Below, piece after piece: positions 1 to 64,000 of a DNA stretch of 64,000 nucleotides; the first letter of the stretch is position 1, and each line of letters starts with the position of its first letter. Under the pieces are notes generated by a model. That model did no database searches. It was not told the DNA's origin and worked only from the letters and a program-made list of their open reading frames with translations. Origin of the DNA: Phascolarctobacterium sp. GTDB taxonomy: Bacteria > Bacillota > Negativicutes > Acidaminococcales > Acidaminococcaceae. The position numbers and the translations under genes are program-made. The stretch lies in assembly GCF_030531065.1 (NCBI RefSeq), contig NZ_JAUNOQ010000005.1, positions 62,001 to 126,000 of the forward strand, written 5' to 3'.

Positions 1-1241
1 TCGTGGTAATATTCCTGTACGTGGCCGGTAGCCAGGCCAATCTGGTTGCCGTAGGAGCTGTAACCCGCGGCGGCGCCGATAGTAATTTTACGCTGCGGCA
101 GCTTGCCCGGCAAGGTTTCGCTGACGGGAGTACGCGGATCGGAGCAGCCCGTTACGCGCATAGCCTGATAAACGTAGGAACGACCGGACAGCGGATCGCG
201 GATTGCGCCGCCCAAGCAGGTAGCGGCGCCGCCAAAGGGTTCTATTTCCGTAGGATGGTTATGGGTTTCGTTCTTAAACATCACCAGCCAATCCTCCTGC
301 TTACCGTCCACCTCAATGGGAACGACGATGGAGCAGGCGTTAATTTCCTCGGATTGGTCAAGATCGTCCAGCTTGCCCTCTTTACGCAGCTTTTTCATGC
401 CGATAACGGCAATATCCATCAGCGTTACAGGGCGTTCGGTATTTTCGCCGTAAACCTCGTCGCGGGCAGCCATGTATTTATCATAAGCCTCCTGAACCGG
501 CTTGGTATAGGTTCCGGGAATAATTTCCACATCCTCTATTTGGGTCATAAAGGTAGTATGACGGCAGTGGTCGGACCAATAGGTATCCAAAACGCGAATC
601 TCCGTAATGGTAGGCTCGCGGCGTTCTTCATTAAAATATTTCTGACACCACAGCAAATCCTCCAAACTCATAGCCAGGCCCATTTCCTTGCGCAGTCCCT
701 CTGCTTCTTCCCTGGTCATGGTCAAAAAGCCTGCCACGCTCTTTACCCGGGCTGGCTCCTCGCAGGCGCTGATTAAGGTCTCCGGCTTAACCTGCTCAGC
801 TTCGCGTGCTTCGATAGGGTTAATGCAGTAAGCCTTAATTTTAGCCACAGCGTCCGCGTCCAGTTGTCCTTGCAAAATATATACCTTGGCGGCGGCTACC
901 GTCGGGCGTTCCTTTTGGGTAATCAGCTGTATGCACTGCTCGGCAAAATCCTCTCGCTGGTCGTACTGACCGGGCAGCAGCTCCACGGCAAAGGCCTGCT
1001 CGCCTTCCGCCAGGGGCAGCTCCTCCTCCATTACCGTATCCACCGGCGGCTCGGACAGCACTAAAGCCTTAGCCATGGCAAATTCCTCGTCGCTCAAGCC
1101 CATCACATCGTAGCGATTAACAATGCGGATATTCTGCAGGCCGCTCATTCCCAGATTATTGCGCAGGTCTGCCAGCAAACCATGGGCCTCAACGGCAAAA
1201 GCGTCCTTTTTCTCCACAAAAATTCTTCTGATATTACTCAT
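1..1241 (-). CDS. purL: Phosphoribosylformylglycinamidine synthase, N-terminal part (partial)
   Basis: The first 413 codons are inside the window and the gene runs off its left edge. It makes FGAM from FGAR, glutamine and ATP in purine synthesis. The motif FKNETHNHPTEIEPFGGAAT, near residues 316-335, is the ATP-binding signature of the FGAM synthase synthetase domain, followed by GGAIRDPLSGRSYVYQAMRV. The residues ahead of it form the N-terminal and linker regions typical of the long single-chain enzyme rather than the short PurL of the PurSQL complex. Whether the glutaminase domain is fused cannot be seen. The start ATG follows GGAGG by seven bases. A promoter lies 57 bases upstream and no purine riboswitch is visible in the short leader. 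Confidence 0.93.
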   Translation of the reverse strand, partial: MSNIRRIFVEKKDAFAVEAHGLLADLRNNLGMSGLQNIRIVNRYDVMGLSDEEFAMAKALVLSEPPVDTVMEEELPLAEGEQAFAVELLPGQYDQREDFAEQCIQLITQKERPTVAAAKVYILQGQLDADAVAKIKAYCINPIEAREAEQVKPETLISACEEPARVKSVAGFLTMTREEAEGLRKEMGLAMSLEDLLWCQKYFNEERREPTITEIRVLDTYWSDHCRHTTFMTQIEDVEIIPGTYTKPVQEAYDKYMAARDEVYGENTERPVTLMDIAVIGMKKLRKEGKLDDLDQSEEINACSIVVPIEVDGKQEDWLVMFKNETHNHPTEIEPFGGAATCLGGAIRDPLSGRSYVYQAMRVTGCSDPRTPVSETLPGKLPQRKITIGAAAGYSSYGNQIGLATGHVQEYYH

Positions 1242-1297
1242 ATACACAGCCTCCAATCAAAAATTTCGAGGTTCATACTTATCGTTTCGTATACTAT

Positions 1298-1326
1298 ATT
1301 GTAGCATATTTCCGCAGCATATCCAA
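1298..1326 (-). promoter_or_regulatory. purL promoter (TTGGAT-17-TACAAT)
   Basis: Read on the minus strand, a -35 box TTGGAT (1321-1326) and a -10 box TACAAT (1298-1303) are separated by 17 bases. This places the start of transcription about 50 bases before the purL ATG. Confidence 0.65.
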
Positions 1327-1379
1327 TATCATGCCTAAAGAATATTAACCGGGCCTTACGCTAAAAGCAGCAGGAATGC

Positions 1380-1410
1380 AAAAACCCCTGCCATACTGCA
1401 GGGATTTTTG
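1380..1410 (-). terminator. Terminator after thiE, roughly symmetrical
   Basis: CCCTGC (1386-1391) pairs with GCAGGG (1398-1403) around a six-base loop, with A and T runs on the two sides. It lies 65 bases after the thiE stop and ends the thiDME operon. The symmetry would let it work in both directions. Confidence 0.75.
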
Positions 1411-1475
1411 TAAAAATTATACGTTAAATCAATTCACAAGATATAAAGCCTTTAAGCCAGGCAGTCTGGCATAAT

Positions 1476-2111
1476 TTATTTGCGGTACAAATCGCGTATG
1501 GCCGCTATTTGACGCACTCTTGCTGTAATATCGTCCGCCGCCAGAATGCCGCTGATAAGCGCCGCTCCGTCGGCTCCCGTCTGCAGCACCTGCTCGTAAT
1601 TAGCAGCCGTAACGCCGCCAATGCCCACCATAGGTACTTTACTAACCTGACGGATAGCCCGCAGGTTAGCCAGGCCCAGCTCCTGTACGTCCTGCTTGGT
1701 GGCGCTGCCAAAAACCGCGCCGCAGCCCAGGTAATCGGCGCCGTCGGCAATGGCCTGCAATGCTTCCTTGGGATTGTGGGCAGAAACGCCGATAACGTAA
1801 TCATTTCCCATAAGCTTACGGGCGACGGCGCAGGGCAGATCGTCCTGCCCCAAATGCACGCCTGCCGCTCCTATCGCCATGGCCAAATCCACCCGGTCGT
1901 TAATAATCAGCGGTACGCCGCAGCTGTCGCACACGGCTTTCAGTTCTATGGCCTCCGCATACATGGGGCCGCCGTCGTTATGCTTGCTGCGGTACTGCAC
2001 CAGCGTTACGCCGCCCTCTAAAGCCTGCCGCACGCAGTCCGCCAGCGTCCGCCCACGCAGCCAGCTGGCGTCCGTAACAAGATAAACGCTGTAATCTATC
2101 TGCGGCTTCAT
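1476..2111 (-). CDS. thiE: Thiamine-phosphate synthase
   Basis: Joins HMP-pyrophosphate and hydroxyethylthiazole phosphate into thiamine phosphate. The 211-residue TIM barrel carries YLVTD at the start, QYRSK and INDRVDLA in the middle, GVHLGQDDLP, and the phosphate-binding GIGGVTAANYEQVL near the C terminus, all family signatures. The ATG at 2111 overlaps the thiM stop in an ATGA arrangement, which fixes this start over a longer in-frame extension running back into thiM. It is the last gene of thiD-thiM-thiE. The operon has the salvage enzymes for both precursors, so it can work without thiC or thiG nearby. Confidence 0.95.
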   Translation of the reverse strand: MKPQIDYSVYLVTDASWLRGRTLADCVRQALEGGVTLVQYRSKHNDGGPMYAEAIELKAVCDSCGVPLIINDRVDLAMAIGAAGVHLGQDDLPCAVARKLMGNDYVIGVSAHNPKEALQAIADGADYLGCGAVFGSATKQDVQELGLANLRAIRQVSKVPMVGIGGVTAANYEQVLQTGADGAALISGILAADDITARVRQIAAIRDLYRK

Positions 2112-2935
2112 GATACTTTCTCTTCCGGCTTGAGGTTTACTAAATTCCATTTCGTCGTTACGTGGTATACGCAGTCCAGCAGGCGCGCCTTAAACATACC
2201 GGGGCCGTCCTTCTTTTCCAAAAAGTTAGCCGCCAGCTCCGCGCTCTGCCCCATGATGACAACGCCCAGAGCCGCCGCCACCAGCATATCCTTCGTTACG
2301 GCGGCGCAGCAGGCCACCAGCGTGCTGGTCATGCAGCCGCTGCCGGTGATATCCTGCAACAGCGGGTGGCCGTTATTCAACACCACCGCCTGCTTGCCGT
2401 TGCTGATATTGTCGATAGCGCCGGTCACGGCAAACACGCAGTTAAATTTAGCGGCGGCGTCCTTAGCCACCTTTAACGCTTCGCCCTCCTGGGTATTTTC
2501 GTCCAGATTATCCACGCCGTGGCCGCCGGTCGTTCCTAAGAGCAGCGCCCGGCATTCGCTGAAATTGCCGCGCACAATGCTGATGCAGCCCTTATGCAGC
2601 AGCTTTAAAGCAAAATTCAGCCGCATGGTGGAGGTCATTACGCCTACCGGGTCCAGAATAACCGGAATCCCCAGCTTTTTGGCTATGGCAGCCGAACGCT
2701 CCATAGCGATTTGCTTATTAAAGCTGATGGTGCCTAAATTCAGCACCAAAGCGTTAGCTCCGGCGGTAATCTCTTCTACCTCCTCCGGCTCGTCCGCCAT
2801 TACGGGAGAAGCGCCAGCCGCCAGGGCCACGTCGGCGCAACTTTCCGCCGTCACGTAATTAGTTATTTCATGCACTACCGGTCTTTGCTTACGTAGCTTA
2901 TCCACCAGCTCGCCAAAGGTATTTTTCAGATCCAT
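2108..2935 (-). CDS. thiM: Hydroxyethylthiazole kinase
   Basis: Phosphorylates the thiazole alcohol THZ for thiamine salvage. The 275-residue protein has the ribokinase-like fold signatures PVMADEPEEV, VILDPVGV, VRGNFSE and the catalytic anion-hole motif DITGSGCMTST. It overlaps thiE by four bases and touches thiD by one base (TAATG), so the three genes should be translated in a coupled way. The length is normal for the family. Confidence 0.95.
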   Translation of the reverse strand: MDLKNTFGELVDKLRKQRPVVHEITNYVTAESCADVALAAGASPVMADEPEEVEEITAGANALVLNLGTISFNKQIAMERSAAIAKKLGIPVILDPVGVMTSTMRLNFALKLLHKGCISIVRGNFSECRALLLGTTGGHGVDNLDENTQEGEALKVAKDAAAKFNCVFAVTGAIDNISNGKQAVVLNNGHPLLQDITGSGCMTSTLVACCAAVTKDMLVAAALGVVIMGQSAELAANFLEKKDGPGMFKARLLDCVYHVTTKWNLVNLKPEEKVS

Positions 2936-3741
2936 TATTCCAATATTCCAGCCTTTCTGTATAAATCCACAAAATGATGCGTAGGCCCGCAGCCGCTGCC
3001 CAGGGCGATACCGTGAGCGATGGCTTGCGTAACGTAGTCCTTGGAGGCCTGCACTGCATCTTCCAAGCTCATTCCTTTAGCCAGATTAGCAGCTAAGCTG
3101 CTGGACAGAGTACAGCCAGTGCCATGGGTATTTTTTGTAGCGATGCGCAGGCCGGTAAACCAGCGTTCCGTCTGCCCGTCAAACAGCAAATCGTCCGCCG
3201 TATCCTGCAAATGCCCGCCCTTCACCAGCACGGCCTTAGCTCCCAAAGCGATAATTTTTTCCGCTACCGGGCGCATCTGCTCCCTGCGCTCCACCTTCAT
3301 GCCGGTGATGGCCTCCGCCTCCGGCAGATTGGGCGTTACCAGCGTCGCCAGCGGCAGCAGCTCGCTGATCAGCGTAGCGCAGGCCTCCGGCGCCAGTAGC
3401 GGATAGCCGCTTTTAGAAATCATCACAGGGTCCACTACTACGATGGGTGGCGCATAACGGTGCAGGCAGTCCGCTATAGTCTTAATAATCTGCGGTCGGG
3501 ATACCATACCTATCTTTACCGCGTCCACGCGGATATCGTCAAAGACGGCTTCGATTTGAGCCTGCACCACATCGCAGTCGATATCCTGCACCTTGGTCAC
3601 GCCGCAGGTATTCTGTGCCGTAACCGCCGTAATTACGCTCATGCCGAAGGTACCGTGAGCGGCAAAGGTCTTGAGATCGGCCTGAATGCCCGCGCCGCCG
3701 CTGGAATCGCTGCCGGCAATCGTCAATAAATGCTTCAACAT
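2935..3741 (-). CDS. thiD: Hydroxymethylpyrimidine / phosphomethylpyrimidine kinase
   Basis: Carries out two successive phosphorylations of HMP to HMP-PP. The N-terminal TIAGSDSSGGAGIQADLKTF and the C-terminal NTHGTGCTLSSSLAANLA are signatures of bifunctional ThiD. The 268 residues are full length, without a fused ThiE or TenA domain. A GAGG sequence lies about nine bases before the ATG. It is the first gene of the thi operon. A TATAAT-like box abuts a dispersed palindromic repeat just upstream. No TPP riboswitch is recognisable in the roughly 30 bases between the repeat and the start codon. Confidence 0.95.
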   Translation of the reverse strand: MLKHLLTIAGSDSSGGAGIQADLKTFAAHGTFGMSVITAVTAQNTCGVTKVQDIDCDVVQAQIEAVFDDIRVDAVKIGMVSRPQIIKTIADCLHRYAPPIVVVDPVMISKSGYPLLAPEACATLISELLPLATLVTPNLPEAEAITGMKVERREQMRPVAEKIIALGAKAVLVKGGHLQDTADDLLFDGQTERWFTGLRIATKNTHGTGCTLSSSLAANLAKGMSLEDAVQASKDYVTQAIAHGIALGSGCGPTHHFVDLYRKAGILE

Positions 3742-3771
3742 ATCTATCTACCTCATGTTTTATATTATTAT

Positions 3772-3894
3772 ACTCCCCCAGTCACCATTGGTGACAGCCC
3801 CCTCTAAGAGGGGGCAAAATGTCCTTCTAATATTTTACTTTTGCTCCCTCGTTGAGGGAGCTGGCGTTTTGCTTTGCAAAACGACTGAGGGAGT
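3772..3894. repeat. Dispersed palindromic repeat, copy A
   Basis: A 123-base element bounded by ACTCCC and GGGAGT. It contains a CCCCCTCT/AGAGGGGG hairpin, a GCTCCCTC/GAGGGAGC hairpin and a variable hairpin rich in GTTTTGC/GCAAAAC. Copy B at 37210-37327 has the same order of parts: CTCCCCCAG, GGTGACAGCCCCCTCT, TTTTGCTCCCTC, GGGAGCTGGC, GACTGAGGGAGT. The middle and the last hairpin differ in sequence while keeping pairing. No open reading frame of note is present, so it looks like a small non-autonomous repeat. Confidence 0.8.
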
Positions 3895-3933
3895 AATTTT
3901 GTACACAACCTTATACTCTTGCGCTTACTTAGG

Positions 3934-3963
3934 AAAAGACCGAGGACTGCTCCCCGGTCTTTT
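3934..3963 (-). terminator. Terminator after tkt
   Basis: AAAAGACCG (3934-3942) pairs with CGGTCTTTT (3955-3963). It sits 13 bases after the tkt stop codon and gives a T-rich 3' end on the minus strand. Confidence 0.8.
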
Positions 3964-3975
3964 GTCAATAACAGC

Positions 3976-5958
3976 TTACAGAACTTCTTTAACCTTAGCC
4001 ACCAGATTATCGGCCGTAAAGCCGTATTTTTCCATCATTACACCGCCGGGAGCAGACGCGCCGAAGGTAGTAATGCCCAAAACATTCTTTTCGCTGCCGG
4101 TATAACGGCTCCAACCGTAAGGTACGCCGGCTTCTACGGCAAATTTCACTACACCCTCAGGCAGTACGCTGGCCTTGTATTCCTCGCTCTGTCTGTCGAA
4201 AGCGTCCCAGCTGGGCATGGACACCACGGTAGCGCCAATGCCCTCGGCCTCCAGCTTAGCCTGCGCCTCCAACGCCAGCTGCACCTCGCTGCCGGTACCG
4301 ATTAAAATAACCCTGGCCTCGCCTTTTGCCGGGCTCAGAACGTAAGCGCCCTTAGCTGCGTTTTCGTGGATAACGTCGGCATAAGCGTGCAGCACGTTCA
4401 GCTTTTGACGGCTGAGCAGCAGGCAGGTAGGCTTATGCTTGTTCATGCAGGCCTGCTGCCAGGCGGCAGCGGTTTCCAGAGCGTCGGCCGGACGGATAAC
4501 GCTGACATTGGGAATCAAGCGCAGGCCCATAGTAGTTTCGATAGGCTGATGGGTCGGGCCGTCCTCACCCAAAGCGATGCTGTCATGGGTCAGCACGAAA
4601 ATAGCCTGAATGCCCATGAGCGCCGCCATACGAATGGTCGGACGCAAGAAGTCGGCAAATACCAGGAAGGTACCGCCGAAGGGAATAAAGCCGCCGTGCA
4701 GGGAAATGCCGTTCAGCACAGTGCCCATAGCATGCTCGCGCACGCCGAAGTGAATATTGCGACCGGTGCGATCCAGCTTGGAGAAGAAGCCGCCGGCCTT
4801 CATAATGGTTTTATTGGAGGGACCCAAGTCGGCGCTGCCGCCTACCAATTCCGGCAGCTGCGCGGCCAGCACCTGAATAATATCGCCGGAGGCTTCGCGG
4901 GTAGCGTTCTTGGAGGTATCCTTGAAAATAGCCTCCAAAGCGGACAAATTAACCAGCGTATTGCCTGCAATGCGATCGGTCAGCTCCTTAGCCAGCTCCG
5001 GATATACTACTTTATAATCCTCCATTAAAGCGTTCCAGGCGTTCTCGGCAGCGGCGCAGCCTGCCAGCTTAGCGGCAAAATGCTCCTTAACCTCCGTCGG
5101 AACATAGAACATTTCCTGCGGCCAGCCGGCCTTTTCCTTAGTAGCGGCCAAAGCGTCGGCACCCAAAGGCTCGCCGTGGCAGGAAGCGTTGTCCTGTTTG
5201 GGACTGCCAAAGCCGATGTGAGTACGCACAATGATTAAGGACGGATGCAGGGTATCTGCCTTAGCCTCTTTAATAGCCTCGGCCATAGCCTCCACGTCCT
5301 CGCTGTCGCCTACGCGCAGCACCTGCCAGCCGTAAGCCTTGAAGCGGGCTTCCACGTCCTCGGTAAAGGCAATGTCGGTACTGCCTTCAATGGTAATTTT
5401 ATTATCGTCATACAAATAAATCAGCTTGCCTAAGCCCAGAGTGCCAGCCAAAGACGCGGCTTCGGAAGCAACGCCCTCCATCAGGTCGCCGTCGGAGGTC
5501 AAGCCGAAGGTGTAATGGTCCACAATGGGGAAATCCGGCTTATTGTACTTAGCGCCCAGCATAGCTTCGGCAATAGCGAAGCCTACGCCCATGGAAAAGC
5601 CGTGGCCCAAGGGGCCGGTAGAAACGTCAACGCCGGGAGTCAGACCGTATTCCGGATGGCCGGGAGTCTTGCTGCCCCATTGACGGAAGTTTTGCAGCTC
5701 CTCCATAGGCAGGTCGTAGCCAGCCAGATGCAGCATGGCGTACAGCAGTGCGCTGCCATGCCCCGGAGAAAGAATAAAGCGGTCGCGGTTGAACCAGTTA
5801 GGGTCGGCGGGATTATAGCTCATAAAGCGGTCCCAAATAGTATACATTAAAGGCGCGGTTCCCAAAGGGAAGCCAGGATGGCCGGACTTAGCCTTTTCTA
5901 CCTGGTCTGCCGCTAAAAAGCGCAGAGTGTTTACGCAAGCCTGATCGATTTTTTGCAT
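3976..5958 (-). CDS. tkt: Transketolase
   Basis: A TPP-dependent enzyme moving two-carbon ketol units in the non-oxidative pentose phosphate pathway. The 660-residue protein has the TPP-binding GDGDLMEGVASEAASLAG near residue 155, GHGSALLYAMLHLAGYDL near the N terminus, and the pyrimidine-domain motif EHAMGTVLNGISLHGG. The start is set at MQKIDQACVN because GGAGG lies eight bases upstream; an earlier TTG in frame overlaps that ribosome-binding site. It follows the tctC-like gene by 31 bases, so shared transcription with it is possible. A clear terminator follows. Confidence 0.97.
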   Translation of the reverse strand: MQKIDQACVNTLRFLAADQVEKAKSGHPGFPLGTAPLMYTIWDRFMSYNPADPNWFNRDRFILSPGHGSALLYAMLHLAGYDLPMEELQNFRQWGSKTPGHPEYGLTPGVDVSTGPLGHGFSMGVGFAIAEAMLGAKYNKPDFPIVDHYTFGLTSDGDLMEGVASEAASLAGTLGLGKLIYLYDDNKITIEGSTDIAFTEDVEARFKAYGWQVLRVGDSEDVEAMAEAIKEAKADTLHPSLIIVRTHIGFGSPKQDNASCHGEPLGADALAATKEKAGWPQEMFYVPTEVKEHFAAKLAGCAAAENAWNALMEDYKVVYPELAKELTDRIAGNTLVNLSALEAIFKDTSKNATREASGDIIQVLAAQLPELVGGSADLGPSNKTIMKAGGFFSKLDRTGRNIHFGVREHAMGTVLNGISLHGGFIPFGGTFLVFADFLRPTIRMAALMGIQAIFVLTHDSIALGEDGPTHQPIETTMGLRLIPNVSVIRPADALETAAAWQQACMNKHKPTCLLLSRQKLNVLHAYADVIHENAAKGAYVLSPAKGEARVILIGTGSEVQLALEAQAKLEAEGIGATVVSMPSWDAFDRQSEEYKASVLPEGVVKFAVEAGVPYGWSRYTGSEKNVLGITTFGASAPGGVMMEKYGFTADNLVAKVKEVL

Positions 5959-5989
5959 TGAGAAAACCTCCAATTACTCAATTTTTATT

Positions 5990-6961
5990 TTAGTTAGCCT
6001 TGGTCAAAAACTTACCATACATTTCGTGGTCCTCGGCCATCATCTTATCAGCGTCGTCGCCGATGATGCAGGATGGGTCGATGCCCTGCTTCATAAAGTA
6101 ATCCTTGAACTCCTTGGATTCGCACACCTTTTTAGCGGCGGCGCGCAGAACCTCCAGCTTTTCCTTAGGAGTATTTTTCGGAGCTACCAGCGCAGCCCAG
6201 GCGCGTACGGTCATATTATGCCCCAGCTCCTTAAAGGTAGGCACATCAGGATAAATTTCGCTGCGGGAAGCGGACATGGTAGCCAGTATCTTCAAATTGC
6301 CTGCGTCAACCTGGCTCTTGAATACGGAAGGATCGGCCAAGGTAGCGTCAATATGCTTACCGGCTAAAGCAGCGGCAATATCGGCGGAGCCTTTCGGATA
6401 AGGAACGTGCTTGAATTGCACGCCAAATTCGTCCTCAAAGGACAGAGCGGCAATATGCCAGATAGCGCCCACGCCGGAATTACCCATTTTTACCTTGCCC
6501 GGATTAGCCTTGGCATAAGCTGCAAACTCATCCAAGCTATTATAGGGCGCCTCCTTCGGCACGATCAAAGCGGCCGGAGCGGCAATAGGAGCGCAGATAG
6601 CGGCATAATCCTTATAGGTATTTTTACATTTTCCCTGATGTGGGAACATAGCCAGCTCTACCGTAACCATGCCCAAGGTATGTCCGTCGGGCTTAGCGTT
6701 GGCAGTTTCCACCATACCGGTCACGCCGCCGCCGTCAGGCTTGTTGACAGGTACGAACTTGCTGCCCGGCAGCTCCTTTTCCATCATCTGAATCAAGCCT
6801 CTAGCAGAGGTATCGGTGCCGCCGCCGGGAGCCTTGGGAATGATAACGGAAATATCTCCGTCGGCAGGATAAGCGGCCTTTTTACTGTCGCCGCCGCAGC
6901 CTGTCAGCATCATAGCCATGGTCAGAACCGCCATGAGCACAACTAAAATCTTTTTCATCAT
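5990..6961 (-). CDS. TctC/Bug-family substrate-binding lipoprotein
   Basis: Likely periplasmic binding protein of the tripartite tricarboxylate transporter family. A lipoprotein signal peptide ends at LTGC, then GGDSKK and the family start ISVIIPKAPGGGTDTSAR. Later GHTLGMVTVELAMFP and KHVPYPKGSADIAAALAG fit the Bug fold. The length of 323 residues is usual. The start at the second of three clustered ATGs gives six bases to GAGGAG. No TctA or TctB membrane gene is next to it, so it is an orphan here; it lies between a sialidase-like gene and tkt. The ligand cannot be named. Confidence 0.88.
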   Translation of the reverse strand: MMKKILVVLMAVLTMAMMLTGCGGDSKKAAYPADGDISVIIPKAPGGGTDTSARGLIQMMEKELPGSKFVPVNKPDGGGVTGMVETANAKPDGHTLGMVTVELAMFPHQGKCKNTYKDYAAICAPIAAPAALIVPKEAPYNSLDEFAAYAKANPGKVKMGNSGVGAIWHIAALSFEDEFGVQFKHVPYPKGSADIAAALAGKHIDATLADPSVFKSQVDAGNLKILATMSASRSEIYPDVPTFKELGHNMTVRAWAALVAPKNTPKEKLEVLRAAAKKVCESKEFKDYFMKQGIDPSCIIGDDADKMMAEDHEMYGKFLTKAN

Positions 6962-6987
6962 GAACATCTCCTCTATTTATATAATTT

Positions 6988-7995
6988 TTATAAAATAACG
7001 CTATCGAGCCGGACGCAGGCAATGTTCTGCCGCTTCCAAGTATAGGTAATGTAAAGCGTATCGCCCTGAGCTATAATAGCCGGATAGGAAAATTCCGCAG
7101 GCTCCGTTTCCAAGTCCAACACTTTGCGCCAGCTGCCGCCGTCGTCGTCCGACCTTAACAGGCTCAAGGGAGAACGCAAGCCCCAGTTGGTTGCCACAGG
7201 ATTGCAGACTAAAAATAAAACGCCGCGCTCCGTGCGCACTAAATCCAGGCCGCTGTTATTATTAGGCAGCTCCGTGGCGTAAGCTTCGCTCCAGGTTGCG
7301 CCGCCGTCGCTGCTGTCGCTGCGGTAGACAAAGCCCTCGCTGCTGCGCAGCAACATATGCACGCTGCCGTCGCCGCTCTGCCACAGGCTGGGCTGAATCA
7401 CGCCGCGACCGTAAAAAGACTGCTGGCTGACGGCAATATCGCTTTCCGCAGTCTTTTCGCCCTGACGGTAGCGCAGGTCTTTAATTCCCACTATGGAGGA
7501 TTTGCGCCAGGTTCTGCCGTCGTCGTCGCTGATATCGGCAAAAGCCTGCCATAGCCCCTGCTCCGTTGACGCTCCTGCCAGCACCCGGCCATTGGCTAAA
7601 CGCACCGGCTTATTACGCACCGGACCGCGCCCACCGCTGGTATCTCCCGGCGCCAGCTCCACCGGTTCGCTCCATGTCAACCCGTTATCGTTGGACAGCA
7701 TGGTCAGCGTCTGCCAGGAGGCAATTTTTTGCCCCTGCTTATAAAAAAGCTGCAACGTACCGTCCCGCCTGCCAAACAGCACCGGGTTCCAGTTAGCCGC
7801 CGCCCCGTCCGCCAGCTTTACAGGTCTGCTCCACCCTTTATCGCCGCGCCTGCTGGCGTAAACGGCCACATCCGGCTCGCCCTCATGGCTGCCGCCGAAC
7901 CAGCAGCACAACAGCTGTCCGTCCGGCAAAGCCGCTATAGTCGACGCGTGGCAAAAAGCCGTGGGCAGCTGCGCCATAATCAATTCCTTACGCAT
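6988..7995 (-). CDS. BNR-repeat sialidase-like protein
   Basis: A six-bladed beta-propeller of the BNR_2 sialidase family. FCHASTIAALPDGQLLCCWF near the N terminus, followed by SHEGEPDVAVYASR, is the family opening. Asp-box-like motifs SNDNGLTWSEP, SDDDGRTWRKS, SSDGGATWSEA and SDDDGGSWRKV occur at intervals along the chain. There is no signal peptide, so it is probably cytoplasmic. Members of this branch are often annotated exo-alpha-sialidase without a tested substrate. The ATG at 7995 is chosen for its spacing from GAGGG; another ATG lies six bases upstream and one further in. The TctC-like gene follows 26 bases later, suggesting a two-gene unit. Confidence 0.82.
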   Translation of the reverse strand: MRKELIMAQLPTAFCHASTIAALPDGQLLCCWFGGSHEGEPDVAVYASRRGDKGWSRPVKLADGAAANWNPVLFGRRDGTLQLFYKQGQKIASWQTLTMLSNDNGLTWSEPVELAPGDTSGGRGPVRNKPVRLANGRVLAGASTEQGLWQAFADISDDDGRTWRKSSIVGIKDLRYRQGEKTAESDIAVSQQSFYGRGVIQPSLWQSGDGSVHMLLRSSEGFVYRSDSSDGGATWSEAYATELPNNNSGLDLVRTERGVLFLVCNPVATNWGLRSPLSLLRSDDDGGSWRKVLDLETEPAEFSYPAIIAQGDTLYITYTWKRQNIACVRLDSVIL

Positions 7996-8039
7996 TAGCA
8001 TACACCCTCAAGAATTTGTAAAATTCCAATAACACAAAT

Positions 8040-8068
8040 ATTGTACCATATATTTTATAAAGCGTAAA
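8040..8068 (-). promoter_or_regulatory. Promoter of the sialidase-like gene (TTTACG-17-TACAAT)
   Basis: On the minus strand TTTACG (8063-8068) and TACAAT (8040-8045) are separated by 17 bases, about 40 bases before the start codon. The rest of the gap 7996-8136 shows no other gene. Confidence 0.6.
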
Positions 8069-8136
8069 CTGCTTTATGCACATTCCTGACAAAAAACTTA
8101 TTTCTGGCGTTGCTGCAGCAATAGCGGCACGTCAAT

Positions 8137-8180
8137 AAAAAAGCCCTGACCGCCGGTCTACTACCAGAATCAGGACTTTT
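8137..8180 (-). terminator. Terminator after the carboxylesterase gene
   Basis: AAAAGCCCTGA and TCAGGACTTTT form an imperfect stem around a loop, with T residues following on the minus strand. It lies 44 bases after the stop of the carboxylesterase gene. Confidence 0.65.
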
Positions 8181-8223
8181 ATGCTCCTATTTTTATTATT
8201 TAAAAACTATTTTTACTGCATCT

Positions 8224-9921
8224 TTACAGCTCCCACAAATTCTCGTTGCCGTATTTTTTATCCAGCCTGCCGCTGAACCAGCGTCCGTTAAGCACCTTGC
8301 GGATAATATAATCTTTGCTTTCCTGGCTGATGGTTTTATCATTATCCATTTCTGCCAGTACGCCTTCGTAGGTCGCGCGGCTGTTGACGCTGTAAATACG
8401 GGCCTGCATACGGTTAGCGTCGAAAACCAGCTCCGGACGGTACTCCGGGTTCCACTTATTCCAGGTATTGCCTAAAAGCGTCGTATTAGGATTACCGGTG
8501 CGCATAAAGGCGGCAAGCGAAGCGATAAAGGCTTTGCTCAGCTCCTTAGCTCCCGGCTGCTCAAAAGCGTCGGTATTCTTCGTAAAGGGATAGGGCTGGT
8601 CGGTGATAAAGGGTAAAAATACGCCGTGGAAAGCGCCATTGCGCGTCTTATAGGCTTCGCCCACCACATCGCTGCTGTGACCAAAGTCGAAGGTGCAGAC
8701 ATAAATATCGTCCTTATAATGAGGATAAATATTCTGCGCCGCCTCCTGGCCGTTAAACAAGCCGTACAGCTTGCTGCCGTATTTATTGGCAAAGCGGAAC
8801 TCCTGCGTTGTCTTCTCGTCCGTATTTATTTTATCCAGCCTGTCCTTAAAATAAGGGTCGCGGGCGGCAAAGGAACTGAACTCGTCGGAGCTGCCGAGCA
8901 GCAGCAGCGGCACGCTGTTATATTTTTTCGTAGCGAAGCCGTCCTGCGGCAGCAGCTCGCCGTCGCCGTAAAGATGTGGGAAGGCGCTCATGCGAATGAC
9001 CGCGCCCGCCATGACAGGAGCCAGCCGCTCTGCCTTCATATTATGCAGATAGTTGCGCACGGCCTTTTGCTCGCTGCCCTTCTCGCTCAACAGCCATTTT
9101 TCAGCGGTAATCATATCGGTAGCCTGCCCGTCCTCCACGGCCAAGGGCGCCAGCTTTTTAGCAATAACCTTTTGGCTGGCGGCGGCGTCGGCTACCGTCA
9201 GGCCGCCGCTGAAGGAAACAGCCTTGTCAAATTTGCCTTTAAAGACAGGCGAAATCAGCATAGCCAGCACGTCGCGTCCGCCTGCGGAAAAGCCGGAAAC
9301 AGTAATATTCTTCGGGTCGCCGCCAAAGCGCTTAATATTCTGCTTCACCCAATCCAAAGCCTCGGCCTGATCCAAAAGACCATAATTGCCGCTTTCCTCC
9401 AAACCGCTGCCCCGCTGCAGGGCAGGTAGATTATTAAAGCCCAGCAAGCCTAAACGATATTGCAGCGACACATAAACCACATTGGCCTGCTGTGCGAACT
9501 GGTTGCCCTCCCACAGATGGCTGTTGCTGGTTTGATTATTGCCGCCATGAACGAAAACCATAACGGGCAAATCCCTTTCTTCCGTATCAGGCCGCACAAT
9601 ATCCAGCGTCAGCACGCCCTCCCGGCCGATGACCTGCTTGCCGTTGAACTGGATATTAGCCGCGGCCTTCTGGGTGCAGTCCAGCGCGCCCTTATAGCTT
9701 TTGGCCTTCTGCGGCCCGCGCCAGCGGTTGGCGCCCACAGCGGGCTGCGCGTAAGGCACTCCCAGCCATTCCACTACCTGATGCTTGTCGTCATAAGCGC
9801 CTGTTACAACGCCCTGCTCCGTCTTTACCTGGTTGCCAAACACTGCCGCTTCCACCGCTGCGCTAAAGCTGCTGGCCAGAAGTACGGCTGCGGCCAGGCC
9901 GCGAAGATATTGCTGCTTCAT
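8224..9921 (-). CDS. Exported type B carboxylesterase
   Basis: An alpha/beta-hydrolase that cleaves carboxylic esters. MKQQYLRGLAAAVLLASSFS is a Sec signal peptide ending near AVEAA, so the protein acts outside the cytoplasm, probably in the periplasm. The type B signatures are GVPYAQPAVGANRWRGPQ, MVFVHGGNN for the oxyanion hole, QYRLGLLGF, and the nucleophile motif VSGFSAGGRDV, where GFSAGG replaces the more common GESAGG. The C-terminal NGAFHGVFLPF may hold the catalytic His. The start is the ATG after GGGAGA; an upstream in-frame extension would hide the signal peptide. It has its own terminator and ends the run begun by recN and the Nudix gene. The substrate is unknown. Confidence 0.88.
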   Translation of the reverse strand: MKQQYLRGLAAAVLLASSFSAAVEAAVFGNQVKTEQGVVTGAYDDKHQVVEWLGVPYAQPAVGANRWRGPQKAKSYKGALDCTQKAAANIQFNGKQVIGREGVLTLDIVRPDTEERDLPVMVFVHGGNNQTSNSHLWEGNQFAQQANVVYVSLQYRLGLLGFNNLPALQRGSGLEESGNYGLLDQAEALDWVKQNIKRFGGDPKNITVSGFSAGGRDVLAMLISPVFKGKFDKAVSFSGGLTVADAAASQKVIAKKLAPLAVEDGQATDMITAEKWLLSEKGSEQKAVRNYLHNMKAERLAPVMAGAVIRMSAFPHLYGDGELLPQDGFATKKYNSVPLLLLGSSDEFSSFAARDPYFKDRLDKINTDEKTTQEFRFANKYGSKLYGLFNGQEAAQNIYPHYKDDIYVCTFDFGHSSDVVGEAYKTRNGAFHGVFLPFITDQPYPFTKNTDAFEQPGAKELSKAFIASLAAFMRTGNPNTTLLGNTWNKWNPEYRPELVFDANRMQARIYSVNSRATYEGVLAEMDNDKTISQESKDYIIRKVLNGRWFSGRLDKKYGNENLWEL

Positions 9922-9944
9922 AATGCACTCTCCCTTCTCGCTTT

Positions 9945-10505
9945 TTACAATATTCCCGCCGCATAAAGAGCGCACAGCGATTTGGAATCGTACAGCTCGC
10001 CCCTGGCTACCATTTCCCGCAGCTCCTGCGGCGTAAAGGCCCGCACGCCGATAAACTCGTCCTCGTCCGTATGCTGGGCGTATTTTTTTAATCCCCAGGC
10101 CTTATACAAGTGAATAATTTCGTTGGAAAAACCGGGAGTAGTAGCGATGCTCAGCAGCCTTTGCCAATGCTCCGCCTCATAGCCTGTTTCCTCGCTCAGC
10201 TCGCGGCGGGCGCATTCGTCCTTATCCTCGTCCTCGCCGTGGTCCAGCTTGCCTGCGGGGATTTCCCACAGCAGCGTGCCTAAAGGATAGCGGCACTGCT
10301 TCACCAGAACGATGCGTCCGTCGTCCAGCACCGGCACAATAGCCACGGCCCCCGGATGGCGAATGTACTCGCGGGTAGTATCGTGACCGTTGGGCAGGCG
10401 CACATGGTCGCGCTGTACCTTGAGCAGACGCCCGCTGAAAACCTCCTCGTTGCTGCCCTCAATATAAACCTCGTCTAATTGCGGATCGTAAAATTTCTTT
10501 AGCAT
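9945..10505 (-). CDS. Nudix hydrolase, ADP-ribose pyrophosphatase type
   Basis: Probably hydrolyses ADP-ribose or similar nucleotide sugars. The Nudix box is complete: GKLDHGEDEDKDECARRELS continues directly into EETGYEAE, near residues 95-120. PGAVAIVPVLDDGRIVLVKQ and WEIPAGKL are typical of the NudF/YqkG group. The ATG at 10505 is chosen because it follows GAGGTGAGAAG and clears the recN stop; a longer frame would overlap recN. The gene lies 13 bases after recN and should be in the same transcript. Confidence 0.9.
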   Translation of the reverse strand: MLKKFYDPQLDEVYIEGSNEEVFSGRLLKVQRDHVRLPNGHDTTREYIRHPGAVAIVPVLDDGRIVLVKQCRYPLGTLLWEIPAGKLDHGEDEDKDECARRELSEETGYEAEHWQRLLSIATTPGFSNEIIHLYKAWGLKKYAQHTDEDEFIGVRAFTPQELREMVARGELYDSKSLCALYAAGIL

Positions 10506-10518
10506 CTTCTCACCTCGT

Positions 10519-12207
10519 TCAGCCTTGCAACTTCTGTTTAACGGCTTCCGCTGCCAGCAGCAGCTCCGCAGCGCTTTCATAAGCGGCCCGCGACGTACTG
10601 TCGCCCGCCGTCATGCGCACCAGCTCCTGCAAACGCCCGTTGTAATCCAGCGCCGTCAATACGGTAGCAGTGCGACCGTTGGCGCTTTGCTTTTCAATAT
10701 GAATGTGATTATCGGCAAAAGCGGCAATCTGCGGCAGGTGGGTAATGCACAACACCTGCCCCACCGTAGCGATAGCCGCAATTTTTTCGGCCATTTTCTG
10801 CGCCGTTACGCCGCCCACGCCCGTATCGATTTCGTCGAAGACCATGGAGCCTACCTGCCCCTTATCCATGAGCACGGTTTTCAGCGCCAGCGCGATACGG
10901 CTCAGCTCGCCGCCGGAAGCCACCTTCTCCAAATCGTTCAGGGGCTCGCCCAGATTAGCGCTGAACAAAAAGCGCACCTGATCCTTGCCCGCAGGCGTAA
11001 ATTTTGCCAAAGGCGCAAGGCTGATCTCAAAAATACCGCTGGGCATAGCCAAATCATGGATATGCTCCGTAATCTGCCGGGCCAGCGCCGCGCCGCTTTT
11101 TTGACGCTCTTTTGTCAGCAGGGCGGCGGCCTTTTCCAAACGGGCTTCTGCCTGCGCCAGCTCCTTGCGCGCCTTAGCCACAGCGTCGGCAATATTCTGC
11201 AGCTGCTCCAGCCGTTGCTGTGCTTCCGCTAAATAGGCCAGCGCAGCCGCCGTCGAACCGCCGTACTTCTTTTGCAGGCGATATATCATATCCAGGCGCT
11301 CCTGCACCTGCGCCGCCCGTTCCTCGTTAAAATCGCTGCGGCTCAGATAATCGCTTAATTCCGTGCGGCAGTCGTCCAGACTTATCCAGGCGCTGTCCAC
11401 CGCTTCGGCATAGCCTGCCAGCTTATTGTCGTAACGAGCAGCGTACTGCAATTCCCCGCGCACCCGCGCCAAAAGTTCCAGCACGGCGTTGTCCTCGTCC
11501 AGACCGCTGTACGCGGAGCTGACGGCCCGCATAATGCGCTCGCCGTTCTGCAAAAGCCGCGCCTCGTCCTCCAAGGCTTCCTCCTCGCCCACGGCCAGAT
11601 TAGCGGCGGTAATTTCATTGATTTCCCAATTATAGCGGTCTAAAAGCAAATCCTGCTGCGCGTTATCACACACCAACCGCTCCACCTGCTCCTTGGCCGC
11701 CATATAAACGGCGTACAGCTCCTTATAGGCTGCCAGCGCCTTATGCAGCTCCCCGCCGCCAAAGGCGTCCGTAACAAGCAGCGGCGCGTCCGCTTTCAGC
11801 AAAGCCTGATTTTCGTGCTGACCGTGGATATCCACCAGCCTTGCGCCCAGCTGCTTCAAAACAGCCAGGGGCACCTGTACGCCGTTGACCAAAGCGCGAC
11901 TTTTGCCTGCGGCGCTGACCTGCCGCTTCAAAAACAGCTCGTCCTCGGCTTCGATGCCCTGCTCCGTCAGAATGTCTTTGATGTCCTGCTGACCGCTCAC
12001 ATCAAAAACAGCCTGCACCCACAAGCCGTCCGTACCGCTGCGCACATAGTCCGCCGATGCGCGTCCGCCCAATACCACGCCAAAGGCGTCAATTAAAATA
12101 GACTTGCCTGCGCCCGTTTCGCCGGTAAATACGTTAAAGCCCTTAGTGAAATCGGCACGGGCGTCTTCTAATAATGCAAAATTATGAACATGCAGTGATT
12201 GCAGCAT
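10519..12207 (-). CDS. recN: DNA repair protein RecN
   Basis: An SMC-like ATPase of double-strand break repair. LHVHNFALLEDARADF opens the protein, with Walker A GETGAGKS near residues 29-36. A long helical coiled-coil middle rich in Glu, Ala and Gln follows, then the signature VASGGELSRIALALKTV, Walker B MVFDEIDTGVGG and the ITHLPQIAAFADNH switch. The 562 residues are normal. It lies 14 bases after argR, the usual Firmicute arrangement. Confidence 0.96.
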   Translation of the reverse strand: MLQSLHVHNFALLEDARADFTKGFNVFTGETGAGKSILIDAFGVVLGGRASADYVRSGTDGLWVQAVFDVSGQQDIKDILTEQGIEAEDELFLKRQVSAAGKSRALVNGVQVPLAVLKQLGARLVDIHGQHENQALLKADAPLLVTDAFGGGELHKALAAYKELYAVYMAAKEQVERLVCDNAQQDLLLDRYNWEINEITAANLAVGEEEALEDEARLLQNGERIMRAVSSAYSGLDEDNAVLELLARVRGELQYAARYDNKLAGYAEAVDSAWISLDDCRTELSDYLSRSDFNEERAAQVQERLDMIYRLQKKYGGSTAAALAYLAEAQQRLEQLQNIADAVAKARKELAQAEARLEKAAALLTKERQKSGAALARQITEHIHDLAMPSGIFEISLAPLAKFTPAGKDQVRFLFSANLGEPLNDLEKVASGGELSRIALALKTVLMDKGQVGSMVFDEIDTGVGGVTAQKMAEKIAAIATVGQVLCITHLPQIAAFADNHIHIEKQSANGRTATVLTALDYNGRLQELVRMTAGDSTSRAAYESAAELLLAAEAVKQKLQG

Positions 12208-12221
12208 TCTAGCACCTCTGC

Positions 12222-12671
12222 TTATTTATACTCTTTTAAGCGCTTGAGCAGCGACAATACGCCCTCTTTATTTTCCAAAGCGACAAACACCGTGTCGTCG
12301 CCGGCGATAGTTCCCAAAATTTCTGGCCATTTCATATAATCCAAAGCGAAGGCTACGGCCTGCGCCGTTCCCGGCATCGTGCGGATGACCACCATGCAGT
12401 CGGAGGAACGAATGCTGACGATGGAATCGTGAAAGGTGCGCTCCAGACGCTCCATGGTCAGCAGCATGCCGTGATCCTTGGGATAGGCATAATGATAGTG
12501 GCCGTTGGCGTCAGGTACCTTGACCAGCATCAGCTCCTTAATATCGCGGGATACGGTGGCCTGGGTTACGTCGATGCCCTCGCTGCGCAGCGCGGCCGCC
12601 AAATCCTCCTGCGTTTCTATTTTATGATTATCAATTATTTCCTTGATTTTCGCATGTCTGGTCATTTTCAT
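12222..12671 (-). CDS. argR: Arginine repressor ArgR/AhrC
   Basis: A hexameric arginine-sensing DNA-binding regulator. The N-terminal winged helix includes HAKIKEIIDNHKIETQEDLA and the recognition part VTQATVSRDIKELMLVK. The C-terminal arginine-binding domain has VIRTMPGTAQAVAFALDYM and GTIAGDDTVFVA. It is full length at 149 residues. A GAGGTGA lies six bases before the chosen ATG. The position between nadK and recN is common in Firmicutes. Confidence 0.95.
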   Translation of the reverse strand: MKMTRHAKIKEIIDNHKIETQEDLAAALRSEGIDVTQATVSRDIKELMLVKVPDANGHYHYAYPKDHGMLLTMERLERTFHDSIVSIRSSDCMVVIRTMPGTAQAVAFALDYMKWPEILGTIAGDDTVFVALENKEGVLSLLKRLKEYK

Positions 12672-12704
12672 AGTCGATCACCTCAATCTAAAAAGCTTAT
12701 ATGA

Positions 12705-13565
12705 TTAAATATTGCGCATCAGCTTCTGCTGCCAGGTCTGGTAATAATCGCGGCTGGTCAAACGAATCAGCTTCATGGTATAGGGGCTCTTTTCAATGCG
12801 CACGCAGGTATCGCAGTCCACCTCGGACACGTTCACGCCGTCGCAGGCCAGCATCATTTCCTCGCTGCCTGGCACAGCTTTCAGCTCGATGCGCTCGGAT
12901 AAGGGAATAACCAGCGCCCGCGCCGCCAGAGAATGCGCGCAGACCGGCGTAATAACGCTGACGTCCAGCTCCGGCATTACCAGCGGCCCCCCCGCCGACA
13001 GTGAATAGGCCGTCGAACCCGTAGCCGTGGCAACAATCAAGCCGTCCGCCGCATAACGTCCGGAAGGTTTGCCGTTAATAAACAGCGTCAAATGCGCCAG
13101 CTTGCTGAACATGCCCTTGGCCAGCACCAAATCGTTCAAGGCATGGCTTTCGGCTATCACCCTGCCGCCGCGCCAAACGCCGGCCCGCAGCATTTTGCGC
13201 TCCTCGACGGCGTAATTGCCCTGAGCCAGCTTGCTGATGGCCTTGCCCATGCCCTGCAAATCGATTTCTGCCAAAAAGCCCAGCTTGCCGAAATTGATGC
13301 CGAAGGCCGGCACCTCTGCGGGAACCACATAACGTGCCATTTGCAGCAGCGTGCCGTCGCCGCCCAGGCTGACCGCCGCGTCCAGCGCTTTAAGCGTATC
13401 CGGCTTAGCCGTATCATAGCCCTCGCAGCCGTACTGCCGCGCCGCCGCGTTCGGCAGCAAGGGCTCCAGGCCCCAGTCCCGGCACAGCGTAATAAATTCC
13501 GGCAAAGCTATACATACATTTTCTTTGCTTAAATTGGGAAAAATACCTAAACGTCTAGCTTTCAT
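12705..13565 (-). CDS. nadK: NAD kinase
   Basis: Phosphorylates NAD to NADP. The ATP-binding GGDGTLLQMARYV, HALNDLVLAKG and TGSTAYSLSAGGPLVMPELD are family motifs. The start ATG at 13565 overlaps the tlyA end by 11 bases and follows GGGGCGGAG. The length is 286 residues. The conserved SAGGP motif is encoded with a run of seven G on the coding strand (12987-12993). Confidence 0.95.
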   Translation of the reverse strand: MKARRLGIFPNLSKENVCIALPEFITLCRDWGLEPLLPNAAARQYGCEGYDTAKPDTLKALDAAVSLGGDGTLLQMARYVVPAEVPAFGINFGKLGFLAEIDLQGMGKAISKLAQGNYAVEERKMLRAGVWRGGRVIAESHALNDLVLAKGMFSKLAHLTLFINGKPSGRYAADGLIVATATGSTAYSLSAGGPLVMPELDVSVITPVCAHSLAARALVIPLSERIELKAVPGSEEMMLACDGVNVSEVDCDTCVRIEKSPYTMKLIRLTSRDYYQTWQQKLMRNI

Positions 13566-14397
13566 ACTCCGCCCCGGCTGACTGCGCCGCATCCTTTTTA
13601 TCCAAATCACCGTGGCTGCGGCCTACCAGCTGCGCTACAAGCTCTGCGCTTACCGCGTCATCGCCGCCCAGCGTCAGGTGCAGCAAATATTCTATATTGC
13701 CCTCTGGCCCTTTAATCGGCGAAAAATCCAGCCCGGCAACGCCGAAGCCCTCCTCCTTGGCAAAGGCAATAACATTATTGATAACCTGCTCGTGGACGCG
13801 GGCGTCGCGCACCACGCCTTTTTTACCAACATTCTCCTTGCCCGCTTCAAACTGGGGCTTAATCAAAGCCACCACAAAGCCGTCGGGCTTGAGGATTTTA
13901 TGCACGGCCGGCAGAATCTTATCCAGCGAAATAAAGGCTACGTCGATGGTAGCGGCGTCCACCTGCTCCGGCAGGCTGTCGGCCTCCAGATAACGCACAT
14001 TGGTGCGCTCCATATTCACCACCCGTTCGTCGTTGCGCAGCTTCCACGCCAGCTGGCCGTAGCCCACGTCGATGGCGTAAACCTTAGCCGCGCCGTTTTG
14101 CAGGGCGCAGTCCGTAAAGCCGCCGGTAGAAGCGCCGATATCGGCCACCACCTTACCAGCCACGCTGATGGGAAAAATTTGCAGCGCTTTGGCCAGCTTT
14201 AAGCCGCCGCGGCTGACAAAGGGAAGCTTATTGCCCAAAAGCCGTATCTGCACGTCCGGCGCTACCGGCGTACCCGGCTTATCTATTTTCTGTTCGTTGA
14301 CCAAAACCTGGCCCGCCATAATAGCGGCCTGCGCCTTGGCCCTGCTTTCAAAGAGCGCTCTGTTCATCAGCAGCGCGTCCAAGCGTTCCTTTTTCAA
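13555..14397 (-). CDS. tlyA: TlyA-family rRNA 2'-O-methyltransferase
   Basis: Predicted to methylate ribose of rRNA cytidines; members are also called hemolysin A by history. An N-terminal S4 RNA-binding domain (KKERLDALLMNRALFESRAK, then AGQVLVNEQKIDKPG) precedes an FtsJ-like Rossmann domain with VADIGASTGGFTDCALQNGA and KPQFEAGKE. A TTG start at 14397 is preferred over a GTG nine bases earlier, because AAAGGGTG then has a six-base spacing and the protein begins as its relatives do. It begins one base after the dxs stop. Confidence 0.92.
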   Translation of the reverse strand: MKKERLDALLMNRALFESRAKAQAAIMAGQVLVNEQKIDKPGTPVAPDVQIRLLGNKLPFVSRGGLKLAKALQIFPISVAGKVVADIGASTGGFTDCALQNGAAKVYAIDVGYGQLAWKLRNDERVVNMERTNVRYLEADSLPEQVDAATIDVAFISLDKILPAVHKILKPDGFVVALIKPQFEAGKENVGKKGVVRDARVHEQVINNVIAFAKEEGFGVAGLDFSPIKGPEGNIEYLLHLTLGGDDAVSAELVAQLVGRSHGDLDKKDAAQSAGAEYES

Positions 14398-14398
14398 C

Positions 14399-16300
14399 TT
14401 ATTCACCCTTTACCAGGTCTGCCGTCCGGCTGACAATGCTGGGAACGTCCAGCTTAATATCGCGCAGCAGCAGCTTTTTATCTCCATGCGGTACAAACTT
14501 GTCGGGAATGCCCAGCGTCAGCACGCGACACTGCTCCAGCAAGCCTGCGCCATTCAGCGTTTCCAAAACGGCGCTGCCGACGCCGCCTGCCAAAACGCCT
14601 TCCTCCAGCGTTACCAGCCGTCCATAGCGCCGCGCATGCTCCAGCAGCAGCTCCCTATCCAAAGGCTTGGCAAAGCGCATATTCACCACGCCCGCGCTGA
14701 CGCCCTGCTGCGCCAGTATATCCGCAGCCTCCAGAGCGCTCTGCACCATGCTGCCGATAGCCCAGAAGCACACGTCCCGACCCTCGCGCAGCACCTCGGC
14801 TTTGCCGATGGGCAAGGATGCCACAGGGCCGGAAATATCCACGCCCACGCCGCTGCCGCGAGGATAACGCACGCTGACAGGGCCGTCGAAGTCCAGCGCC
14901 GTTTTCAGCATCTGGCGCAGCTCGTTTTCGTCCTTAGGAGCCATAACCGTCATATTGGGAATGCTGCGCAGATAAGCGAAGTCAAAAACGCCGTGATGCG
15001 TATAGCCGTCGTCGCCCACCAGTCCCGCACGGTCAAGGCAAATGGTAACATGCAGCTTCTGCATGCAGATATCGTGCAGCACCGAATCATAGGCTCGCTG
15101 CATAAAGGTGCTGTAAATAGCTGTCACCGGCTTCATGCCTGCCGCCGCCATGCCTGCCGCCGCCGTAACGGCATGCTGCTCGGCAATACCCACGTCAAAG
15201 AAGCGCTCCGGGTGTTCTTTGGCAAAAATGTTCAAGCCGGTGCCGTCCGGCATAGCCGCCGTAATGCCCACAATCTTTTCGTCAGTATCGGCCAAACGGC
15301 TCAGCGTTTCGCCAAACACCTCCGTATAGGTAACGGGCGCGCCGGGCTTGGTGATTTTTTTGCCTGTAGCGATTTCAAAGGGTCCCGTCCCATGGAATTT
15401 ATTGGGGCAATCCTCGGCGGGCTTGTAGCCCTTGCCCTTTTTCGTCAGCACATGCACCAGCACGGGGCCGTCCACCTTAGTCGCCGCCTGCAGAACCTCT
15501 AGCAGGCCCGGCAGGTCGTGGCCGTCCACAGGCCCCAAATAGGTAAAGCCCAGCTCCTCAAAAATAGACTGCGGCACAATTAAATATTTTACGCTGCCCT
15601 TCAAACGGCGGATGGCCTTCAGCACATCAGTGCCGAATTCCATATTTTTCAGCCAGCCCTCGATATCGTTTTTAATTTTATTGTAGGTTTCCCCGGTGCG
15701 CAGATGGTAAAGATAATCGCTTATAGCGCCTACGTTTTTAGAAATGGACATTTCGTTATCGTTCAGCACTACAATCAGCTTTTTGTGCAGCATACCGGCG
15801 TTATTCAGCGCTTCGTAGGCCATGCCGCCGGTCATGGAGCCGTCGCCGATAACGGCTACTACGTTATAATCCTTGCCCTGCAGATCGCGGGCTGCCGCCA
15901 TACCCACCGCCGCTGAAATAGAGGTGCTGGAATGGCCGGTGCCAAAGGCATCGTGCTCGCTTTCACTGCGCTTGGGGAAGCCGGACAGGCCGCCATACTG
16001 GCGCAGCGTAGGAAACTGCTCCCTGCGCCCGGTAATAATCTTATGAATGTACGCCTGGTGCCCTACGTCAAAGATAATTTTATCCTGCGGCGTGGAAAAA
16101 ATGCGGTGCAAAGCCAAGGTCAGCTCCACCACGCCCAAATTAGGCGCTAAATGACCGCCGGTACGCGAAATTACTTCAATCAAAAACTGTCTTATTTCCT
16201 CGGCCAGCTGCAAAAGCTGCGGCATCGTCAGCCGCTTGACGTCCTCCGGCGAATTTATCGTATCGAGTATTCTGTTCGTCAGTTCTTTTTTGCTATCCAT
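14399..16300 (-). CDS. dxs: 1-deoxy-D-xylulose-5-phosphate synthase
   Basis: Condenses pyruvate and glyceraldehyde 3-phosphate in the first step of the MEP isoprenoid pathway, using [42 protein letters not shown], the TPP motif [18 protein letters not shown] and [15 protein letters not shown] are all in place. At 633 residues it is full length. It starts three bases after the ispA stop, so the two MEP/isoprenoid genes are together. Confidence 0.97.
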
Positions 16301-16303
16301 CGC

Positions 16304-17179
16304 TTAATTCTTTCTTTTAGTCATCATTTTCGTAATCTGGCGCAGAGGCTCGGCCTTCTCCCCAAAGCCAGCCAGACATTCCAAAGCCTCGTTCACCGTT
16401 TTTTCTGCCAGCTCGTGCGCGGCCTTTAAACCATATAAGCTTACATAGGTGGATTTGTGGTTCTTTTCGTCGCTGCCGACGGGCTTGCCCAATTCCTCGG
16501 CCATACCCTCCACGTCCAGAATATCGTCGGTAATCTGGAAGGCCAGTCCCAACAGGTCGGCAAACTTCGTCAAGGCCAGCAGCTCCTCGTCCGTAGCGCC
16601 GGCCAAATGAGCGCCGCCGCGAATAGCCGCAATAAACAAAGCGCCCGTTTTGCCGGCGTGCAGCTTGCGCAGCTGCTCCGGCGTAATCTGCTTGCCCTCA
16701 AATTCTATGTCCAATCCTTGCCCGCCTACCATGCCGAAATTACCGGCGCACATAGCCATTTCGCGCACGGTTTCAATCAAAGCCCTGGGTTCCACATTCT
16801 TTTGCTCCAGCATAACCTCGAAGGCCAGCGTCAGCAGGCCGTCGCCCGCTAAAACGGCCATGGCCTCGCCGTATACCTTATGGTTGGTCAAACGGCCGCG
16901 GCGGTAATCGTCGTTGTCCATACAGGGCAGGTCGTCGTGAATTAAGGAATAGGTATGAATCATTTCCAGGCCGCAGGCCACAGGCAAATAATTATAACCC
17001 TTGCTGCCTACCGCTTCGGCCGCAGCCATCAACAAAATCGGACGAATGCGTTTGCCGCCTGCCATCAGGCTGTACTCCATGGCGTCGTCCACCTTGGAAA
17101 TACCCTTTTTGGCAATTCTGTTTTTGAGATAATTTTCCACTAATTTGCGTTGGTTCTCATAATAAGCTGCAAAATCCAT
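16304..17179 (-). CDS. ispA: Polyprenyl (farnesyl) diphosphate synthase
   Basis: Short-chain trans-prenyltransferase joining isopentenyl diphosphate to allylic diphosphates. The first Asp-rich motif is LIHDDLPCMDNDDYRRG and the second is FQITDDILD, with GGKRIRPILLMAAAEA for substrate binding. The 291 residues match farnesyl diphosphate synthases of Firmicutes. It overlaps the xseB stop by one base (TAATG) and feeds directly into dxs. Chain length is inferred from family and context. Confidence 0.93.
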   Translation of the reverse strand: MDFAAYYENQRKLVENYLKNRIAKKGISKVDDAMEYSLMAGGKRIRPILLMAAAEAVGSKGYNYLPVACGLEMIHTYSLIHDDLPCMDNDDYRRGRLTNHKVYGEAMAVLAGDGLLTLAFEVMLEQKNVEPRALIETVREMAMCAGNFGMVGGQGLDIEFEGKQITPEQLRKLHAGKTGALFIAAIRGGAHLAGATDEELLALTKFADLLGLAFQITDDILDVEGMAEELGKPVGSDEKNHKSTYVSLYGLKAAHELAEKTVNEALECLAGFGEKAEPLRQITKMMTKRKN

Positions 17180-17433
17180 TACTTTACCTCCAAATCCTGG
17201 AACGCTTCCAATCTATAGCCATCGTCGCTGCTGTCAACGACGATTTTTTCCACTTCCTGCTTTACTGTTTCCAGCTTGCCGGCGCACAGCTTGCTCAGCT
17301 CCACGCCATATTTAAAAACCTCCAGGCTTTGCTCCAGCGGCAGCTCGCCGCTTTCCAGCAGGCGTACCTGCTCTTCCAGCTCGGAGAGAGCTTCTTCAAA
17401 TTTAATATTCTTAGGTATTTTCTTTACTGCCAT
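17179..17433 (-). CDS. xseB: Exonuclease VII small subunit
   Basis: Small subunit of the single-strand exonuclease complex with XseA. The 84 residues contain the typical FEEALSELEEQVRLLESGEL and LEQSLEVFKYGVELSKLC helices. The ATG two bases after the xseA stop, preceded by GGAAGGACGG, is used; a longer frame would lie inside xseA. Confidence 0.94.
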   Translation of the reverse strand: MAVKKIPKNIKFEEALSELEEQVRLLESGELPLEQSLEVFKYGVELSKLCAGKLETVKQEVEKIVVDSSDDGYRLEAFQDLEVK

Positions 17434-17435
17434 CT

Positions 17436-18641
17436 TTACCGTCCTTCCACCTGCTGTACTACGGAAATAATCTGTCCGTCGCGGACTGTAGTAACCAGCT
17501 CGTCGCCCCACTGCACCTGCTCTACGGAGCTGATGAGCTTATAATCGCGGCTTTGGGTCACGCTGTAGCCGCGTCCCAGCACAGCCAGCGGGCTCATGCT
17601 GTCCAATCTGGCGGCCTGCAAGGCCAAGGCGTGCTGCGCCTGCTGCGCCCTGCGCTGCATATTCTGCACCAGTCTGGCATAAGCGCCGTCCGCCCGCAAG
17701 GCCTTATCAGCCACTAAACGCTGCGGGTCCCGCAGCGCCCACGAGGACGCCAGGGCTTCCAGCGTGCGCCGCTCGCCTGCCAGCCGCGCCGTCATCAGGC
17801 TGCGGCAGCGTTCCAGCAGAAAACGCACCCGCTGCCGGTAACTAACGATATCGGCCACCGCCATTTCGGCAGCCTGCGAAGGCGTAGCCGCTCTTTGGTC
17901 GGCGGCGAAATCACATAAAGTAAAATCAGTTTCATGGCCTACGGCGCTGACCAGCGGAATGCGGGAGGCCGCCACGGCGCGCACCGTCCGTTCCTCATTA
18001 AAGGCCCATAAATCCTCGATGGAGCCGCCGCCGCGGCCTACGATGAGCACATCCGCCAGCTTCTTCTCATTAAAAAAGCGTATGGCGGCGGCAATTTCCG
18101 CCGAAGCGCTCTCGCCCTGCACCTGCACAGGATACAGCAAAAGCTTTACGCCCGGATTCCGGCGTCGGGCTACAGTAATAATATCGCGTACCGCCGCACC
18201 GGCAGGCGAAGTAATAATGCCCACGCGCTGCGGATTCACCGGCAAGGGCTGCTTGCGCTCCTGGTCAAACAAGCCCTCCTGCAACAGCTTGCTCTTGAGC
18301 ATTTCGTAGGCCTGCATTAAATCGCCCACGCCCTGCTGCAGCAACAGGTCGGTATACAGCTGATAAACGCCGTCCCGTTCGTACACGGCAATGCGGCCCA
18401 CGGCAATCACCGTGTCGCCGTTGCGCGGTTCAAAGCGCAGGTTCAACGCCCTGGAACGGAACATCACGCATTTCAGCACCGCGCCTGCGTCCTTCAAAGT
18501 AAAATAGGCGTGCCCGGAAGGATAGCGCTTAAAATTGCTTATCTCTCCCACCACCTGCACATTGCGCAGGGTATCCTCTTTATCCAGCAGCCTTTTTAAG
18601 AAGCTATTGATTTCACTAACGGAATAAACATTTTCACTCAT
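17436..18641 (-). CDS. xseA: Exonuclease VII large subunit
   Basis: Catalytic subunit degrading single-stranded DNA. An N-terminal OB fold carries VVGEISNFKRYPSGHAYFTL and VMFRSRAL. The catalytic region has RVGIITSPAGAAVRDIITVA, VLIVGRGGGSIEDLWAFNEE and PLVSAVGHETDFTLCDFAAD. A helical region and a C-terminal VLGRGYSVTQS follow. The 401 residues are typical. It overlaps the preceding TsaD-like gene by eight bases. Confidence 0.96.
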   Translation of the reverse strand: MSENVYSVSEINSFLKRLLDKEDTLRNVQVVGEISNFKRYPSGHAYFTLKDAGAVLKCVMFRSRALNLRFEPRNGDTVIAVGRIAVYERDGVYQLYTDLLLQQGVGDLMQAYEMLKSKLLQEGLFDQERKQPLPVNPQRVGIITSPAGAAVRDIITVARRRNPGVKLLLYPVQVQGESASAEIAAAIRFFNEKKLADVLIVGRGGGSIEDLWAFNEERTVRAVAASRIPLVSAVGHETDFTLCDFAADQRAATPSQAAEMAVADIVSYRQRVRFLLERCRSLMTARLAGERRTLEALASSWALRDPQRLVADKALRADGAYARLVQNMQRRAQQAQHALALQAARLDSMSPLAVLGRGYSVTQSRDYKLISSVEQVQWGDELVTTVRDGQIISVVQQVEGR

Positions 18642-19590
18642 GCTTGCAATTCATTCTCCATGCCAAAGCGGCGCAGCCTGCCGCGTTGTCGCAGCTGAAG
18701 CGCCCTTCCGGCACCCACAGCCTTACGCCGCGCTTAGCCAGCTTAGCTTCCACATGTTGGCGAATATATTGATTAGAGCCGACACCGCCCACCAGCAGCG
18801 CGTCCTGCACGTCATAGGCGGCAGCGCCGTTGCGCAGCAACCTGGCAAAGGTTTCTCCCAAGGCATATTCCACGCCCAAGGCCAAAGCCGCGCCGTCCGT
18901 TCCCCGCTCCAACGCCCTCAAGGCGGCGGTACAGGGCCCCGAAAGGCTGACGTTAAGCTTACGCACGGACACGGGCAGCTCCGCCCTTGCTTCCGCACCG
19001 GCGGCCACTCGCTCCAAGGCCCGCCCCGCAGGGAACTGCAGCCCCAAAGCCACGCCCACTCTATCCACGAACTGACCGGCGTGCAAATCGATGCTGCCGC
19101 CCACCTGCGTAATCCGGCAGCGGCCATTGTCCTGACGCTCCGCCAAAAGTAAATCCGTAGTGCCGCCGCTGGCGTGCAGCAGCAAAAAGCGCTGCACCCA
19201 AGGGCCGCCCGCAGACCAAACGCCTGCCTCCAGATGATTTTCCTGATGGCTGATAATTTCCAGCTTAGCACCCGTCAAGGCAGCCAAACTGCGCGCCACG
19301 CTCAACCCCGCCAGAAACGCCGGCATATAGGAATTTTCCAGCGGGCGGGGATAGCCGCTGACGCCGATAGCAGCCAGCTCATAATCCTTCCCTTGCAGCA
19401 CGCTTTCCACCAGCTCCGGCAGATTGCGCGTATGCTGAAAGACCATTTCCGACTGTTGCAAACCGCAGCGCCCCGGCTTGACGCTTAAAATCCTGCGGGC
19501 CTCGCCCAGCAGGCCGCCGTCCTCAGCCAGCACGGCGACAGATGTAGTATAGCAGCTGGTGTCCAGCCCTAAATAAACTTTCCGGCTCAT
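18634..19590 (-). CDS. TsaD/Kae1-like protein (peptidase M22 family paralog)
   Basis: An ASKHA-fold protein related to the tRNA threonylcarbamoyladenosine enzyme TsaD. Visible motifs are YLGLDTSCYTTSVAVLAE at the start, SHQENHLEAG where TsaD has its metal-binding HxxxH, HASGGTTDLLL, and GGVGSNQYIR near the C terminus. At 318 residues it is a little shorter than usual TsaD and its central region diverges. Many Firmicutes carry such a second copy in the nusB-xseA neighbourhood beside a true tsaD elsewhere. No tsaB, tsaE or rimI lies nearby, which supports a paralog. It overlaps nusB by four bases and xseA by eight. The function is not established. Confidence 0.8.
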   Translation of the reverse strand: MSRKVYLGLDTSCYTTSVAVLAEDGGLLGEARRILSVKPGRCGLQQSEMVFQHTRNLPELVESVLQGKDYELAAIGVSGYPRPLENSYMPAFLAGLSVARSLAALTGAKLEIISHQENHLEAGVWSAGGPWVQRFLLLHASGGTTDLLLAERQDNGRCRITQVGGSIDLHAGQFVDRVGVALGLQFPAGRALERVAAGAEARAELPVSVRKLNVSLSGPCTAALRALERGTDGAALALGVEYALGETFARLLRNGAAAYDVQDALLVGGVGSNQYIRQHVEAKLAKRGVRLWVPEGRFSCDNAAGCAALAWRMNCKHE

Positions 19591-20003
19591 TCCTGCGCCA
19601 GCTTGCCCAAGACACCGTTGACAAAGCGCGGAGATTCCTCCGTGCCGTATTCCTTGGCAATTTCCACCGCCTCGTTGATGGCTATACCGGCAGCCACCGC
19701 AGGCTCGGCGAACAGCATTTCAAAGGCCGCTACGCGCAGAATATTCCTGTCGGTAGCAGGCATACGCTCAATAGTCCAATCAATAGCGTACTTGCTCAAA
19801 CGCGCATCGATTTCCTGCTCGTGGGTCAAAACACCCTCAACCAGCTGCAGCGCATAAGCCTGCGCCCTGTCTGCGCCGGGCTCCTCATGCTCGGCAAGAG
19901 CGGCCTCCACGGCAGCCACCGCCTCGCAGCTGTTAAAATCTATCTGAAATAAGCTTTGCAACGCTGCCTCTCTGGCAATTCTGCGAATAGTCTTTTCACT
20001 CAT
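19587..20003 (-). CDS. nusB: Transcription antitermination factor NusB
   Basis: Binds boxA RNA with NusE in antitermination of rRNA transcription. The all-helical 138-residue protein has REAALQSLFQIDF at the start, DWTIERMPATDRNILRVAAF and the conserved end INEAVEIAKEYGTEESPRFV then NGVLGKLA. It lies 19 bases after the DUF2273 gene and overlaps the TsaD-like gene (ATGA). Confidence 0.96.
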   Translation of the reverse strand: MSEKTIRRIAREAALQSLFQIDFNSCEAVAAVEAALAEHEEPGADRAQAYALQLVEGVLTHEQEIDARLSKYAIDWTIERMPATDRNILRVAAFEMLFAEPAVAAGIAINEAVEIAKEYGTEESPRFVNGVLGKLAQE

Positions 20004-20022
20004 CTTGTCACTCTCCTAATAT

Positions 20023-20250
20023 TTATCTATGATAGCCGGGCGGCAACAGCCTGTCCAGCCATTCCAGCAAATCCTCTTTTTTATCCAGCTTATGCCCGAT
20101 AAAAAAGCCTATGCCAATGCACAGCATCAAAAACAAAGCCTGAAAAAATCCCAGCCACAAAACGACCACGCCGATAAACAGGCCGAACAGCGAGCACAGC
20201 AGACGGCCGCGATAGTTGTTCCAGATGTCGTTGATAATTTCGCTTAACAT
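20023..20250 (-). CDS. DUF2273 small membrane protein
   Basis: A 75-residue protein with a short N-terminal amphipathic part (LSEIINDIWNNYRG), two hydrophobic segments (LLCSLFGLFIGVVVLWLGFF and ALFLMLCIGIGFFIGHKL) and a charged C terminus (DKKEDLLEWLDRLLPPGYHR). This fits the DUF2273 family, which sits beside amaP and asp23 in many Firmicutes. The ATG at 20250 follows GGAGG by seven bases; a GTG one codon earlier is also open. It likely forms part of the membrane anchor for the Asp23 proteins, an inference from context. Confidence 0.85.
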   Translation of the reverse strand: MLSEIINDIWNNYRGRLLCSLFGLFIGVVVLWLGFFQALFLMLCIGIGFFIGHKLDKKEDLLEWLDRLLPPGYHR

Positions 20251-20261
20251 CACACAGCCTC

Positions 20262-20783
20262 CTATTCTTCCTTAGCCTTAATCTGCTTAAAGAACAGCTC
20301 CATGTCCTTAACATCAATGCCCGTAACCTTCTTAATGCTTTCCTTAACATTGCTGCGGATTTCGTCCGAGGTTTCCGGAATATTTATGCCGGGCTCGATA
20401 GAAGTGTTAATGCGCACGGCGATGCCGTCGTCGTTCAGCTTCACAATAACCTTAACATTGTGAATACCGTAAATTTCCTGGGACAGCACGGCGATATAAT
20501 CCTCCAAGGCCCCCTTGCCCACTAGTACCTTGCCCTTGTCGCTTTCGCTGAGCTTCAATGAGCTCATGCCGGTTAAACCCAGGCCGGTAATCAAAAGCCG
20601 CAGACTGACCAGCAGCATAATGACGCCGCCCACGGCGTAAATCCAGTTGCCGGGAATATGGTCGACTAAAGCGATCATGCCGTCGCGGGAAAATACGCCC
20701 AGGCTGCACAGCACTGCCAGCACCGAAACAACAGCCATTAAAAACGTGTATAACGTAAGAATAATTCTGTCGGCAATACCCAT
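20262..20783 (-). CDS. amaP: Alkaline shock membrane anchor protein AmaP
   Basis: Anchors Asp23 to the membrane in Staphylococcus. Two N-terminal membrane segments (about residues 7-28 and 44-66, including IYAVGGVIMLLVSLRLLI) precede a cytosolic Asp23-like domain with GALEDYIAVLSQEIYGIHNV, VRINTSIEPGINIPE and IKKVTGIDVKDMELFF. The 173 residues match the family. It is followed by DUF2273 and preceded by the Asp23/Gls24 gene at a three-base gap. Confidence 0.88.
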   Translation of the reverse strand: MGIADRIILTLYTFLMAVVSVLAVLCSLGVFSRDGMIALVDHIPGNWIYAVGGVIMLLVSLRLLITGLGLTGMSSLKLSESDKGKVLVGKGALEDYIAVLSQEIYGIHNVKVIVKLNDDGIAVRINTSIEPGINIPETSDEIRSNVKESIKKVTGIDVKDMELFFKQIKAKEE

Positions 20784-20786
20784 TAC

Positions 20787-21404
20787 TTAATCCTCCTCAA
20801 AAAATCTTTTCTGCCGGTCGTCCATTTCCTCCTCCGGCGGCAGGTCAAAGTCCTCGTCGCCTCGCAGCTTGGCCAGCTGCTGTTCAAAGGAATTACTTTC
20901 GTTGGCTTCCGCCCGCCGGGCCTGCGCCCGCAGGATATCAGCCATAGCTTCCTCCGACGAAGCCTCCTTTTCCAGCTCCGTGGCTTTGCGCTGAGCGACG
21001 CCCTCCACATTAACGTCCACAAACTGCACCTCATAGCCGGTCATAGCCTCGATAGCGGATTTAACCTTTTCCTGCACCTCCAAAGCGATTTCGGGAATGC
21101 AGCAGCCGTATTCCACGTTGATATAAACGCTGGCGTTGACCATCTTGCCTTCAAATTTCAGGCGCACGCCCTTAGAAGCGTTTTCCTTGCCCAAAAAGCG
21201 ATTGATGCCGTCTGTCAGGCCGCCGCTCATACTCACCACGCCCGGCACCTCCTGCGCCGCCAGGCTGGCTACAATACAGATAACCTCGTCGGCAATACGG
21301 ATATCGCCAAAGTCCTCTAAATTATTATCCTCGTCCAATTCGTTATCGGCCTCTGCCGCTTTATGCTTGTGAGCGTCTTCTATTTCCGTCAACTTGCGTT
21401 CCAT
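20787..21404 (-). CDS. Asp23/Gls24 family envelope stress protein
   Basis: A 205-residue cytosolic protein with an acidic N terminus (EADNELDEDNNLEDFGDIRI) followed by the Asp23 domain: ADEVICIVASLAAQEVPGVV, SVYINVEYGCCIPEIALEVQ and VKSAIEAMTGYEVQFVDVNV. The C terminus is a charged extension ending DDRQKRFFEED. The ATG at 21404 follows GGAGGTGCTGCGT; an earlier TTG overlaps this site. It is the first gene of the cluster Asp23-AmaP-DUF2273, perhaps extending into nusB. Confidence 0.9.
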   Translation of the reverse strand: MERKLTEIEDAHKHKAAEADNELDEDNNLEDFGDIRIADEVICIVASLAAQEVPGVVSMSGGLTDGINRFLGKENASKGVRLKFEGKMVNASVYINVEYGCCIPEIALEVQEKVKSAIEAMTGYEVQFVDVNVEGVAQRKATELEKEASSEEAMADILRAQARRAEANESNSFEQQLAKLRGDEDFDLPPEEEMDDRQKRFFEED

Positions 21405-21469
21405 ACGCAGCACCTCCAAGACTCATATGGTAAAATACAAACAGTACTCCATTTTTATTTTATTCTAAT

Positions 21470-21500
21470 ATTATAGCACAGTTTATACATTCTGTATGCA
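21470..21500 (-). promoter_or_regulatory. Promoter of the Asp23 cluster, extended -10
   Basis: TGCTATAAT on the minus strand (TATAAT at 21470-21475) forms an extended -10 box about 65 bases before the start codon. A weak -35 (CATACA) lies 17 bases further up. Nothing else is recognised between here and the efp terminator. Confidence 0.5.
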
Positions 21501-21556
21501 TAAATTGTATAAAAAGGAGCGCAAAAATTTAACGATTCTCTAAGCGACAGCATAAG

Positions 21557-21603
21557 AAAAACCCGAACTCCGGAAGTATAAGCACTTCAAAAGTTCGGGG
21601 TTT
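21557..21603 (-). terminator. Terminator after efp
   Basis: AAACCCCGAACTTTT on the minus side pairs with AGTTCGGGTTT around a loop of about 20 bases, 68 bases beyond the efp stop. It separates the efp unit from the Asp23 promoter. Confidence 0.75.
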
Positions 21604-21670
21604 ACGCCAATTTACAATATGCAGTTATCAGGCCGCGCGCCTCGCGGCGCACGCAGCCTTACAGCAAAGC

Positions 21671-22228
21671 TTACGCGCGGGAAATATAGTCGCCGGTGCG
21701 GGTATCGATAGCCAGCACGTCGCCTTCGTTAATGAACAGAGGAACCTTAACGACATAGCCGGTGTCCATGGTAGCGTTCTTGCTGCCGCCGGTTGCGGTA
21801 TCGCCTTTAATGCCGGGCTCGGTTTCTACAACGGTCAGCTCTACGGTGTTCGGCAGGTCAACGCCCAGTACGCGGCCTTCGTAAATCATAATCTTAACGT
21901 CCATGTTTTCTTTCAGGAAGTTCAGAGCGGTGCCAAGGGTTTCCTTGCTCAGCTCGGTTTGCTCGTAGGTTTCGTTGTCCATGAATACGTACATGCCGTC
22001 GGATTCATAGAGGTATTGCATTTCGCGGCGGTCGATGCGAGCCTTAGGCATACGCTCGCCGGCGTTGAAGGTACGCTCAACAACTGCGCCGGTGCACAGG
22101 TTACGCATTTTAGCGCGAACGAAAGCGGCGCCCTTACCCGGTTTTACGTGTTGGAACTCAACAACCTGCCAGGCGTCGCCATCGATGGTTACGGTTACGT
22201 TAGTTTTAAATTCGTTGGTAGAAATCAT
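21671..22228 (-). CDS. efp: Elongation factor P
   Basis: Helps ribosomes through polyproline stretches. [20 protein letters not shown] opens domain I, and the loop [16 protein letters not shown] holds the lysine modified in many bacteria. Domain III ends with [17 protein letters not shown]. The 185 residues are full length. It follows the M24 peptidase gene by 26 bases, a common pairing in Firmicutes, and is closed by a terminator. Confidence 0.97.
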
Positions 22229-22254
22229 TGGAAGCCCTCCTATAAATTTAAAAA

Positions 22255-23328
22255 TTAGACAATTTCAATAAGCTGCTTTTTGACGCCGTTTAAGGCACGC
22301 GCCCCTTCCTCAGTCAAAACAACAGTATCTTCTATACGAACCCCGCCTTTGCCGGGAATGTATATACCTGGTTCAATAGTAAAAATCATGCCGGTTTGCA
22401 GCACCGTTGCGCCCTGTTTGTTGATATTGGGCATTTCGTGAATCTCCAGGCCCACGCCGTGCCCCGTGCCGTGGACGTAATAATCGCCATAGCCGCAGTC
22501 GGTGATAACCTTGCGCACAACTGCGTCCAGCTCCCTGCCGGTCATCCCGGTCCGAGCCGCCTTCAAGCCTTTCAGCTGCGCTTCTTCGACAATGGTGTAA
22601 ATTTCCTTCTGCCAGGAATTAGCCATGCCTAAAACCAGCGTCCTTGTCATATCGGAATGATAGCCCTGGTACACGGCGCCGAAGTCGAACGTAATAAAAT
22701 CGCCTATTTCCACTACCTTATCCGACGCCATGCCGTGCGGCAAAGCGCTGCGCGCGCCGCTGGCCACAATGGTATCAAAGGAAGTTTTTTCGCTGCCCAG
22801 GGCCCGCATATAATATTCCAAACGCCCGGCCAGGCTGCGCTCCGTGCGCCCCGGCTGAATATCGTCCAAAAGCTTGTTAAAGGCCTCGTCGGCAATGCTG
22901 GCCGCTTTAACCAGAAGGTCCAGCTCCTTCTTATCCTTAATCATGCGGATAGCGCTCAAATCGATGCTTTCCAAAGGCGTTTCCCCGACCAGCTCCTGCA
23001 AGGTAACGTACTCGTTATAGCTGTAGCAGGCGCCGTCAAAGCCAATCACTAAGGAACCCGCCTTATGCGTCAGTCCGGCTGCCGCCTCCCAAATGCTTCT
23101 TCCATTCACAGGCGTATATTCCAGCACCTTGAACAGCTTCATTTCATGCTTGGCCTGCTCCGTATAGCGTCCGTCGGTAATCAGCACGCCCTGCTGCCGG
23201 TCTAAATACAAAAGGCTGGAATCGCCGGTAAAGCCGGTGAGATAACGGATGGTGGTAACATCCTTGATAATGACACTGTCCACCTGCATCCTGGCCATGA
23301 TTTCCAAAACCTTATTGATGCGCGTCAT
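22255..23328 (-). CDS. M24 family Xaa-Pro peptidase
   Basis: A metallopeptidase of the pita-bread fold, YqhT/PepQ-like. The N-terminal creatinase domain ([32 protein letters not shown]) precedes the catalytic domain with the metal ligands in [55 protein letters not shown]. All five expected ligand positions seem present. The 357 residues are normal. It lies directly upstream of efp. Confidence 0.93.
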
Positions 23329-23385
23329 TAACCATACCTCTTTTCCTTATAGTCGCAGCCTAAAGCTAGGCACTGCCTTTTTATT

Positions 23386-23628
23386 TTACCACTCATTGGC
23401 AAAACTTTCAAGAATTTCAACCTTAAACGGCATATTTTCTATGATATCCAGCGTATCAAAATAGGTATCGGGCGTTACGTGGAATTTAATCAGGCCGCTG
23501 CTGCTGTCGACGGTGCTGACCATCGCCAGATGCTCGTAGCCCTCCATAATCCAGTTCACGTCGGCAATATGCTCAGGCTCAACCTGTGCGTAGATCATAC
23601 TGTGAGGTCCGGGGTCGTTATCGCTCAT
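23386..23628 (-). CDS. DUF4911-type small protein
   Basis: An 80-residue protein without signal or membrane segment. YAQVEPEHIADVNWIMEGYE and LIKFHVTPDTYFDTLDIIEN look like a small alpha/beta domain, consistent with DUF4911, which is often found beside U32 genes in Firmicutes. It starts inside the U32 stop (ATGA overlap of four bases), so the two are translationally coupled. No role is established. Confidence 0.72.
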   Translation of the reverse strand: MSDNDPGPHSMIYAQVEPEHIADVNWIMEGYEHLAMVSTVDSSSGLIKFHVTPDTYFDTLDIIENMPFKVEILESFANEW

Positions 23629-24872
23629 TCTTTGACAACCTTTCTGCGTAATAAGCTATTGGGCAACAGCTCCTTCGCGCTGTATGCCGAAAATTTTTGC
23701 TGGGCGTGGGGCGCGCAGTCGATGGCGACGCCGTCCGCGTCCTGCATTTCCGTAAGGACAAAGGACAGCAGCCGACCGTCGGGCTGCAACAGCTCCAAAG
23801 GCTCGCCCGCCTTAACATTATTTCGCTGCTCAAAATATACTCGTTTATTGGCAGCGTCATAGCCGGTTACAATGCCGACAAAATCATGGGTCTGCTCATA
23901 TTTGGAAGAAGTATAGACCTGCGCGTTATGGTCGGGCTTGCTTACGGCGAAGCCCGTCGTGTACTGGCGGTGGGACACCTTGTTCAGCTCGGTTATCCAT
24001 TCGCCGGGCACGCTGTAATGCTCCCTGTCCTGCCAGCAGGCGTCGATAGCCCGTCGGTAAACGCTGACCACCGTCGCCACATAATGCACGCTCTTCATGC
24101 GGCCTTCAATTTTCAGGCTGCATACGCCTGCGTCCAGCAGCTGCGGCAGGTATTCTATAAGGCACAAATCCTTGGAATTCATCACATAGGTCCCGCGCTC
24201 GTCCTCTTCCAAGTCAAAATATTCGCCGGGCCGTTTGCCCTCGCCCAGCTTATACATATCGTATTCCCAGCGGCAGGCCTGCGTGCAGGCGCCGCGGTTG
24301 CCGTCGCGCCCGGTCAGGTAGCTGCTGAGCAAGCAGCGTCCCGAATAAGAAATACACATAGCGCCGTGCACAAAGGCTTCCAGCTCAACCGAGGTTTTAG
24401 CGCTGATTTCCTTTATCTCGCCCAGCGACAGCTCGCGGGCCAGCACTACGCGCTCCGCTCCCAGCCGCTCCCAGGCTTGTACGGCGGCATAGTTCGTCGT
24501 ATTGGCCTGCGTGCTGACGTGCAGCGCCATGTTCGGCACTACCTGACGCGCCGTAGCCCACACGCCGATATCGCTGATCAGCAGCGCGTCCACCTTAGCC
24601 TGCTCCAAGCCGCGCAGATAATCCGGCAGCCTGGCAATGTCGTCGTTATGGGCGAAGATATTCACCGTCACATACACCTTTTTGCCCAGGCTGTGGGCAT
24701 AAGCCGTCATTTCGGCAATTTCGTCCAGCTCAAAATTATTGGCGAAGGCTCGCAGGCCGAACATTTTACCGCCTAAGTAAATAGCGTCCGCACCGTATAA
24801 AAGAGCCATCCTGCCTTTTTCCATATTGCCAGCCGGGGCCAGCAGCTCCGGCTTGTGTGTTAATTTAGCCAT
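23625..24872 (-). CDS. U32 family protein, TrhP/YrrO type
   Basis: KPELLAPAGNMEKGRMALLY opens the protein; the U32 signature is ELEAFVHGAMCISYSGRCLL followed by SSYLTGRDGNRGACTQACRW, with a cysteine set suited to an iron-sulfur cluster. SLKIEGRMKSVHYVATVVSV follows. In Bacillus the genes between mltG and udk (yrrN, yrrO) act in prephenate-dependent hydroxylation of tRNA U34, and this gene follows mltG in the same order, so a tRNA hydroxylation role is inferred. The 415 residues fit. It is labelled a peptidase only by family name. Confidence 0.87.
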   Translation of the reverse strand: MAKLTHKPELLAPAGNMEKGRMALLYGADAIYLGGKMFGLRAFANNFELDEIAEMTAYAHSLGKKVYVTVNIFAHNDDIARLPDYLRGLEQAKVDALLISDIGVWATARQVVPNMALHVSTQANTTNYAAVQAWERLGAERVVLARELSLGEIKEISAKTSVELEAFVHGAMCISYSGRCLLSSYLTGRDGNRGACTQACRWEYDMYKLGEGKRPGEYFDLEEDERGTYVMNSKDLCLIEYLPQLLDAGVCSLKIEGRMKSVHYVATVVSVYRRAIDACWQDREHYSVPGEWITELNKVSHRQYTTGFAVSKPDHNAQVYTSSKYEQTHDFVGIVTGYDAANKRVYFEQRNNVKAGEPLELLQPDGRLLSFVLTEMQDADGVAIDCAPHAQQKFSAYSAKELLPNSLLRRKVVKE

Positions 24873-24891
24873 GAAACTCCTCCGTTAAGCA

Positions 24892-25923
24892 TCAGCCAAT
24901 TTCCTCGATAGCCCGCAAATGCTCTGCATAGGATTTAGTAAAGCGGTGATGCCCATCCTTTTCCGCCACAAAGTACAAATAGTCGTGCTGCTCCGGCGCC
25001 AGCGCCGCCTTAATGGCGCTCAGGCCGGGGCTGCCGATAGGGCCGGGCGGCAAGCCCTGCCGCTGATAGGTATTATAAGGATTGTCTATCCTGGTATCGG
25101 CAAAGGTAACTATTTCCTTCTGCTCGCCCAGAATATATTGAATCGTCGTATCGGACTGAATCGGCATGCCGATTGCCAAACGCTTTAAAAAGACCCCGGC
25201 AATGCGCGGCTGCTCGTCGGCATACACCGCCTCCAGCTCCACCATCGCCGCCAGATTCACCACGTCACGCAAGCTTCTCCCTTGCTCCGCCGCCTGCTTA
25301 GCGACGCCGGACTCTTTCATTTCGACGTCAAACTGCCGCACCATAATTTCCAACAGCTTGTCCTCGCTTGCTCCAACCGGAAAATCATACGTCGCAGGGA
25401 AAACAAAACCTTCGGCCTTGTACAACACGTCAGTATTCTCGGTCTGCATATAAGCGTAAGGCGCGTAATCCTTGGCCGCAGCCATGAACTTAGCCGCGCT
25501 GCCCAGGCCTTCCCTTTCCAGCTTGCGCCCAATTCTGGCAATAGTGTAACCCTCCGGCACCGTAAAGCGCACCAGCGTAATATGTCCCTTGACCATCACG
25601 TCCACTATCTGACTATTGCTCAGGCCGCCCTCTATCTGGTAAGGTCCCGCCTGTAGCTTCGTTGCCAGCCCCTTAAAGCTGGCCTCGTAGCGAAAGGCAG
25701 CCGGGTCGCGTACCAGCTGCTTTTCGTGCAGCAGTTGGGCGATATCCGCCGTCGTCATGCCTTCTTTAACGATAATCAAATGGGAGCCCGGCGCAGCAAA
25801 ATCCTTATTATTGCCGCGCGCCTGCATCACCGCCACAAAGCCCAGCAGCGCCACTACCGCGCAGCAGGCCAAGGCATAATACCATTTCGTGCGCAAAAAA
25901 TCCTTCAGCTTTTCCAAATCCAT
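24892..25923 (-). CDS. mltG: Endolytic transglycosylase MltG
   Basis: Cleaves nascent glycan strands and so sets their length. A single N-terminal membrane anchor (WYYALACCAVVALLGFVAVM, about residues 12-31) precedes a LysM-like part (LIIVKEGMTTADIAQLLHEK) and the YceG domain with VVNLAAMVELEAVYADEQ, where the catalytic Glu is expected, then PIQSDTTIQYILG and YNTYQRQGLPPGPIGSPGL. The 343-residue start at 25923 is chosen after GGTGAAG; spacing is long and the start is not certain. It lies after the DUF1292 terminator and before the U32 gene. Confidence 0.93.
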   Translation of the reverse strand: MDLEKLKDFLRTKWYYALACCAVVALLGFVAVMQARGNNKDFAAPGSHLIIVKEGMTTADIAQLLHEKQLVRDPAAFRYEASFKGLATKLQAGPYQIEGGLSNSQIVDVMVKGHITLVRFTVPEGYTIARIGRKLEREGLGSAAKFMAAAKDYAPYAYMQTENTDVLYKAEGFVFPATYDFPVGASEDKLLEIMVRQFDVEMKESGVAKQAAEQGRSLRDVVNLAAMVELEAVYADEQPRIAGVFLKRLAIGMPIQSDTTIQYILGEQKEIVTFADTRIDNPYNTYQRQGLPPGPIGSPGLSAIKAALAPEQHDYLYFVAEKDGHHRFTKSYAEHLRAIEEIG

Positions 25924-25963
25924 CAGCAAAACTTCACCACTCGCCCTTAAATTACACCGACGC

Positions 25964-25997
25964 AAAAAAATACCGGACCGCAGTCCGGCAATTTTTT
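25964..25997 (-). terminator. Terminator after the DUF1292 gene
   Basis: CCGGAC (25973-25978) and GTCCGG (25983-25988) form a tight stem followed by seven T on the minus strand. It overlaps the stop codon of the DUF1292 gene and lies about 40 bases before mltG. Confidence 0.85.
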
Positions 25998-26352
25998 ATT
26001 CTTCTTCGTCAGAACAATATTGGTCGTACAGCTCGGAAACTGCTTCATATTCCTCGTCGGTCGGACCAACATAAACGGCCTCGCCATTTTCGTCGAAATC
26101 GATGCGGGCGATAATCGCTACGTCGTCGTCATCGTCCTCTTCATGATGATGGCACTCGCATTCCTCATCCTCGCAGCAGTCGTCGTCGATGCCCACCAGC
26201 ACGGCAAAGTTCTTGCCATTGTAAGGAATAACCATTTCCTCCATAAAGTAGCTTTCGTTGCCGTCCTCGTCGGTCAGGACAACTACGTCCACCTCTTCGG
26301 CGTCTTCCTGCATAGCCGCCAGTTCTTCGTTATTGATATCTTTCTCGGTCAT
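25996..26352 (-). CDS. DUF1292 protein with Cys/His-rich acidic insertion
   Basis: A very acidic 118-residue protein. VDVVVLTDEDGNESYFMEEM and YNGKNFAVLVGID match DUF1292, usually found after ruvX as here. In the middle an insertion CCEDEECECHHHEE is followed by five Asp, which could bind a metal; it separates the two halves of the domain. The last part, VGPTDEEYEAVSELYDQYCS, returns to the family pattern. The ATG follows AGAGGTGCGCTA. No function is known for the family. Confidence 0.82.
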   Translation of the reverse strand: MTEKDINNEELAAMQEDAEEVDVVVLTDEDGNESYFMEEMVIPYNGKNFAVLVGIDDDCCEDEECECHHHEEDDDDDVAIIARIDFDENGEAVYVGPTDEEYEAVSELYDQYCSDEEE

Positions 26353-26415
26353 TAGCGCACCTCTTTTCATAAAATTGCTTACTCACGATATTTTATAATA
26401 TAAACTATGCTTCTG

Positions 26416-26838
26416 TCAAATTTTAAAGCTTTTGCTATCCAGATAATTTTGCAGAATCACCACGGCGGCCATCATATCGATAACCTTCTTGCGCTTTTTG
26501 CGGCGCATATCCGCATCCACCAGCACCTTTTCCGCAGCTACGGTCGACAGCCGTTCGTCCCACAGCACTACCTTAACCGCAGGGAACGTTTCCCGCAGCT
26601 TAGCGGCCATAGCTTCGCAGGCCTGCGCGCGCTCGCCGATAGTGCCGTTCATATTCTTGGGATAGCCCACGACCAGCGTGTCCACCTCATGCTCCTTAAT
26701 AAGCTGGGCAATACGTGCGTAATCCCTCTCCTCCGAGGTACGGTGAATGGTTTCCACACCATTGGCAATCATGCCCAAAAGGTCGCTGACAGCGATGCCT
26801 ATAGTTCTTGTTCCTACGTCCAGGGACATTGTTCGCAT
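26416..26838 (-). CDS. ruvX: Holliday junction resolvase-like / pre-16S rRNA nuclease YqgF
   Basis: An RNase H-like fold enzyme that in E. coli trims the 5' end of pre-16S rRNA. MSLDVGTRTIGIAVSD at the start, VDTLVVGYPKNMNGTIGERA, VVLWDERLSTVAAEKVL and the end KKVIDMMAAVVILQNYLD contain the conserved Asp, Glu and Asp residues. The 140 residues are normal. It follows ireB by 15 bases. Confidence 0.94.
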   Translation of the reverse strand: MRTMSLDVGTRTIGIAVSDLLGMIANGVETIHRTSEERDYARIAQLIKEHEVDTLVVGYPKNMNGTIGERAQACEAMAAKLRETFPAVKVVLWDERLSTVAAEKVLVDADMRRKKRKKVIDMMAAVVILQNYLDSKSFKI

Positions 26839-26853
26839 CAGGTCAACTCCTTA

Positions 26854-27114
26854 CTATTTGCCAATCTGCTTCAAATAGCTGATTACCATAGCCTCAATCA
26901 GCTCGTAGCGCTCGTGACGGCGCAGCTTGGTGCGGGCGTCGTCATAGCTGGTAATATAGGTCGGGTCCCCGCTCAACAAATAGCCTGCCAGCTGGTCCAC
27001 CGGGTTATAGCCCTTAGTCTCCAAAGCGGCGTAAACCTCTTTTATCGTTTCTGCAACATCCAGCTTTTCCGGCTGGCGTTTAAACATCATTGTTTCCTGG
27101 GATACTTCAGACAT
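26854..27114 (-). CDS. ireB: IreB family regulatory phosphoprotein
   Basis: A small (86-residue) protein that in Enterococcus is phosphorylated by the IreK kinase. ETMMFKRQ near the start, KEVYAALETKGYNPVDQLAG and YLLSGDPTYITSYDDARTKL are family hallmarks. It begins the ireB-ruvX-DUF1292 unit; the usual alaS neighbour is not seen upstream, where a terminator and phoU lie instead. Confidence 0.93.
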   Translation of the reverse strand: MSEVSQETMMFKRQPEKLDVAETIKEVYAALETKGYNPVDQLAGYLLSGDPTYITSYDDARTKLRRHERYELIEAMVISYLKQIGK

Positions 27115-27229
27115 AATATTACACCCCCTTATAAGTGTATAGCATTATTTTAACACATCCCCTAAAAAATTGACAGTAAAATTACTGTAACAGTTTTGAC
27201 GCTGATAAAATTATCCGCCGCCCCATAAA

Positions 27230-27264
27230 TAAAAACAGCCGCCGCTTACAATGAAGCGACGGCC
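27230..27264 (-). terminator. Terminator after phoU
   Basis: GCCGTCGCTT (minus) pairs with AAGCGGCGGC around a six-base loop and is followed by TGTTTTTAT. It closes the pst-phoU operon 25 bases after the phoU stop. Confidence 0.85.
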
Positions 27265-27288
27265 TGCGCCCTTACTTACGCTTTGCAA

Positions 27289-27936
27289 TTAACAGGAAAG
27301 CTCGTTTTTAACTACGAAAAGCACCCACTGGGCGATATTGGTGGCGTGGTCGGCAATGCGCTCCACGTATTTGGCAATCATCAGATAATCCACGTACTGC
27401 GGTACCAGCTGCGGATACTGCTGCATCAGCGCGGTTAAATTCTGCCGCATCTCGCGGAAATAAGCGTCCACCTCATCGTCCGTAGCGATAACCTTCTGCG
27501 CCAGCCCGGCGTCGTTTTCGCTGGTGGCGGTAATGCTGTCGTACACCATACGGCGCATTACGCCCAGCATTTCTACAAAATGTTCGGGCATGGGCACGGG
27601 CTCCTTTTCCGCCAGCCGCAACGTATACTGGCTGATATCGCTGCAATGGTCGGCAATGCGCTCCATATCTCCCACCAGCTTCAGGCAGCTGGCAATTTCG
27701 CGCCAGTCGGCAGCCACCGGCGTCTGCGTCAGCACCAGCTCCAGGCATTGACGCTCGATATCCACCTCGCTGTTGTCGAAATCGTCGTCGCCGCCGATAA
27801 TAGCCTGCGCCAGCGTCACATCCTTATCCTGTAAATTTTTAATTACCTTATCGAGAGTATCCTCAAGATTAACGCCCATTACGCGCACGCTGTTCAACAG
27901 CAGCTCCAACTCCTGAGTAAATTTTGTTCTAGCCAT
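27289..27936 (-). CDS. phoU: Phosphate signalling protein PhoU
   Basis: Links Pst transporter state to the phosphate-sensing kinase. Two PhoU repeats of three helices are visible: DWREIASCLKLVGDMERIAD then HCSDISQYTLRLA, and YLMIAKYVERIADHATNIAQ near the end, both with the metal-binding E(R)xxDH pattern. The ATG at 27936, after AAGGAGAAAAAAG, gives 215 residues; the earlier ATG overlaps the pstB stop and the ribosome-binding site. Confidence 0.95.
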   Translation of the reverse strand: MARTKFTQELELLLNSVRVMGVNLEDTLDKVIKNLQDKDVTLAQAIIGGDDDFDNSEVDIERQCLELVLTQTPVAADWREIASCLKLVGDMERIADHCSDISQYTLRLAEKEPVPMPEHFVEMLGVMRRMVYDSITATSENDAGLAQKVIATDDEVDAYFREMRQNLTALMQQYPQLVPQYVDYLMIAKYVERIADHATNIAQWVLFVVKNELSC

Positions 27937-27953
27937 CTTTTTTCTCCTTCGCA

Positions 27954-28712
27954 TCAACCGAAACGGCCCGTAATATAATCCTCAGTCTTTTTATTGGCAG
28001 GATTGGCAAACAACTTTCTCGTTACGTCGTACTCAATCAAATCTCCCAACAGGAAGAACGCCGTCTTATCGGAAATACGCGCCGCCTGCTGCATATTATG
28101 CGTAACGATAACGATGGTATAATTCTCTTTCAATTCCAACGCCAAATCTTCTATCTTCATCGTGGAAATCGGATCGAGCGCCGACGTCGGCTCGTCCATC
28201 AGCAACACCTCCGGCTGCACGGCCAACGCGCGCGCGATACATAAGCGCTGCTGCTGTCCGCCGCTGAAGCCCAAGGCGCTTTTATTCAGCCTGTCCTTAA
28301 CCTCGTCCCAAATCGCCGCCTGCCGCAGACTACGCTCCACAATTTCGTCCAGCCTGCTCTTAGCGCGGACGCCGTGCGTGCGCGGGCCAAAAGCTATATT
28401 ATCGTATACGCTCATGGGAAACGGATTGGGCTTTTGAAAAACCATGCCCACGCGCTTGCGCAAAGCGTTCACATCGTCGTCGGCAAAAACATCCGCGCCG
28501 TCCAGCAAAACCCTGCCTTCGATGCGGCAGCCCTCCACTAAATCGTTCATGCGGTTCAAACTCTTGAGCAAGGTAGATTTGCCGCAGCCGGAAGGCCCGA
28601 TGAAGGCGGTTATTTCTTTTTCCTTGATATCCATATTGATGCCGTGCAGCGCATGGAAATCTCCGTAATATAAATGCAAATCGTCTATTAACAGCTTAGT
28701 TCTTGCTTCCAT
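27954..28712 (-). CDS. pstB: Phosphate ABC transporter ATPase
   Basis: ATP-hydrolysing subunit of the high-affinity phosphate importer. Walker A is GPSGCGKST, the signature is [16 protein letters not shown], and Walker B is [13 protein letters not shown], with [13 protein letters not shown] as the switch. [17 protein letters not shown] is characteristic of PstB. It is full length at 252 residues and starts one base after pstA. Confidence 0.97.
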
Positions 28713-28713
28713 C

Positions 28714-29565
28714 TCAATTTCCTTTCATCAGTTTACGCGCCAGACGTGCGCTGACCGCGTTAATACCTATAACCAGCAGCACCAGCACTACCGCCGTAGC
28801 GTAGGCCTGCTTCATATACAAGCCCTCGCTGGCCAGCACATACATATGCACCGCCAGCGTGCGCCCGGAGGACATAACATTTTCCGGCAGCGCGGCTACC
28901 GTACCGGAGGTATAAATAAGCGCCGCCGTTTCGCCTACAATACGGCCAATGCCCAAAATAACGCCTGCCAGAATGCCCGGTATAGCCGACGGCAGCACCA
29001 CGGCGAACACCGTGCGCAGCTTGCCCGCGCCCAGGCCATAGCTGCCCTCGCGGTAGCTGTCGGGGACAGCCTTCAGCGCTTCCTCGGCCGTGCGCATAAT
29101 CAGCGGCAGAATCATAATCGCCACCGTACACGACCCCGCCAGCAAAGAATAGCCCATGTGCAAATAGGTTACGAAAAAGAGCATGCCGAACAAGCCGTAA
29201 ACAATGGAAGGAATGCCAGCCAGCGTATCCGCCGTTACGCGAACCATGCCGACCACCTTATTGCCGCGTTTAGCGTATTCCACCAGATAAATCGCCGCGC
29301 CAATACCCAGCGGCGTGGCCAAAAGTAGCGCCAGCACCACCATAATCAGCGTATCTAGCATAGCCGGCAGCATGGACACGTTTTCCGTCGTATATTTCAG
29401 CTCAAACAAGCGCAGATTGATATTGGGCAAGCCCTGCCATAAAATGTAGCACAGCAAAAACGCCAGCGACAGAAACGTAACCGCCGCCGCCACCCATACG
29501 CATACCAGTAAAGCCACGGACAGCGGGTCGCGCCCGTAGCGGTACAAAGCCTTGCTTAAATTCAT
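28714..29565 (-). CDS. pstA: Phosphate ABC transporter permease PstA
   Basis: Inner-membrane permease with six predicted membrane segments in 283 residues. [38 protein letters not shown] and the EAA-type loop [20 protein letters not shown] followed by [18 protein letters not shown] are typical. It overlaps pstC by four bases (ATGA). Confidence 0.96.
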
Positions 29566-30416
29566 TGCTGCACCACCTTTCCTTTCAGATAGGAAAAGGT
29601 CAGGTTAATGACCAAAATAAACACAAACAGCACCACCGCCGTAGCGATAAGCGCATCGCGGTGTAAGTCGGCGGCATAGCCCATTTCGATAACGATATTC
29701 GTCGTCATCGTGCGCACGCCCTCCAGCAAGCCCTGGGGCATACGCGCCTGATTGCCCGCTACCATAATAACCGCCATGGTTTCGCCGATAGCGCGGCCAA
29801 TCCCCAGAATCACAGCCGCCATAATTCCGGACTTGGCCGCAGGCACTACCGTAAAGAAAACGCTGCGCACATGTCCTGCGCCCAACGCCAACGCGCCCTC
29901 GTAATAGCTGTCCGGCACAGCCCGCAGCGCCGCCTCCGCTACGCTGATCAGCGTCGGCAGAATCATCATGCCCAGCAGCAGCGACGCCGTCAGCATGCTG
30001 CTGCCGGTACCGCCGAAGGTTTCGCGGATAAAGGGCACCAAAACCACCAGGCCAAAAAAACCGTAAATAACGGACGGTATACCGGCCAGCAGCTCCACCG
30101 CCGGTTTCAGCGCCTTATAGGCTGCGGCGGGGCAAAAGCGCGCCATAAAAATAGCCGTTAAGATGCCGATAGGAACGCCTGTAAGAATAGCGCCCAGGGT
30201 AACATAGATACTGCCTAAAATCATCGGCAGAATGCCGTAAATATCGTTATTGGGCCGCCATTTGGTTCCCAGCAGAAAATCGCTTACGCCCAGCTGCGCA
30301 ATGGTCGGCAGGCCGCTGCCAAACAAAAAGATGCAGATCATCGCTACTAAAGCGATGGACGCGCAGGCCGCCGCCAAAAAGACCAGCTGCATAATTTCTT
30401 CTTTCTTATTCTCCAT
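29562..30416 (-). CDS. pstC: Phosphate ABC transporter permease PstC
   Basis: Partner permease of PstA, 284 residues with about six membrane segments. VSDFLLGTKWRPNNDIYGIL, TGVPIGILTAIFMARF, LLAGIPSVIYGFFGLVVLVP and the cytoplasmic loop AVPDSYYEGALALGAGHVRS are family signatures. An AAAGGA lies 10 bases before the ATG. A strong hairpin terminator lies between pstS and this gene. Confidence 0.96.
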   Translation of the reverse strand: MENKKEEIMQLVFLAAACASIALVAMICIFLFGSGLPTIAQLGVSDFLLGTKWRPNNDIYGILPMILGSIYVTLGAILTGVPIGILTAIFMARFCPAAAYKALKPAVELLAGIPSVIYGFFGLVVLVPFIRETFGGTGSSMLTASLLLGMMILPTLISVAEAALRAVPDSYYEGALALGAGHVRSVFFTVVPAAKSGIMAAVILGIGRAIGETMAVIMVAGNQARMPQGLLEGVRTMTTNIVIEMGYAADLHRDALIATAVVLFVFILVINLTFSYLKGKVVQQ

Positions 30417-30434
30417 CTCTTCAATTCCTTTATA

Positions 30435-30478
30435 TAAAAAAGAGGGGCTTAACCAGGCGTTCAGCCTGCAAGCCCTCT
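30435..30478 (-). terminator. Intra-operon terminator between pstS and pstC
   Basis: On the minus strand GAGGGCTT and AAGCCCCTC pair around an internal GCAGGCTGAACGCCTGG hairpin, followed by six T. It should let only part of the transcription continue into pstCAB-phoU, giving more binding protein than transporter. Confidence 0.75.
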
Positions 30479-30548
30479 CCGCCGCTAAAGCCGCGCCGTT
30501 AAAGCGGGCCTTCGACTAGCTTAGCGCGCGCCGCAGCGCTGCCCCAGC

Positions 30549-31430
30549 TTATTTTGCTAATTTATCCCAGGAAGTAACCTTACCGGTAAAGATATCGGCA
30601 ACCTGGGCTTTAGTCATATTGCCCAGCTTGTTGTCCTTATTGACGATAACTGCGATGCCGTCGGTAGCGATAACAGTAGCCTTAACGCCTGCGTCCAGCT
30701 CGCTCTTTTTCAGTTCGCGGGAAGCCATACCGATATTGCAGATGCCGCTGATAGCGGATTTTACGCCGGTAGTGGAATCGCTTTGCTGTACCTCGATATT
30801 AACGTCGGGGTTCAGCTTTTGGTAAGCTTCTTTCAGTTTTTCCATTGCGGGAGTAACGGAAGAAGAGCCTGCTACAACAATCTTGCCGGATTTCTTATTA
30901 GCTGCGTAATTAGCGGCTTGTTCGTTGCCGATATAGCCGGCCTTGCTTACTACCTCCTGGCCCTGCTTGGACAGGATAAAGTTGATAAAGTCTTTAGTAA
31001 TAGCGTTGGGTTCGCCTTTAGTTACGATATTAAAAGGACGGGAGATTTTATAAGCGCCGCTCTTAACATTAGCTGCGGTAGCTTCTGCGCCGTCGATTTT
31101 CAAACCCTTAACGGTATCGTTCAGAGAGCCCAGGGAAATATAGCCGATAGCATCCTTATTGCCTGCTACCGTAGTCATCATAACGGCGGTGCTGTTAGTA
31201 ATAGAAGCGCTTTCGGTAGTCATATCAACCTTCTTGTCGCCCTGCTTTTGCTCGATGCCGAACAGTTCAATGAAGGCGCCGCGGGTACCGCTGCCGTCTT
31301 CGCGGGATACTACGACGATTTTGCCGCCGCTAGCAGCCTTACCCTCGTCTTTTTTATCACTGCCGCAACCCATAGCGCCCAAAGCGACAACTGCAGCCAA
31401 ACCTACGCATGCAAGCTTATTCAATTTCAT
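30549..31430 (-). CDS. pstS: Phosphate-binding lipoprotein PstS
   Basis: Captures phosphate for the Pst importer. The lipoprotein signal ends at LGAMGC, so it is lipid-anchored. VVVSREDGSGTRGAFIELFG holds the phosphate-contacting Ser, Asp, Arg and Thr, and VVAGSSSVTPAMEKLKEAYQ begins the second lobe. In this 293-residue form the order of the two similar lobes is notable: the segment with REDGSGTRGAF comes first and the usual N-terminal AGSSSVTPAMEKL comes after residue 175. That is a permuted layout compared with most PstS proteins. GGAGG lies 10 bases before the ATG. Confidence 0.92.
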   Translation of the reverse strand: MKLNKLACVGLAAVVALGAMGCGSDKKDEGKAASGGKIVVVSREDGSGTRGAFIELFGIEQKQGDKKVDMTTESASITNSTAVMMTTVAGNKDAIGYISLGSLNDTVKGLKIDGAEATAANVKSGAYKISRPFNIVTKGEPNAITKDFINFILSKQGQEVVSKAGYIGNEQAANYAANKKSGKIVVAGSSSVTPAMEKLKEAYQKLNPDVNIEVQQSDSTTGVKSAISGICNIGMASRELKKSELDAGVKATVIATDGIAVIVNKDNKLGNMTKAQVADIFTGKVTSWDKLAK

Positions 31431-31476
31431 CTTAACTATTCCTCCTTCAAGTAACCATCTTTGTGGTTCTGCAATT

Positions 31477-31519
31477 AGTATATACGAGGATTGTTAAGGA
31501 AATATTATGGCTATGTAAA
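31477..31519 (-). promoter_or_regulatory. pstS promoter with PhoP-like box
   Basis: Minus strand: TTTACA (31514-31519), ATAATA, TTAACA (31492-31497) and CGTATA follow one another at exact 11-base steps, as in Bacillus PhoP boxes (TTnACA repeats). They end at a -10 box TATACT (31477-31482) without a proper -35, as expected of an activator-dependent promoter. The start codon lies about 45 bases downstream. Confidence 0.6.
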
Positions 31520-31565
31520 AGCGAGGTAAAATCAGCAGGCAAAACCGCTTTTGCCAAATATATAC

Positions 31566-31596
31566 AAAAGGCAGACAAGCTAAGCCTGTCTGCCTA
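31566..31596 (-). terminator. Terminator after the NlpC/P60 gene
   Basis: AGGCAGACA and TGTCTGCCT form a nine-base perfect stem around GGCTTAGCT, followed by TTTGTATA on the minus strand. It lies 16 bases beyond the stop codon. Confidence 0.85.
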
Positions 31597-31611
31597 AAAG
31601 CTCTTATTTAA

Positions 31612-32280
31612 TTACAAAACTCTGCAAGCGCCGTAATAGCGTGCGCCCCAATAGCCAGTAAAAGCGGAAGATACGGTTACGCCCGTACTCGTACCAGCGT
31701 GAATGAAATTGCCGTTGCCCACATAAATACCTACATGGGAAGCGCCCGGCTCATAAGTCGTAAAGAAAATCAAATCTCCGGGACGCAGCTGGCTCATCGA
31801 AATTTTCCGGCCAGCATAAAACTGGCTGTCCGCCATACGCGGCAGGGAAATTCCCGCACGAGCGAACGCATACTGCGTAAATCCGGAACAATCAAAACCG
31901 TAAGGAGAAGTGCCGCCAAAAACATACGGTGTGCCGATCACGCTGTAAGCTGCGCGCATTACGTTACGCGCAATAGAATTACTACGGTTAGGTGGCATTT
32001 CTTTATTCATCAGCGCTTTATAGGTAGCTTCGCCGACAACGCCGTCTACCTCCAGCCCGGTATCCGCCTGAAAACGCTTCACCGCGCTTTCGGTAGCAGG
32101 GCCAAATTCGCCGTCTATAGTACCGATATTATAACTCAATTCAACAAGCCGTTTTTGAATGGCTAAAACTTCTTGCCCATCATCGCCGCGTTGAAAGGAA
32201 GCAAAGGCTATCGTTGTACCCGCCAGGCTAAACATGACGGTAAGACAAAATATAAGAATTCTTCGTTTTACCAAAAGCAT
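31612..32280 (-). CDS. Exported NlpC/P60 endopeptidase with peptidoglycan-binding domain
   Basis: A cell wall hydrolase of 222 residues. A signal peptide (about residues 1-27, ending near AFA) precedes a PG_binding_1 domain (GDDGQEVLAIQKRLVEL, IDGEFGPATESAVKRFQADT) and a C-terminal NlpC/P60 domain. The catalytic Cys is in YGFDCSGFTQYAF, the His in GASHVGIYVGNGNFIHAG, where the second His belongs to the family pattern. It should cut peptide cross-links near the D-Glu position. It stands alone, with its own terminator. Confidence 0.93.
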   Translation of the reverse strand: MLLVKRRILIFCLTVMFSLAGTTIAFASFQRGDDGQEVLAIQKRLVELSYNIGTIDGEFGPATESAVKRFQADTGLEVDGVVGEATYKALMNKEMPPNRSNSIARNVMRAAYSVIGTPYVFGGTSPYGFDCSGFTQYAFARAGISLPRMADSQFYAGRKISMSQLRPGDLIFFTTYEPGASHVGIYVGNGNFIHAGTSTGVTVSSAFTGYWGARYYGACRVL

Positions 32281-32379
32281 CTACATCCTTTCCTTATTTA
32301 AGTACAAAATTATTATAGCACAAATTACCTCATCTGTAAAACGTATTAGCCGCTGAAATTGTGAAATCGGCATTATTTT

Positions 32380-33327
32380 TTATTTATTTCCCAAGCTTTT
32401 GTCCGTTTTTATACGTCGCGCTACTAAATATAGCGGTCGATGCTTAATTTCTTCAAAAATGCGGCCTATGTATTCGCCTAAAATGCCTATACCCACTAGC
32501 TGGATGCCGCCTAAAAATAAAACGCTGACAGTCATAGTAGCCCAACCAGGCACAGCGTCGTCGATGATAAATTTAACGTAAAACACATGGCCTAAAAGCA
32601 AAATACTGCTGACGCCAAAAACCAACCCTACATAAAAAGCCCAGCGCAGCGGAAGATTAGAAAAGGCCGTAATGCCGTCCAATGCGAAGTGCAGCATCTT
32701 ATGCAGATTAAATTTGGAATGACCGGCAAAGCGCGGCGGCGCCACAAATTCCAGTACCGTCACCCTAAAGCCTAGGGTATTCACTAAGCCGCGGATAAAA
32801 CGGGCCCGCTCACGGTACTGCTTAAAGGCGTCCACGGCAATGCGGTCCATCAAGCGAAAGTCGCTGCCGCCGGGAGTGATTTCCACCTCTGATAAAGCGT
32901 TTATCAATTTATAATAGGCATTGGAGGTAAATTTTTTAAAAAAGCCTGCGTCCTGCGTAGCCAGCCTTTTGGTCTGAACAATCTCGTTCCCCTGCTCCCA
33001 CAAGCGCAGCAGCTGCGGCAGCAGCTCCGGCGGATGCTGCAAATCGCCGTCCATGGTAATCACAGCGTCCCCGTCGGCGTTATCCAAACCGCAGGTCAGC
33101 GCCATCTGGTGCCCATAATTGCGGCTCAGCAGGTAAGCCTCCACGCGGCCGTCTTTTTTGGACAACTCGTTTAAAATCACGGCGCTGCTATCGCTGGAGC
33201 CGTCGTCGACGAAAATAATGTTATAATCGTAAGTCTCCGCGCTCATTACGGCCGTTACGCGTTTATAAAATTCACATAAATTCTCCTGTTCGTTAAAAAC
33301 AGGCACAACTATAGATATTTTCTGCAT
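32380..33327 (-). CDS. Membrane glycosyltransferase, GT2 family (GtrB/DPM-like)
   Basis: Transfers a sugar, probably onto a polyprenyl phosphate. KISIVVPVFNEQENLCEFYK, FVDDGSSDSS and the acceptor region ITMDGDLQHPPELLPQLL are GT2 motifs; two C-terminal membrane segments (about residues 230-250 and 265-290) match the GtrB family of undecaprenyl-phosphate glucosyl- or arabinosyltransferases. The ATG at 33327 is used because a longer frame would run into the rnpB gene. No terminator is obvious beyond the stop, and no flippase or acceptor gene is adjacent. Confidence 0.87.
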   Translation of the reverse strand: MQKISIVVPVFNEQENLCEFYKRVTAVMSAETYDYNIIFVDDGSSDSSAVILNELSKKDGRVEAYLLSRNYGHQMALTCGLDNADGDAVITMDGDLQHPPELLPQLLRLWEQGNEIVQTKRLATQDAGFFKKFTSNAYYKLINALSEVEITPGGSDFRLMDRIAVDAFKQYRERARFIRGLVNTLGFRVTVLEFVAPPRFAGHSKFNLHKMLHFALDGITAFSNLPLRWAFYVGLVFGVSSILLLGHVFYVKFIIDDAVPGWATMTVSVLFLGGIQLVGIGILGEYIGRIFEEIKHRPLYLVARRIKTDKSLGNK

Positions 33328-33357
33328 CTCGTTCACCACTATGTTCGTTTTAATGAG

Positions 33358-33381
33358 AAAAGGCTGCCTCCAGGGCAGCCT
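33358..33381 (-). terminator. rnpB terminator
   Basis: AGGCTGCC (33374-33381 side) and GGCAGCCT pair around a short loop and are followed by TTTTC on the minus strand, directly after the RNase P RNA 3' end. Confidence 0.8.
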
Positions 33382-33391
33382 AACTATCAGG

Positions 33392-33744
33392 TTTGAGTAC
33401 TCAATAAGCCGAGTTCTGTTCCGCAAAGCGGCGATAATCATTTATCTAGGCTTACAGTTGCCTGCAAGCTCAAGCGACACAACCCGGAAGGCTCAGCGGG
33501 CAGCTTCATCCCTCCCCTATTTGGTCTTGCTCCGGATGGGGTTTACCTAGCCAGCCTGTTGCCAGACTGCTGGTGCGCTCTTACCGCACCGTTCCACCCT
33601 TACCTGCCGCAGCAGGCGGTACGCATTTCTGTGGCACTATCCCTGAGGTTACCCTCGCCGGACGTTATCCGGCATCCTGCCCTGTGGAGCTCGGACTTTC
33701 CTCATCTGGCTTAAAGCCAGCCGCGATTATCTTTCGTACTCAAA
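33392..33744 (-). ncRNA. rnpB: RNase P RNA, bacterial type A
   Basis: The catalytic RNA that trims tRNA 5' leaders. On the minus strand the universal core GAGGAAAGTCC (33693-33703) follows the 5' part, then AGGGTAACC and the 3' core AGAACTCGGCTTATTGAG. The ends pair as helix P1: TTTGAGTAC (33736-33744) with GTACTCAAA (33392-33400). The length of 353 bases and the order of cores fit type A. Boundaries are set by P1 and may be a few bases off. Confidence 0.95.
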
Positions 33745-34092
33745 TGGCTATATAAATGCCGCTGATTTTTGCTCTTACAGGCAACTACCATCAACGGCTA
33801 CTTATATACAAAAGCTTTCGAGAAACCCTATAAAATTTTGCAAGCTGCTTAATTTATAAGCAGTTTTCTTATTCTGCATTATTATATCACAAGAAGCTTC
33901 CTCATCATAATACTTTTCACAAAGATTTTACAAAATTTATTCAAGGCTGCTGTTATTCAGTTATAAGCGCTACGTTAAGCTTTTCCCTTCTTTCCTGCGA
34001 GCAGCGTTGATACGCTGCCCGGTTTACTTGGTTATTACTATACGCTTATAGCCTTAATATTGTCTGAACAGAAAGCCGCGCCTGCAATAAAG
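33745..34092. other. Gene-free AT-rich interval upstream of rnpB
   Basis: No supported gene. On the minus strand a TATAAT (33881-33886) and several other AT-rich boxes could serve rnpB or an unrecognised small RNA. A small hairpin CTGCTT/AAGCAG (33845-33863) followed by TTTTCTT reads like a weak terminator on the plus strand, though no plus-strand gene precedes it. A CGAGCAGCGT/ACGCTGC hairpin lies near 33998-34018. Confidence 0.4.
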
Positions 34093-34150
34093 AACCCGCG
34101 TCAGCCTGCATGGCCGCCAGCTGCGGTCAAGCGAAAGACTAACGCGGGTT
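34093..34150 (-). terminator. Probable terminator after the autotransporter gene
   Basis: AACCCGCGT (34093-34101) pairs with ACGCGGGTT (34142-34150). The 40-base loop can itself fold through GACCGCAGCTGGCGGCC. TTCTTTATT follows on the minus strand, 43 bases after the stop. Confidence 0.6.
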
Positions 34151-34192
34151 ATACATATTTATTTGTTCACAAGGAAACGAAAAACCCTAACT

Positions 34193-37144
34193 TTAGAAAC
34201 TCCAGCGCACGCCAGCGTTCCATTGCCACGGCGTTGCCACATTGCCGCCGTAGGTTTTTTCTATATCAAAATACAAGTGCGCCGCTTCGCTGAAGTTGAT
34301 GTTCGTACCGACGCCGACCTCCCACCAGCCGCCGCCGAGGTCTTGCTCAAAGCGTTTGTTCTGTATGCCATAGCTGTAACGCACGTCCGTCTCGCCGTCG
34401 AAATCGTACAGGTACGACGCGCGCAGGTACACGTTGCCCTTGCCTTGCGCCAAATTTTTGCCTAAAGCGAAGCCCAATCGGCCTACCACGCTGTCCATGC
34501 CCTCCTGCCGCACTCTGACGCCGTTATTCGTAAGATACTCGCCGCTGCTTACTCTGCCGTAAGTCAGCTCTACCTGCGGCTCAATCCACAAGCCGCTCTT
34601 TTGCGTAAAGCGTTTGCCGTATTCCGCGCTCAGGCTGTAGCCGTTGGTGTCGAAGTCGCCTTTGCCCGCGCCGCCGTATACTTCATAGTCATGCTCCAGA
34701 CGCGCATAACGGGCAATCAAATCGATAAAGCTGCCGTCGTCGTTCAAACGGCTGCCGTAAAGAGCCAGACCCTTGTGCTTATTTTCGCCCTTGCCGTAAC
34801 TAAAGCTGCTTTCTGCGTCCGTATAGGTCAGCGCTGCGCCTACGGTCCAGTGCTTATCAACGCTCAATTTTTCATCGTAGCCCAGCTGGTAAGCGTTGTA
34901 CTGGTTCTTGATATTCTGGTTGCCGTACTTAGCTTCGCCGCGCGTCATGCGCACCCACACGCCGTGCTCGCCTGCGCTGTCGCGCAGTTCGCCCAAGCGC
35001 TTATTCATATCGTTGTTTTCCTGCCGCCAGGTCATGAGCGCGATGCTGGCCATCTCGCTGATGCCCTGGTTGAAATTATTAACGCCCTCTTTTACGCTGG
35101 CAGTAATAATATGGTTAGCACCGTCGGTTTCGCCGTACAAATCACCCAAAATTTTACCGGCAGGCGCAATAACGGTTTTGCGCTGGCCGTTCTGCGTGCT
35201 GTTCACAGATGCCGTATAAGCCAAGGCCTGCAAGCCTGCTTCCACATTATCAACCTCAAAGGTGTCCGTCAGCTGGCTGTCGCCGGTAACGGTCACGCCG
35301 CTGCCGTTCATTGTGTCAATAACCACCTGCTCCGGCGTCAACGAAGTTACATTGATTTTTAAATCATTACCGGTAAATTGGGCAACGTCAATCTGTCTTT
35401 CCTTGTTGGATTGTAAGTCAAAGGTCAGGCCTTCGCCGTTCATTTTATCAGCGGTCAAAGAACCGCCGTTGCTGACTACCGCACCGCCTTCGGCCATAGC
35501 CAGGGAAGCAGCGTCAAAGACAGCAGCTGCACCTAAAGCGACAGCTTCCGTACCGCTGACATCTTTTGCCGTAAAGCTTGCGGTGTTGTCTAAAGTAATG
35601 GTTTCTTCAACGGTGACTTCACTATTGGCAGCATAAAAGGTGGCTTTTTCTCCCACGCCGACACTGGTAAATTCATACTTGCTGCCGTTCAAAGTAAAAC
35701 TGCCTTCATCAAGAATGTTGAGATTATCAACGTCGAAAGTTTTAACTCCCTCAATCGCACTATTATCTTCACCATTGGCCACATCTAAAGTTTTAACAGC
35801 AATAATACTTTCGTTATTCAATGTGCCTTCGATAGTTAATTTTTCTATCTTTTCAATACTGCCATCCTCTTTTACGCTTTTAGCAATAATACCAAAAAAT
35901 TGATAATCATCATAGGCAAGGACGTAATTCGTTATGGAGCCTTGTCCTTTAATTAAAGCATTATCGTTGTCAAGCAAAATATTACCTAGATTTTCAAGAG
36001 TAGCATCAGACTCTAAAGTCAGTGTGTCATGCACTATTAAATTGCCTGAATTCCCAGAAAGAATCTCATCCCCAGACTCGTCAATTCCACCTTTCTTAAT
36101 TATCAAATTGTTAGTTTCAAGAACATTTGTATTAGTTATACTGTCTGCTGATATTTGATCATTTACAATCAAATTTATATCATTCTCTAATTGACCAGAA
36201 ATTATGTTAAGCTGTTTTAAATTATCTGTTTCATTTGTTTTGAGAGTTGTATTTTCAGATAAACGAACTCCGAAAGATTCAATATTAAGAATTCCTGTAG
36301 CTGCATAAATTGTAGAACCTCTACTGTCAAATGGATTTGATCTGTCATTATTATTGCTTTTTATAGTTGCATTATTTCCAACATATAAAGTAGAATTATA
36401 TAGACTAAACAAACCCGCTTCTAAATTACCATCTAGATGAAATTCACTATTGGCATTAGAAAAGCTAAATCCTTTTAAAGCAACTCCTTCCTTAACTTTT
36501 ATAATAGCATTACTATTACTTACTGGTTTTCCGAATATAGTGTTTGCATTTACATTAGTAACAGCACCATTCACATTAACAAAGAAACTACGAATAGCAC
36601 CATCGTCATTCTCTGCCACCAAAATTTCTGAATCAACGCCATTCAAATTTAATACGGCTTTATCGGTATTGATTACACTTCCCCAAAGAGTTCCGTCACT
36701 AATGCTACCTGTTAATGTAATCTCTGCATTCTCACCTGAATTACACAAAACAGCGTAACGTCCAGGAAAATTATCCGGCTTTTGTGAAGTTAATTTTATA
36801 TCTTCTACTTCCAGTTTTCCTGTATTATAAATTGCTGTTGCTTCTAGTTTTAGAACATTATTTATTGAGCCATTATTTACAATACCAAAAGGTATTGCAC
36901 TTTCTTGTTCAAATATATTAGTAGACAATTTAACATTTTTAGTTTCAGCAGTTCCAGTAACAACTAAATTATTTCCATCGCCATTCAACGTAACTCCACT
37001 ATTCACAACTAAGCCATCACTATAAGATTCTGCCCCAGTTAAAGTATAATCATTATTCAAAGCTTCCGCTGCCCATGCGCTGCACGGCATCGCCAGCAGC
37101 AAGCCCAAAGTAATCGCTTTCGCTAAAATTTGTTTCCGTTGCAT
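34193..37144 (-). CDS. Autotransporter with C-terminal beta-barrel (type Va)
   Basis: A 983-residue surface protein. A signal peptide (LAKAITLGLLLAMPCSAWAA, residues 8-27) precedes a repetitive beta-helix-type passenger rich in Asn, Thr and Leu (about 30-690). A C-terminal autotransporter barrel of roughly 270 residues follows: HGVWVRMTRGEAKYGNQNIK, YQLGYDEKL, TDAESSFSYGKGENKHKGLA, SAEYGKRF, and the end WNAGVRWSF. The terminal Phe is the usual signal for the barrel assembly machinery, so an outer membrane is implied. No known enzymatic motif is seen in the passenger; adhesion is a guess. The N-terminal two fifths of the coding sequence is much richer in A and T than the barrel part. The gene has a leader of about 245 bases containing a dispersed repeat and a promoter with a G tract. 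Confidence 0.92.
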   Translation of the reverse strand: MQRKQILAKAITLGLLLAMPCSAWAAEALNNDYTLTGAESYSDGLVVNSGVTLNGDGNNLVVTGTAETKNVKLSTNIFEQESAIPFGIVNNGSINNVLKLEATAIYNTGKLEVEDIKLTSQKPDNFPGRYAVLCNSGENAEITLTGSISDGTLWGSVINTDKAVLNLNGVDSEILVAENDDGAIRSFFVNVNGAVTNVNANTIFGKPVSNSNAIIKVKEGVALKGFSFSNANSEFHLDGNLEAGLFSLYNSTLYVGNNATIKSNNNDRSNPFDSRGSTIYAATGILNIESFGVRLSENTTLKTNETDNLKQLNIISGQLENDINLIVNDQISADSITNTNVLETNNLIIKKGGIDESGDEILSGNSGNLIVHDTLTLESDATLENLGNILLDNDNALIKGQGSITNYVLAYDDYQFFGIIAKSVKEDGSIEKIEKLTIEGTLNNESIIAVKTLDVANGEDNSAIEGVKTFDVDNLNILDEGSFTLNGSKYEFTSVGVGEKATFYAANSEVTVEETITLDNTASFTAKDVSGTEAVALGAAAVFDAASLAMAEGGAVVSNGGSLTADKMNGEGLTFDLQSNKERQIDVAQFTGNDLKINVTSLTPEQVVIDTMNGSGVTVTGDSQLTDTFEVDNVEAGLQALAYTASVNSTQNGQRKTVIAPAGKILGDLYGETDGANHIITASVKEGVNNFNQGISEMASIALMTWRQENNDMNKRLGELRDSAGEHGVWVRMTRGEAKYGNQNIKNQYNAYQLGYDEKLSVDKHWTVGAALTYTDAESSFSYGKGENKHKGLALYGSRLNDDGSFIDLIARYARLEHDYEVYGGAGKGDFDTNGYSLSAEYGKRFTQKSGLWIEPQVELTYGRVSSGEYLTNNGVRVRQEGMDSVVGRLGFALGKNLAQGKGNVYLRASYLYDFDGETDVRYSYGIQNKRFEQDLGGGWWEVGVGTNINFSEAAHLYFDIEKTYGGNVATPWQWNAGVRWSF

Positions 37145-37395
37145 TTACACCCAATCCTTTCATTATAAAAATTTTTATATGTGCGGCCTGCTGCCGCAAA
37201 GATAATTAAACTCCCCCAGCCACCTTCGGTGACAGCCCCCTCTTAGAGGGGGCACAAACATAAGCTTTACTATTTTGCTCCCTCTCAGAGGGAGCTGGCT
37301 GCGAGCTTGCGAGCAGACTGAGGGAGTATTAAGCCCTTTGGTAGAACACCCCAATAAAACCCACGTCTGTACCTGCACTTCATCACTATATCGTT
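37145..37395 (-). other. Long leader of the autotransporter mRNA
   Basis: About 245 bases between the G-tract promoter and the start codon. It includes all of palindromic repeat copy B, so the mRNA would carry three stable hairpins (CUCCCUCUGAGAGGGAG type) before the ribosome-binding site AAAGGATT. A TATAAT at about 37161-37166 could act as a second promoter close to the gene. A short open frame across the repeat is not considered real. Confidence 0.5.
37210..37327. repeat. Dispersed palindromic repeat, copy B
   Basis: A 118-base relative of 3772-3894, with the same borders ACTCCC/GGGAGT, the hairpins CCCCCTCT/AGAGGGGG and GCTCCCTCT/AGAGGGAGC, and a terminal hairpin CTGCGAGCTTGCGAGCAG in place of the GTTTTGC one. 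The covariation of the last hairpin suggests that pairing rather than sequence is kept. Confidence 0.8.
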
Positions 37396-37424
37396 ATTGT
37401 ATCATACTTGTACCCCCCCACAAG
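37396..37424 (-). promoter_or_regulatory. Autotransporter promoter with G7 tract in the spacer
   Basis: Minus strand: -35 TTGTGG (37418-37423), a run of seven G (37413-37419) that overlaps it, then an extended -10 TGATACAAT (TACAAT at 37396-37401). The spacer is 16 bases with this reading. The next minus-strand gene is the autotransporter. Homopolymer length would set the spacer length and so promoter strength. Confidence 0.6.
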
Positions 37425-37443
37425 ACCCATTCGCATAAAAAAT

Positions 37444-37476
37444 AAAACCAGAGCAACGTCATGTTACTCTGGTTCT
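37444..37476 (-). terminator. Terminator after the nitroreductase gene
   Basis: AACCAGAGTAAC and GTTGCTCTGGTT pair with one mismatch, followed by TTATTTTTT on the minus strand, 27 bases after the stop codon. It also insulates the autotransporter promoter. Confidence 0.85.
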
Positions 37477-37502
37477 TCACTGTATAAAATTCGCCCTAAA
37501 AC

Positions 37503-38312
37503 TTATCTGAATTCAATTTTTAAATGCTGGCGTTCAGGCATCCGCTTGTATTTATATTTAGGATAACCCACCATCAGCGTACCCACGATATTCTGCTTGG
37601 CAGGTACGCCCACTAAATCCAGCAGCGGCTGATAGCCCGCAATACCGCAGCTTTGAATAAAGCCGGCAATAGTCGTACCCAAGCCGATGGTCGGCGCAAA
37701 CAGCTCGGCGTAAGCCCAGCTTTGCTCCGCGTTGCTGACGCCGGTAATGTTCAAACGGCGCGCCAAAGCGAATACCAGGCAGGGCGCATGACGGGCAATA
37801 ATGTCCTGCCCGCGCTCGCGGTAAGCGCGCAGCACCGTCATAAAATAGCGCTTGTTTTCCGTACCGGCGGCCACCTCGTCCTCCATCCAGTCAGCCACGG
37901 CCTCGGCAATGGCTTTAATCTTCTCCGCATCGCGAATAACAACATAGTACAGCCCCTGGGAATTGCCTGCCGTAGGCGCGTACCGCGCCGCGTCCAGCAG
38001 CTGCGTAAGGTCTTCGTCAGTCGGCGGTACGGGCTTGAAATTACGCACGCTGCGGCGCATACGCAAAAACTCATACGCCGTTTCCGGCTTCAGCACGGGC
38101 ATGGTCACAGGGCGCTGCTCCGCCAGCGGCGCATATTTATTATCCAACGCGCCCACAGGGCAAATAGCTACGCACTGGCCGCAGCTCATACAGCCGCGGT
38201 CAAAATGGCATTCGGGCCCGTTTTCACCCAAATTCAGGATACAGGAAGGACAGCAGTCCACACAAATACCGCAACGCAGGCATTTGTCAGTATCAACCTT
38301 TAACAAATCCAT
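37503..38312 (-). CDS. Ferredoxin-nitroreductase fusion
   Basis: An FMN-dependent oxidoreductase of 269 residues with its own electron-transfer domain. The N terminus has two 4Fe-4S motifs, CLRCGICVDCCP (about 10-21) and CMSCGQCVAICP (about 41-52). The nitroreductase domain starts at EFLRMRRSVRNFKPVPP and includes DAARYAPTAGNSQGLYYVVI and GLGTTIAGFIQSCG. There is no signal peptide, so it is cytosolic. The substrate is unknown. It lies nine bases after the gene of the unknown 131-residue protein. Confidence 0.9.
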   Translation of the reverse strand: MDLLKVDTDKCLRCGICVDCCPSCILNLGENGPECHFDRGCMSCGQCVAICPVGALDNKYAPLAEQRPVTMPVLKPETAYEFLRMRRSVRNFKPVPPTDEDLTQLLDAARYAPTAGNSQGLYYVVIRDAEKIKAIAEAVADWMEDEVAAGTENKRYFMTVLRAYRERGQDIIARHAPCLVFALARRLNITGVSNAEQSWAYAELFAPTIGLGTTIAGFIQSCGIAGYQPLLDLVGVPAKQNIVGTLMVGYPKYKYKRMPERQHLKIEFR

Positions 38313-38321
38313 AATAACACC

Positions 38322-38717
38322 TCAGTCCTCAAATTGGATATATTCCAGTCCGCGAAAATCGGCCTTATAATGACCGCTCTTTAAAGGTTTGCTCATCAAT
38401 TCCTTGTCACCGGTTTCCAGCACGTCGATATTCACCAGCCCGATGGAAGCCACGGCGCACAAAGCGTGCAGCTCGCCGGCAATCTTCAGCGCGGCGGCCT
38501 TATCGCTCTCGCTGACTACGCCTCTGTTGGGATACATATCTGAAGCCGCTACGATGACCGTCATAATTTTACCGCTCAGAGCAAAGATATGCGGCACCAC
38601 ATACTTATCCTCCTGCATAAAATCAATCGTAAAATTATGGCTTTCCAGCCAGGGCGCCAAAGCCTGTAAACCTAGCCGGTGCAATTCCTGGTCGTTCATT
38701 AAATCTTCCACTGTCAC
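38322..38717 (-). CDS. Unrecognised cytosolic protein
   Basis: A 131-residue protein I do not recognise. It has no signal peptide or membrane segment. LHRLGLQALAPWLESHNFTI and YVVPHIFALSGKIMTVIVAA look like an alpha/beta domain, and the end KPLKSGHYKADFRGLEYIQF is basic and aromatic. A GTG start is used because AAGGAAGTAGG lies just before it; no ATG is near. It sits between murB (17-base gap) and the nitroreductase gene (9-base gap) and looks cotranscribed with both. Confidence 0.75.
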   Translation of the reverse strand: MTVEDLMNDQELHRLGLQALAPWLESHNFTIDFMQEDKYVVPHIFALSGKIMTVIVAASDMYPNRGVVSESDKAAALKIAGELHALCAVASIGLVNIDVLETGDKELMSKPLKSGHYKADFRGLEYIQFED

Positions 38718-38734
38718 AACCTACTTCCTTAGCC

Positions 38735-39640
38735 TTACTCCTCGCCTAAAACCAAAACCTCCGGCTCTAAACGCACTCCATGAGCCGCATATACCTTCTC
38801 CTGCACGTCGGCAATCAGCTGCAAAACGTCGGCAGCCGTCGCGCCGCCAATATTAACCACAAAGCCCGCATGCTTGCGCGACACCTGCGCGCCGCCCACG
38901 GTATAGCCCTTCAGCCCCGTCTGGTCGATCAGCGTACCGGCAAAATATCCCGGCGGGCGCTTGAACATACTGCCGGCGCTGGGCAGCTCCAAGGGCTGCT
39001 TGCTGATGCGCCGTCGGCTGAAATCCGCCATTTTCGCGTCTATCGCTTCCTGCTCGCCGGGCTGCAAGGCAACCGTTACGGACGTTACCAACCAACCGCT
39101 GCCCTGCAGGGCAGTATGGCGGTAGGAAAAGTCCAGCTGCTCTGCGTTCAGCGTTTTGCTCTCGCCTGCCGCGTTCATCACGCGCACCGCAGCTACCACC
39201 TTCGACATTTCTCCGTCATAGGCTCCGGCGTTCATATACACTGCGCCGCCGATGCTGCCGGGAATGCCGACGGCAAATTCCAGACCGCTCAACCCCAGAG
39301 ACGCAGCTTTTTTTGACGCCAGCGCCAGGGACACGCCGCTGCCAAAGGTAATGCTGCTGCCCTTTACCTCTATATCGTTCAGCATATTACCCAGCTTAAT
39401 GACCAGTCCGCGAATCCCCTTATCCCGCACCAGCAGATTAGAGCCGTTGCCAATCAGCGTTACCGGCGTTTGAGAAGCTTTGGCTTTGAGCAGAAGAGCC
39501 TGCAGCTCGCCCTCCGTCTGCGGCAGCGCCAGCGCGTCGGCAGGCCCGCCAATGCGAAAGGAGGTATGCCTGCTCATCGGCTCTGCCAGCAGCAAGGGCT
39601 TTTGCGTACAGCCTGCAAAAATCTCCTGCAAATCCGGCAT
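38735..39640 (-). CDS. murB: UDP-N-acetylenolpyruvoylglucosamine reductase
   Basis: FAD enzyme producing UDP-MurNAc, the second committed step of peptidoglycan synthesis. TSFRIGGPADALALPQ, LIGNGSNLLVRDKGIRGLVI, GIPGSIGGAVYMNAGAYDGE and SAGSMFKRPPGYFAGTLIDQ are family motifs; the Ser of SAGSMFKRP is the proton donor of type II MurB. At 301 residues it is full length. It touches the YlbF-family gene by one base. Confidence 0.97.
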   Translation of the reverse strand: MPDLQEIFAGCTQKPLLLAEPMSRHTSFRIGGPADALALPQTEGELQALLLKAKASQTPVTLIGNGSNLLVRDKGIRGLVIKLGNMLNDIEVKGSSITFGSGVSLALASKKAASLGLSGLEFAVGIPGSIGGAVYMNAGAYDGEMSKVVAAVRVMNAAGESKTLNAEQLDFSYRHTALQGSGWLVTSVTVALQPGEQEAIDAKMADFSRRRISKQPLELPSAGSMFKRPPGYFAGTLIDQTGLKGYTVGGAQVSRKHAGFVVNIGGATAADVLQLIADVQEKVYAAHGVRLEPEVLVLGEE

Positions 39641-39981
39641 TATTTTTCTCCCATTGCTTCCTTAACCACATCCTGAATGGAATTGGTAATATCGGACAGC
39701 ATCATCTGAAAGCGCATAAAGGAATTAAGATACTGCATAGCGTCGCTGTTTAAAGAAAGGACGCCGTACAGCTTCTGGATTTTTTCCGTAGTTTCCTTAG
39801 CAGGCTCCTTGCCCTGATATTTAGCGATTTCCGCCTCCTGATTCAGCTGCAAAAACTCATCCACCATTTTCTTAGCGTTTTCATCCTTAGCCAAAGCGGC
39901 GGTAGCTTCCTTCAATTTTTTGAACTCGTGGCTTTCGCGCATAGCTTTGGCCAGCTCGTTAGCGTTATCATATACGTTCAT
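39640..39981 (-). CDS. YlbF/YmcA family protein
   Basis: A 113-residue helical protein. YDNANELAKAMRESHEFKKL, AKKMVDEFLQLNQEAEIAKY and LNSFMRFQMMLSDITNSIQD fit the YlbF/YmcA/YheA family, whose members form a complex controlling RNase Y-dependent mRNA maturation in Bacillus. The conserved cysteines of the Bacillus iron-sulfur complex are absent here. GAGGTGACAAATA precedes the ATG. Confidence 0.85.
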   Translation of the reverse strand: MNVYDNANELAKAMRESHEFKKLKEATAALAKDENAKKMVDEFLQLNQEAEIAKYQGKEPAKETTEKIQKLYGVLSLNSDAMQYLNSFMRFQMMLSDITNSIQDVVKEAMGEK

Positions 39982-40033
39982 TATTTGTCACCTCGTAAAA
40001 TAATCTCGTTTTATTCTTTTTAAATTCGGCACA

Positions 40034-41092
40034 TCACTGCACAGGCACGTTTAAATGAGCCCAGGCGGTGGACGGCTGATAATCAAAATGCCACCATTCC
40101 ATCTCGATGCCCTGAAAGCCGTACAGCTCCATGCTGTCCCGCAGCAGCGCGCGCAAATAGCGCTGACGCGAAGTGCCTCCGGCATAGCTGGCGAACTGGC
40201 GCACGGACGGCTCGTCAAAGCCGCTGATCATTTCCACGGTTTCGCCTGTATCCAGCTTATATAAGCCGACGTCCACAGCGTTGCCCGTATTATGAACGCT
40301 GCCCTTGGTATCCGGGTCCTCCAGCATTTGCTTTTGGTCGGCGGGCAATGCTAAATGCGCCAGCTTGCTCACGGCCCAGGGCCGGTAGGCATCCCACAGC
40401 GCCAGGCCGTAGCCGTAAGCAGCCAAGTGCTGCTGCACCTTGCTCAAAGCGGCGGCGGCCTCCCGCCCCAGCCACAGCTTATCCGTAGTGTACAGAGGTG
40501 CGCCAAAGCAATTATCGGCTGTGCCGTAACGCGATTCCACCTTAAGGCCCTTAATCGTCGCAGCGTCCACCAGTGCTGCCTGCTGCCCCGCAGCCAGGGC
40601 TTCCGGCATCACCGCAGCGGCGGCCTCCGCACGCAGCTGCTGCCACTCTTCGTCCGTATGGGCAGGAAAGCGGAACTCCTTAGGGCGCTCGCCCGTCCCC
40701 TGGCCGAAAAAGTAACGGCTGTAAATATGACCGCCTACGCGGCAGGCAATGCCATAGCCGTCCTGATCGCGTTCAAAGCGCACATTGGCTTCCGTGCCGC
40801 TCATAGGCCCGGCCTCCGTCATTAGGTAGGAATCAAAATGCTCTTTAGCCAGCGGATAAATATTAGCGCCGCCAAATGCTTTATCGCTTCTGGAAAAGCG
40901 GTACAACAGCTCCAGACGGCCCTCGTTTTCACGAATCAAAATATTTTCGCCGTTTCCGTAATAAAAGCCCAGAATATGCTTCACATCCTTGGGCGCATCC
41001 GGCGGCACGGCAGCCGACGCATTAAGGCAGTCCGTTTGGGCATACAAAAGCAGACCGGCGGCAAGACCGGTCAAAAAATATTTCAGCTTCAT
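40034..41092 (-). CDS. Exported D-alanyl-D-alanine dipeptidase-like protein (M15D, VanX family)
   Basis: A 352-residue protein with a signal peptide (residues 1-28, YFLTGLAAGLLLYAQ). A beta-rich domain of about 120 residues starts HILGFYYGNGENILIREN. The C-terminal VanX/DdpX metallopeptidase domain has YGTADNCFGAPLY, LWDAYRPWAVSKL, the zinc motif GSVHNTGNAVDVGL and the catalytic EMEWWHFDY. It probably splits D-Ala-D-Ala or similar peptides in the periplasm. It is the last gene of an operon with a two-component system, YqeG and a nitrilase, all overlapping or nearly so. The N-terminal domain is unusual for VanX proteins. Confidence 0.87.
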   Translation of the reverse strand: MKLKYFLTGLAAGLLLYAQTDCLNASAAVPPDAPKDVKHILGFYYGNGENILIRENEGRLELLYRFSRSDKAFGGANIYPLAKEHFDSYLMTEAGPMSGTEANVRFERDQDGYGIACRVGGHIYSRYFFGQGTGERPKEFRFPAHTDEEWQQLRAEAAAAVMPEALAAGQQAALVDAATIKGLKVESRYGTADNCFGAPLYTTDKLWLGREAAAALSKVQQHLAAYGYGLALWDAYRPWAVSKLAHLALPADQKQMLEDPDTKGSVHNTGNAVDVGLYKLDTGETVEMISGFDEPSVRQFASYAGGTSRQRYLRALLRDSMELYGFQGIEMEWWHFDYQPSTAWAHLNVPVQ

Positions 41093-41868
41093 TATTGGAT
41101 CAACTCCTTGCGTACATCGGCTAAAGCGTTCAGCCTGCCGCGCACCTTGGCTATATCTGCCAAATCGATGGTGCAGGAAAGTACTTCCTCCTCCATCCCC
41201 GCTTCCGCAAGGATTTTGCCGCTGGGAGCGATAACCATGGAATGCCCGTAAAAAGGCGCGCCCTTGAAGGACCCGGCGCAGTTTACGGCAGCCACAAAGA
41301 TATGGTTTTCCGCCGCCCTAGCCTGGGCTAAAAGACGCCAGATATCGCCGCGGGCTTCGGGCCATTCCGCAGGGCAGAAGATGAGCTGCGCTCCCTGCAG
41401 CGCCAAATGGCGGTACAGCTCAGGGAAACGCAAATCATAGCAAATCGTCGAACCGCAGCATAACCCGTCCAGCTCGAAAGTCTGGAAATTACTGCCGGGC
41501 GCAAAAAATCTTTCCTCGTTAAAAAGCCCGAAAAGATGCGCCTTATCGTACATATTAACAATGCCGCCATCCTTAGCAATGGCAACGGAGGTATTATAAA
41601 TCTTACCGCCGCGGCGCATGGGCACCGAACCGGCGATAATAGCGCACTGCTTTTCCGCAGCCAGCCGCTGCAGCTCCCCGATAACGGGAGAAGCAGGCTC
41701 CTCCGCCTCCTCCGCCAGATGGCCAAGGCTGTAGCCGGTTGTCCATACCTCCGGCAGCACCAGCAGATCGTGATCGGTCGCAGCGCTATGCGCCAGCTGC
41801 AAGCCATGGGCCACATTGGCCGCTTTATTCTTTTCCAGAATTTCTAGCTGCAGCAGGGCGATTTTCAT
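41092..41868 (-). CDS. Carbon-nitrogen hydrolase (nitrilase superfamily, omega-amidase-like)
   Basis: A 258-residue amidase with the Glu-Lys-Cys triad: Glu in LLVLPEVWTTGY, Lys in MYDKAHLFGLFNEE, Cys in GSTICYDLRFPELYR. The layout is close to the YafV/Nit2-type omega-amidases that hydrolyse ketoglutaramate, but the substrate is not proved. It overlaps YqeG by four bases and the VanX-like gene by one base. Confidence 0.9.
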   Translation of the reverse strand: MKIALLQLEILEKNKAANVAHGLQLAHSAATDHDLLVLPEVWTTGYSLGHLAEEAEEPASPVIGELQRLAAEKQCAIIAGSVPMRRGGKIYNTSVAIAKDGGIVNMYDKAHLFGLFNEERFFAPGSNFQTFELDGLCCGSTICYDLRFPELYRHLALQGAQLIFCPAEWPEARGDIWRLLAQARAAENHIFVAAVNCAGSFKGAPFYGHSMVIAPSGKILAEAGMEEEVLSCTIDLADIAKVRGRLNALADVRKELIQ

Positions 41869-42383
41869 AATACGCGCTCCTTGGGCATCATTTTATTGCT
41901 TTGCAAACGGCCTGCGAAGAATTTTTCCAGCTTGCGTGTGCAGCGCGTGATAAAATGCTCTTTGCCGCCTAAGGATTCCACCCAAACAACCGGATGTCCG
42001 GCAATCTTAGCGCCTAAAACGTCCGTCATCAGCTGATCGCCGATAAACAGGATCTTGCCGCCGCCCATAGCCTTGCTAATCTGCTTATAGGCCATAGGCA
42101 TCGGCTTAGCCGCGCGCATAATCGTTCCCAGGCCGGTCTGGCGGGTAATACCCTTAATACGGTCGCCGCCGTTATTGGAAATCAACGCCACGTTAATACC
42201 CATTTGATGCAGCTGGCGAATCCAGGTCATGGCGCGCGGGCCAACTAAATTCTTGTCGCGCGGCAGCAAAGTGTTGTCAATATCGACAACAATTTTCAAA
42301 TAGCCGTTGCGCTTCAGCCATTTGGGAGAAATGTCAAATAAACTTTTTACTCTGTAATCTGGACATACATACTCTAAAATCAT
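41865..42383 (-). CDS. YqeG family HAD phosphatase
   Basis: A class IIIA HAD hydrolase of 172 residues. The nucleophile motif is VVDIDNTLLPRDK, with NVALISNNGGDRIKGI as motif II and KILFIGDQLMTDVLGAKIAG as motif IV. In Firmicutes yqeG usually sits with yqeH and aroE; here it lies between a histidine kinase and a nitrilase, with four-base overlaps on both sides. Confidence 0.92.
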   Translation of the reverse strand: MILEYVCPDYRVKSLFDISPKWLKRNGYLKIVVDIDNTLLPRDKNLVGPRAMTWIRQLHQMGINVALISNNGGDRIKGITRQTGLGTIMRAAKPMPMAYKQISKAMGGGKILFIGDQLMTDVLGAKIAGHPVVWVESLGGKEHFITRCTRKLEKFFAGRLQSNKMMPKERVL

Positions 42384-43927
42384 ACTACCTTATCCTTTGG
42401 AAATTTTATTTCAAATGCGGCACCAGACCCGCATTTGCTGATTACTTCGGCGCTGGCGCCGTGGACGCGGATAATCTCCTTAGCGATGGCCAAGCCAAGC
42501 CCCGTTCCCGGAGTACTGCGGCAATGGGATTTTTCCACCTTATAAAACCTTTCCCAAATAAAGGGAATATCGGCTTCGGGGATTCCCTTGCCCTGGTCCT
42601 TAACGGTCAGCAGCACACTGCCATCCTCAAGCTTATTCGCTCCTATTGATACAGTACCATTTTCTGGCGAATATTTCAAGGCATTATCGCCTAAAATCAT
42701 AATTAACTGTACCATTTGATCGCCGTCGCCCAAAATTTTTATATTTTCGTCGGCATGAATGTTAAAAATCACATGCTTCTTCATAGCCTTAACGCTCAAT
42801 TTTTCGGCGACATTGCGGATGATAACCGCCAACGGCAGCTCCTCCATATTATTAGTCGTCAGCGGATCGCTGGACTCCAGGCGGCTGATATCCAGCAGCT
42901 CTCGCACCATGCGCTCCAGACGCACTGTTTCTTCATTTATCAGCGCCCGGTAACGCTGCAAAACCTCCGGCGCCGTCACCATACCGTCGCTGATAGCTTC
43001 GTTATAGCCGCGGATAATCGTAATCGGCGTCCGCAGCTCGTGGGATACGTTAGCGACAAAGTCGCGGCGGATTTTTTCTGTGCGCTCCATTTTGGCGATA
43101 TAATCGCTTAAATCCTTGCCTAAGGAGTTCAGAGCCTTCGCTAAATCGGCGATTTCATCCTCGCCCTTCACTACAAGGCGGCGGGAATAATCGCCCAGAG
43201 CCATAGCCGTAGCGCAGTCCTTCATTTCCAGCACCGGCTTGATAATTTTTTCCGAGAATTTCTTCACGAGGAACAGGCTCAGCAGAATCGCCATAATACC
43301 CACGATCATTATATAAACATAAACATTGCGCAGAAATTTTTCAAAGCCGCTCAAGGGCTCGATCATTAAAATAGCGCCCGCATTTCCCGCGGGGGTTCTG
43401 TAGGGGACGCCTACCAAAATAACCTGCTCCTTGTAATAGGGATGATAAATCTGCGACTGAAAGGATTTTCCTGCATAAATATCGTGCAGAATAATTTTTA
43501 CCCGATAAGAAATGTTGCTGCCTTTAATATCCTGGTCCAGCTTAATAGCGCTGTGCTTCAATTCGCTTTCCGACGGCGCACCGTATTTCAGATACTGCCG
43601 CAGGGGATCGGTTTCGTCAGCCTTTTCCGGCCCGTCGTAATAGGAGGCGGCAATCAGCTCGTACTTATCATTATACAGCCAAATACGCGCGCCTACCAGA
43701 CGGTCGACGGCAATAATATAGCGGTACAGCATATTCTTATCATCCATGCGGATAAAGGCCTCGATGGTCTCGCCCATTTCGTGACCTTTTTCGGCCAGCT
43801 CCTGCTCCTTGATCTCAAAGAAATAATCTGCGACCAGATAGGATATACCTGCCGTAACACCGACAACGATGATAACGATGATAACCATAAAGCTATACAT
43901 CAGGCGGGTACTAAGTGACTTGCTCAT
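42380..43927 (-). CDS. Sensor histidine kinase
   Basis: A 515-residue membrane kinase. The first membrane segment (about 10-32, SFMVIIVIIVVGVTAGISYL) and the second (about 202-222) frame a sensor domain of roughly 170 residues outside the cytoplasm. HAMP follows, then HisKA with the phosphoacceptor His in FVANVSHELRTPITIIRGYN, and HATPase_c with NALKYSPENG, DQGKGIPEADIPFIWERFYK and GTGLGLAIAKEIIRVHG. It starts three bases after the response regulator. The signal is unknown. Candidates are phosphate (see the box before the regulator) or the cell wall (see the VanX-like gene). Confidence 0.93.
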   Translation of the reverse strand: MSKSLSTRLMYSFMVIIVIIVVGVTAGISYLVADYFFEIKEQELAEKGHEMGETIEAFIRMDDKNMLYRYIIAVDRLVGARIWLYNDKYELIAASYYDGPEKADETDPLRQYLKYGAPSESELKHSAIKLDQDIKGSNISYRVKIILHDIYAGKSFQSQIYHPYYKEQVILVGVPYRTPAGNAGAILMIEPLSGFEKFLRNVYVYIMIVGIMAILLSLFLVKKFSEKIIKPVLEMKDCATAMALGDYSRRLVVKGEDEIADLAKALNSLGKDLSDYIAKMERTEKIRRDFVANVSHELRTPITIIRGYNEAISDGMVTAPEVLQRYRALINEETVRLERMVRELLDISRLESSDPLTTNNMEELPLAVIIRNVAEKLSVKAMKKHVIFNIHADENIKILGDGDQMVQLIMILGDNALKYSPENGTVSIGANKLEDGSVLLTVKDQGKGIPEADIPFIWERFYKVEKSHCRSTPGTGLGLAIAKEIIRVHGASAEVISKCGSGAAFEIKFPKDKVV

Positions 43928-43930
43928 GAA

Positions 43931-44629
43931 CTATTTGTCCTTGATCTCGAATTTATAGCCTACGCCCCAAATAGTGGTAATGTCCCACGTGGAATCTGGG
44001 GGAATGTTCAACTTTTGCCTGATGCGTTTAATATGGGTATCCACCGTGCGCGTATCGCCGTAGTAGGAATAGCCCCAGATAGTTTCCAGCAGCTGATTAC
44101 GGGAAAAGGCTTTGCCGGGATTGGAGGCCAGACACCATAAAAGTTCCATTTCTTTCGTGGTAAATGTCATCTTATTGCCAAAGGCAGTAACCTGATATTG
44201 GTCCATGTCGATAATCAAGCCGTCGTAAGTAATGCGCGAAACGTCGCCGTTCTTTTCCTGGGTGCCGGTGCGGCGCAGCACGGCCTTCACACGGGCCACT
44301 ACCTCGCGGGAGTTAAAGGGCTTGGTAATATAATCGTCCGCGCCGATTTCCAAACCGGCGATGCGGTCGTCGTCCTCGTCCTTGGCCGTTACCATAATGA
44401 TCGGCAGCTCGCTCATTTTGCGCACCTGCTTGCACACCTCGATACCGTCCAGAACGGGCATCATAATATCTAAAAGCAGAATATCCGGCTTTTCAGACTG
44501 CACCTTCAATATAGCGGCGGCGCCGTCCTCGGCTTCAATAACCTCAAAGCCTTCCTTCTCAAAATATATGCGCAGGATCTCCCTGATCTGCGCTTCATCA
44601 TCAGCAATTAAAATCTTTTGCTTTGCCAT
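43931..44629 (-). CDS. OmpR/PhoB-family response regulator
   Basis: A 232-residue DNA-binding regulator. The receiver has KILIADDEAQIREILRIYFE, the phosphoacceptor Asp in PDILLLDIMMPVLDGIEVC and Lys in GADDYITKPFNSREVVARVK. The winged-helix output includes LLWCLASNPGKAFSRNQLLE and GDTRTVDTHIKRIRQKL. The ATG at 44629 is six bases after GGAGTG; earlier in-frame ATGs lack a site. It heads the operon with the kinase, YqeG, nitrilase and VanX-like genes. Confidence 0.94.
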   Translation of the reverse strand: MAKQKILIADDEAQIREILRIYFEKEGFEVIEAEDGAAAILKVQSEKPDILLLDIMMPVLDGIEVCKQVRKMSELPIIMVTAKDEDDDRIAGLEIGADDYITKPFNSREVVARVKAVLRRTGTQEKNGDVSRITYDGLIIDMDQYQVTAFGNKMTFTTKEMELLWCLASNPGKAFSRNQLLETIWGYSYYGDTRTVDTHIKRIRQKLNIPPDSTWDITTIWGVGYKFEIKDK

Positions 44630-44666
44630 AATCATCACTCCTGACATCCACATGATGTTGTTATTT

Positions 44667-44717
44667 ATTATAACACAAAATGATGTAAGCTTTAGTCACG
44701 TTCACAAAAGATTTACA
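44667..44717 (-). promoter_or_regulatory. Response regulator promoter region with TTnACA direct repeats
   Basis: A TATAAT (44667-44672, minus strand, preceded by TGT) lies about 40 bases before the start codon. Just upstream, on the plus strand, TTCACA (44701-44706) and TTTACA (44712-44717) are 11 bases apart. They resemble the boxes before pstS but are in the opposite orientation relative to the gene. Autoregulation is possible. Confidence 0.4.
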
Positions 44718-44766
44718 CAAATATGGCTATTTTATCAAAATTCACGTCAAGAATGAGTTTTGTCCA

Positions 44767-45492
44767 TTAAAATACGGGCCGAAAGCTTTTTAATAGCTGC
44801 TCGCGCCGCTTCCAGTCAGGCAAGTAGGCGTCCAGCGTCCTTTTAAAGGCCGGGCTGTGATTGGGCACTAAAAGATGCGCCAGCTCGTGCACCACAATCA
44901 GCTCCAGACAGGGCTGCGGCCAGCAGGCCAGCAAACTATTCAGAGTAACCGCTCCCGTCCGCACGTTGCAGCTGCCCCACAGGCTTTTCATCTGGCGCAG
45001 GCGCAGTTCCGTACACCGCACGCCCATACGCTGCTGCCATTGATGCAGCAGCGGCAGCGCCGCCTGCTCCGTTAAGCGCTTGTACAAGTCCTTGACCGTC
45101 GCTGCCTGCTGCCCGCCGTCCAAGGAACGGCGCACATATAAATTAACTCTGTCCGGCAGCACCTGCATCCTTCGCGCCCCTGCATCCTCAATGAACCTTA
45201 CCGGCAGACGCCGCCCCCATAAATACAGGGAAGCGCCGTCAAAGGGCAGCGACATATCATAGCGCGGCGGCCTGCGCGGCGTACCTTCCATAGCCTGGGT
45301 CTTTTCCCGCAGCCAGGGCAGATGCTCCTCCAAAAAGCGTTTAACCGAACGCTTGTCAATAGCCGCAGGCACCGACAAGCAAACGCTGCCGTCAGGCTTC
45401 AGCCGCAGCGTCAGATTTTTAACGTCCTTATACTGCACCAGCACGGCAAATTCTGCCAGCCCTACCCGTTCTTCTTTATATATTCTGCTCAC
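44767..45492 (-). CDS. YgjP-like zinc metallopeptidase (M48/DUF45)
   Basis: A 241-residue protein with the zincin motif VVHELAHLLVPNHSPAFKRT near residues 195-214 and the preceding MKSLWGSCNVRTGAVTLNSL that is typical of the DUF45/YgjP family. There is no signal peptide or membrane segment. The role is not well known. It overlaps the YhaM gene by four bases. Confidence 0.88.
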   Translation of the reverse strand: MSRIYKEERVGLAEFAVLVQYKDVKNLTLRLKPDGSVCLSVPAAIDKRSVKRFLEEHLPWLREKTQAMEGTPRRPPRYDMSLPFDGASLYLWGRRLPVRFIEDAGARRMQVLPDRVNLYVRRSLDGGQQAATVKDLYKRLTEQAALPLLHQWQQRMGVRCTELRLRQMKSLWGSCNVRTGAVTLNSLLACWPQPCLELIVVHELAHLLVPNHSPAFKRTLDAYLPDWKRREQLLKSFRPVF

Positions 45493-46424
45493 AGCTTCTC
45501 CATCAGCAGGTTACGGCCCAGCATACGGTTGTATTCCCACGCGCCCTTGCCCTCGCGCTGCTCAAACTGATTCATAACGGCGTTGATCTCGTCGGCATAG
45601 TGGACGATAAATGCCTCGCGGGTAGCGCAGGCTACAGGCGAACCCTTTTCGTTATCGCCGTGATGGGACAGCAAAATATGCTGTAGCTGCTCCAAACGGC
45701 TGGCAGGAATACGCAGCTTAGCCGCCGCCTCCTGCACCATCAGGCTGGTCATTGCTATATGCCCCATAAAGCGTCCTTCGTTGGTATAAGGAAAGCCTAT
45801 CTGCGAGGAAATCTCCCTGATCTTGCCTAAATCGTGCAGCAGCGCTCCGGCAATAATCAAATCCTTATCCACGCCTTCGATTTGCCCGGCCAAGGCTACA
45901 GCCAAGTCAGCAACATCCACGGAATGCTGCAGCAAGCCGCCGATATAAGCGTGGTGCAGGCGCGTGCCTGCCGGATTGTTGACAAAGGCCTCGTAGGTAT
46001 TGCCGCTGAAAATAGTTTCCAGCAGTATGCGCAGTCCGGGAGTACGCACCGCCTTAATATAATTGGCCAGCTTATTTTTATAAGCCTGCACGTCAAAATC
46101 GCCGTGGGGCAGCAAATTGCTGATATCGTCCTCCGGCACCAGATTTTCCAACCGCTGCACAATAACCTGCAAGCTCATATCGTTGGCAAATTTATTGATA
46201 TCCACCGCGCCGCCTATCATAAACGCGGCCGGCCCCTCCAAATCGCGCATTTTATCCACCAGCACGGCGTCAAAGCAGATAAAGGGAATGCGCCCGCTGT
46301 TGTCCTCCAGCAGGCCGCGGGCAAATACGCCGCCGTTAGAGGAATTACCCACCTTCTGTACCCGCACCAAAACAGCCTGGCAGATTTTCGTGCCTGCTTT
46401 AAAATTACTTATCACTTGCTTCAC
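45489..46424 (-). CDS. 3'-5' exoribonuclease YhaM family
   Basis: A 311-residue protein combining an N-terminal OB-fold nucleic acid-binding domain (QAVLVRVQKVGNSSNGGVFA, DNSGRIPFICFDA) with an HD hydrolase domain (HSVDVADLAVALAGQ, IAGALLHDLGKIREISSQ, HILLSHHGDNEKGSP). This is the layout of YhaM. The length matches. It lies 11 bases after nif3 and overlaps the metallopeptidase gene. Confidence 0.9.
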   Translation of the reverse strand: MKQVISNFKAGTKICQAVLVRVQKVGNSSNGGVFARGLLEDNSGRIPFICFDAVLVDKMRDLEGPAAFMIGGAVDINKFANDMSLQVIVQRLENLVPEDDISNLLPHGDFDVQAYKNKLANYIKAVRTPGLRILLETIFSGNTYEAFVNNPAGTRLHHAYIGGLLQHSVDVADLAVALAGQIEGVDKDLIIAGALLHDLGKIREISSQIGFPYTNEGRFMGHIAMTSLMVQEAAAKLRIPASRLEQLQHILLSHHGDNEKGSPVACATREAFIVHYADEINAVMNQFEQREGKGAWEYNRMLGRNLLMEKL

Positions 46425-46435
46425 CTTCTATATTC

Positions 46436-47221
46436 TTAAACATGCCGCAGCAGCAGCGTTTCCTGCGCCACCTTTAAAACTACGTTCCAATTCTTTTCCG
46501 CAAAGCGCAGCGAAAGCCTGTCGGCCAAATCCTCCAGCACCGGCCATTCCGTAGCTTGGTGCCCCGCGTCGATAATATTCAGTCCGCTGAAAACAGCCTG
46601 CTGAGCCGTATGATATTTAACGTCGCCCGTTACCAGCGTATCGGCGCCCTTAGCCAAAGCCAACTCCGCCAAATCCGCTCCCGCGCCGCCGCAGACGGCC
46701 ACCCGTTTAACGGTGCGCCCCGCGTCGCCCACGACTACGTAATCGGCCCGCAGCGCCGCTTTGACAAAGGCTGCGAACTCGCTCAGTCCGCAGGGCTCCA
46801 CGCCGCCTATCCGCCCCAAGCCGGTATTAGTGTCCAGCACGTCGTCGTCGGCAATGTGCAGACGCTTAACCAACGAATCGTTGACGCCCTGCGCCACGCA
46901 GTCCAGATTGGTATGCGCGCTGTACACGGCAACGCCCTTTTCCGCCAGCTGCAAAAGCAGCTCCTGCTGCCAACCGGCGTCCGTAATGCGCCCCAGCTTA
47001 TGGAAAATCGCCGGATGATGGGTCAGCAGCATATCGGCTTTATACTCGACAGCCTGCTTCACCGTTTCCTCCGTCATATCCAAAGCCAGCAGCAGCCTGC
47101 GCACCGGCCTGTCGCTGCGCCCCAGCATCAAGCCTATATTATCCCAATCATCGGCCAGCTGCGGCGGAGCTATTTCCTCCAGAAGCTTGACCATATCCTT
47201 GACCGTAACCTGTGTTTTCAC
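46436..47221 (-). CDS. Nif3-like dinuclear metal centre protein (YqfO)
   Basis: A hexameric metal-binding protein of 261 residues; the short form, without the PII-like insertion found in many Firmicutes. Visible motifs are PPQLADDWDNIGLMLGRSD, the metal ligands in DMLLTHHPAIFHKLGRI, YSAHTNLDCVAQGVND, VAVCGGAGADL and DAGHQATEWPVLEDLADRL. It overlaps trmK by four bases, the usual Firmicute pairing. The biochemical role is still uncertain. Confidence 0.92.
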   Translation of the reverse strand: MKTQVTVKDMVKLLEEIAPPQLADDWDNIGLMLGRSDRPVRRLLLALDMTEETVKQAVEYKADMLLTHHPAIFHKLGRITDAGWQQELLLQLAEKGVAVYSAHTNLDCVAQGVNDSLVKRLHIADDDVLDTNTGLGRIGGVEPCGLSEFAAFVKAALRADYVVVGDAGRTVKRVAVCGGAGADLAELALAKGADTLVTGDVKYHTAQQAVFSGLNIIDAGHQATEWPVLEDLADRLSLRFAEKNWNVVLKVAQETLLLRHV

Positions 47222-47901
47222 CTTTGCAGCACCTCCAATGCGGCTAATAAAGCCTGCAGCTCCTGATATTTAGCGCTGGCGCGCGCTTTTTCGCTGCGCC
47301 CCATATTGTGTAAAAGCAAGCGGCAGCCATTAATCTGCCTTGCTAATTGCTGTGCCAGCAGGCGGTGCCCCTTGCGCAGCAGCACCGGCCCCACCGCGTA
47401 CTCTGCGGCGGAATAAGCCTTGTCCTGCCCCGGCTTAGCGCAGATAATTTCGTAAAAATGCGGCGGATCGTCCACCAGCTCCTCGTCCGTCAGCTGCCAG
47501 CCGTTGGTCGTCAGCCATTGGCGCAGCCCGGCGGCCCCCGCCATGGGCTGCAGCACCAGCAGCTTGGCAGAACGGGCAATTTCCGGCGCGGCAGCCAAAA
47601 TACTGCTGATCGTACTGCCGCCCATACCGGCTATCACAATACAGTCCGCCTCGCCCGGCTGCAAAACCTCCAGCCCGCTGCCCTGGCGCACCTCCACCCT
47701 GTCCTGCAAGCCGTGCATGGCTATGGTAGTACGTGCTGCCTCGCACGGACCTGCCGCAATGTCGCCGGCCACCGCCCGGCTGATGCGCCCCTGCTGCAGC
47801 AGCCATACCGGCAGGTAAGCGTGGTCCGTGCCGATGTCAGCCAGCACACTGCCCGCAGGCACCAGGCGGCCTATTGTTTCCAAGCGTTCACCTATCTTCA
47901 T
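47218..47901 (-). CDS. trmK: tRNA (adenine22-N1)-methyltransferase
   Basis: Methylates A22 in the D-loop of tRNAs. The Rossmann domain has VLADIGTDHAYLPVWLLQQ, VRQGSGLEVLQPGEADCIVI and AGMGGSTISSILA, the TrmK/YqfN signatures. The C-terminal helical extension is present. It is 227 residues long. It lies 17 bases after the ABC exporter rather than beside rpoD. Confidence 0.93.
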   Translation of the reverse strand: MKIGERLETIGRLVPAGSVLADIGTDHAYLPVWLLQQGRISRAVAGDIAAGPCEAARTTIAMHGLQDRVEVRQGSGLEVLQPGEADCIVIAGMGGSTISSILAAAPEIARSAKLLVLQPMAGAAGLRQWLTTNGWQLTDEELVDDPPHFYEIICAKPGQDKAYSAAEYAVGPVLLRKGHRLLAQQLARQINGCRLLLHNMGRSEKARASAKYQELQALLAALEVLQR

Positions 47902-47918
47902 GATATTCTCCTAATCCA

Positions 47919-49652
47919 TCAATTATCAGCGCCGTCCTTTTTATCAAACTGCGCCATATATAATCTGTAATATTCGCCCTTAGCCGCCATCAGCGATTCA
48001 TGGGAGCCCTGCTCCACCACGCCGCTGCGGGACAGCACAATAATCCTATCCACATGGCGGATCGTCGCCAGACGGTGAGCGACTACCAGCGTCGTTCTGT
48101 TATGGGACAGCTCGTTTAACGCGCCCTGAATATTCTTCTCCGTTTCGTTATCCAGCGACGAAGTCGCCTCGTCCAGAATCAAAATCGGCGGATTCTTCAA
48201 AAAGACGCGGGCAATAGCGATACGCTGCTTCTGACCGCCGCTCAGCTTGACGCCCCGCTCGCCCAAAGGCGTAGCATAGCCCTGGGGCAGCTGTTCGATA
48301 AAGCGGTCGGCCTCCGCCAGCTTCGCCGCCCGTTCGATTGCCGCCGCACCGGCCTCCGGCCTGCCATAAGCAATATTGCTGGTAACAGAATCGGAAAAGA
48401 GAAAAATATCCTGCTGCACAATGCCGATATTACGGCGCAGGGACGCCAGCGTCATACTTCTGATATCGCGTCCATCGATTAAAATGCGGCCCTGCTGCAG
48501 CTCGTAAAAACGCGGCAGCAAATTGCACAGGGTACTCTTGCCCACGCCAGTGCTGCCCACAAAGGCCACGGATTCGCCCGCTTTAATATGCAGCGAAAAA
48601 TCGCGCACCACAGGCTCCTTGCCATCGTAAGCGAAGGTCACGTTTTCAAAGGTAATATCGCCCTTTAAACAGCCTGCGTCCACAGCGTTTTCCGCGTCGG
48701 CAATCTCTGGCTTGATTTGCAGCAACTGTTCAAAACGCTGATAGCTGGCGATACCCTTCTGATAGTTTTCCGCCAAAGCGTTCAAACGCAAAACAGGCCG
48801 CACAAAAATAGAAACATACAGCAAAAAAGCGATCAAATCGCTGATTTGCATACGCCCCAGTGTTATCAGCACGCCGCCGGCCACGACAATCACCAGATTA
48901 GTAATATTGGAAAAGAAAACCATGCTGGTGTTGGAATGACCTAAAAGATAAAAGGATTTCTTGCGCGCCGCCAGCAGCTTAGCAGCCACAGCGTCCAGCT
49001 TGCCGCATTCCAATTCTTCATTATGAAAGGACTGCACCAAACGCACAGCGCTCAGGCTTTCCGTCGTCTGCGCCGTCATGTTGCCCACCTGCGAGCGGGC
49101 CTCTCGCCCTGCCCGCTTCAGCTTGCGGTTGATAGTAACGGAATCGTAAGCCTTGGCCAGCAGCAAAAAATTAACCAGCAACGCCAGCTGCCAATTGATA
49201 TAAAATAATATACCCACGGTACCCAGCATAAAAATTGTGCATACCAGCAGGTAATTAGGCCCTAGAAAAATCAGCTCGCGTATTTCGCCCACATCGCCCA
49301 CAATGCGCGACACCAGCTGGCCCACGCGCTGATTATCAAAAAAGCGGAAGCTCATGGACTGCACATGGCGGAACAGCTCCCGCCGCATATCCTGCTCGAT
49401 GCGCGCGCCAATCATGCGCCCATGGCACATCACCTGATAATTTATATAGCAGTTCAGCAGGTACAGCAATAGAAGCACTGCTGCGGCTCGCAGCAGCAAA
49501 GGAATATCGCCCAAGGGCAGCACTTCGTCCATAAGGTAACGCAAGTACATCGGGAAGAACAGCTCGGCCAAGGCCGAAAGCACCGCTCCCGTCAGCGTCA
49601 GGGCTAATATTTTTTTGTAAGGAAAATAGTAGCGTAAAAAGCGTTTTATCAT
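47919..49652 (-). CDS. ABC exporter, fused permease-ATPase (MsbA/LmrA-like)
   Basis: A 577-residue half-transporter. Six membrane segments fill about residues 15-300 (for example LALTLTGAVLSALAELFFPM). The nucleotide domain has Walker A AFVGSTGVGKSTLCNLLPRF, signature KLSGGQKQRIAIARVFLK, Walker B PILILDEATSSLD and the H-loop VVAHRLATI. The ATG at 49652 directly follows GAGGTAAGC. In a diderm it could flip lipid-linked material, but the substrate cannot be read from sequence. Confidence 0.92.
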   Translation of the reverse strand: MIKRFLRYYFPYKKILALTLTGAVLSALAELFFPMYLRYLMDEVLPLGDIPLLLRAAAVLLLLYLLNCYINYQVMCHGRMIGARIEQDMRRELFRHVQSMSFRFFDNQRVGQLVSRIVGDVGEIRELIFLGPNYLLVCTIFMLGTVGILFYINWQLALLVNFLLLAKAYDSVTINRKLKRAGREARSQVGNMTAQTTESLSAVRLVQSFHNEELECGKLDAVAAKLLAARKKSFYLLGHSNTSMVFFSNITNLVIVVAGGVLITLGRMQISDLIAFLLYVSIFVRPVLRLNALAENYQKGIASYQRFEQLLQIKPEIADAENAVDAGCLKGDITFENVTFAYDGKEPVVRDFSLHIKAGESVAFVGSTGVGKSTLCNLLPRFYELQQGRILIDGRDIRSMTLASLRRNIGIVQQDIFLFSDSVTSNIAYGRPEAGAAAIERAAKLAEADRFIEQLPQGYATPLGERGVKLSGGQKQRIAIARVFLKNPPILILDEATSSLDNETEKNIQGALNELSHNRTTLVVAHRLATIRHVDRIIVLSRSGVVEQGSHESLMAAKGEYYRLYMAQFDKKDGADN

Positions 49653-49781
49653 GCTTACCTCGTATAGATAAATTATCATTATATTATATCATACACGCAG
49701 CAAATTGGGTATGAAAAAATCCCTTCGATGGCAAGAGCCGAAAATAGAAGGATATGTGCAAAAGTAGTCACAAATTTTTTG

Positions 49782-49810
49782 TTGACAAAATGAGCGACAG
49801 CCTTTATAAT
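49782..49810 (+). promoter_or_regulatory. tRNA-Ala promoter (consensus TTGACA-17-TATAAT)
   Basis: TTGACA (49782-49787) and TATAAT (49805-49810) are perfect consensus boxes 17 bases apart, 15 bases before the tRNA 5' end. Confidence 0.92.
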
Positions 49811-49825
49811 TAGTAATATAATTTT

Positions 49826-50142
<317 letters not shown>

Positions 50143-50165
50143 CAACGCAATCGATTCGTAAACGT

Positions 50166-50194
50166 AAAAAACGCCCGCCCCAAAGGGCGGACGC
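50166..50194 (-). terminator. Terminator after the small exported protein genes
   Basis: CGTCCGCCC and GGGCGGGCG pair around a four-base loop and are followed by TTTTTT on the minus strand. A nearly identical hairpin lies at 56604-56633. Confidence 0.85.
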
Positions 50195-50203
50195 CTGCGA
50201 CAA

Positions 50204-50662
50204 TCAGCCATTGCTCGCGCTTTGGCTTTTTCTTTCTAAAATTTTTAACGCCAACGTATAAGCGTTCTGCAAGGTTTTATTGCCGCCCACGGCCTGCGGC
50301 TCCAGCCTGCTGCCCAAGTCGGCGCAGACCCGCCCCTCGTCGTCCAGCAAATAGCTTGCGCCGATGCAGTATTCGCTACCGTAAGTATTAAACATATATA
50401 GGTACAGCATTGAAGCCGCCTTAGCGGTCTGCTCTCCCTGCCGCAAAATTTTGAGGAACTGTTCGTCAGTATAACGTTCCTCCGCCATGAGCACCAAATA
50501 ATATTTCCCATCCTTCTTCACCGTGTCGACGCTATCAGGTTCGATATATAGCACGCCGCAATCCGTCCGCCCGGCTTCGATGGGCTGGCGCGCCCAGACG
50601 GGCAGCGGCAGTACGCACATAGCGACCGCGGCGACCGCCGCCAATAAATTTTTCAGTTTCAT
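50204..50662 (-). CDS. Small exported protein of unknown function
   Basis: A 152-residue protein I cannot assign. MKLKNLLAAVAAVAMCVLPL is a Sec signal peptide with a likely cut after VWA. The mature part includes two Cys (TDCGVLYIEPDS and YGSEYCIGASYLLDDEGRVC gives more), a YYLVLMAEERYTDEQFLKIL stretch and a basic tail. The cysteines suggest a disulfide in the periplasm. It follows the next gene by nine bases and lies downstream of the trimeric adhesin. Confidence 0.78.
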   Translation of the reverse strand: MKLKNLLAAVAAVAMCVLPLPVWARQPIEAGRTDCGVLYIEPDSVDTVKKDGKYYLVLMAEERYTDEQFLKILRQGEQTAKAASMLYLYMFNTYGSEYCIGASYLLDDEGRVCADLGSRLEPQAVGGNKTLQNAYTLALKILERKSQSASNG

Positions 50663-50671
50663 AAGCGCGTC

Positions 50672-51091
50672 TTATTTCTTTTCTTCCTGCTGATGGATAG
50701 GCGTCAAGGCGAAATCCGTCAGCTTGTTCTTCTTATCGAAGGCCATAACGATAGAAACCAGCTTTTCTTTGCTGAAGGAAGCAATATAGGTAACCTGGTC
50801 CATATTGTCGAAGCGCTGGAAAGAATAAAATTTACTTTCCTGCAAAGTGCCGAAACGTTCGTCGACCTGCTGTTGCAGTTGCGCGTAAACGTCCGCGTTC
50901 ACCTTGCTCTTCAATTCGTCGCCGAAGCCGCGGGTCACGTCGGTATAAGCGGAAGCGCTCGCGCCGAAAGCGTTGATAAAGACTTGCGCCGCGGCCTGCT
51001 GCTTATTCAAATCGCCGCCGTCGGCAGCCGATGCCCAACCGCTGAACGCCATGGTGAAGATTGCCGTCAGTATCAAAAGATATTTTTTCAT
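50672..51091 (-). CDS. Small exported protein, DUF3887/DUF4019-like
   Basis: A 139-residue protein with a signal peptide (MKKYLLILTAIFTMAFSGWA, cut near SAA). The mature part has AAAQVFINAFGASASAYTDV, ELKSKVNADVYAQLQQQVDE and SFQRFDNMDQVTYIASFSKE, an arrangement like small NTF2-fold proteins (DUF3887 or DUF4019). It has a good ribosome-binding site, GAAAGGAAACGA. It lies 9 bases before the preceding entry and after a hairpin that separates it from the adhesin gene. Confidence 0.78.
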   Translation of the reverse strand: MKKYLLILTAIFTMAFSGWASAADGGDLNKQQAAAQVFINAFGASASAYTDVTRGFGDELKSKVNADVYAQLQQQVDERFGTLQESKFYSFQRFDNMDQVTYIASFSKEKLVSIVMAFDKKNKLTDFALTPIHQQEEKK

Positions 51092-51125
51092 GTTCGTTTC
51101 CTTTCTCGTATATCGTAAATAGGCA

Positions 51126-51155
51126 AGTAAAGGCGGGACGCTCCCGCCTTTACTG
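51126..51155 (-). terminator. Hairpin between the small exported genes and the adhesin
   Basis: AGTAAAGGCGGGA and TCCCGCCTTTACT form a 13-base perfect stem around three bases. It lies downstream of the adhesin stop. There is no long T run, so read-through into the two small genes is possible. Confidence 0.7.
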
Positions 51156-51183
51156 TTTTTAATGTGCCGCAGCGGCTAAAAAT

Positions 51184-54100
51184 TTATTTTTCCTTTTGCG
51201 CTGCCAGCTTTAATTCTTCGGCTTTATTCACTTTAGCCTGGTCGACGGGTTGTTTCTTACGCCCGAATTTCCAGGTAGCGCCGATGCCGCCCATCACCTC
51301 GTCGCCGCTGGTGGATACGGACAGGCTCAGCATAAAGTCGCGGTTAGGATAATGGAAGAGGCCCAAAGCCACGCCGGTATCGCTTCTATACTGGCCGATG
51401 CCAATAGCGAATTCCGTCGGCGCTGTCGGGTCGTAGCCCATGGTGCGCAGGTTAGCGATAGCCGCGGCCATAGCGCCCACTTTATCGATGCGATCGTCCA
51501 GCTTATCGACGCGACGGTTCAAATCGGCTACCTCGCCCTCCAGATTCGTTACCCTGTTTTCGGTAGTAGCCAGGCTTACTTCGCTTTCCGTACCTTGGTT
51601 AATCACTACGTCCTGACCGGTAATAACGGCGGAATATTCGGTTCCGTCCTCGCCCGTGGTAGTTATTACATGACCGGTTGCGCTTTGCTCGAAGGTGCTG
51701 CTGTTCGTACCGTCGCTTATCTTCGTTACCGATCCGGTAGCAGTCTGGCTGCTGCTGTAAGTATTCGTGCCGTCGCTGATGCTGTTCGAAGTTTCCGTTG
51801 CGCTTTGCGTCAGCGTGTTGGTATTAGTGCCGTCGCTTACGCTGCTAGTCGTATTCGTAGCAGTCTGCGTCAGCGTATTAGTATTCGTGCCGTCGCTTAT
51901 ACCGCTTATGGTGCTGTCGACAGTTTGCGTAAAGCTGTTTTCCTTATCGCCCTCGATTACGGAACCGGTAATGCTAGTTGCCGTTTGCTCGCGCAGGCTG
52001 GAGCTGCTACCGTCGGTCATGGAAACAGAATTTTCCTTTGCACTGTTAGTAACATTGCTGGTATAAGTAACATCATTTTCAGTACTTTGAGCGTTGCTTA
52101 CATAACCGTCGGCGTTCGCAGTAAATTCAAAGCTGCTTGATACTACGCCGTCAACATTTTTCTCAAAGTGCCCCTGCTGCGCGTCGGCGTCGCTGACAAC
52201 TCCGCTGCCGTCTATCACGCTGCTGCCGCTGCCGGAAGCTCCCGGAACCATATTGCCGATTTCGCTTCTGTCGGCGTTGATAACGCCGCCGTTGATATTG
52301 GTAGTGCCATTAACTTCGCCGTTAGTGAAGGTTGTACCGTTACTGTCGACCGTCAGCATACTGTCGCCACTGGCAATAGTAGTGCTACCGGTATCGCCGT
52401 CATAGCTGATGCCCTGCGTCCTGTAATCCAGCTCTTCTACCTTATCCACCAATGTTTGCAGGGTTAAGCTGCCAGTAGAATCGACAAGAGAAATGCGCCC
52501 TACGCCGTCGTTATGATTGCTGGTGTTATGCGTAAAGCTGATTAATGAATCGTCTGCTCCCAAATTCAAAGCGCCGCTGAAATCATATCCCGCTTCAGTC
52601 AATGTTAATTTAGCGCTGTTGGTGTAGCCCAAGCTAAATCCGTTTGCCGCGTCCATATCCAGCTCATAGCTGCCGTAATGCGTACTGAACTTTTCCGTAG
52701 TCGCTTCAAAAGTAGTAACACCTTTGCTGTCAACCAGTTTAACGGAACCGTCCGCGCCGATATTCAAATTGCCGACGTCATTACCATCCTCATCAGTAAT
52801 CTTATCGCCTAAAACTATTTTGTCTACGTTCAGCGTATCGGTAGTAATGCTGTCGCCGGTAATAGTAGTCGTACCGGTAGTAATCTTGCCGCCGTTAATT
52901 GTAGTAAAGCCGTTAGCATCACTTATCTTAACGCCGTCTTGGGAAATGGCGGTGTTGCCTTCGATAGTAGTCACGTAACCGCTTTCTTCGTCGCCGGTGC
53001 GAACAATACCCGCAGTATTCGTCTCTATAGCAGTGAGATTGATACCGCCGACCAGAATATTTGCATCGTCATCTTTTGCAAGCGTTACATCGTTGTAAGT
53101 AGCGGCATTAACATAACCTACAGCTTCAATGCCTGCGGAAGAAATTGTCATTTCGCCATTTTCAGATGCGCTGTTGACAGTCAGCACGCCGTTTTCTATG
53201 CGCACGTTTTCTCCGGTCAAAGCGCCGAAGCGGGCAGTACCGTCGTTGTTAATTAAAACGGTGTTGACGCTGCTGTCACCGTCTGGTTTATTCAAGCGGA
53301 ACGCTTCGCTGCTCAAAGAAGCTTTGCCGTTTTCATTTTCCGTAATGAAAGTGCCTGCAATGCTGGCGTTGCCCTCCGCTTTAATGTTACCTGCCAAGGT
53401 CATATTGCCCTCGCGGCTGATGGTAGCTACCTTCGTCTGCTCCTCGTCAGTTCCCAAAACGTAGAAGCCGCTCTTATTGTTAACGCCTACCGCGCCTTCG
53501 ATTTCCGTGGTGCTGAACTCGCCGGAAGTACGGCGCACAAGGCCGGCGGTTTTTTGCTGCAATTCGTTGATATCCGTACCGGCTTGCGTTACGTCGCTTT
53601 GCATTTGCGTAATATCCACGCCGCCAATTTCCACATTATCGCTGGTACTATTCTTTTGAATGGTCACGTCGTTCACGCTATCTGCGGTAATCGCCTTCGC
53701 GGTAACGTTGCCGTCCTGCAAAGTCACGCCTGCGATTTGCAAGCCTGCGGCGCTGCCATCCGTTTCTGTAGCCGCTACTGCCGCCACAGCCGCGCCGTTG
53801 ATGCTGGTTACGTTAGCCAAAGTACCTTCGCCCGTCACCATGCCGTTGATATAGCCCAGCTGCTCGTCAGTCAAAGCGTTAGCGCCTAAATTCAGTTCGC
53901 CGTTTTCCAACGAAGTGGTAATAGTAGAACCGTTTTTAATGTAAACGCCCTCGTCCTTAACTACAGTATTAGCGCCGCTAGTATCGCCGAAAGTTCCCCT
54001 GTAGACGCTCATACTGATATTGCCTTCGCTATCGCTCCAAGCAAAATTCTTATCGCCAATCTGATATACGTCAGATTTTACTCTTACCTTGCCGTTCGTA

Positions 54101-56310
54101 TCAGTCCAAGCCAAATTTTCGCCGTTAATTTTGTATACGTCGGCATTTACTCTTACTTTATCGCTTACCTGGATAACATTTTCGCCGCCAACGGCTAAAG
54201 TATCAGAAGTAAGTTTAGAAATGATTTTATTTCCGTCTTTAACATAATATCCGTCGGCTTTAGTTTTAGTGCTAACGGTAGAATCTTCGGCGCTGATTAC
54301 CATGCCGTCGCCGGAAATCGCCGTATTACCTTCGATAGTAGTGGTGTAGCCGCTTGTATCATCGCCGGTGCGAACAATGCCTGCGGTATTGGTATTCAAG
54401 GTTTCCACACCGCTAAGCAAATCGGTAACATTGCTGTTCATCGTCGTAATATCCACGCCGCCGACAGAAACTTTTTCTTCGTCGCCCTCTCCGGTTGCGC
54501 TAATCTCTACGCCGTTGTAGCTGGCTGCGGTAATACTGCCTGTTACATCCAGCTTACCTTTAGTTGCAATATCGCCGGTCGCAGTATCGACAGTGAAAGT
54601 TTCGCTACCTGTTTCGCCGAGTTTAAAGCCGTCGCTTTCAAGATAAACGTTATCGACGTCCAAACCGCTAACGATTAATTCGCCGTCTTCGTTAGTTGCA
54701 AGCGTAGTACCGCCAATCGTCAAGCCTTCTTCGTCCCATTTATTATCTTCGTCCAGCGTTAAGGAATTAGTGGTTATGCTGCCGCCCGCAATCGTCGTCT
54801 CATCGTTAGTGGCGCTCTTGAAGGACGCCGTGCCGCCGGTAATAGAAGTAACGTTATTCCTTGCGCTGGTGAAGGTAGCGCTGCCGCCGTCGATAACGCT
54901 CTGATTAGCCGTACTGCCGCCGAAGGTGGCCTTCTGTCCGTCTATTATGGAATAATTACGCGTATTATCAGAAGTATCTCCGGTGAACTTCGTGCCCGAA
55001 GCGTTCGTAGCCACTATATGCTTAACGCCGTTGCTGTCGGTAAAGGTGTCGGTAATGCCGTTCTTATCAAGACTGGTCTTGATAGTAGCGTTGCTCTCGC
55101 CCAACTTTACTTCATCGGTAATCGCCGTAGCCGTGCTCTTGCTAGTCGCGGTAGCCGTTCCGTTAGTAATGGTGTCGGTAATAGCGCTGGAAGAAGTAGA
55201 GCTTGTTGCCGTGCCGCTACCCTCTTTTGCGGCAGTTATCGTAGTAGCAGTAGCGCTGCTGCTCAAGTTTTTGCTGGTTACGTTAAGTAATGCGTTCTGA
55301 TTATCGCTATCCTTAGCTGTAATAGTAATAGCGCCGGTAGAATTGTTAATGCCTACGGAAGATTTGCCGGATTTCAGCGTAGCGCTGGTCTGGTTCAAGC
55401 TTAATTGCGATTTGACTGTTTTACCGTCGGTATCGTAAACAGTATTAGTAATGGCAGTTTTACCAATGCTGCTCACTGCAGCATTAACAAATTTACTATT
55501 ATCTGAATCCCATTGCTGTACGCTGTTGCTGATAGAAGCAGAACTTACGGAAGAACTTGCCTTAGAGCTTTCGTCAGTCGTCGCGGTAATCGTCGAACCG
55601 CCATTAGCAGTCAGTTTGCCAGAGGCTGTTACTGCACCTGCAGTAGTAGCATTAAATACCGTTGCCCCCTCGCTATCTTTTATCGTAATAGCGCCGTTAT
55701 TGGACGTAAAGCCTTTTGCTGTTACAGCGCCGGTAGCAGCGACATTAAAATTCGTGCCTGCAATCGTAATTACGCCCTGGTCGTTGACAGTAAAACCTTT
55801 TTGTCCGGATTTTAAGCTGGCGCTGGTCTGGTTCAAAGTAATTGTGGAATTGGCATTTTCCCCCACTACCGTACCGGTAATAGAAGTCCTGTTCAAAGCC
55901 AGCTTCGAAGCCATGGTTCCCTCAGCGTCATATACGGTATCAGTAATCGTAGTGCCGTTAATAACGTTGCTCGTACCGTTAACAAAGGCATCAGTACTAT
56001 AGTTTTTCACCGTGTTGCTGATTTGGTTTGCGCTCACAGTAGAAGTAGCCTGATATTTTTCAGCAGTCGTCGCCGTGATTGCCGACCCGCCATTGGATGT
56101 CAGCTTGCTTTGCGAAGTAATAGTGTCAAGCGCAGTTAAATTATTTTTGCTCAACGTCACGCCGTTAATGGTGACGCTCGTCGCGGCTGTAATAGGTTCA
56201 CCGTCAATAGTCAAACCTTCTTGCGCCGCCATAACCGGAGCAGCATAAAATGCCGCCATTGTCGTAGCCGCTAAAGCCGCGGCAAAAAATTTGGAACGCG
56301 TTTTCTTCAT
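51184..56310 (-). CDS. Trimeric autotransporter adhesin (type Vc, YadA-like)
   Basis: A 1,708-residue surface protein. Signal peptide MKKTRSKFFAAALAATTMAA, cut near VMAA. A very long passenger rich in Thr, Ser, Asn and Asp is built of degenerate repeats: ITNTVYD/ITDTVYD with SQLSLNQTSATLKSG; GIVRTGDDTSGYTTTIEGNT (three variants); and, near the C terminus, several units of SISDGTNTNTLTQTAT. A coiled-coil neck (EVADLNRRVDKLDDRIDKVG) leads to the YadA anchor: AMAAAIANLRTMGYDPTAPT, EFAIGIGQYRSDTGVALGLF, FMLSLSVSTSGDEVMGGIGA and WKF. A charged tail of about 25 residues follows WKF, which is unusual. The ATG at 56310 follows AAAGGTGATA; the open frame above it does not look like a signal extension. 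Three chains should make one 12-strand barrel. Confidence 0.94.
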   Translation of the reverse strand: MKKTRSKFFAAALAATTMAAFYAAPVMAAQEGLTIDGEPITAATSVTINGVTLSKNNLTALDTITSQSKLTSNGGSAITATTAEKYQATSTVSANQISNTVKNYSTDAFVNGTSNVINGTTITDTVYDAEGTMASKLALNRTSITGTVVGENANSTITLNQTSASLKSGQKGFTVNDQGVITIAGTNFNVAATGAVTAKGFTSNNGAITIKDSEGATVFNATTAGAVTASGKLTANGGSTITATTDESSKASSSVSSASISNSVQQWDSDNSKFVNAAVSSIGKTAITNTVYDTDGKTVKSQLSLNQTSATLKSGKSSVGINNSTGAITITAKDSDNQNALLNVTSKNLSSSATATTITAAKEGSGTATSSTSSSAITDTITNGTATATSKSTATAITDEVKLGESNATIKTSLDKNGITDTFTDSNGVKHIVATNASGTKFTGDTSDNTRNYSIIDGQKATFGGSTANQSVIDGGSATFTSARNNVTSITGGTASFKSATNDETTIAGGSITTNSLTLDEDNKWDEEGLTIGGTTLATNEDGELIVSGLDVDNVYLESDGFKLGETGSETFTVDTATGDIATKGKLDVTGSITAASYNGVEISATGEGDEEKVSVGGVDITTMNSNVTDLLSGVETLNTNTAGIVRTGDDTSGYTTTIEGNTAISGDGMVISAEDSTVSTKTKADGYYVKDGNKIISKLTSDTLAVGGENVIQVSDKVRVNADVYKINGENLAWTDTNGKVRVKSDVYQIGDKNFAWSDSEGNISMSVYRGTFGDTSGANTVVKDEGVYIKNGSTITTSLENGELNLGANALTDEQLGYINGMVTGEGTLANVTSINGAAVAAVAATETDGSAAGLQIAGVTLQDGNVTAKAITADSVNDVTIQKNSTSDNVEIGGVDITQMQSDVTQAGTDINELQQKTAGLVRRTSGEFSTTEIEGAVGVNNKSGFYVLGTDEEQTKVATISREGNMTLAGNIKAEGNASIAGTFITENENGKASLSSEAFRLNKPDGDSSVNTVLINNDGTARFGALTGENVRIENGVLTVNSASENGEMTISSAGIEAVGYVNAATYNDVTLAKDDDANILVGGINLTAIETNTAGIVRTGDEESGYVTTIEGNTAISQDGVKISDANGFTTINGGKITTGTTTITGDSITTDTLNVDKIVLGDKITDEDGNDVGNLNIGADGSVKLVDSKGVTTFEATTEKFSTHYGSYELDMDAANGFSLGYTNSAKLTLTEAGYDFSGALNLGADDSLISFTHNTSNHNDGVGRISLVDSTGSLTLQTLVDKVEELDYRTQGISYDGDTGSTTIASGDSMLTVDSNGTTFTNGEVNGTTNINGGVINADRSEIGNMVPGASGSGSSVIDGSGVVSDADAQQGHFEKNVDGVVSSSFEFTANADGYVSNAQSTENDVTYTSNVTNSAKENSVSMTDGSSSSLREQTATSITGSVIEGDKENSFTQTVDSTISGISDGTNTNTLTQTATNTTSSVSDGTNTNTLTQSATETSNSISDGTNTYSSSQTATGSVTKISDGTNSSTFEQSATGHVITTTGEDGTEYSAVITGQDVVINQGTESEVSLATTENRVTNLEGEVADLNRRVDKLDDRIDKVGAMAAAIANLRTMGYDPTAPTEFAIGIGQYRSDTGVALGLFHYPNRDFMLSLSVSTSGDEVMGGIGATWKFGRKKQPVDQAKVNKAEELKLAAQKEK

Positions 56311-56463
56311 ATTGGATATCACCTTTCCTTTGCAAATACAGCGACCGCCGCGCGAAATAATAATACAGTTGGAACTCTCCGGCTTACTGCCGGGCAAAAT
56401 ACGGCGCGCTGCGCTATCGCTATAAATATTTAAGAGTAAAAGCGGCAACGCCGCCTACTGCTA
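56311..56463 (-). other. Leader of the adhesin mRNA
   Basis: About 150 bases between the G-tract promoter and the adhesin ATG. The first 25 bases hold GCGGCGTTGCCGC followed by TTTT, a short terminator-like hairpin that could attenuate. A second hairpin CCGGCAGTAAGCCGG spans 56379-56393. It does not match a riboswitch class that I can recognise. Confidence 0.45.
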
Positions 56464-56470
56464 TACTATA

Positions 56471-56499
56471 ATAATAGCACACAATTCCCCCCCCGACAA
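56471..56499 (-). promoter_or_regulatory. Adhesin promoter with G8 tract in the spacer
   Basis: Minus strand: -35 TTGTCG (56494-56499) overlaps the first base of a run of eight G (56487-56494). AATTGTG and an extended -10 TGCTATTAT (TATTAT at 56471-56476) follow. The spacer is exactly 17 bases with the present tract. Loss or gain of a G would make it 16 or 18. Confidence 0.68.
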
Positions 56500-56603
56500 G
56501 CCTTGAGTTCGTAAAAAGCCTAGTTTTTCGAGCTTGTCTCGTTTTTTGTGGCAGGAGGTGCGCCGACTAAAAAGGAAGACGGATTCGCTGACTAAAATAA
56601 CGC

Positions 56604-56633
56604 AAAAAAGCGCCCGCCCCGAAGGGCGGACGC
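56604..56633 (-). terminator. Terminator after the nucleoside kinase gene
   Basis: GCGTCCGCCC and GGGCGGGCGC pair around a TTCG-type loop, followed by TTTTTTGCG on the minus strand, about 50 bases after the stop. It is almost the same as 50166-50194. Between it and the adhesin promoter (56500-56603) nothing else is recognised. Confidence 0.85.
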
Positions 56634-56685
56634 AACGACCGCAGGTAAATATATTATTTTAGCGGCGGTTTGTACCGCGCGCTTA

Positions 56686-58350
56686 TTACAGCGCGTCTTT
56701 AAAAATACTGCCGCCGACAAACTCGCGCAGTATCGAATTATTGGGGATAGCAGTATCGTCGATCTGCTTTACGTAATACAGCATATTCAGCAGGCGGCGC
56801 GCCGTCAGGTAAGCCCTGCCAGCTTGGGGCTGCACCGCTTCCAGCAAGGGCACGGCGTATTTTTTCAATACGGCCAGCTCGTAAATCAGCGTCGTATTAA
56901 AAATCACGTCCGCGCTGCACTGGAACGGAAAAATATATTTTTCCTCGCCCTCGCGCACGTCCTTCCACAGGGCCAGGGTAGCCTCCGCATCGTGAGAACG
57001 GAACTGGCTGTCGCGCACGATGCGCCGCAGCAGGCGCACATCCGTCGTATGGATGCGGTTATAGGCGTCGAAGGACATGGGCGTCAACGCGCTGACATAG
57101 AGCTTCATTTTATTGGCCGCAGGAATGGAAGCCGTCAGTTTTTCGTTCAACCCGTGGATACCTTCCACCACCAGCACCGAATTATCCGTCATTTGCAGCT
57201 CGCTGCCGCGGTACTCGCGGCAGCCCGTGCGAAAATTATACTTAGGCAGCTTAATTTTTTCGCCCGCCAGCAGCTTCTGCAAATGCTCGTTGAACAGCTC
57301 TAAATCGATGGCCTCCAGACATTCGAAATCATAGCTGCCGTCGGCCTTGCGCGGCGTGTCCACCCTGTTCAGGTAATAGTCGTCCATGGATATCGGCATG
57401 GGCCGCAAACCGTTGACAGCCATCTGAATGCTGAGCCGCTGCGCCGTTGACGTTTTGCCGGACGAGGACGGACCCGCAATCAAAATAAGCTTCAGCTCAT
57501 TTTTTCTGGCGGCAATCATATCGGCTATGCCCGCCAGCTTCTTTTCATGCAGCGCTTCGGCCACCTGGATAACCCTGTCGGCGTAACCCATACCAATATA
57601 ATTGTTCAGCTTACCGATGGTATTGCATTGCAGCATAGCGGACCATTCTTCCGCCTCCTGATAAGCGGCGTTAAGCCGCGGCTGGTCCACAAAGGGCGGC
57701 AAATGCGTCCAGTCCCCCGTATCAGGGTAATTGATAATAACGCCGTCGTCGTAAGGCAAGAGTTCAAAGTTCGGCACATAACCGGCATGCGGGCACATCG
57801 CGCCGAAGAAGTAACCCGGCATATCCTGCAAATAATATACCGTCAGCGTAGCGTCGTCCGGCAATTCTTCGAGCAACGCGTCGCTGTCCGGCGTGCGCAA
57901 ACGGCTCGTCTTCCCTATAGCGTCGCTTTTAGCAAAGCGTTTCAGCGTAATCGGCTCTTTAGCCGCCGCCATTTGCTTCATATAAGCTTCAATGGCTTTG
58001 ATATTTTCCGGGGTAAGCTTGATGCTGCTTTTATCCAGGCAGTACAGCGCGCTGCCCAAGGTATTGCGAACCTCCAAATCCACGTCGGGATAAAGCTTGT
58101 AGCACGCCGCCAGCAGCATAAAGAGCAATGTGCGCGTATAAGTGCGCATGCCCTCCGCCGTGTTGACCTCGATAAAATCCACCGTGCCGTCCGTATACAG
58201 TGGCTTTTGCAAGTCCACCGCTTCGCCGTTGAACACGCCTTCTACGATGGGCGATTTAAACTTATCCTGCATGGATAAAGCCAAAGACAAAAGGCAGCTG
58301 CCCTCCTCCACCTGCCGCAGCTGCCCGTCAGGCAGCTTCCAAGCTAACAT
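56686..58350 (-). CDS. Uridine kinase-like nucleoside kinase with ThrRS-type N-terminal domains
   Basis: A 554-residue fusion. The N-terminal 60 residues (LPDGQLRQVEEGSCLLSLAL) resemble a TGS domain. A threonyl-tRNA synthetase second-domain-like region follows (about 60-250, with PGYFFGAMCPHAGYVPNFEL). The C-terminal phosphoribulokinase/uridine kinase domain has Walker A LILIAGPSSSGKTSTAQRLS, SMDDYYLNRVDTP and VVEGIHGLNE. This layout is known from many Firmicutes; the substrate is not settled. The ATG at 58350 lies one base after the aminotransferase stop. Confidence 0.9.
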   Translation of the reverse strand: MLAWKLPDGQLRQVEEGSCLLSLALSMQDKFKSPIVEGVFNGEAVDLQKPLYTDGTVDFIEVNTAEGMRTYTRTLLFMLLAACYKLYPDVDLEVRNTLGSALYCLDKSSIKLTPENIKAIEAYMKQMAAAKEPITLKRFAKSDAIGKTSRLRTPDSDALLEELPDDATLTVYYLQDMPGYFFGAMCPHAGYVPNFELLPYDDGVIINYPDTGDWTHLPPFVDQPRLNAAYQEAEEWSAMLQCNTIGKLNNYIGMGYADRVIQVAEALHEKKLAGIADMIAARKNELKLILIAGPSSSGKTSTAQRLSIQMAVNGLRPMPISMDDYYLNRVDTPRKADGSYDFECLEAIDLELFNEHLQKLLAGEKIKLPKYNFRTGCREYRGSELQMTDNSVLVVEGIHGLNEKLTASIPAANKMKLYVSALTPMSFDAYNRIHTTDVRLLRRIVRDSQFRSHDAEATLALWKDVREGEEKYIFPFQCSADVIFNTTLIYELAVLKKYAVPLLEAVQPQAGRAYLTARRLLNMLYYVKQIDDTAIPNNSILREFVGGSIFKDAL

Positions 58351-58351
58351 T

Positions 58352-59596
58352 TTACCGCTCCACGGCTTGCATAGCCGCATTTACCTTGGCAGCCATACCG
58401 GCAATCTTTTTCAAAGGCACTGCGCACACAGCGATACGCACGCCGGCAGCCAAAGGCACGGCAAAAATATTATCCTCATGCAGCTTTTCGCAGATAGCGT
58501 CCGGGTTCTTAGCAGGAATGGACAGGAAGAAGCCGGCTACATAGGGCAGCATGGGCAGGCCGCATTCCTTAGCTTCTTTAGTAAAGAGGTCGGCGCGGGC
58601 CTTAATCATCTGATAGTAGTAATCGCGTTCCTTGCACACAGCCTCCAACAGCTGCGGGTCGCTGTAAATAGCGGCCAGAGTACGCATAGCGGGGCGGTTG
58701 ATATTGGACCAGGTAGCGCGGCTGGTATATTGGTTGATAGCGGCAAACTCTTCGATAACGTCCTTATCGGAAGAAATGCCAATCATCGCGCCGGTGCGCT
58801 GGCCGTACATGGTAAAGCCCTTGGACATACTGTAGCCGACGATAGCCAGAATATTGGCCGGCAGGTTGGACAGCTTCTTAAAGATTTTGCGCACTTCTTC
58901 TTTTTCACCGGCATAATCGATATAAGCGACGTCTAGGAAGAAGACGATGTTTTTGCCCGGTACGGCAGCCTCCTTGAGTACGTTCAGCACGCCGTCCATA
59001 TCCTCCTCGGACAGGCTGTAGCCAGTCGGGTTGTGCGCGGGCGTATTCAGCAAGTACAGCAGGTTATCCTGCTGTGCCAGCAGCTCGTCAACCTTAGCTT
59101 TTAATGCAGGCAGATTGAATTTATTATTTTCGTCCAGCATTTTATAGGTGGTGAATTTGCGGCCCATATCGTCGCACAGTACCTTGTAAGCGCCCCAGTA
59201 CCAATCGGAGCACAGAGCGGTTTCGCCCTCGTCCAGATAGTTCCAGATGGCATGGTGAATAGCGCCGGTGCCGCCTGCGGTAGCCACAGCGGCAATATAG
59301 CCGTCAGGACGGGATTTGCCGAAGGCCGCGGTCAGTACGCAGTCCAAATATTCCGGCAGGCCGCTGATGGGAGCGTAGGCAATCAGCTCGTTAGTACTCA
59401 GGCTGCGGTAAACCTTTTCTACCGTAGGCAGGCAGACGAGGTTTTCCTCCTCGTCCAGAATAGCGCCGATGGTAGCGTTGGTAACGGCGTCCTTGCCGTA
59501 TTTGGCAGCGGCAGCCACAGCGGCGGCGTTAGCGCCAAAAATTTTATCCTGAGCGGATTTTCCCTTTGCATGCTTTGCAGCAATACTCATAGCCAT
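58352..59596 (-). CDS. Class I/II aminotransferase (aspartate/aromatic type)
   Basis: A PLP enzyme of 414 residues. PISGLPEYLDCVLTAAFGKS, TAGGTGAIHHAIWNYLDEGE, LLNTPAHNPTGYSLSEEDMD, FFLDVAYIDYAG and the PLP-lysine region VGYSMSKGFTMYGQRTGAMI are visible. The C-terminal AGVRIAVCAVPLKKIAGMA supplies the substrate Arg. The closest group is probably aromatic or aspartate aminotransferases. The ATG at 59596 is seven bases after AAAGGGGT. Confidence 0.9.
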   Translation of the reverse strand: MAMSIAAKHAKGKSAQDKIFGANAAAVAAAAKYGKDAVTNATIGAILDEEENLVCLPTVEKVYRSLSTNELIAYAPISGLPEYLDCVLTAAFGKSRPDGYIAAVATAGGTGAIHHAIWNYLDEGETALCSDWYWGAYKVLCDDMGRKFTTYKMLDENNKFNLPALKAKVDELLAQQDNLLYLLNTPAHNPTGYSLSEEDMDGVLNVLKEAAVPGKNIVFFLDVAYIDYAGEKEEVRKIFKKLSNLPANILAIVGYSMSKGFTMYGQRTGAMIGISSDKDVIEEFAAINQYTSRATWSNINRPAMRTLAAIYSDPQLLEAVCKERDYYYQMIKARADLFTKEAKECGLPMLPYVAGFFLSIPAKNPDAICEKLHEDNIFAVPLAAGVRIAVCAVPLKKIAGMAAKVNAAMQAVER

Positions 59597-59657
59597 GATT
59601 AAAACCCCTTTCATAATAGCCTTATATTAAAATATATAGTAAACTCTATTGGACAAA

Positions 59658-62039
59658 TTACAGGTCGATTACCGTCGCGCCGCTGCCGCCAGCCTCCAAG
59701 GCCGCCGTTTCCAGCTTTTTCACAAAGCGGTTAGTGTTTAAATAAGCCGTCAGACCAGCGCGCAATGCGCCGGTACCCTTGCCGTGAATCAAGCGCAGCT
59801 GCCCGATACCGGCGATTAAAGCGTCGTCGATGGCCTTATCCACTACGGGAATTGCCTCGTCCAGCGTCATGCCGCGCAAGTCGATTTCCTGCCGTGCGCT
59901 GCCGGACTTCGCCACAAACATCTGATGCGCGTAATTGGCTGCGGCGTTTTTACTAAAGCCCTTGCGCTTCTTGGGCGCGGCGTCCGTGCTAACGGGCTGC
60001 GCTTTCGTCAGCAGGCATTTGGCGGCAGGCACGTTCATTTTCAAAATGCCCACCTGCACCGTTACCTCGCTGCCCTTAACATCGGTAATCACGCCGTTCT
60101 TGCCTAAGGAAATCACAAAGACATTCAACCCCTTCTTCGCCGTTTTAGCGCTTAAAGGCGCGCCCTCCGGCAGCGGAGCGTCCTCGCTCATTGTCTTGTT
60201 CAGCTTTTTGCGCGCTTCCTCCGCCGCCTGCTCCAGCCGCTTAGTGTCGAAGTCCGCCTTCATCGAACGCAGCTCCTTGAGCACCGCTTCGGATTCCCGG
60301 CGGCTGCGGCGGTAAATTTCGTCCGCCTGCTCCCGCGCTTTACGCAGCATTTCGTTCTTGCGCCGTTCAAATTCCGCCTTGGAATAAGCCAGCGCGTTGC
60401 GCAGCTGCTCGCTTTCGCGGCGCAGCTCCTCGATTTCCTTGCTACCGCTTTCGTAACGGCGGCGTTCGCTGTCCAGCTCCTGCAGCACGTTTTCCATATG
60501 CACATGCTCCTGATTCAGCAGCAAACCGGCACGCTCGATAATTCCTTCGCTCAAGCCCAAACGACGGCTGATATTGAAAGCGTTGCTACTACCCGGCACA
60601 CCCATCAGCAGGCGGTACGTCGGCCGCAGCGATACGGGGTCAAACTCCACGCTGGCGTTTTCCATGCCCTCGTGGCCGTAAGCGAAGGTTTTCAGCTCGC
60701 TGTAATGTGTCGTCACCATAGTCAGCACCTTTTGCTCGTGCAAATACTCCAGCATGGACATAGCCAGCGCCGCGCCCTCGTTGGGGTCCGTACCGGCACA
60801 GATTTCGTCCACCAGCACCAGGTCGCCGCTACGCACCTCGTTTAAAATGCTGATAAGATTAGTCATATGAGCCGAAAAGGTACTCAAACTCTGCTCGATG
60901 CTCTGCTCGTCGCCAATGTCGGCATAAACGGCGCGGAACACCGGCAGCTTGGCGCTCAGGGCAGGTATGAACATACCGGTCTGCGCCATTAAGGCGAAAA
61001 CGCCCACGGCCTTCAGCGCCACTGTTTTACCGCCCGTATTGGGGCCGGTAATCAAAAGCATAGTAAAGCGCTCGCCCAGCTCCACGTCCAGCGGCACTAC
61101 CGTATCCTTGTTCAGCAAGGGATGACGTCCCTGCTGAATAGCAACGCCGCCGCCCAGCACCATCATGGGACGCACGGCGTGCTGCTCCTGCGCCAGCAAA
61201 GCCTTGGCGCAGATTACGTCCAGCTTAGTGAAAATTTCCAGCGTCGCCAGCAAGGCGTCAGCTTCCGCGCCTACGTTCTGCGTCAGCTGGCGCAGAATAC
61301 GCTCCACCTCTTCCCGCTCTTCGGCAATATAACGCTTGATATCGTTATTCAGGTTGACAACGGCCAGCGGCTCGATAAACAGCGTCGCGCCCGTGCCCGA
61401 CTGGTCGTGAACGATGCCGGGAAAGTTCATCTTGTATTCCTGCTTAATGGGAATAACATAGCGGTCGCCGCGCATCGTCACCAGATTATCCTGAAAATAT
61501 TTCTGATTATTGGGGTCGTGCAGAATGCTGTCCAGCTTATCCTTGACTCTGTTTTTGGCGATCTGGATAGCCGTGCGTAGGCCGTTGAGCTTGGGCGAAG
61601 CGCTGTCCTTGATTTCGCCGTGCTCGTCAATAGCGCTCTCGATCTGCTTTTCCAGACGCCCGAACTGCTGCATCTCGCCGCTGTATTCGGCCAGGACCGG
61701 CGCAGTTTCGGCATTTGCGCTCAAAAAATCCTTCATAGCGCGCAAAGCCTGCGCCGTAGTCAGCACATGCAGCAGCTCCTCCGGCTCCAGCACGCTGCCC
61801 AGCTCCGCCCGCTTCACGTCCGCCGTAATATTATAGGCTCCGCCGAAAGGAAAGCGCTTCCCCTCGTCCAACAGCCGCAGAGTCTCCGCCGTTTCCTCCT
61901 GCAAGCGCTTAACTCTGCCGAAATCGCTTTCGATCTGCAGCGCCGTTACCGCCTGCTTGCCCAAAAAGGTGGCGGCCTTAGCGGCCAGCATATTTTTTAC
62001 TTTATCAAATTCTAAGGTTTTTATCGCAAAGCGCGCCAT
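59658..62039 (-). CDS. mutS2: Endonuclease MutS2
   Basis: A MutS paralog that in Bacillus splits collided ribosomes and in others limits recombination. The 793 residues start with the helical core (TLEFDKVKNMLAAKAATFLG) and the ATPase domain with Walker A LLITGPNTGGKTVALKAVGV, IGDEQSIEQSLSTFSAHMTN and VDEICAGTDPNEGAALAMSM. A long coiled coil (about 510-620), a KOW-like part and the C-terminal Smr nuclease domain (EIDLRGMTLDEAIP, RLIHGKGTGALRAGL) follow. It has no mismatch-recognition domain. It begins at the stop of the U32 gene. Confidence 0.97.
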   Translation of the reverse strand: MARFAIKTLEFDKVKNMLAAKAATFLGKQAVTALQIESDFGRVKRLQEETAETLRLLDEGKRFPFGGAYNITADVKRAELGSVLEPEELLHVLTTAQALRAMKDFLSANAETAPVLAEYSGEMQQFGRLEKQIESAIDEHGEIKDSASPKLNGLRTAIQIAKNRVKDKLDSILHDPNNQKYFQDNLVTMRGDRYVIPIKQEYKMNFPGIVHDQSGTGATLFIEPLAVVNLNNDIKRYIAEEREEVERILRQLTQNVGAEADALLATLEIFTKLDVICAKALLAQEQHAVRPMMVLGGGVAIQQGRHPLLNKDTVVPLDVELGERFTMLLITGPNTGGKTVALKAVGVFALMAQTGMFIPALSAKLPVFRAVYADIGDEQSIEQSLSTFSAHMTNLISILNEVRSGDLVLVDEICAGTDPNEGAALAMSMLEYLHEQKVLTMVTTHYSELKTFAYGHEGMENASVEFDPVSLRPTYRLLMGVPGSSNAFNISRRLGLSEGIIERAGLLLNQEHVHMENVLQELDSERRRYESGSKEIEELRRESEQLRNALAYSKAEFERRKNEMLRKAREQADEIYRRSRRESEAVLKELRSMKADFDTKRLEQAAEEARKKLNKTMSEDAPLPEGAPLSAKTAKKGLNVFVISLGKNGVITDVKGSEVTVQVGILKMNVPAAKCLLTKAQPVSTDAAPKKRKGFSKNAAANYAHQMFVAKSGSARQEIDLRGMTLDEAIPVVDKAIDDALIAGIGQLRLIHGKGTGALRAGLTAYLNTNRFVKKLETAALEAGGSGATVIDL

Positions 62040-64000
62040 CTACATCACACCTCTAAAATAATGCCCGCGCGTCGTACCCGGCAGATTTTCCGGCGCAGCC
62101 ACCGCGCCGCCCAATACCTGACGGTACAATGCCACCAGCTCGCCCAAACGCGCTTCGTCATAATCGCGCCCGTCGATGCGCAGGCTGGCCACGCCAATTT
62201 CCGCCAGATGCTGCACGTTCGCCAGCAAAGACAGCTCGTGCGCGTTTAAAATGTGCATACGACAGAACTGATCCGTCGCCACAGGGAAGCGGGCCTCCTT
62301 GCGGTCGCCCAAGTACAGCCGCTCGCGGCAGTTAAACTGGCACTGCCCCTCGTGCAGCCTGCCTAAAAAGCTGCCGCCCACGCAATATTCGGAAACCATC
62401 ATTTCCAGGCGTCCCTGAATCATACATTCCAACGGCAGCGGGCTGACGGCAGCCAGATGCTCCACCTGCGCCATAGTCAGCTCCGGGCTGAGTACGGCGG
62501 CCGCAGCGCCGTTTTCCTGCCAGAACTGCAAGGCCTGGCTGTTAAAAATATTCAGCGACATATCCGCGGCCAGCTTCAAGCCCGCATACTTCCGGGCCAG
62601 CGGCCACAAGCCGTTATTATTGATATACACAAGGTCGGGCTCCAGCTGCCGCCACAAATCGAATAATTTATCGAAATAGCCCAGCTGCGCCTCCTTAACG
62701 ATACGCGGCGTAGCGAAAGCCAGCTGCCTGCCGGCCTTGCGGCACAGTTCCGCCGCCTTAACGTAATCCTCATTACTTGGCAGCTGATGATTAAAGCAGT
62801 CGCCGCCGAACAAAATCCGCTCCGCGCCTGCCTGCAAAGCGGCGTTGACCTTGCCCAGGCTGTCGCAATGCACCGTCAGCACGCTGCTTGTACCAGCCCG
62901 CTTATGCGCCTTAGGCTGCAAGGACTCGTCATATTTATGCACAGCCTGACGCGCAGGCGCAAAGGCAGCCAAACGCGCCGCATCCAAAGCCTCGCAGGCC
63001 ATGCGCCGCGCTTCGTTCATTTCGCTCATGGGAACCATCACGCCCTCGTCATGCTCAAAGCGCAGGCTGTTCAAGAAGTATTCCGTCGTCCCCAGACGGT
63101 CTATCTGCTTGCGCACCACGTCGTCGTCCAAAGCGCGCTTGCGGGCGGTCTCCACAATAAAGTCCGTTTCGCCGTAACCGGTATTGCCCTCGTCGTCAGT
63201 CAGCGTTACCGTCATGGGCTGTCCTAATCTGGCCGTCGCCACGGCGTCCACCGGAATGCGGCGTTTAGCGTCCGGCCCGAAGAACTGCTGTGCGTAAGCC
63301 ATCAAGCGGCTGTCCAGCGTGCGGAACACGCGGTCGTTCAGGCGCACGCCGTTAGGCACGTCGATAACTACCTGCTGCCCTGCCGCAGCCGCTTCCACGT
63401 TTTTGCCGTTCAAAAGCATACCGGTAACGGTCGTGCCTACGCGGCCGCCCACGCTGACCCAAAATTCCAAGCCGTCGCCCAGGTGCAGCTCCTTTTCCAG
63501 CTTCACGCTAGCCTTATTGCGCTGCTTGTCCAGCTTCGCCACCCGGCCGATAAGTACGCCGCGGTTATTGGGGCGGCGGTCGCTCATCATTTCCTTGCCC
63601 GGACGGTTGGTTAAATAAGCCGTCGTAAAATCGCGGTTAAAAATTTGCTCGATATTAGCCAAATCCTCCGGCGGCACCTGGTAATCGCCTGCCAGATAGC
63701 TGTCCATAGCGCGGCGGTAAGCATCCACAACCACCGCCACGTATTCGGGCCGCTTCATGCGCCCTTCAATTTTATAGCTGACCACGCCCGCTTCAATCAT
63801 CTGCGGCAGAATCGCCAGCGTATTCATATCCTTGGGGCTCAGCAAATACTGGCCCGCGTCCTTGCCCGCCAGCATATCCTCGTCCTTGCCGTTCAGCAGC
63901 TTATAGGGCAGACGGCAGGGCTGGGCGCAGCGCCCTCTGTTGCCGCTGCGGCCGCCGATTAAGCTGCTCATCAGGCATTGGCCGGAATAGCACACGCACA
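62040..64000 (-). CDS. U32 family protein with DUF3656, RlhA-like (partial)
   Basis: The N-terminal part lies beyond the right edge; at least 653 codons are present. The U32 signature VCYSGQCLMSSLIGGRSGNR followed by GRCAQPCRLPYKLL is at the edge, then VVSYKIEGRMKRPEYVAVVV, a DUF3656-type beta domain, and a second U32-like barrel with CMIQGRLEMMVSEYCVGGSF and QCQFNCRERLYLGDRKEARF. Two such halves match RlhA, which hydroxylates C2501 of 23S rRNA in E. coli; the role is inferred. The stop touches the mutS2 start. Confidence 0.88.
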   Translation of the reverse strand, partial: CVCYSGQCLMSSLIGGRSGNRGRCAQPCRLPYKLLNGKDEDMLAGKDAGQYLLSPKDMNTLAILPQMIEAGVVSYKIEGRMKRPEYVAVVVDAYRRAMDSYLAGDYQVPPEDLANIEQIFNRDFTTAYLTNRPGKEMMSDRRPNNRGVLIGRVAKLDKQRNKASVKLEKELHLGDGLEFWVSVGGRVGTTVTGMLLNGKNVEAAAAGQQVVIDVPNGVRLNDRVFRTLDSRLMAYAQQFFGPDAKRRIPVDAVATARLGQPMTVTLTDDEGNTGYGETDFIVETARKRALDDDVVRKQIDRLGTTEYFLNSLRFEHDEGVMVPMSEMNEARRMACEALDAARLAAFAPARQAVHKYDESLQPKAHKRAGTSSVLTVHCDSLGKVNAALQAGAERILFGGDCFNHQLPSNEDYVKAAELCRKAGRQLAFATPRIVKEAQLGYFDKLFDLWRQLEPDLVYINNNGLWPLARKYAGLKLAADMSLNIFNSQALQFWQENGAAAAVLSPELTMAQVEHLAAVSPLPLECMIQGRLEMMVSEYCVGGSFLGRLHEGQCQFNCRERLYLGDRKEARFPVATDQFCRMHILNAHELSLLANVQHLAEIGVASLRIDGRDYDEARLGELVALYRQVLGGAVAAPENLPGTTRGHYFRGVM

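Follow-up and report, generated by a model that had tools for sequence, protein, structure and literature searches.

In Neisseria meningitidis, the porA promoter carries a poly-G tract that lies wholly between the -35 and -10 elements, and the spacer length, of which 17 is best, sets the expression of an outer-membrane protein. Phase variation in gut commensals has been described mostly as DNA inversion in Bacteroides, where several capsule operons each have a promoter switch of their own. In Treponema pallidum, poly-G promoters precede several outer-membrane genes, that is, tp0126 (an OmpW homologue) and tpr genes; tp0126 does best at 17 nt, a poly-G-set spacing that is required there and in porA (PMC7864442). 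The neisserial opc gene is a weaker analogue, because there the C tract and the -35 region overlap (PMC7864442). Campylobacter has a genome-wide set of poly-G tracts on surface genes, counted from a cut-off of 7 G, of which 82% are in reading frames and which peak at 9-10 G (PMC6321876). In the gut commensal Bifidobacterium breve, a pilus is under the control of poly-G slippage through an intragenic frameshift at G10-G11, in two clusters only (PMC9187656). No report of slippage promoters in Phascolarctobacterium or the Negativicutes was found in the open-access literature.

In this paper we describe a poly-G promoter in front of a trimeric autotransporter adhesin in a window of 64,000 nucleotides, the whole stretch of Phascolarctobacterium sp. 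DNA that was analysed, and compare it with promoters of the same build in the host genome (2,365,984 bases in 27 contigs, Phascolarctobacterium lineage) and in the family Acidaminococcaceae. We read the focal G8 as the part of a slippage-switched promoter that changes in length, and the promoter as a member of a genome-wide, porA-like phasome; we give this reading a probability of about 0.7. In porA a single locus is involved and its tracts are longer; the present diderm Firmicute has about 37 loci, derived from a small number of related promoter cassettes, and their runs comprise 6-8 G. The T. pallidum promoters are fewer and their tracts vary in position, without the uniform spacer placement or the capsule operons seen here, and the tracts described below are mostly in promoter spacers and of 7-8 G, unlike those of Campylobacter. 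As in Bacteroides, each capsule operon would have a switch of its own, but there is no sign of inversion.

Table 1. Features of the focal promoter, its adhesin gene and the second poly-G promoter of the window (positions are those of the window)
Feature	Position	Strand	Basis
-35 hexamer TTGTCG	56494..56499	-	sequence
G8 tract in promoter spacer (C8 on + strand)	56487..56494	-	sequence; one base common to -35
17-bp spacer, including 7 of the 8 G and the TG of the extended -10	56477..56493	-	sequence
-10 hexamer TATTAT, with TG in extended position (TGC)	56471..56476	-	sequence
Inverted repeat, right arm GCTTGTC, overlapping the -35	56495..56501	-	inverted-repeat analysis
Inverted repeat, left arm GACAAGC; 30 nt separate the arms	56532..56538	-	inverted-repeat analysis
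Terminator-like hairpin of the upstream kinase transcript, then T6	56610..56633	-	promoter-region scan
RBS-like AGGAAAGGTGA	56319..56329	-	sequence
Trimeric autotransporter adhesin, 1708 aa, signal peptide, YadA_anchor at residues 1626-1682 (C-terminus)	51184..56310	-	
Second poly-G promoter, TTGTG-G7-TACAAGTATGATACAAT, spacer 16, tract 37413-37419	37396..37423	-	
Autotransporter, 983 aa, Autotransporter beta-domain (E=8e-41), behind the second promoter	34193..37144	-	

The minus strand reads TTGTCGGGGGGGGAATTGTGTGCTATTAT from 56499 to 56471, in the order TTGTCG, GGGGGGG, AATTGTG, TGC, TATTAT, and the G8 occupies the first half of the spacer (Table 1). The homopolymer is thus nearly wholly between the -35 and the -10, as in porA, and the gene behind it encodes a surface-exposed product, an adhesin with a YadA anchor and a signal peptide. 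The original prediction, which had given TTGTCG, a G8 sharing one base with it and a spacer of exactly 17 on the minus strand, is exact by sequence. Its interpretation is supported in part. The analogy with porA and opc holds for the porA-type anatomy, which is here widened to a genome-wide class, and less well for opc with its overlapping C tract; the adhesin that it called giant and trimeric is indeed a trimeric autotransporter, though 'giant' is generous at 1708 aa. It treated the site as the switch of a single gene; the focal site is one of about 37 promoters of the same build.

The adhesin ATG is at 56310 and the leader from the focal promoter is approximately 150 nt. A promoter scan of 56200-56800 found the focal site as the sole sigma-70-like match, and since shuffles gave a mean of 0.7 the hexamers alone are not significant; it is the genome-wide recurrence of the same build that raises the promoter above chance. 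The hairpin ahead of it would serve as an insulator against the kinase transcript. Folding of the 5' leader was no better than that of shuffles (z -0.37), and an Rfam search of the leader gave no match near the gathering score. The 411-bp upstream region had no match in 40 related genomes. When the adhesin locus was sought through the neighbouring kinase gene, the nearest named relatives were Phascolarctobacterium MAGs at 78% identity, and the named relatives had neither the adhesin nor a promoter-like G tract there; the locus is therefore accessory, with no orthologue for comparison. Elsewhere in the window (49826-50144), three tandem units of 90 bp (49873-50144) lie behind a tRNA-Ala gene and carry its 3' end together with a terminator-like sequence.

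The pattern TTGNNN-G7-N(5-14)-TANNNT gave 22 matches in the host genome, compared with 0 for the reversed-pattern control. Approximately 56 tracts of at least seven G are present in this genome, and 36 of them (about two thirds) stand directly behind a -35, in a promoter spacer; one further promoter with G6 brings the class to about 37, with runs of 6-8 G. One sub-class has TTGACN adjoining a terminator-like hairpin (13 matches to a 76-nt cassette query), another has CTTGTC or CTTGCC with an upstream inverted repeat and includes the focal promoter, and a further one is built as TTGYG-G7-TAC. A stricter pattern was matched in 23 of 51 genomes, with about 120 promoters in total, about 100 of them outside the host genome, and its reversed control gave 2 matches over the family genomes. 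The class is present in other genera of the Acidaminococcaceae. Viral contigs scanned with the cassette for near-identical copies gave 30 chance matches and no G6+ tract behind TTGACN.

The inverted repeat of the second sub-class has the form xxCAAGC...GCTTGxx, with arms about 37 bp apart and the right arm overlapping the -35. It is found at the focal promoter (56495-56538) and at loci L003, L006, L011, L019, L087, L101, L119 and L052, and its outer bases co-vary between copies; a score of at least 8 was reached by 13 of 64 promoters and by 0.9% of shuffles.

To assign targets, approximately 6.7 kb downstream of each poly-G promoter was taken and Pfam was run on it. The targets in the host genome include 14 autotransporters, 4 trimeric autotransporters (the focal adhesin among them), 2 SLH porins (their leader recurs at another promoter, which lies at the end of a contig), and one each of a TonB receptor, a ShlB/TpsB transporter and a sulfatase-type membrane enzyme. 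Six are Bac_transf sugar transferases, each the first gene of a polysaccharide operon containing glycosyltransferases, UDP-galactopyranose mutase or ABC-2 exporters, and one is the methyltransferase of a type III Mod-Res operon, with the Res subunit after it. The few others are a dynamin-like GTPase, a GNAT acetyltransferase and lipoprotein-like proteins. For comparison, twenty ordinary TTGAC...TATAAT promoters with a spacer of 16-17 were taken and their targets assigned by eye from sequence; these were housekeeping genes only (AlaRS, IleRS, LexA, BioB, SerC, CysK, DapB and similar). Pfam-confirmed envelope genes follow 28 of 37 poly-G promoters vs 0 of 19 ordinary ones (Fisher p = 3e-8). The poly-G promoters of two other genera likewise precede autotransporters, a YadA-type adhesin, TpsB, a sugar transferase, and CapD-type and GT8 genes. 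Many tracts of at least seven G thus cluster at genes for the surface, polysaccharides and DNA modification, as expected of an SSR phasome.

Several of these loci have features of their own. The sugar transferases that lead operons L256, L259, L266, L274, L281 and L282 are near-identical and of WbaP type, and all six promoters are at present G7 with a spacer of 16. The Mod-Res operon (L271, host genome C4:168263-175263) has a G7 promoter and is a candidate phasevarion. Thirteen OmpM-type SLH-porin paralogues are present in the host genome (L202 and other ompM loci), only some of them with a poly-G promoter.

Among 136 promoters, the tract was 7 (n=96), 8 (n=28), 6 (n=5), 9 (n=6) or 10 (n=1) bases long, and the spacer 16 (107), 17 (17), 18 (4), 15 (4) or 19 (2), with 2 others. 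The first G of the tract falls within the last two bases of the -35 hexamer or directly follows it, and a post-tract segment of 9-11 bases offsets these shifts. Spacer length and not G7 is the conserved quantity, since G8 and G9 also occur with a spacer of 16, the remainder of the spacer being shorter. When promoters were grouped by identical flanks, 7 of 23 groups varied and 16 were invariant, and the variation was confined to tract length; six of the varying groups alternate between spacers of 16 and 17 and one between 16 and 18. Such variation with unchanged flanks is seen both between paralogues and between species. In an orthologue pair from g17, 97% identical over 220 bp, the only indel is G7 vs G8, and a pair from g2, 96% identical over 220 bp, has G9 vs G7 and no other indel. 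The 12-fold excess among aligned pairs is biased, because the pairs were partly picked for differing tracts, a selection of which the count of 7 in 23 groups is free.

In the host genome, spacers of 16 and 17 are used by 30 and 6 poly-G promoters, compared with 4 and 31 of the 35 ordinary promoters with TTGAC or TGn (p = 6e-10). The original prediction that the focal gene should be ON at 17 fits, because 17 is what the ordinary promoters of this genome use. The six poly-G promoters at 17 drive two trimeric autotransporters, of which the focal adhesin is one, as well as two autotransporters, the TonB receptor and the acetyltransferase; these promoters would be in the strong state and the remaining poly-G promoters weaker, and the present G8/17 state of the focal promoter is probably the strong one.

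G tracts are also found in coding sequence. The longest in the host genome, C10 and C9, are inside intact acyltransferase genes (L090, L114), and three genes, two acyltransferases and a YrbL gene (L097, L110, L116), are split exactly at a G8, past which the profile resumes in another frame in two of the three. Tract-bearing acyltransferase, HsdS and YrbL genes are classical contingency genes. The splits may be taken, from the assembled sequence, as an independent sign of poly-G slippage in this organism. An HsdS specificity subunit (L120, host genome C26) has an in-frame G7 in the linker joining its two recognition domains.

In the proposed mechanism, the gain or loss of one G would alter the focal -35/-10 spacer, which is 17 now and would be 16 with G7, and the altered spacer would alter transcription of the adhesin. 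About 37 promoters would in this way jointly randomise adhesins, porins, polysaccharide operons and the type III methyltransferase. We infer that slippage is the cause of the length differences, that switching takes place in the population, and that expression differs between 16 and 17. Several observations speak against a phasome: 107 of 136 promoters at a spacer of 16, together with 16 of 23 invariant groups, is tighter than free switching predicts; tracts of 7-8 are short beside the 9-10 at which phase-variable tracts of Campylobacter peak (PMC6321876); and the host genome has mutS1. Given the short tracts and mutS1, slippage may be slow and its rates modest.

These same observations lend themselves to another reading, in which the mutable spacer is retuned from one paralogue or species to another, but not often enough to give phase variation inside a host. 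The short tracts, mutS1 and the 16 invariant groups are what such evolutionary tuning would lead one to expect; we nevertheless consider it unlikely, given that three genes in this assembly lose their frame at coding G8 tracts and that orthologues just 3-4% diverged are already 1-2 G apart. Alternatively, a regulator or promoter-specific factor could read TTGnn-G7-(ACAAG) as a fixed element, with the surface genes as one regulon and G6 or G8 as drift. The marked preference for G7 and a spacer of 16, the coherent target set, and the ACAAG that follows the tract in 17 of 37 host copies to give a CTTG...CAAG dyad would all suit such an element. However, the tract offset shifts and the post-tract part compensates, the spacer is held even with G8-G9, ACAAG is rare outside the host genome (7 of 99), with most of genus g2 lacking it, and flank-identical groups change in tract length alone, so that a fixed element too is improbable. 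That the focal promoter is a fortuitous resemblance and transcription of the adhesin begins at another site is very improbable indeed: the hexamers taken by themselves do no better than shuffles, but the same build precedes 36 other genes, the reversed pattern has no matches in the host genome, and both a terminator upstream and an RBS downstream are in place.

Two operator models were also set aside. An operator of the CsoR/RcnR type is expected to have a fixed dyad and fixed spacing around its G tract; here the offset and the post-tract length vary and the ACAAG arm is unconserved. A palindromic operator as a general feature of poly-G promoters was dropped.

Returning to the slippage-switched phasome, it is probable that the bacterium reshuffles its surface at random through gains and losses of single Gs, because nearly all of the approximately 37 poly-G promoters drive adhesins, capsule operons or a DNA-modification operon. 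For the family as a whole, we see an even chance that in the Acidaminococcaceae adhesins, porins, a type III methyltransferase and polysaccharide operons that compete with one another are all under a standard two-state 16/17 poly-G-spacer switch, which would be the first promoter-borne phasome of this kind in diderm Firmicutes. If so, Phascolarctobacterium-like bacteria would need no dedicated recombinases to change their adhesins, their DNA methylation and six polysaccharide operons, and genome surveys restricted to longer or intragenic repeats would overlook such promoter-borne phasomes. A poly-G phasome of this kind would concern abundant diderm Firmicutes of the gut.
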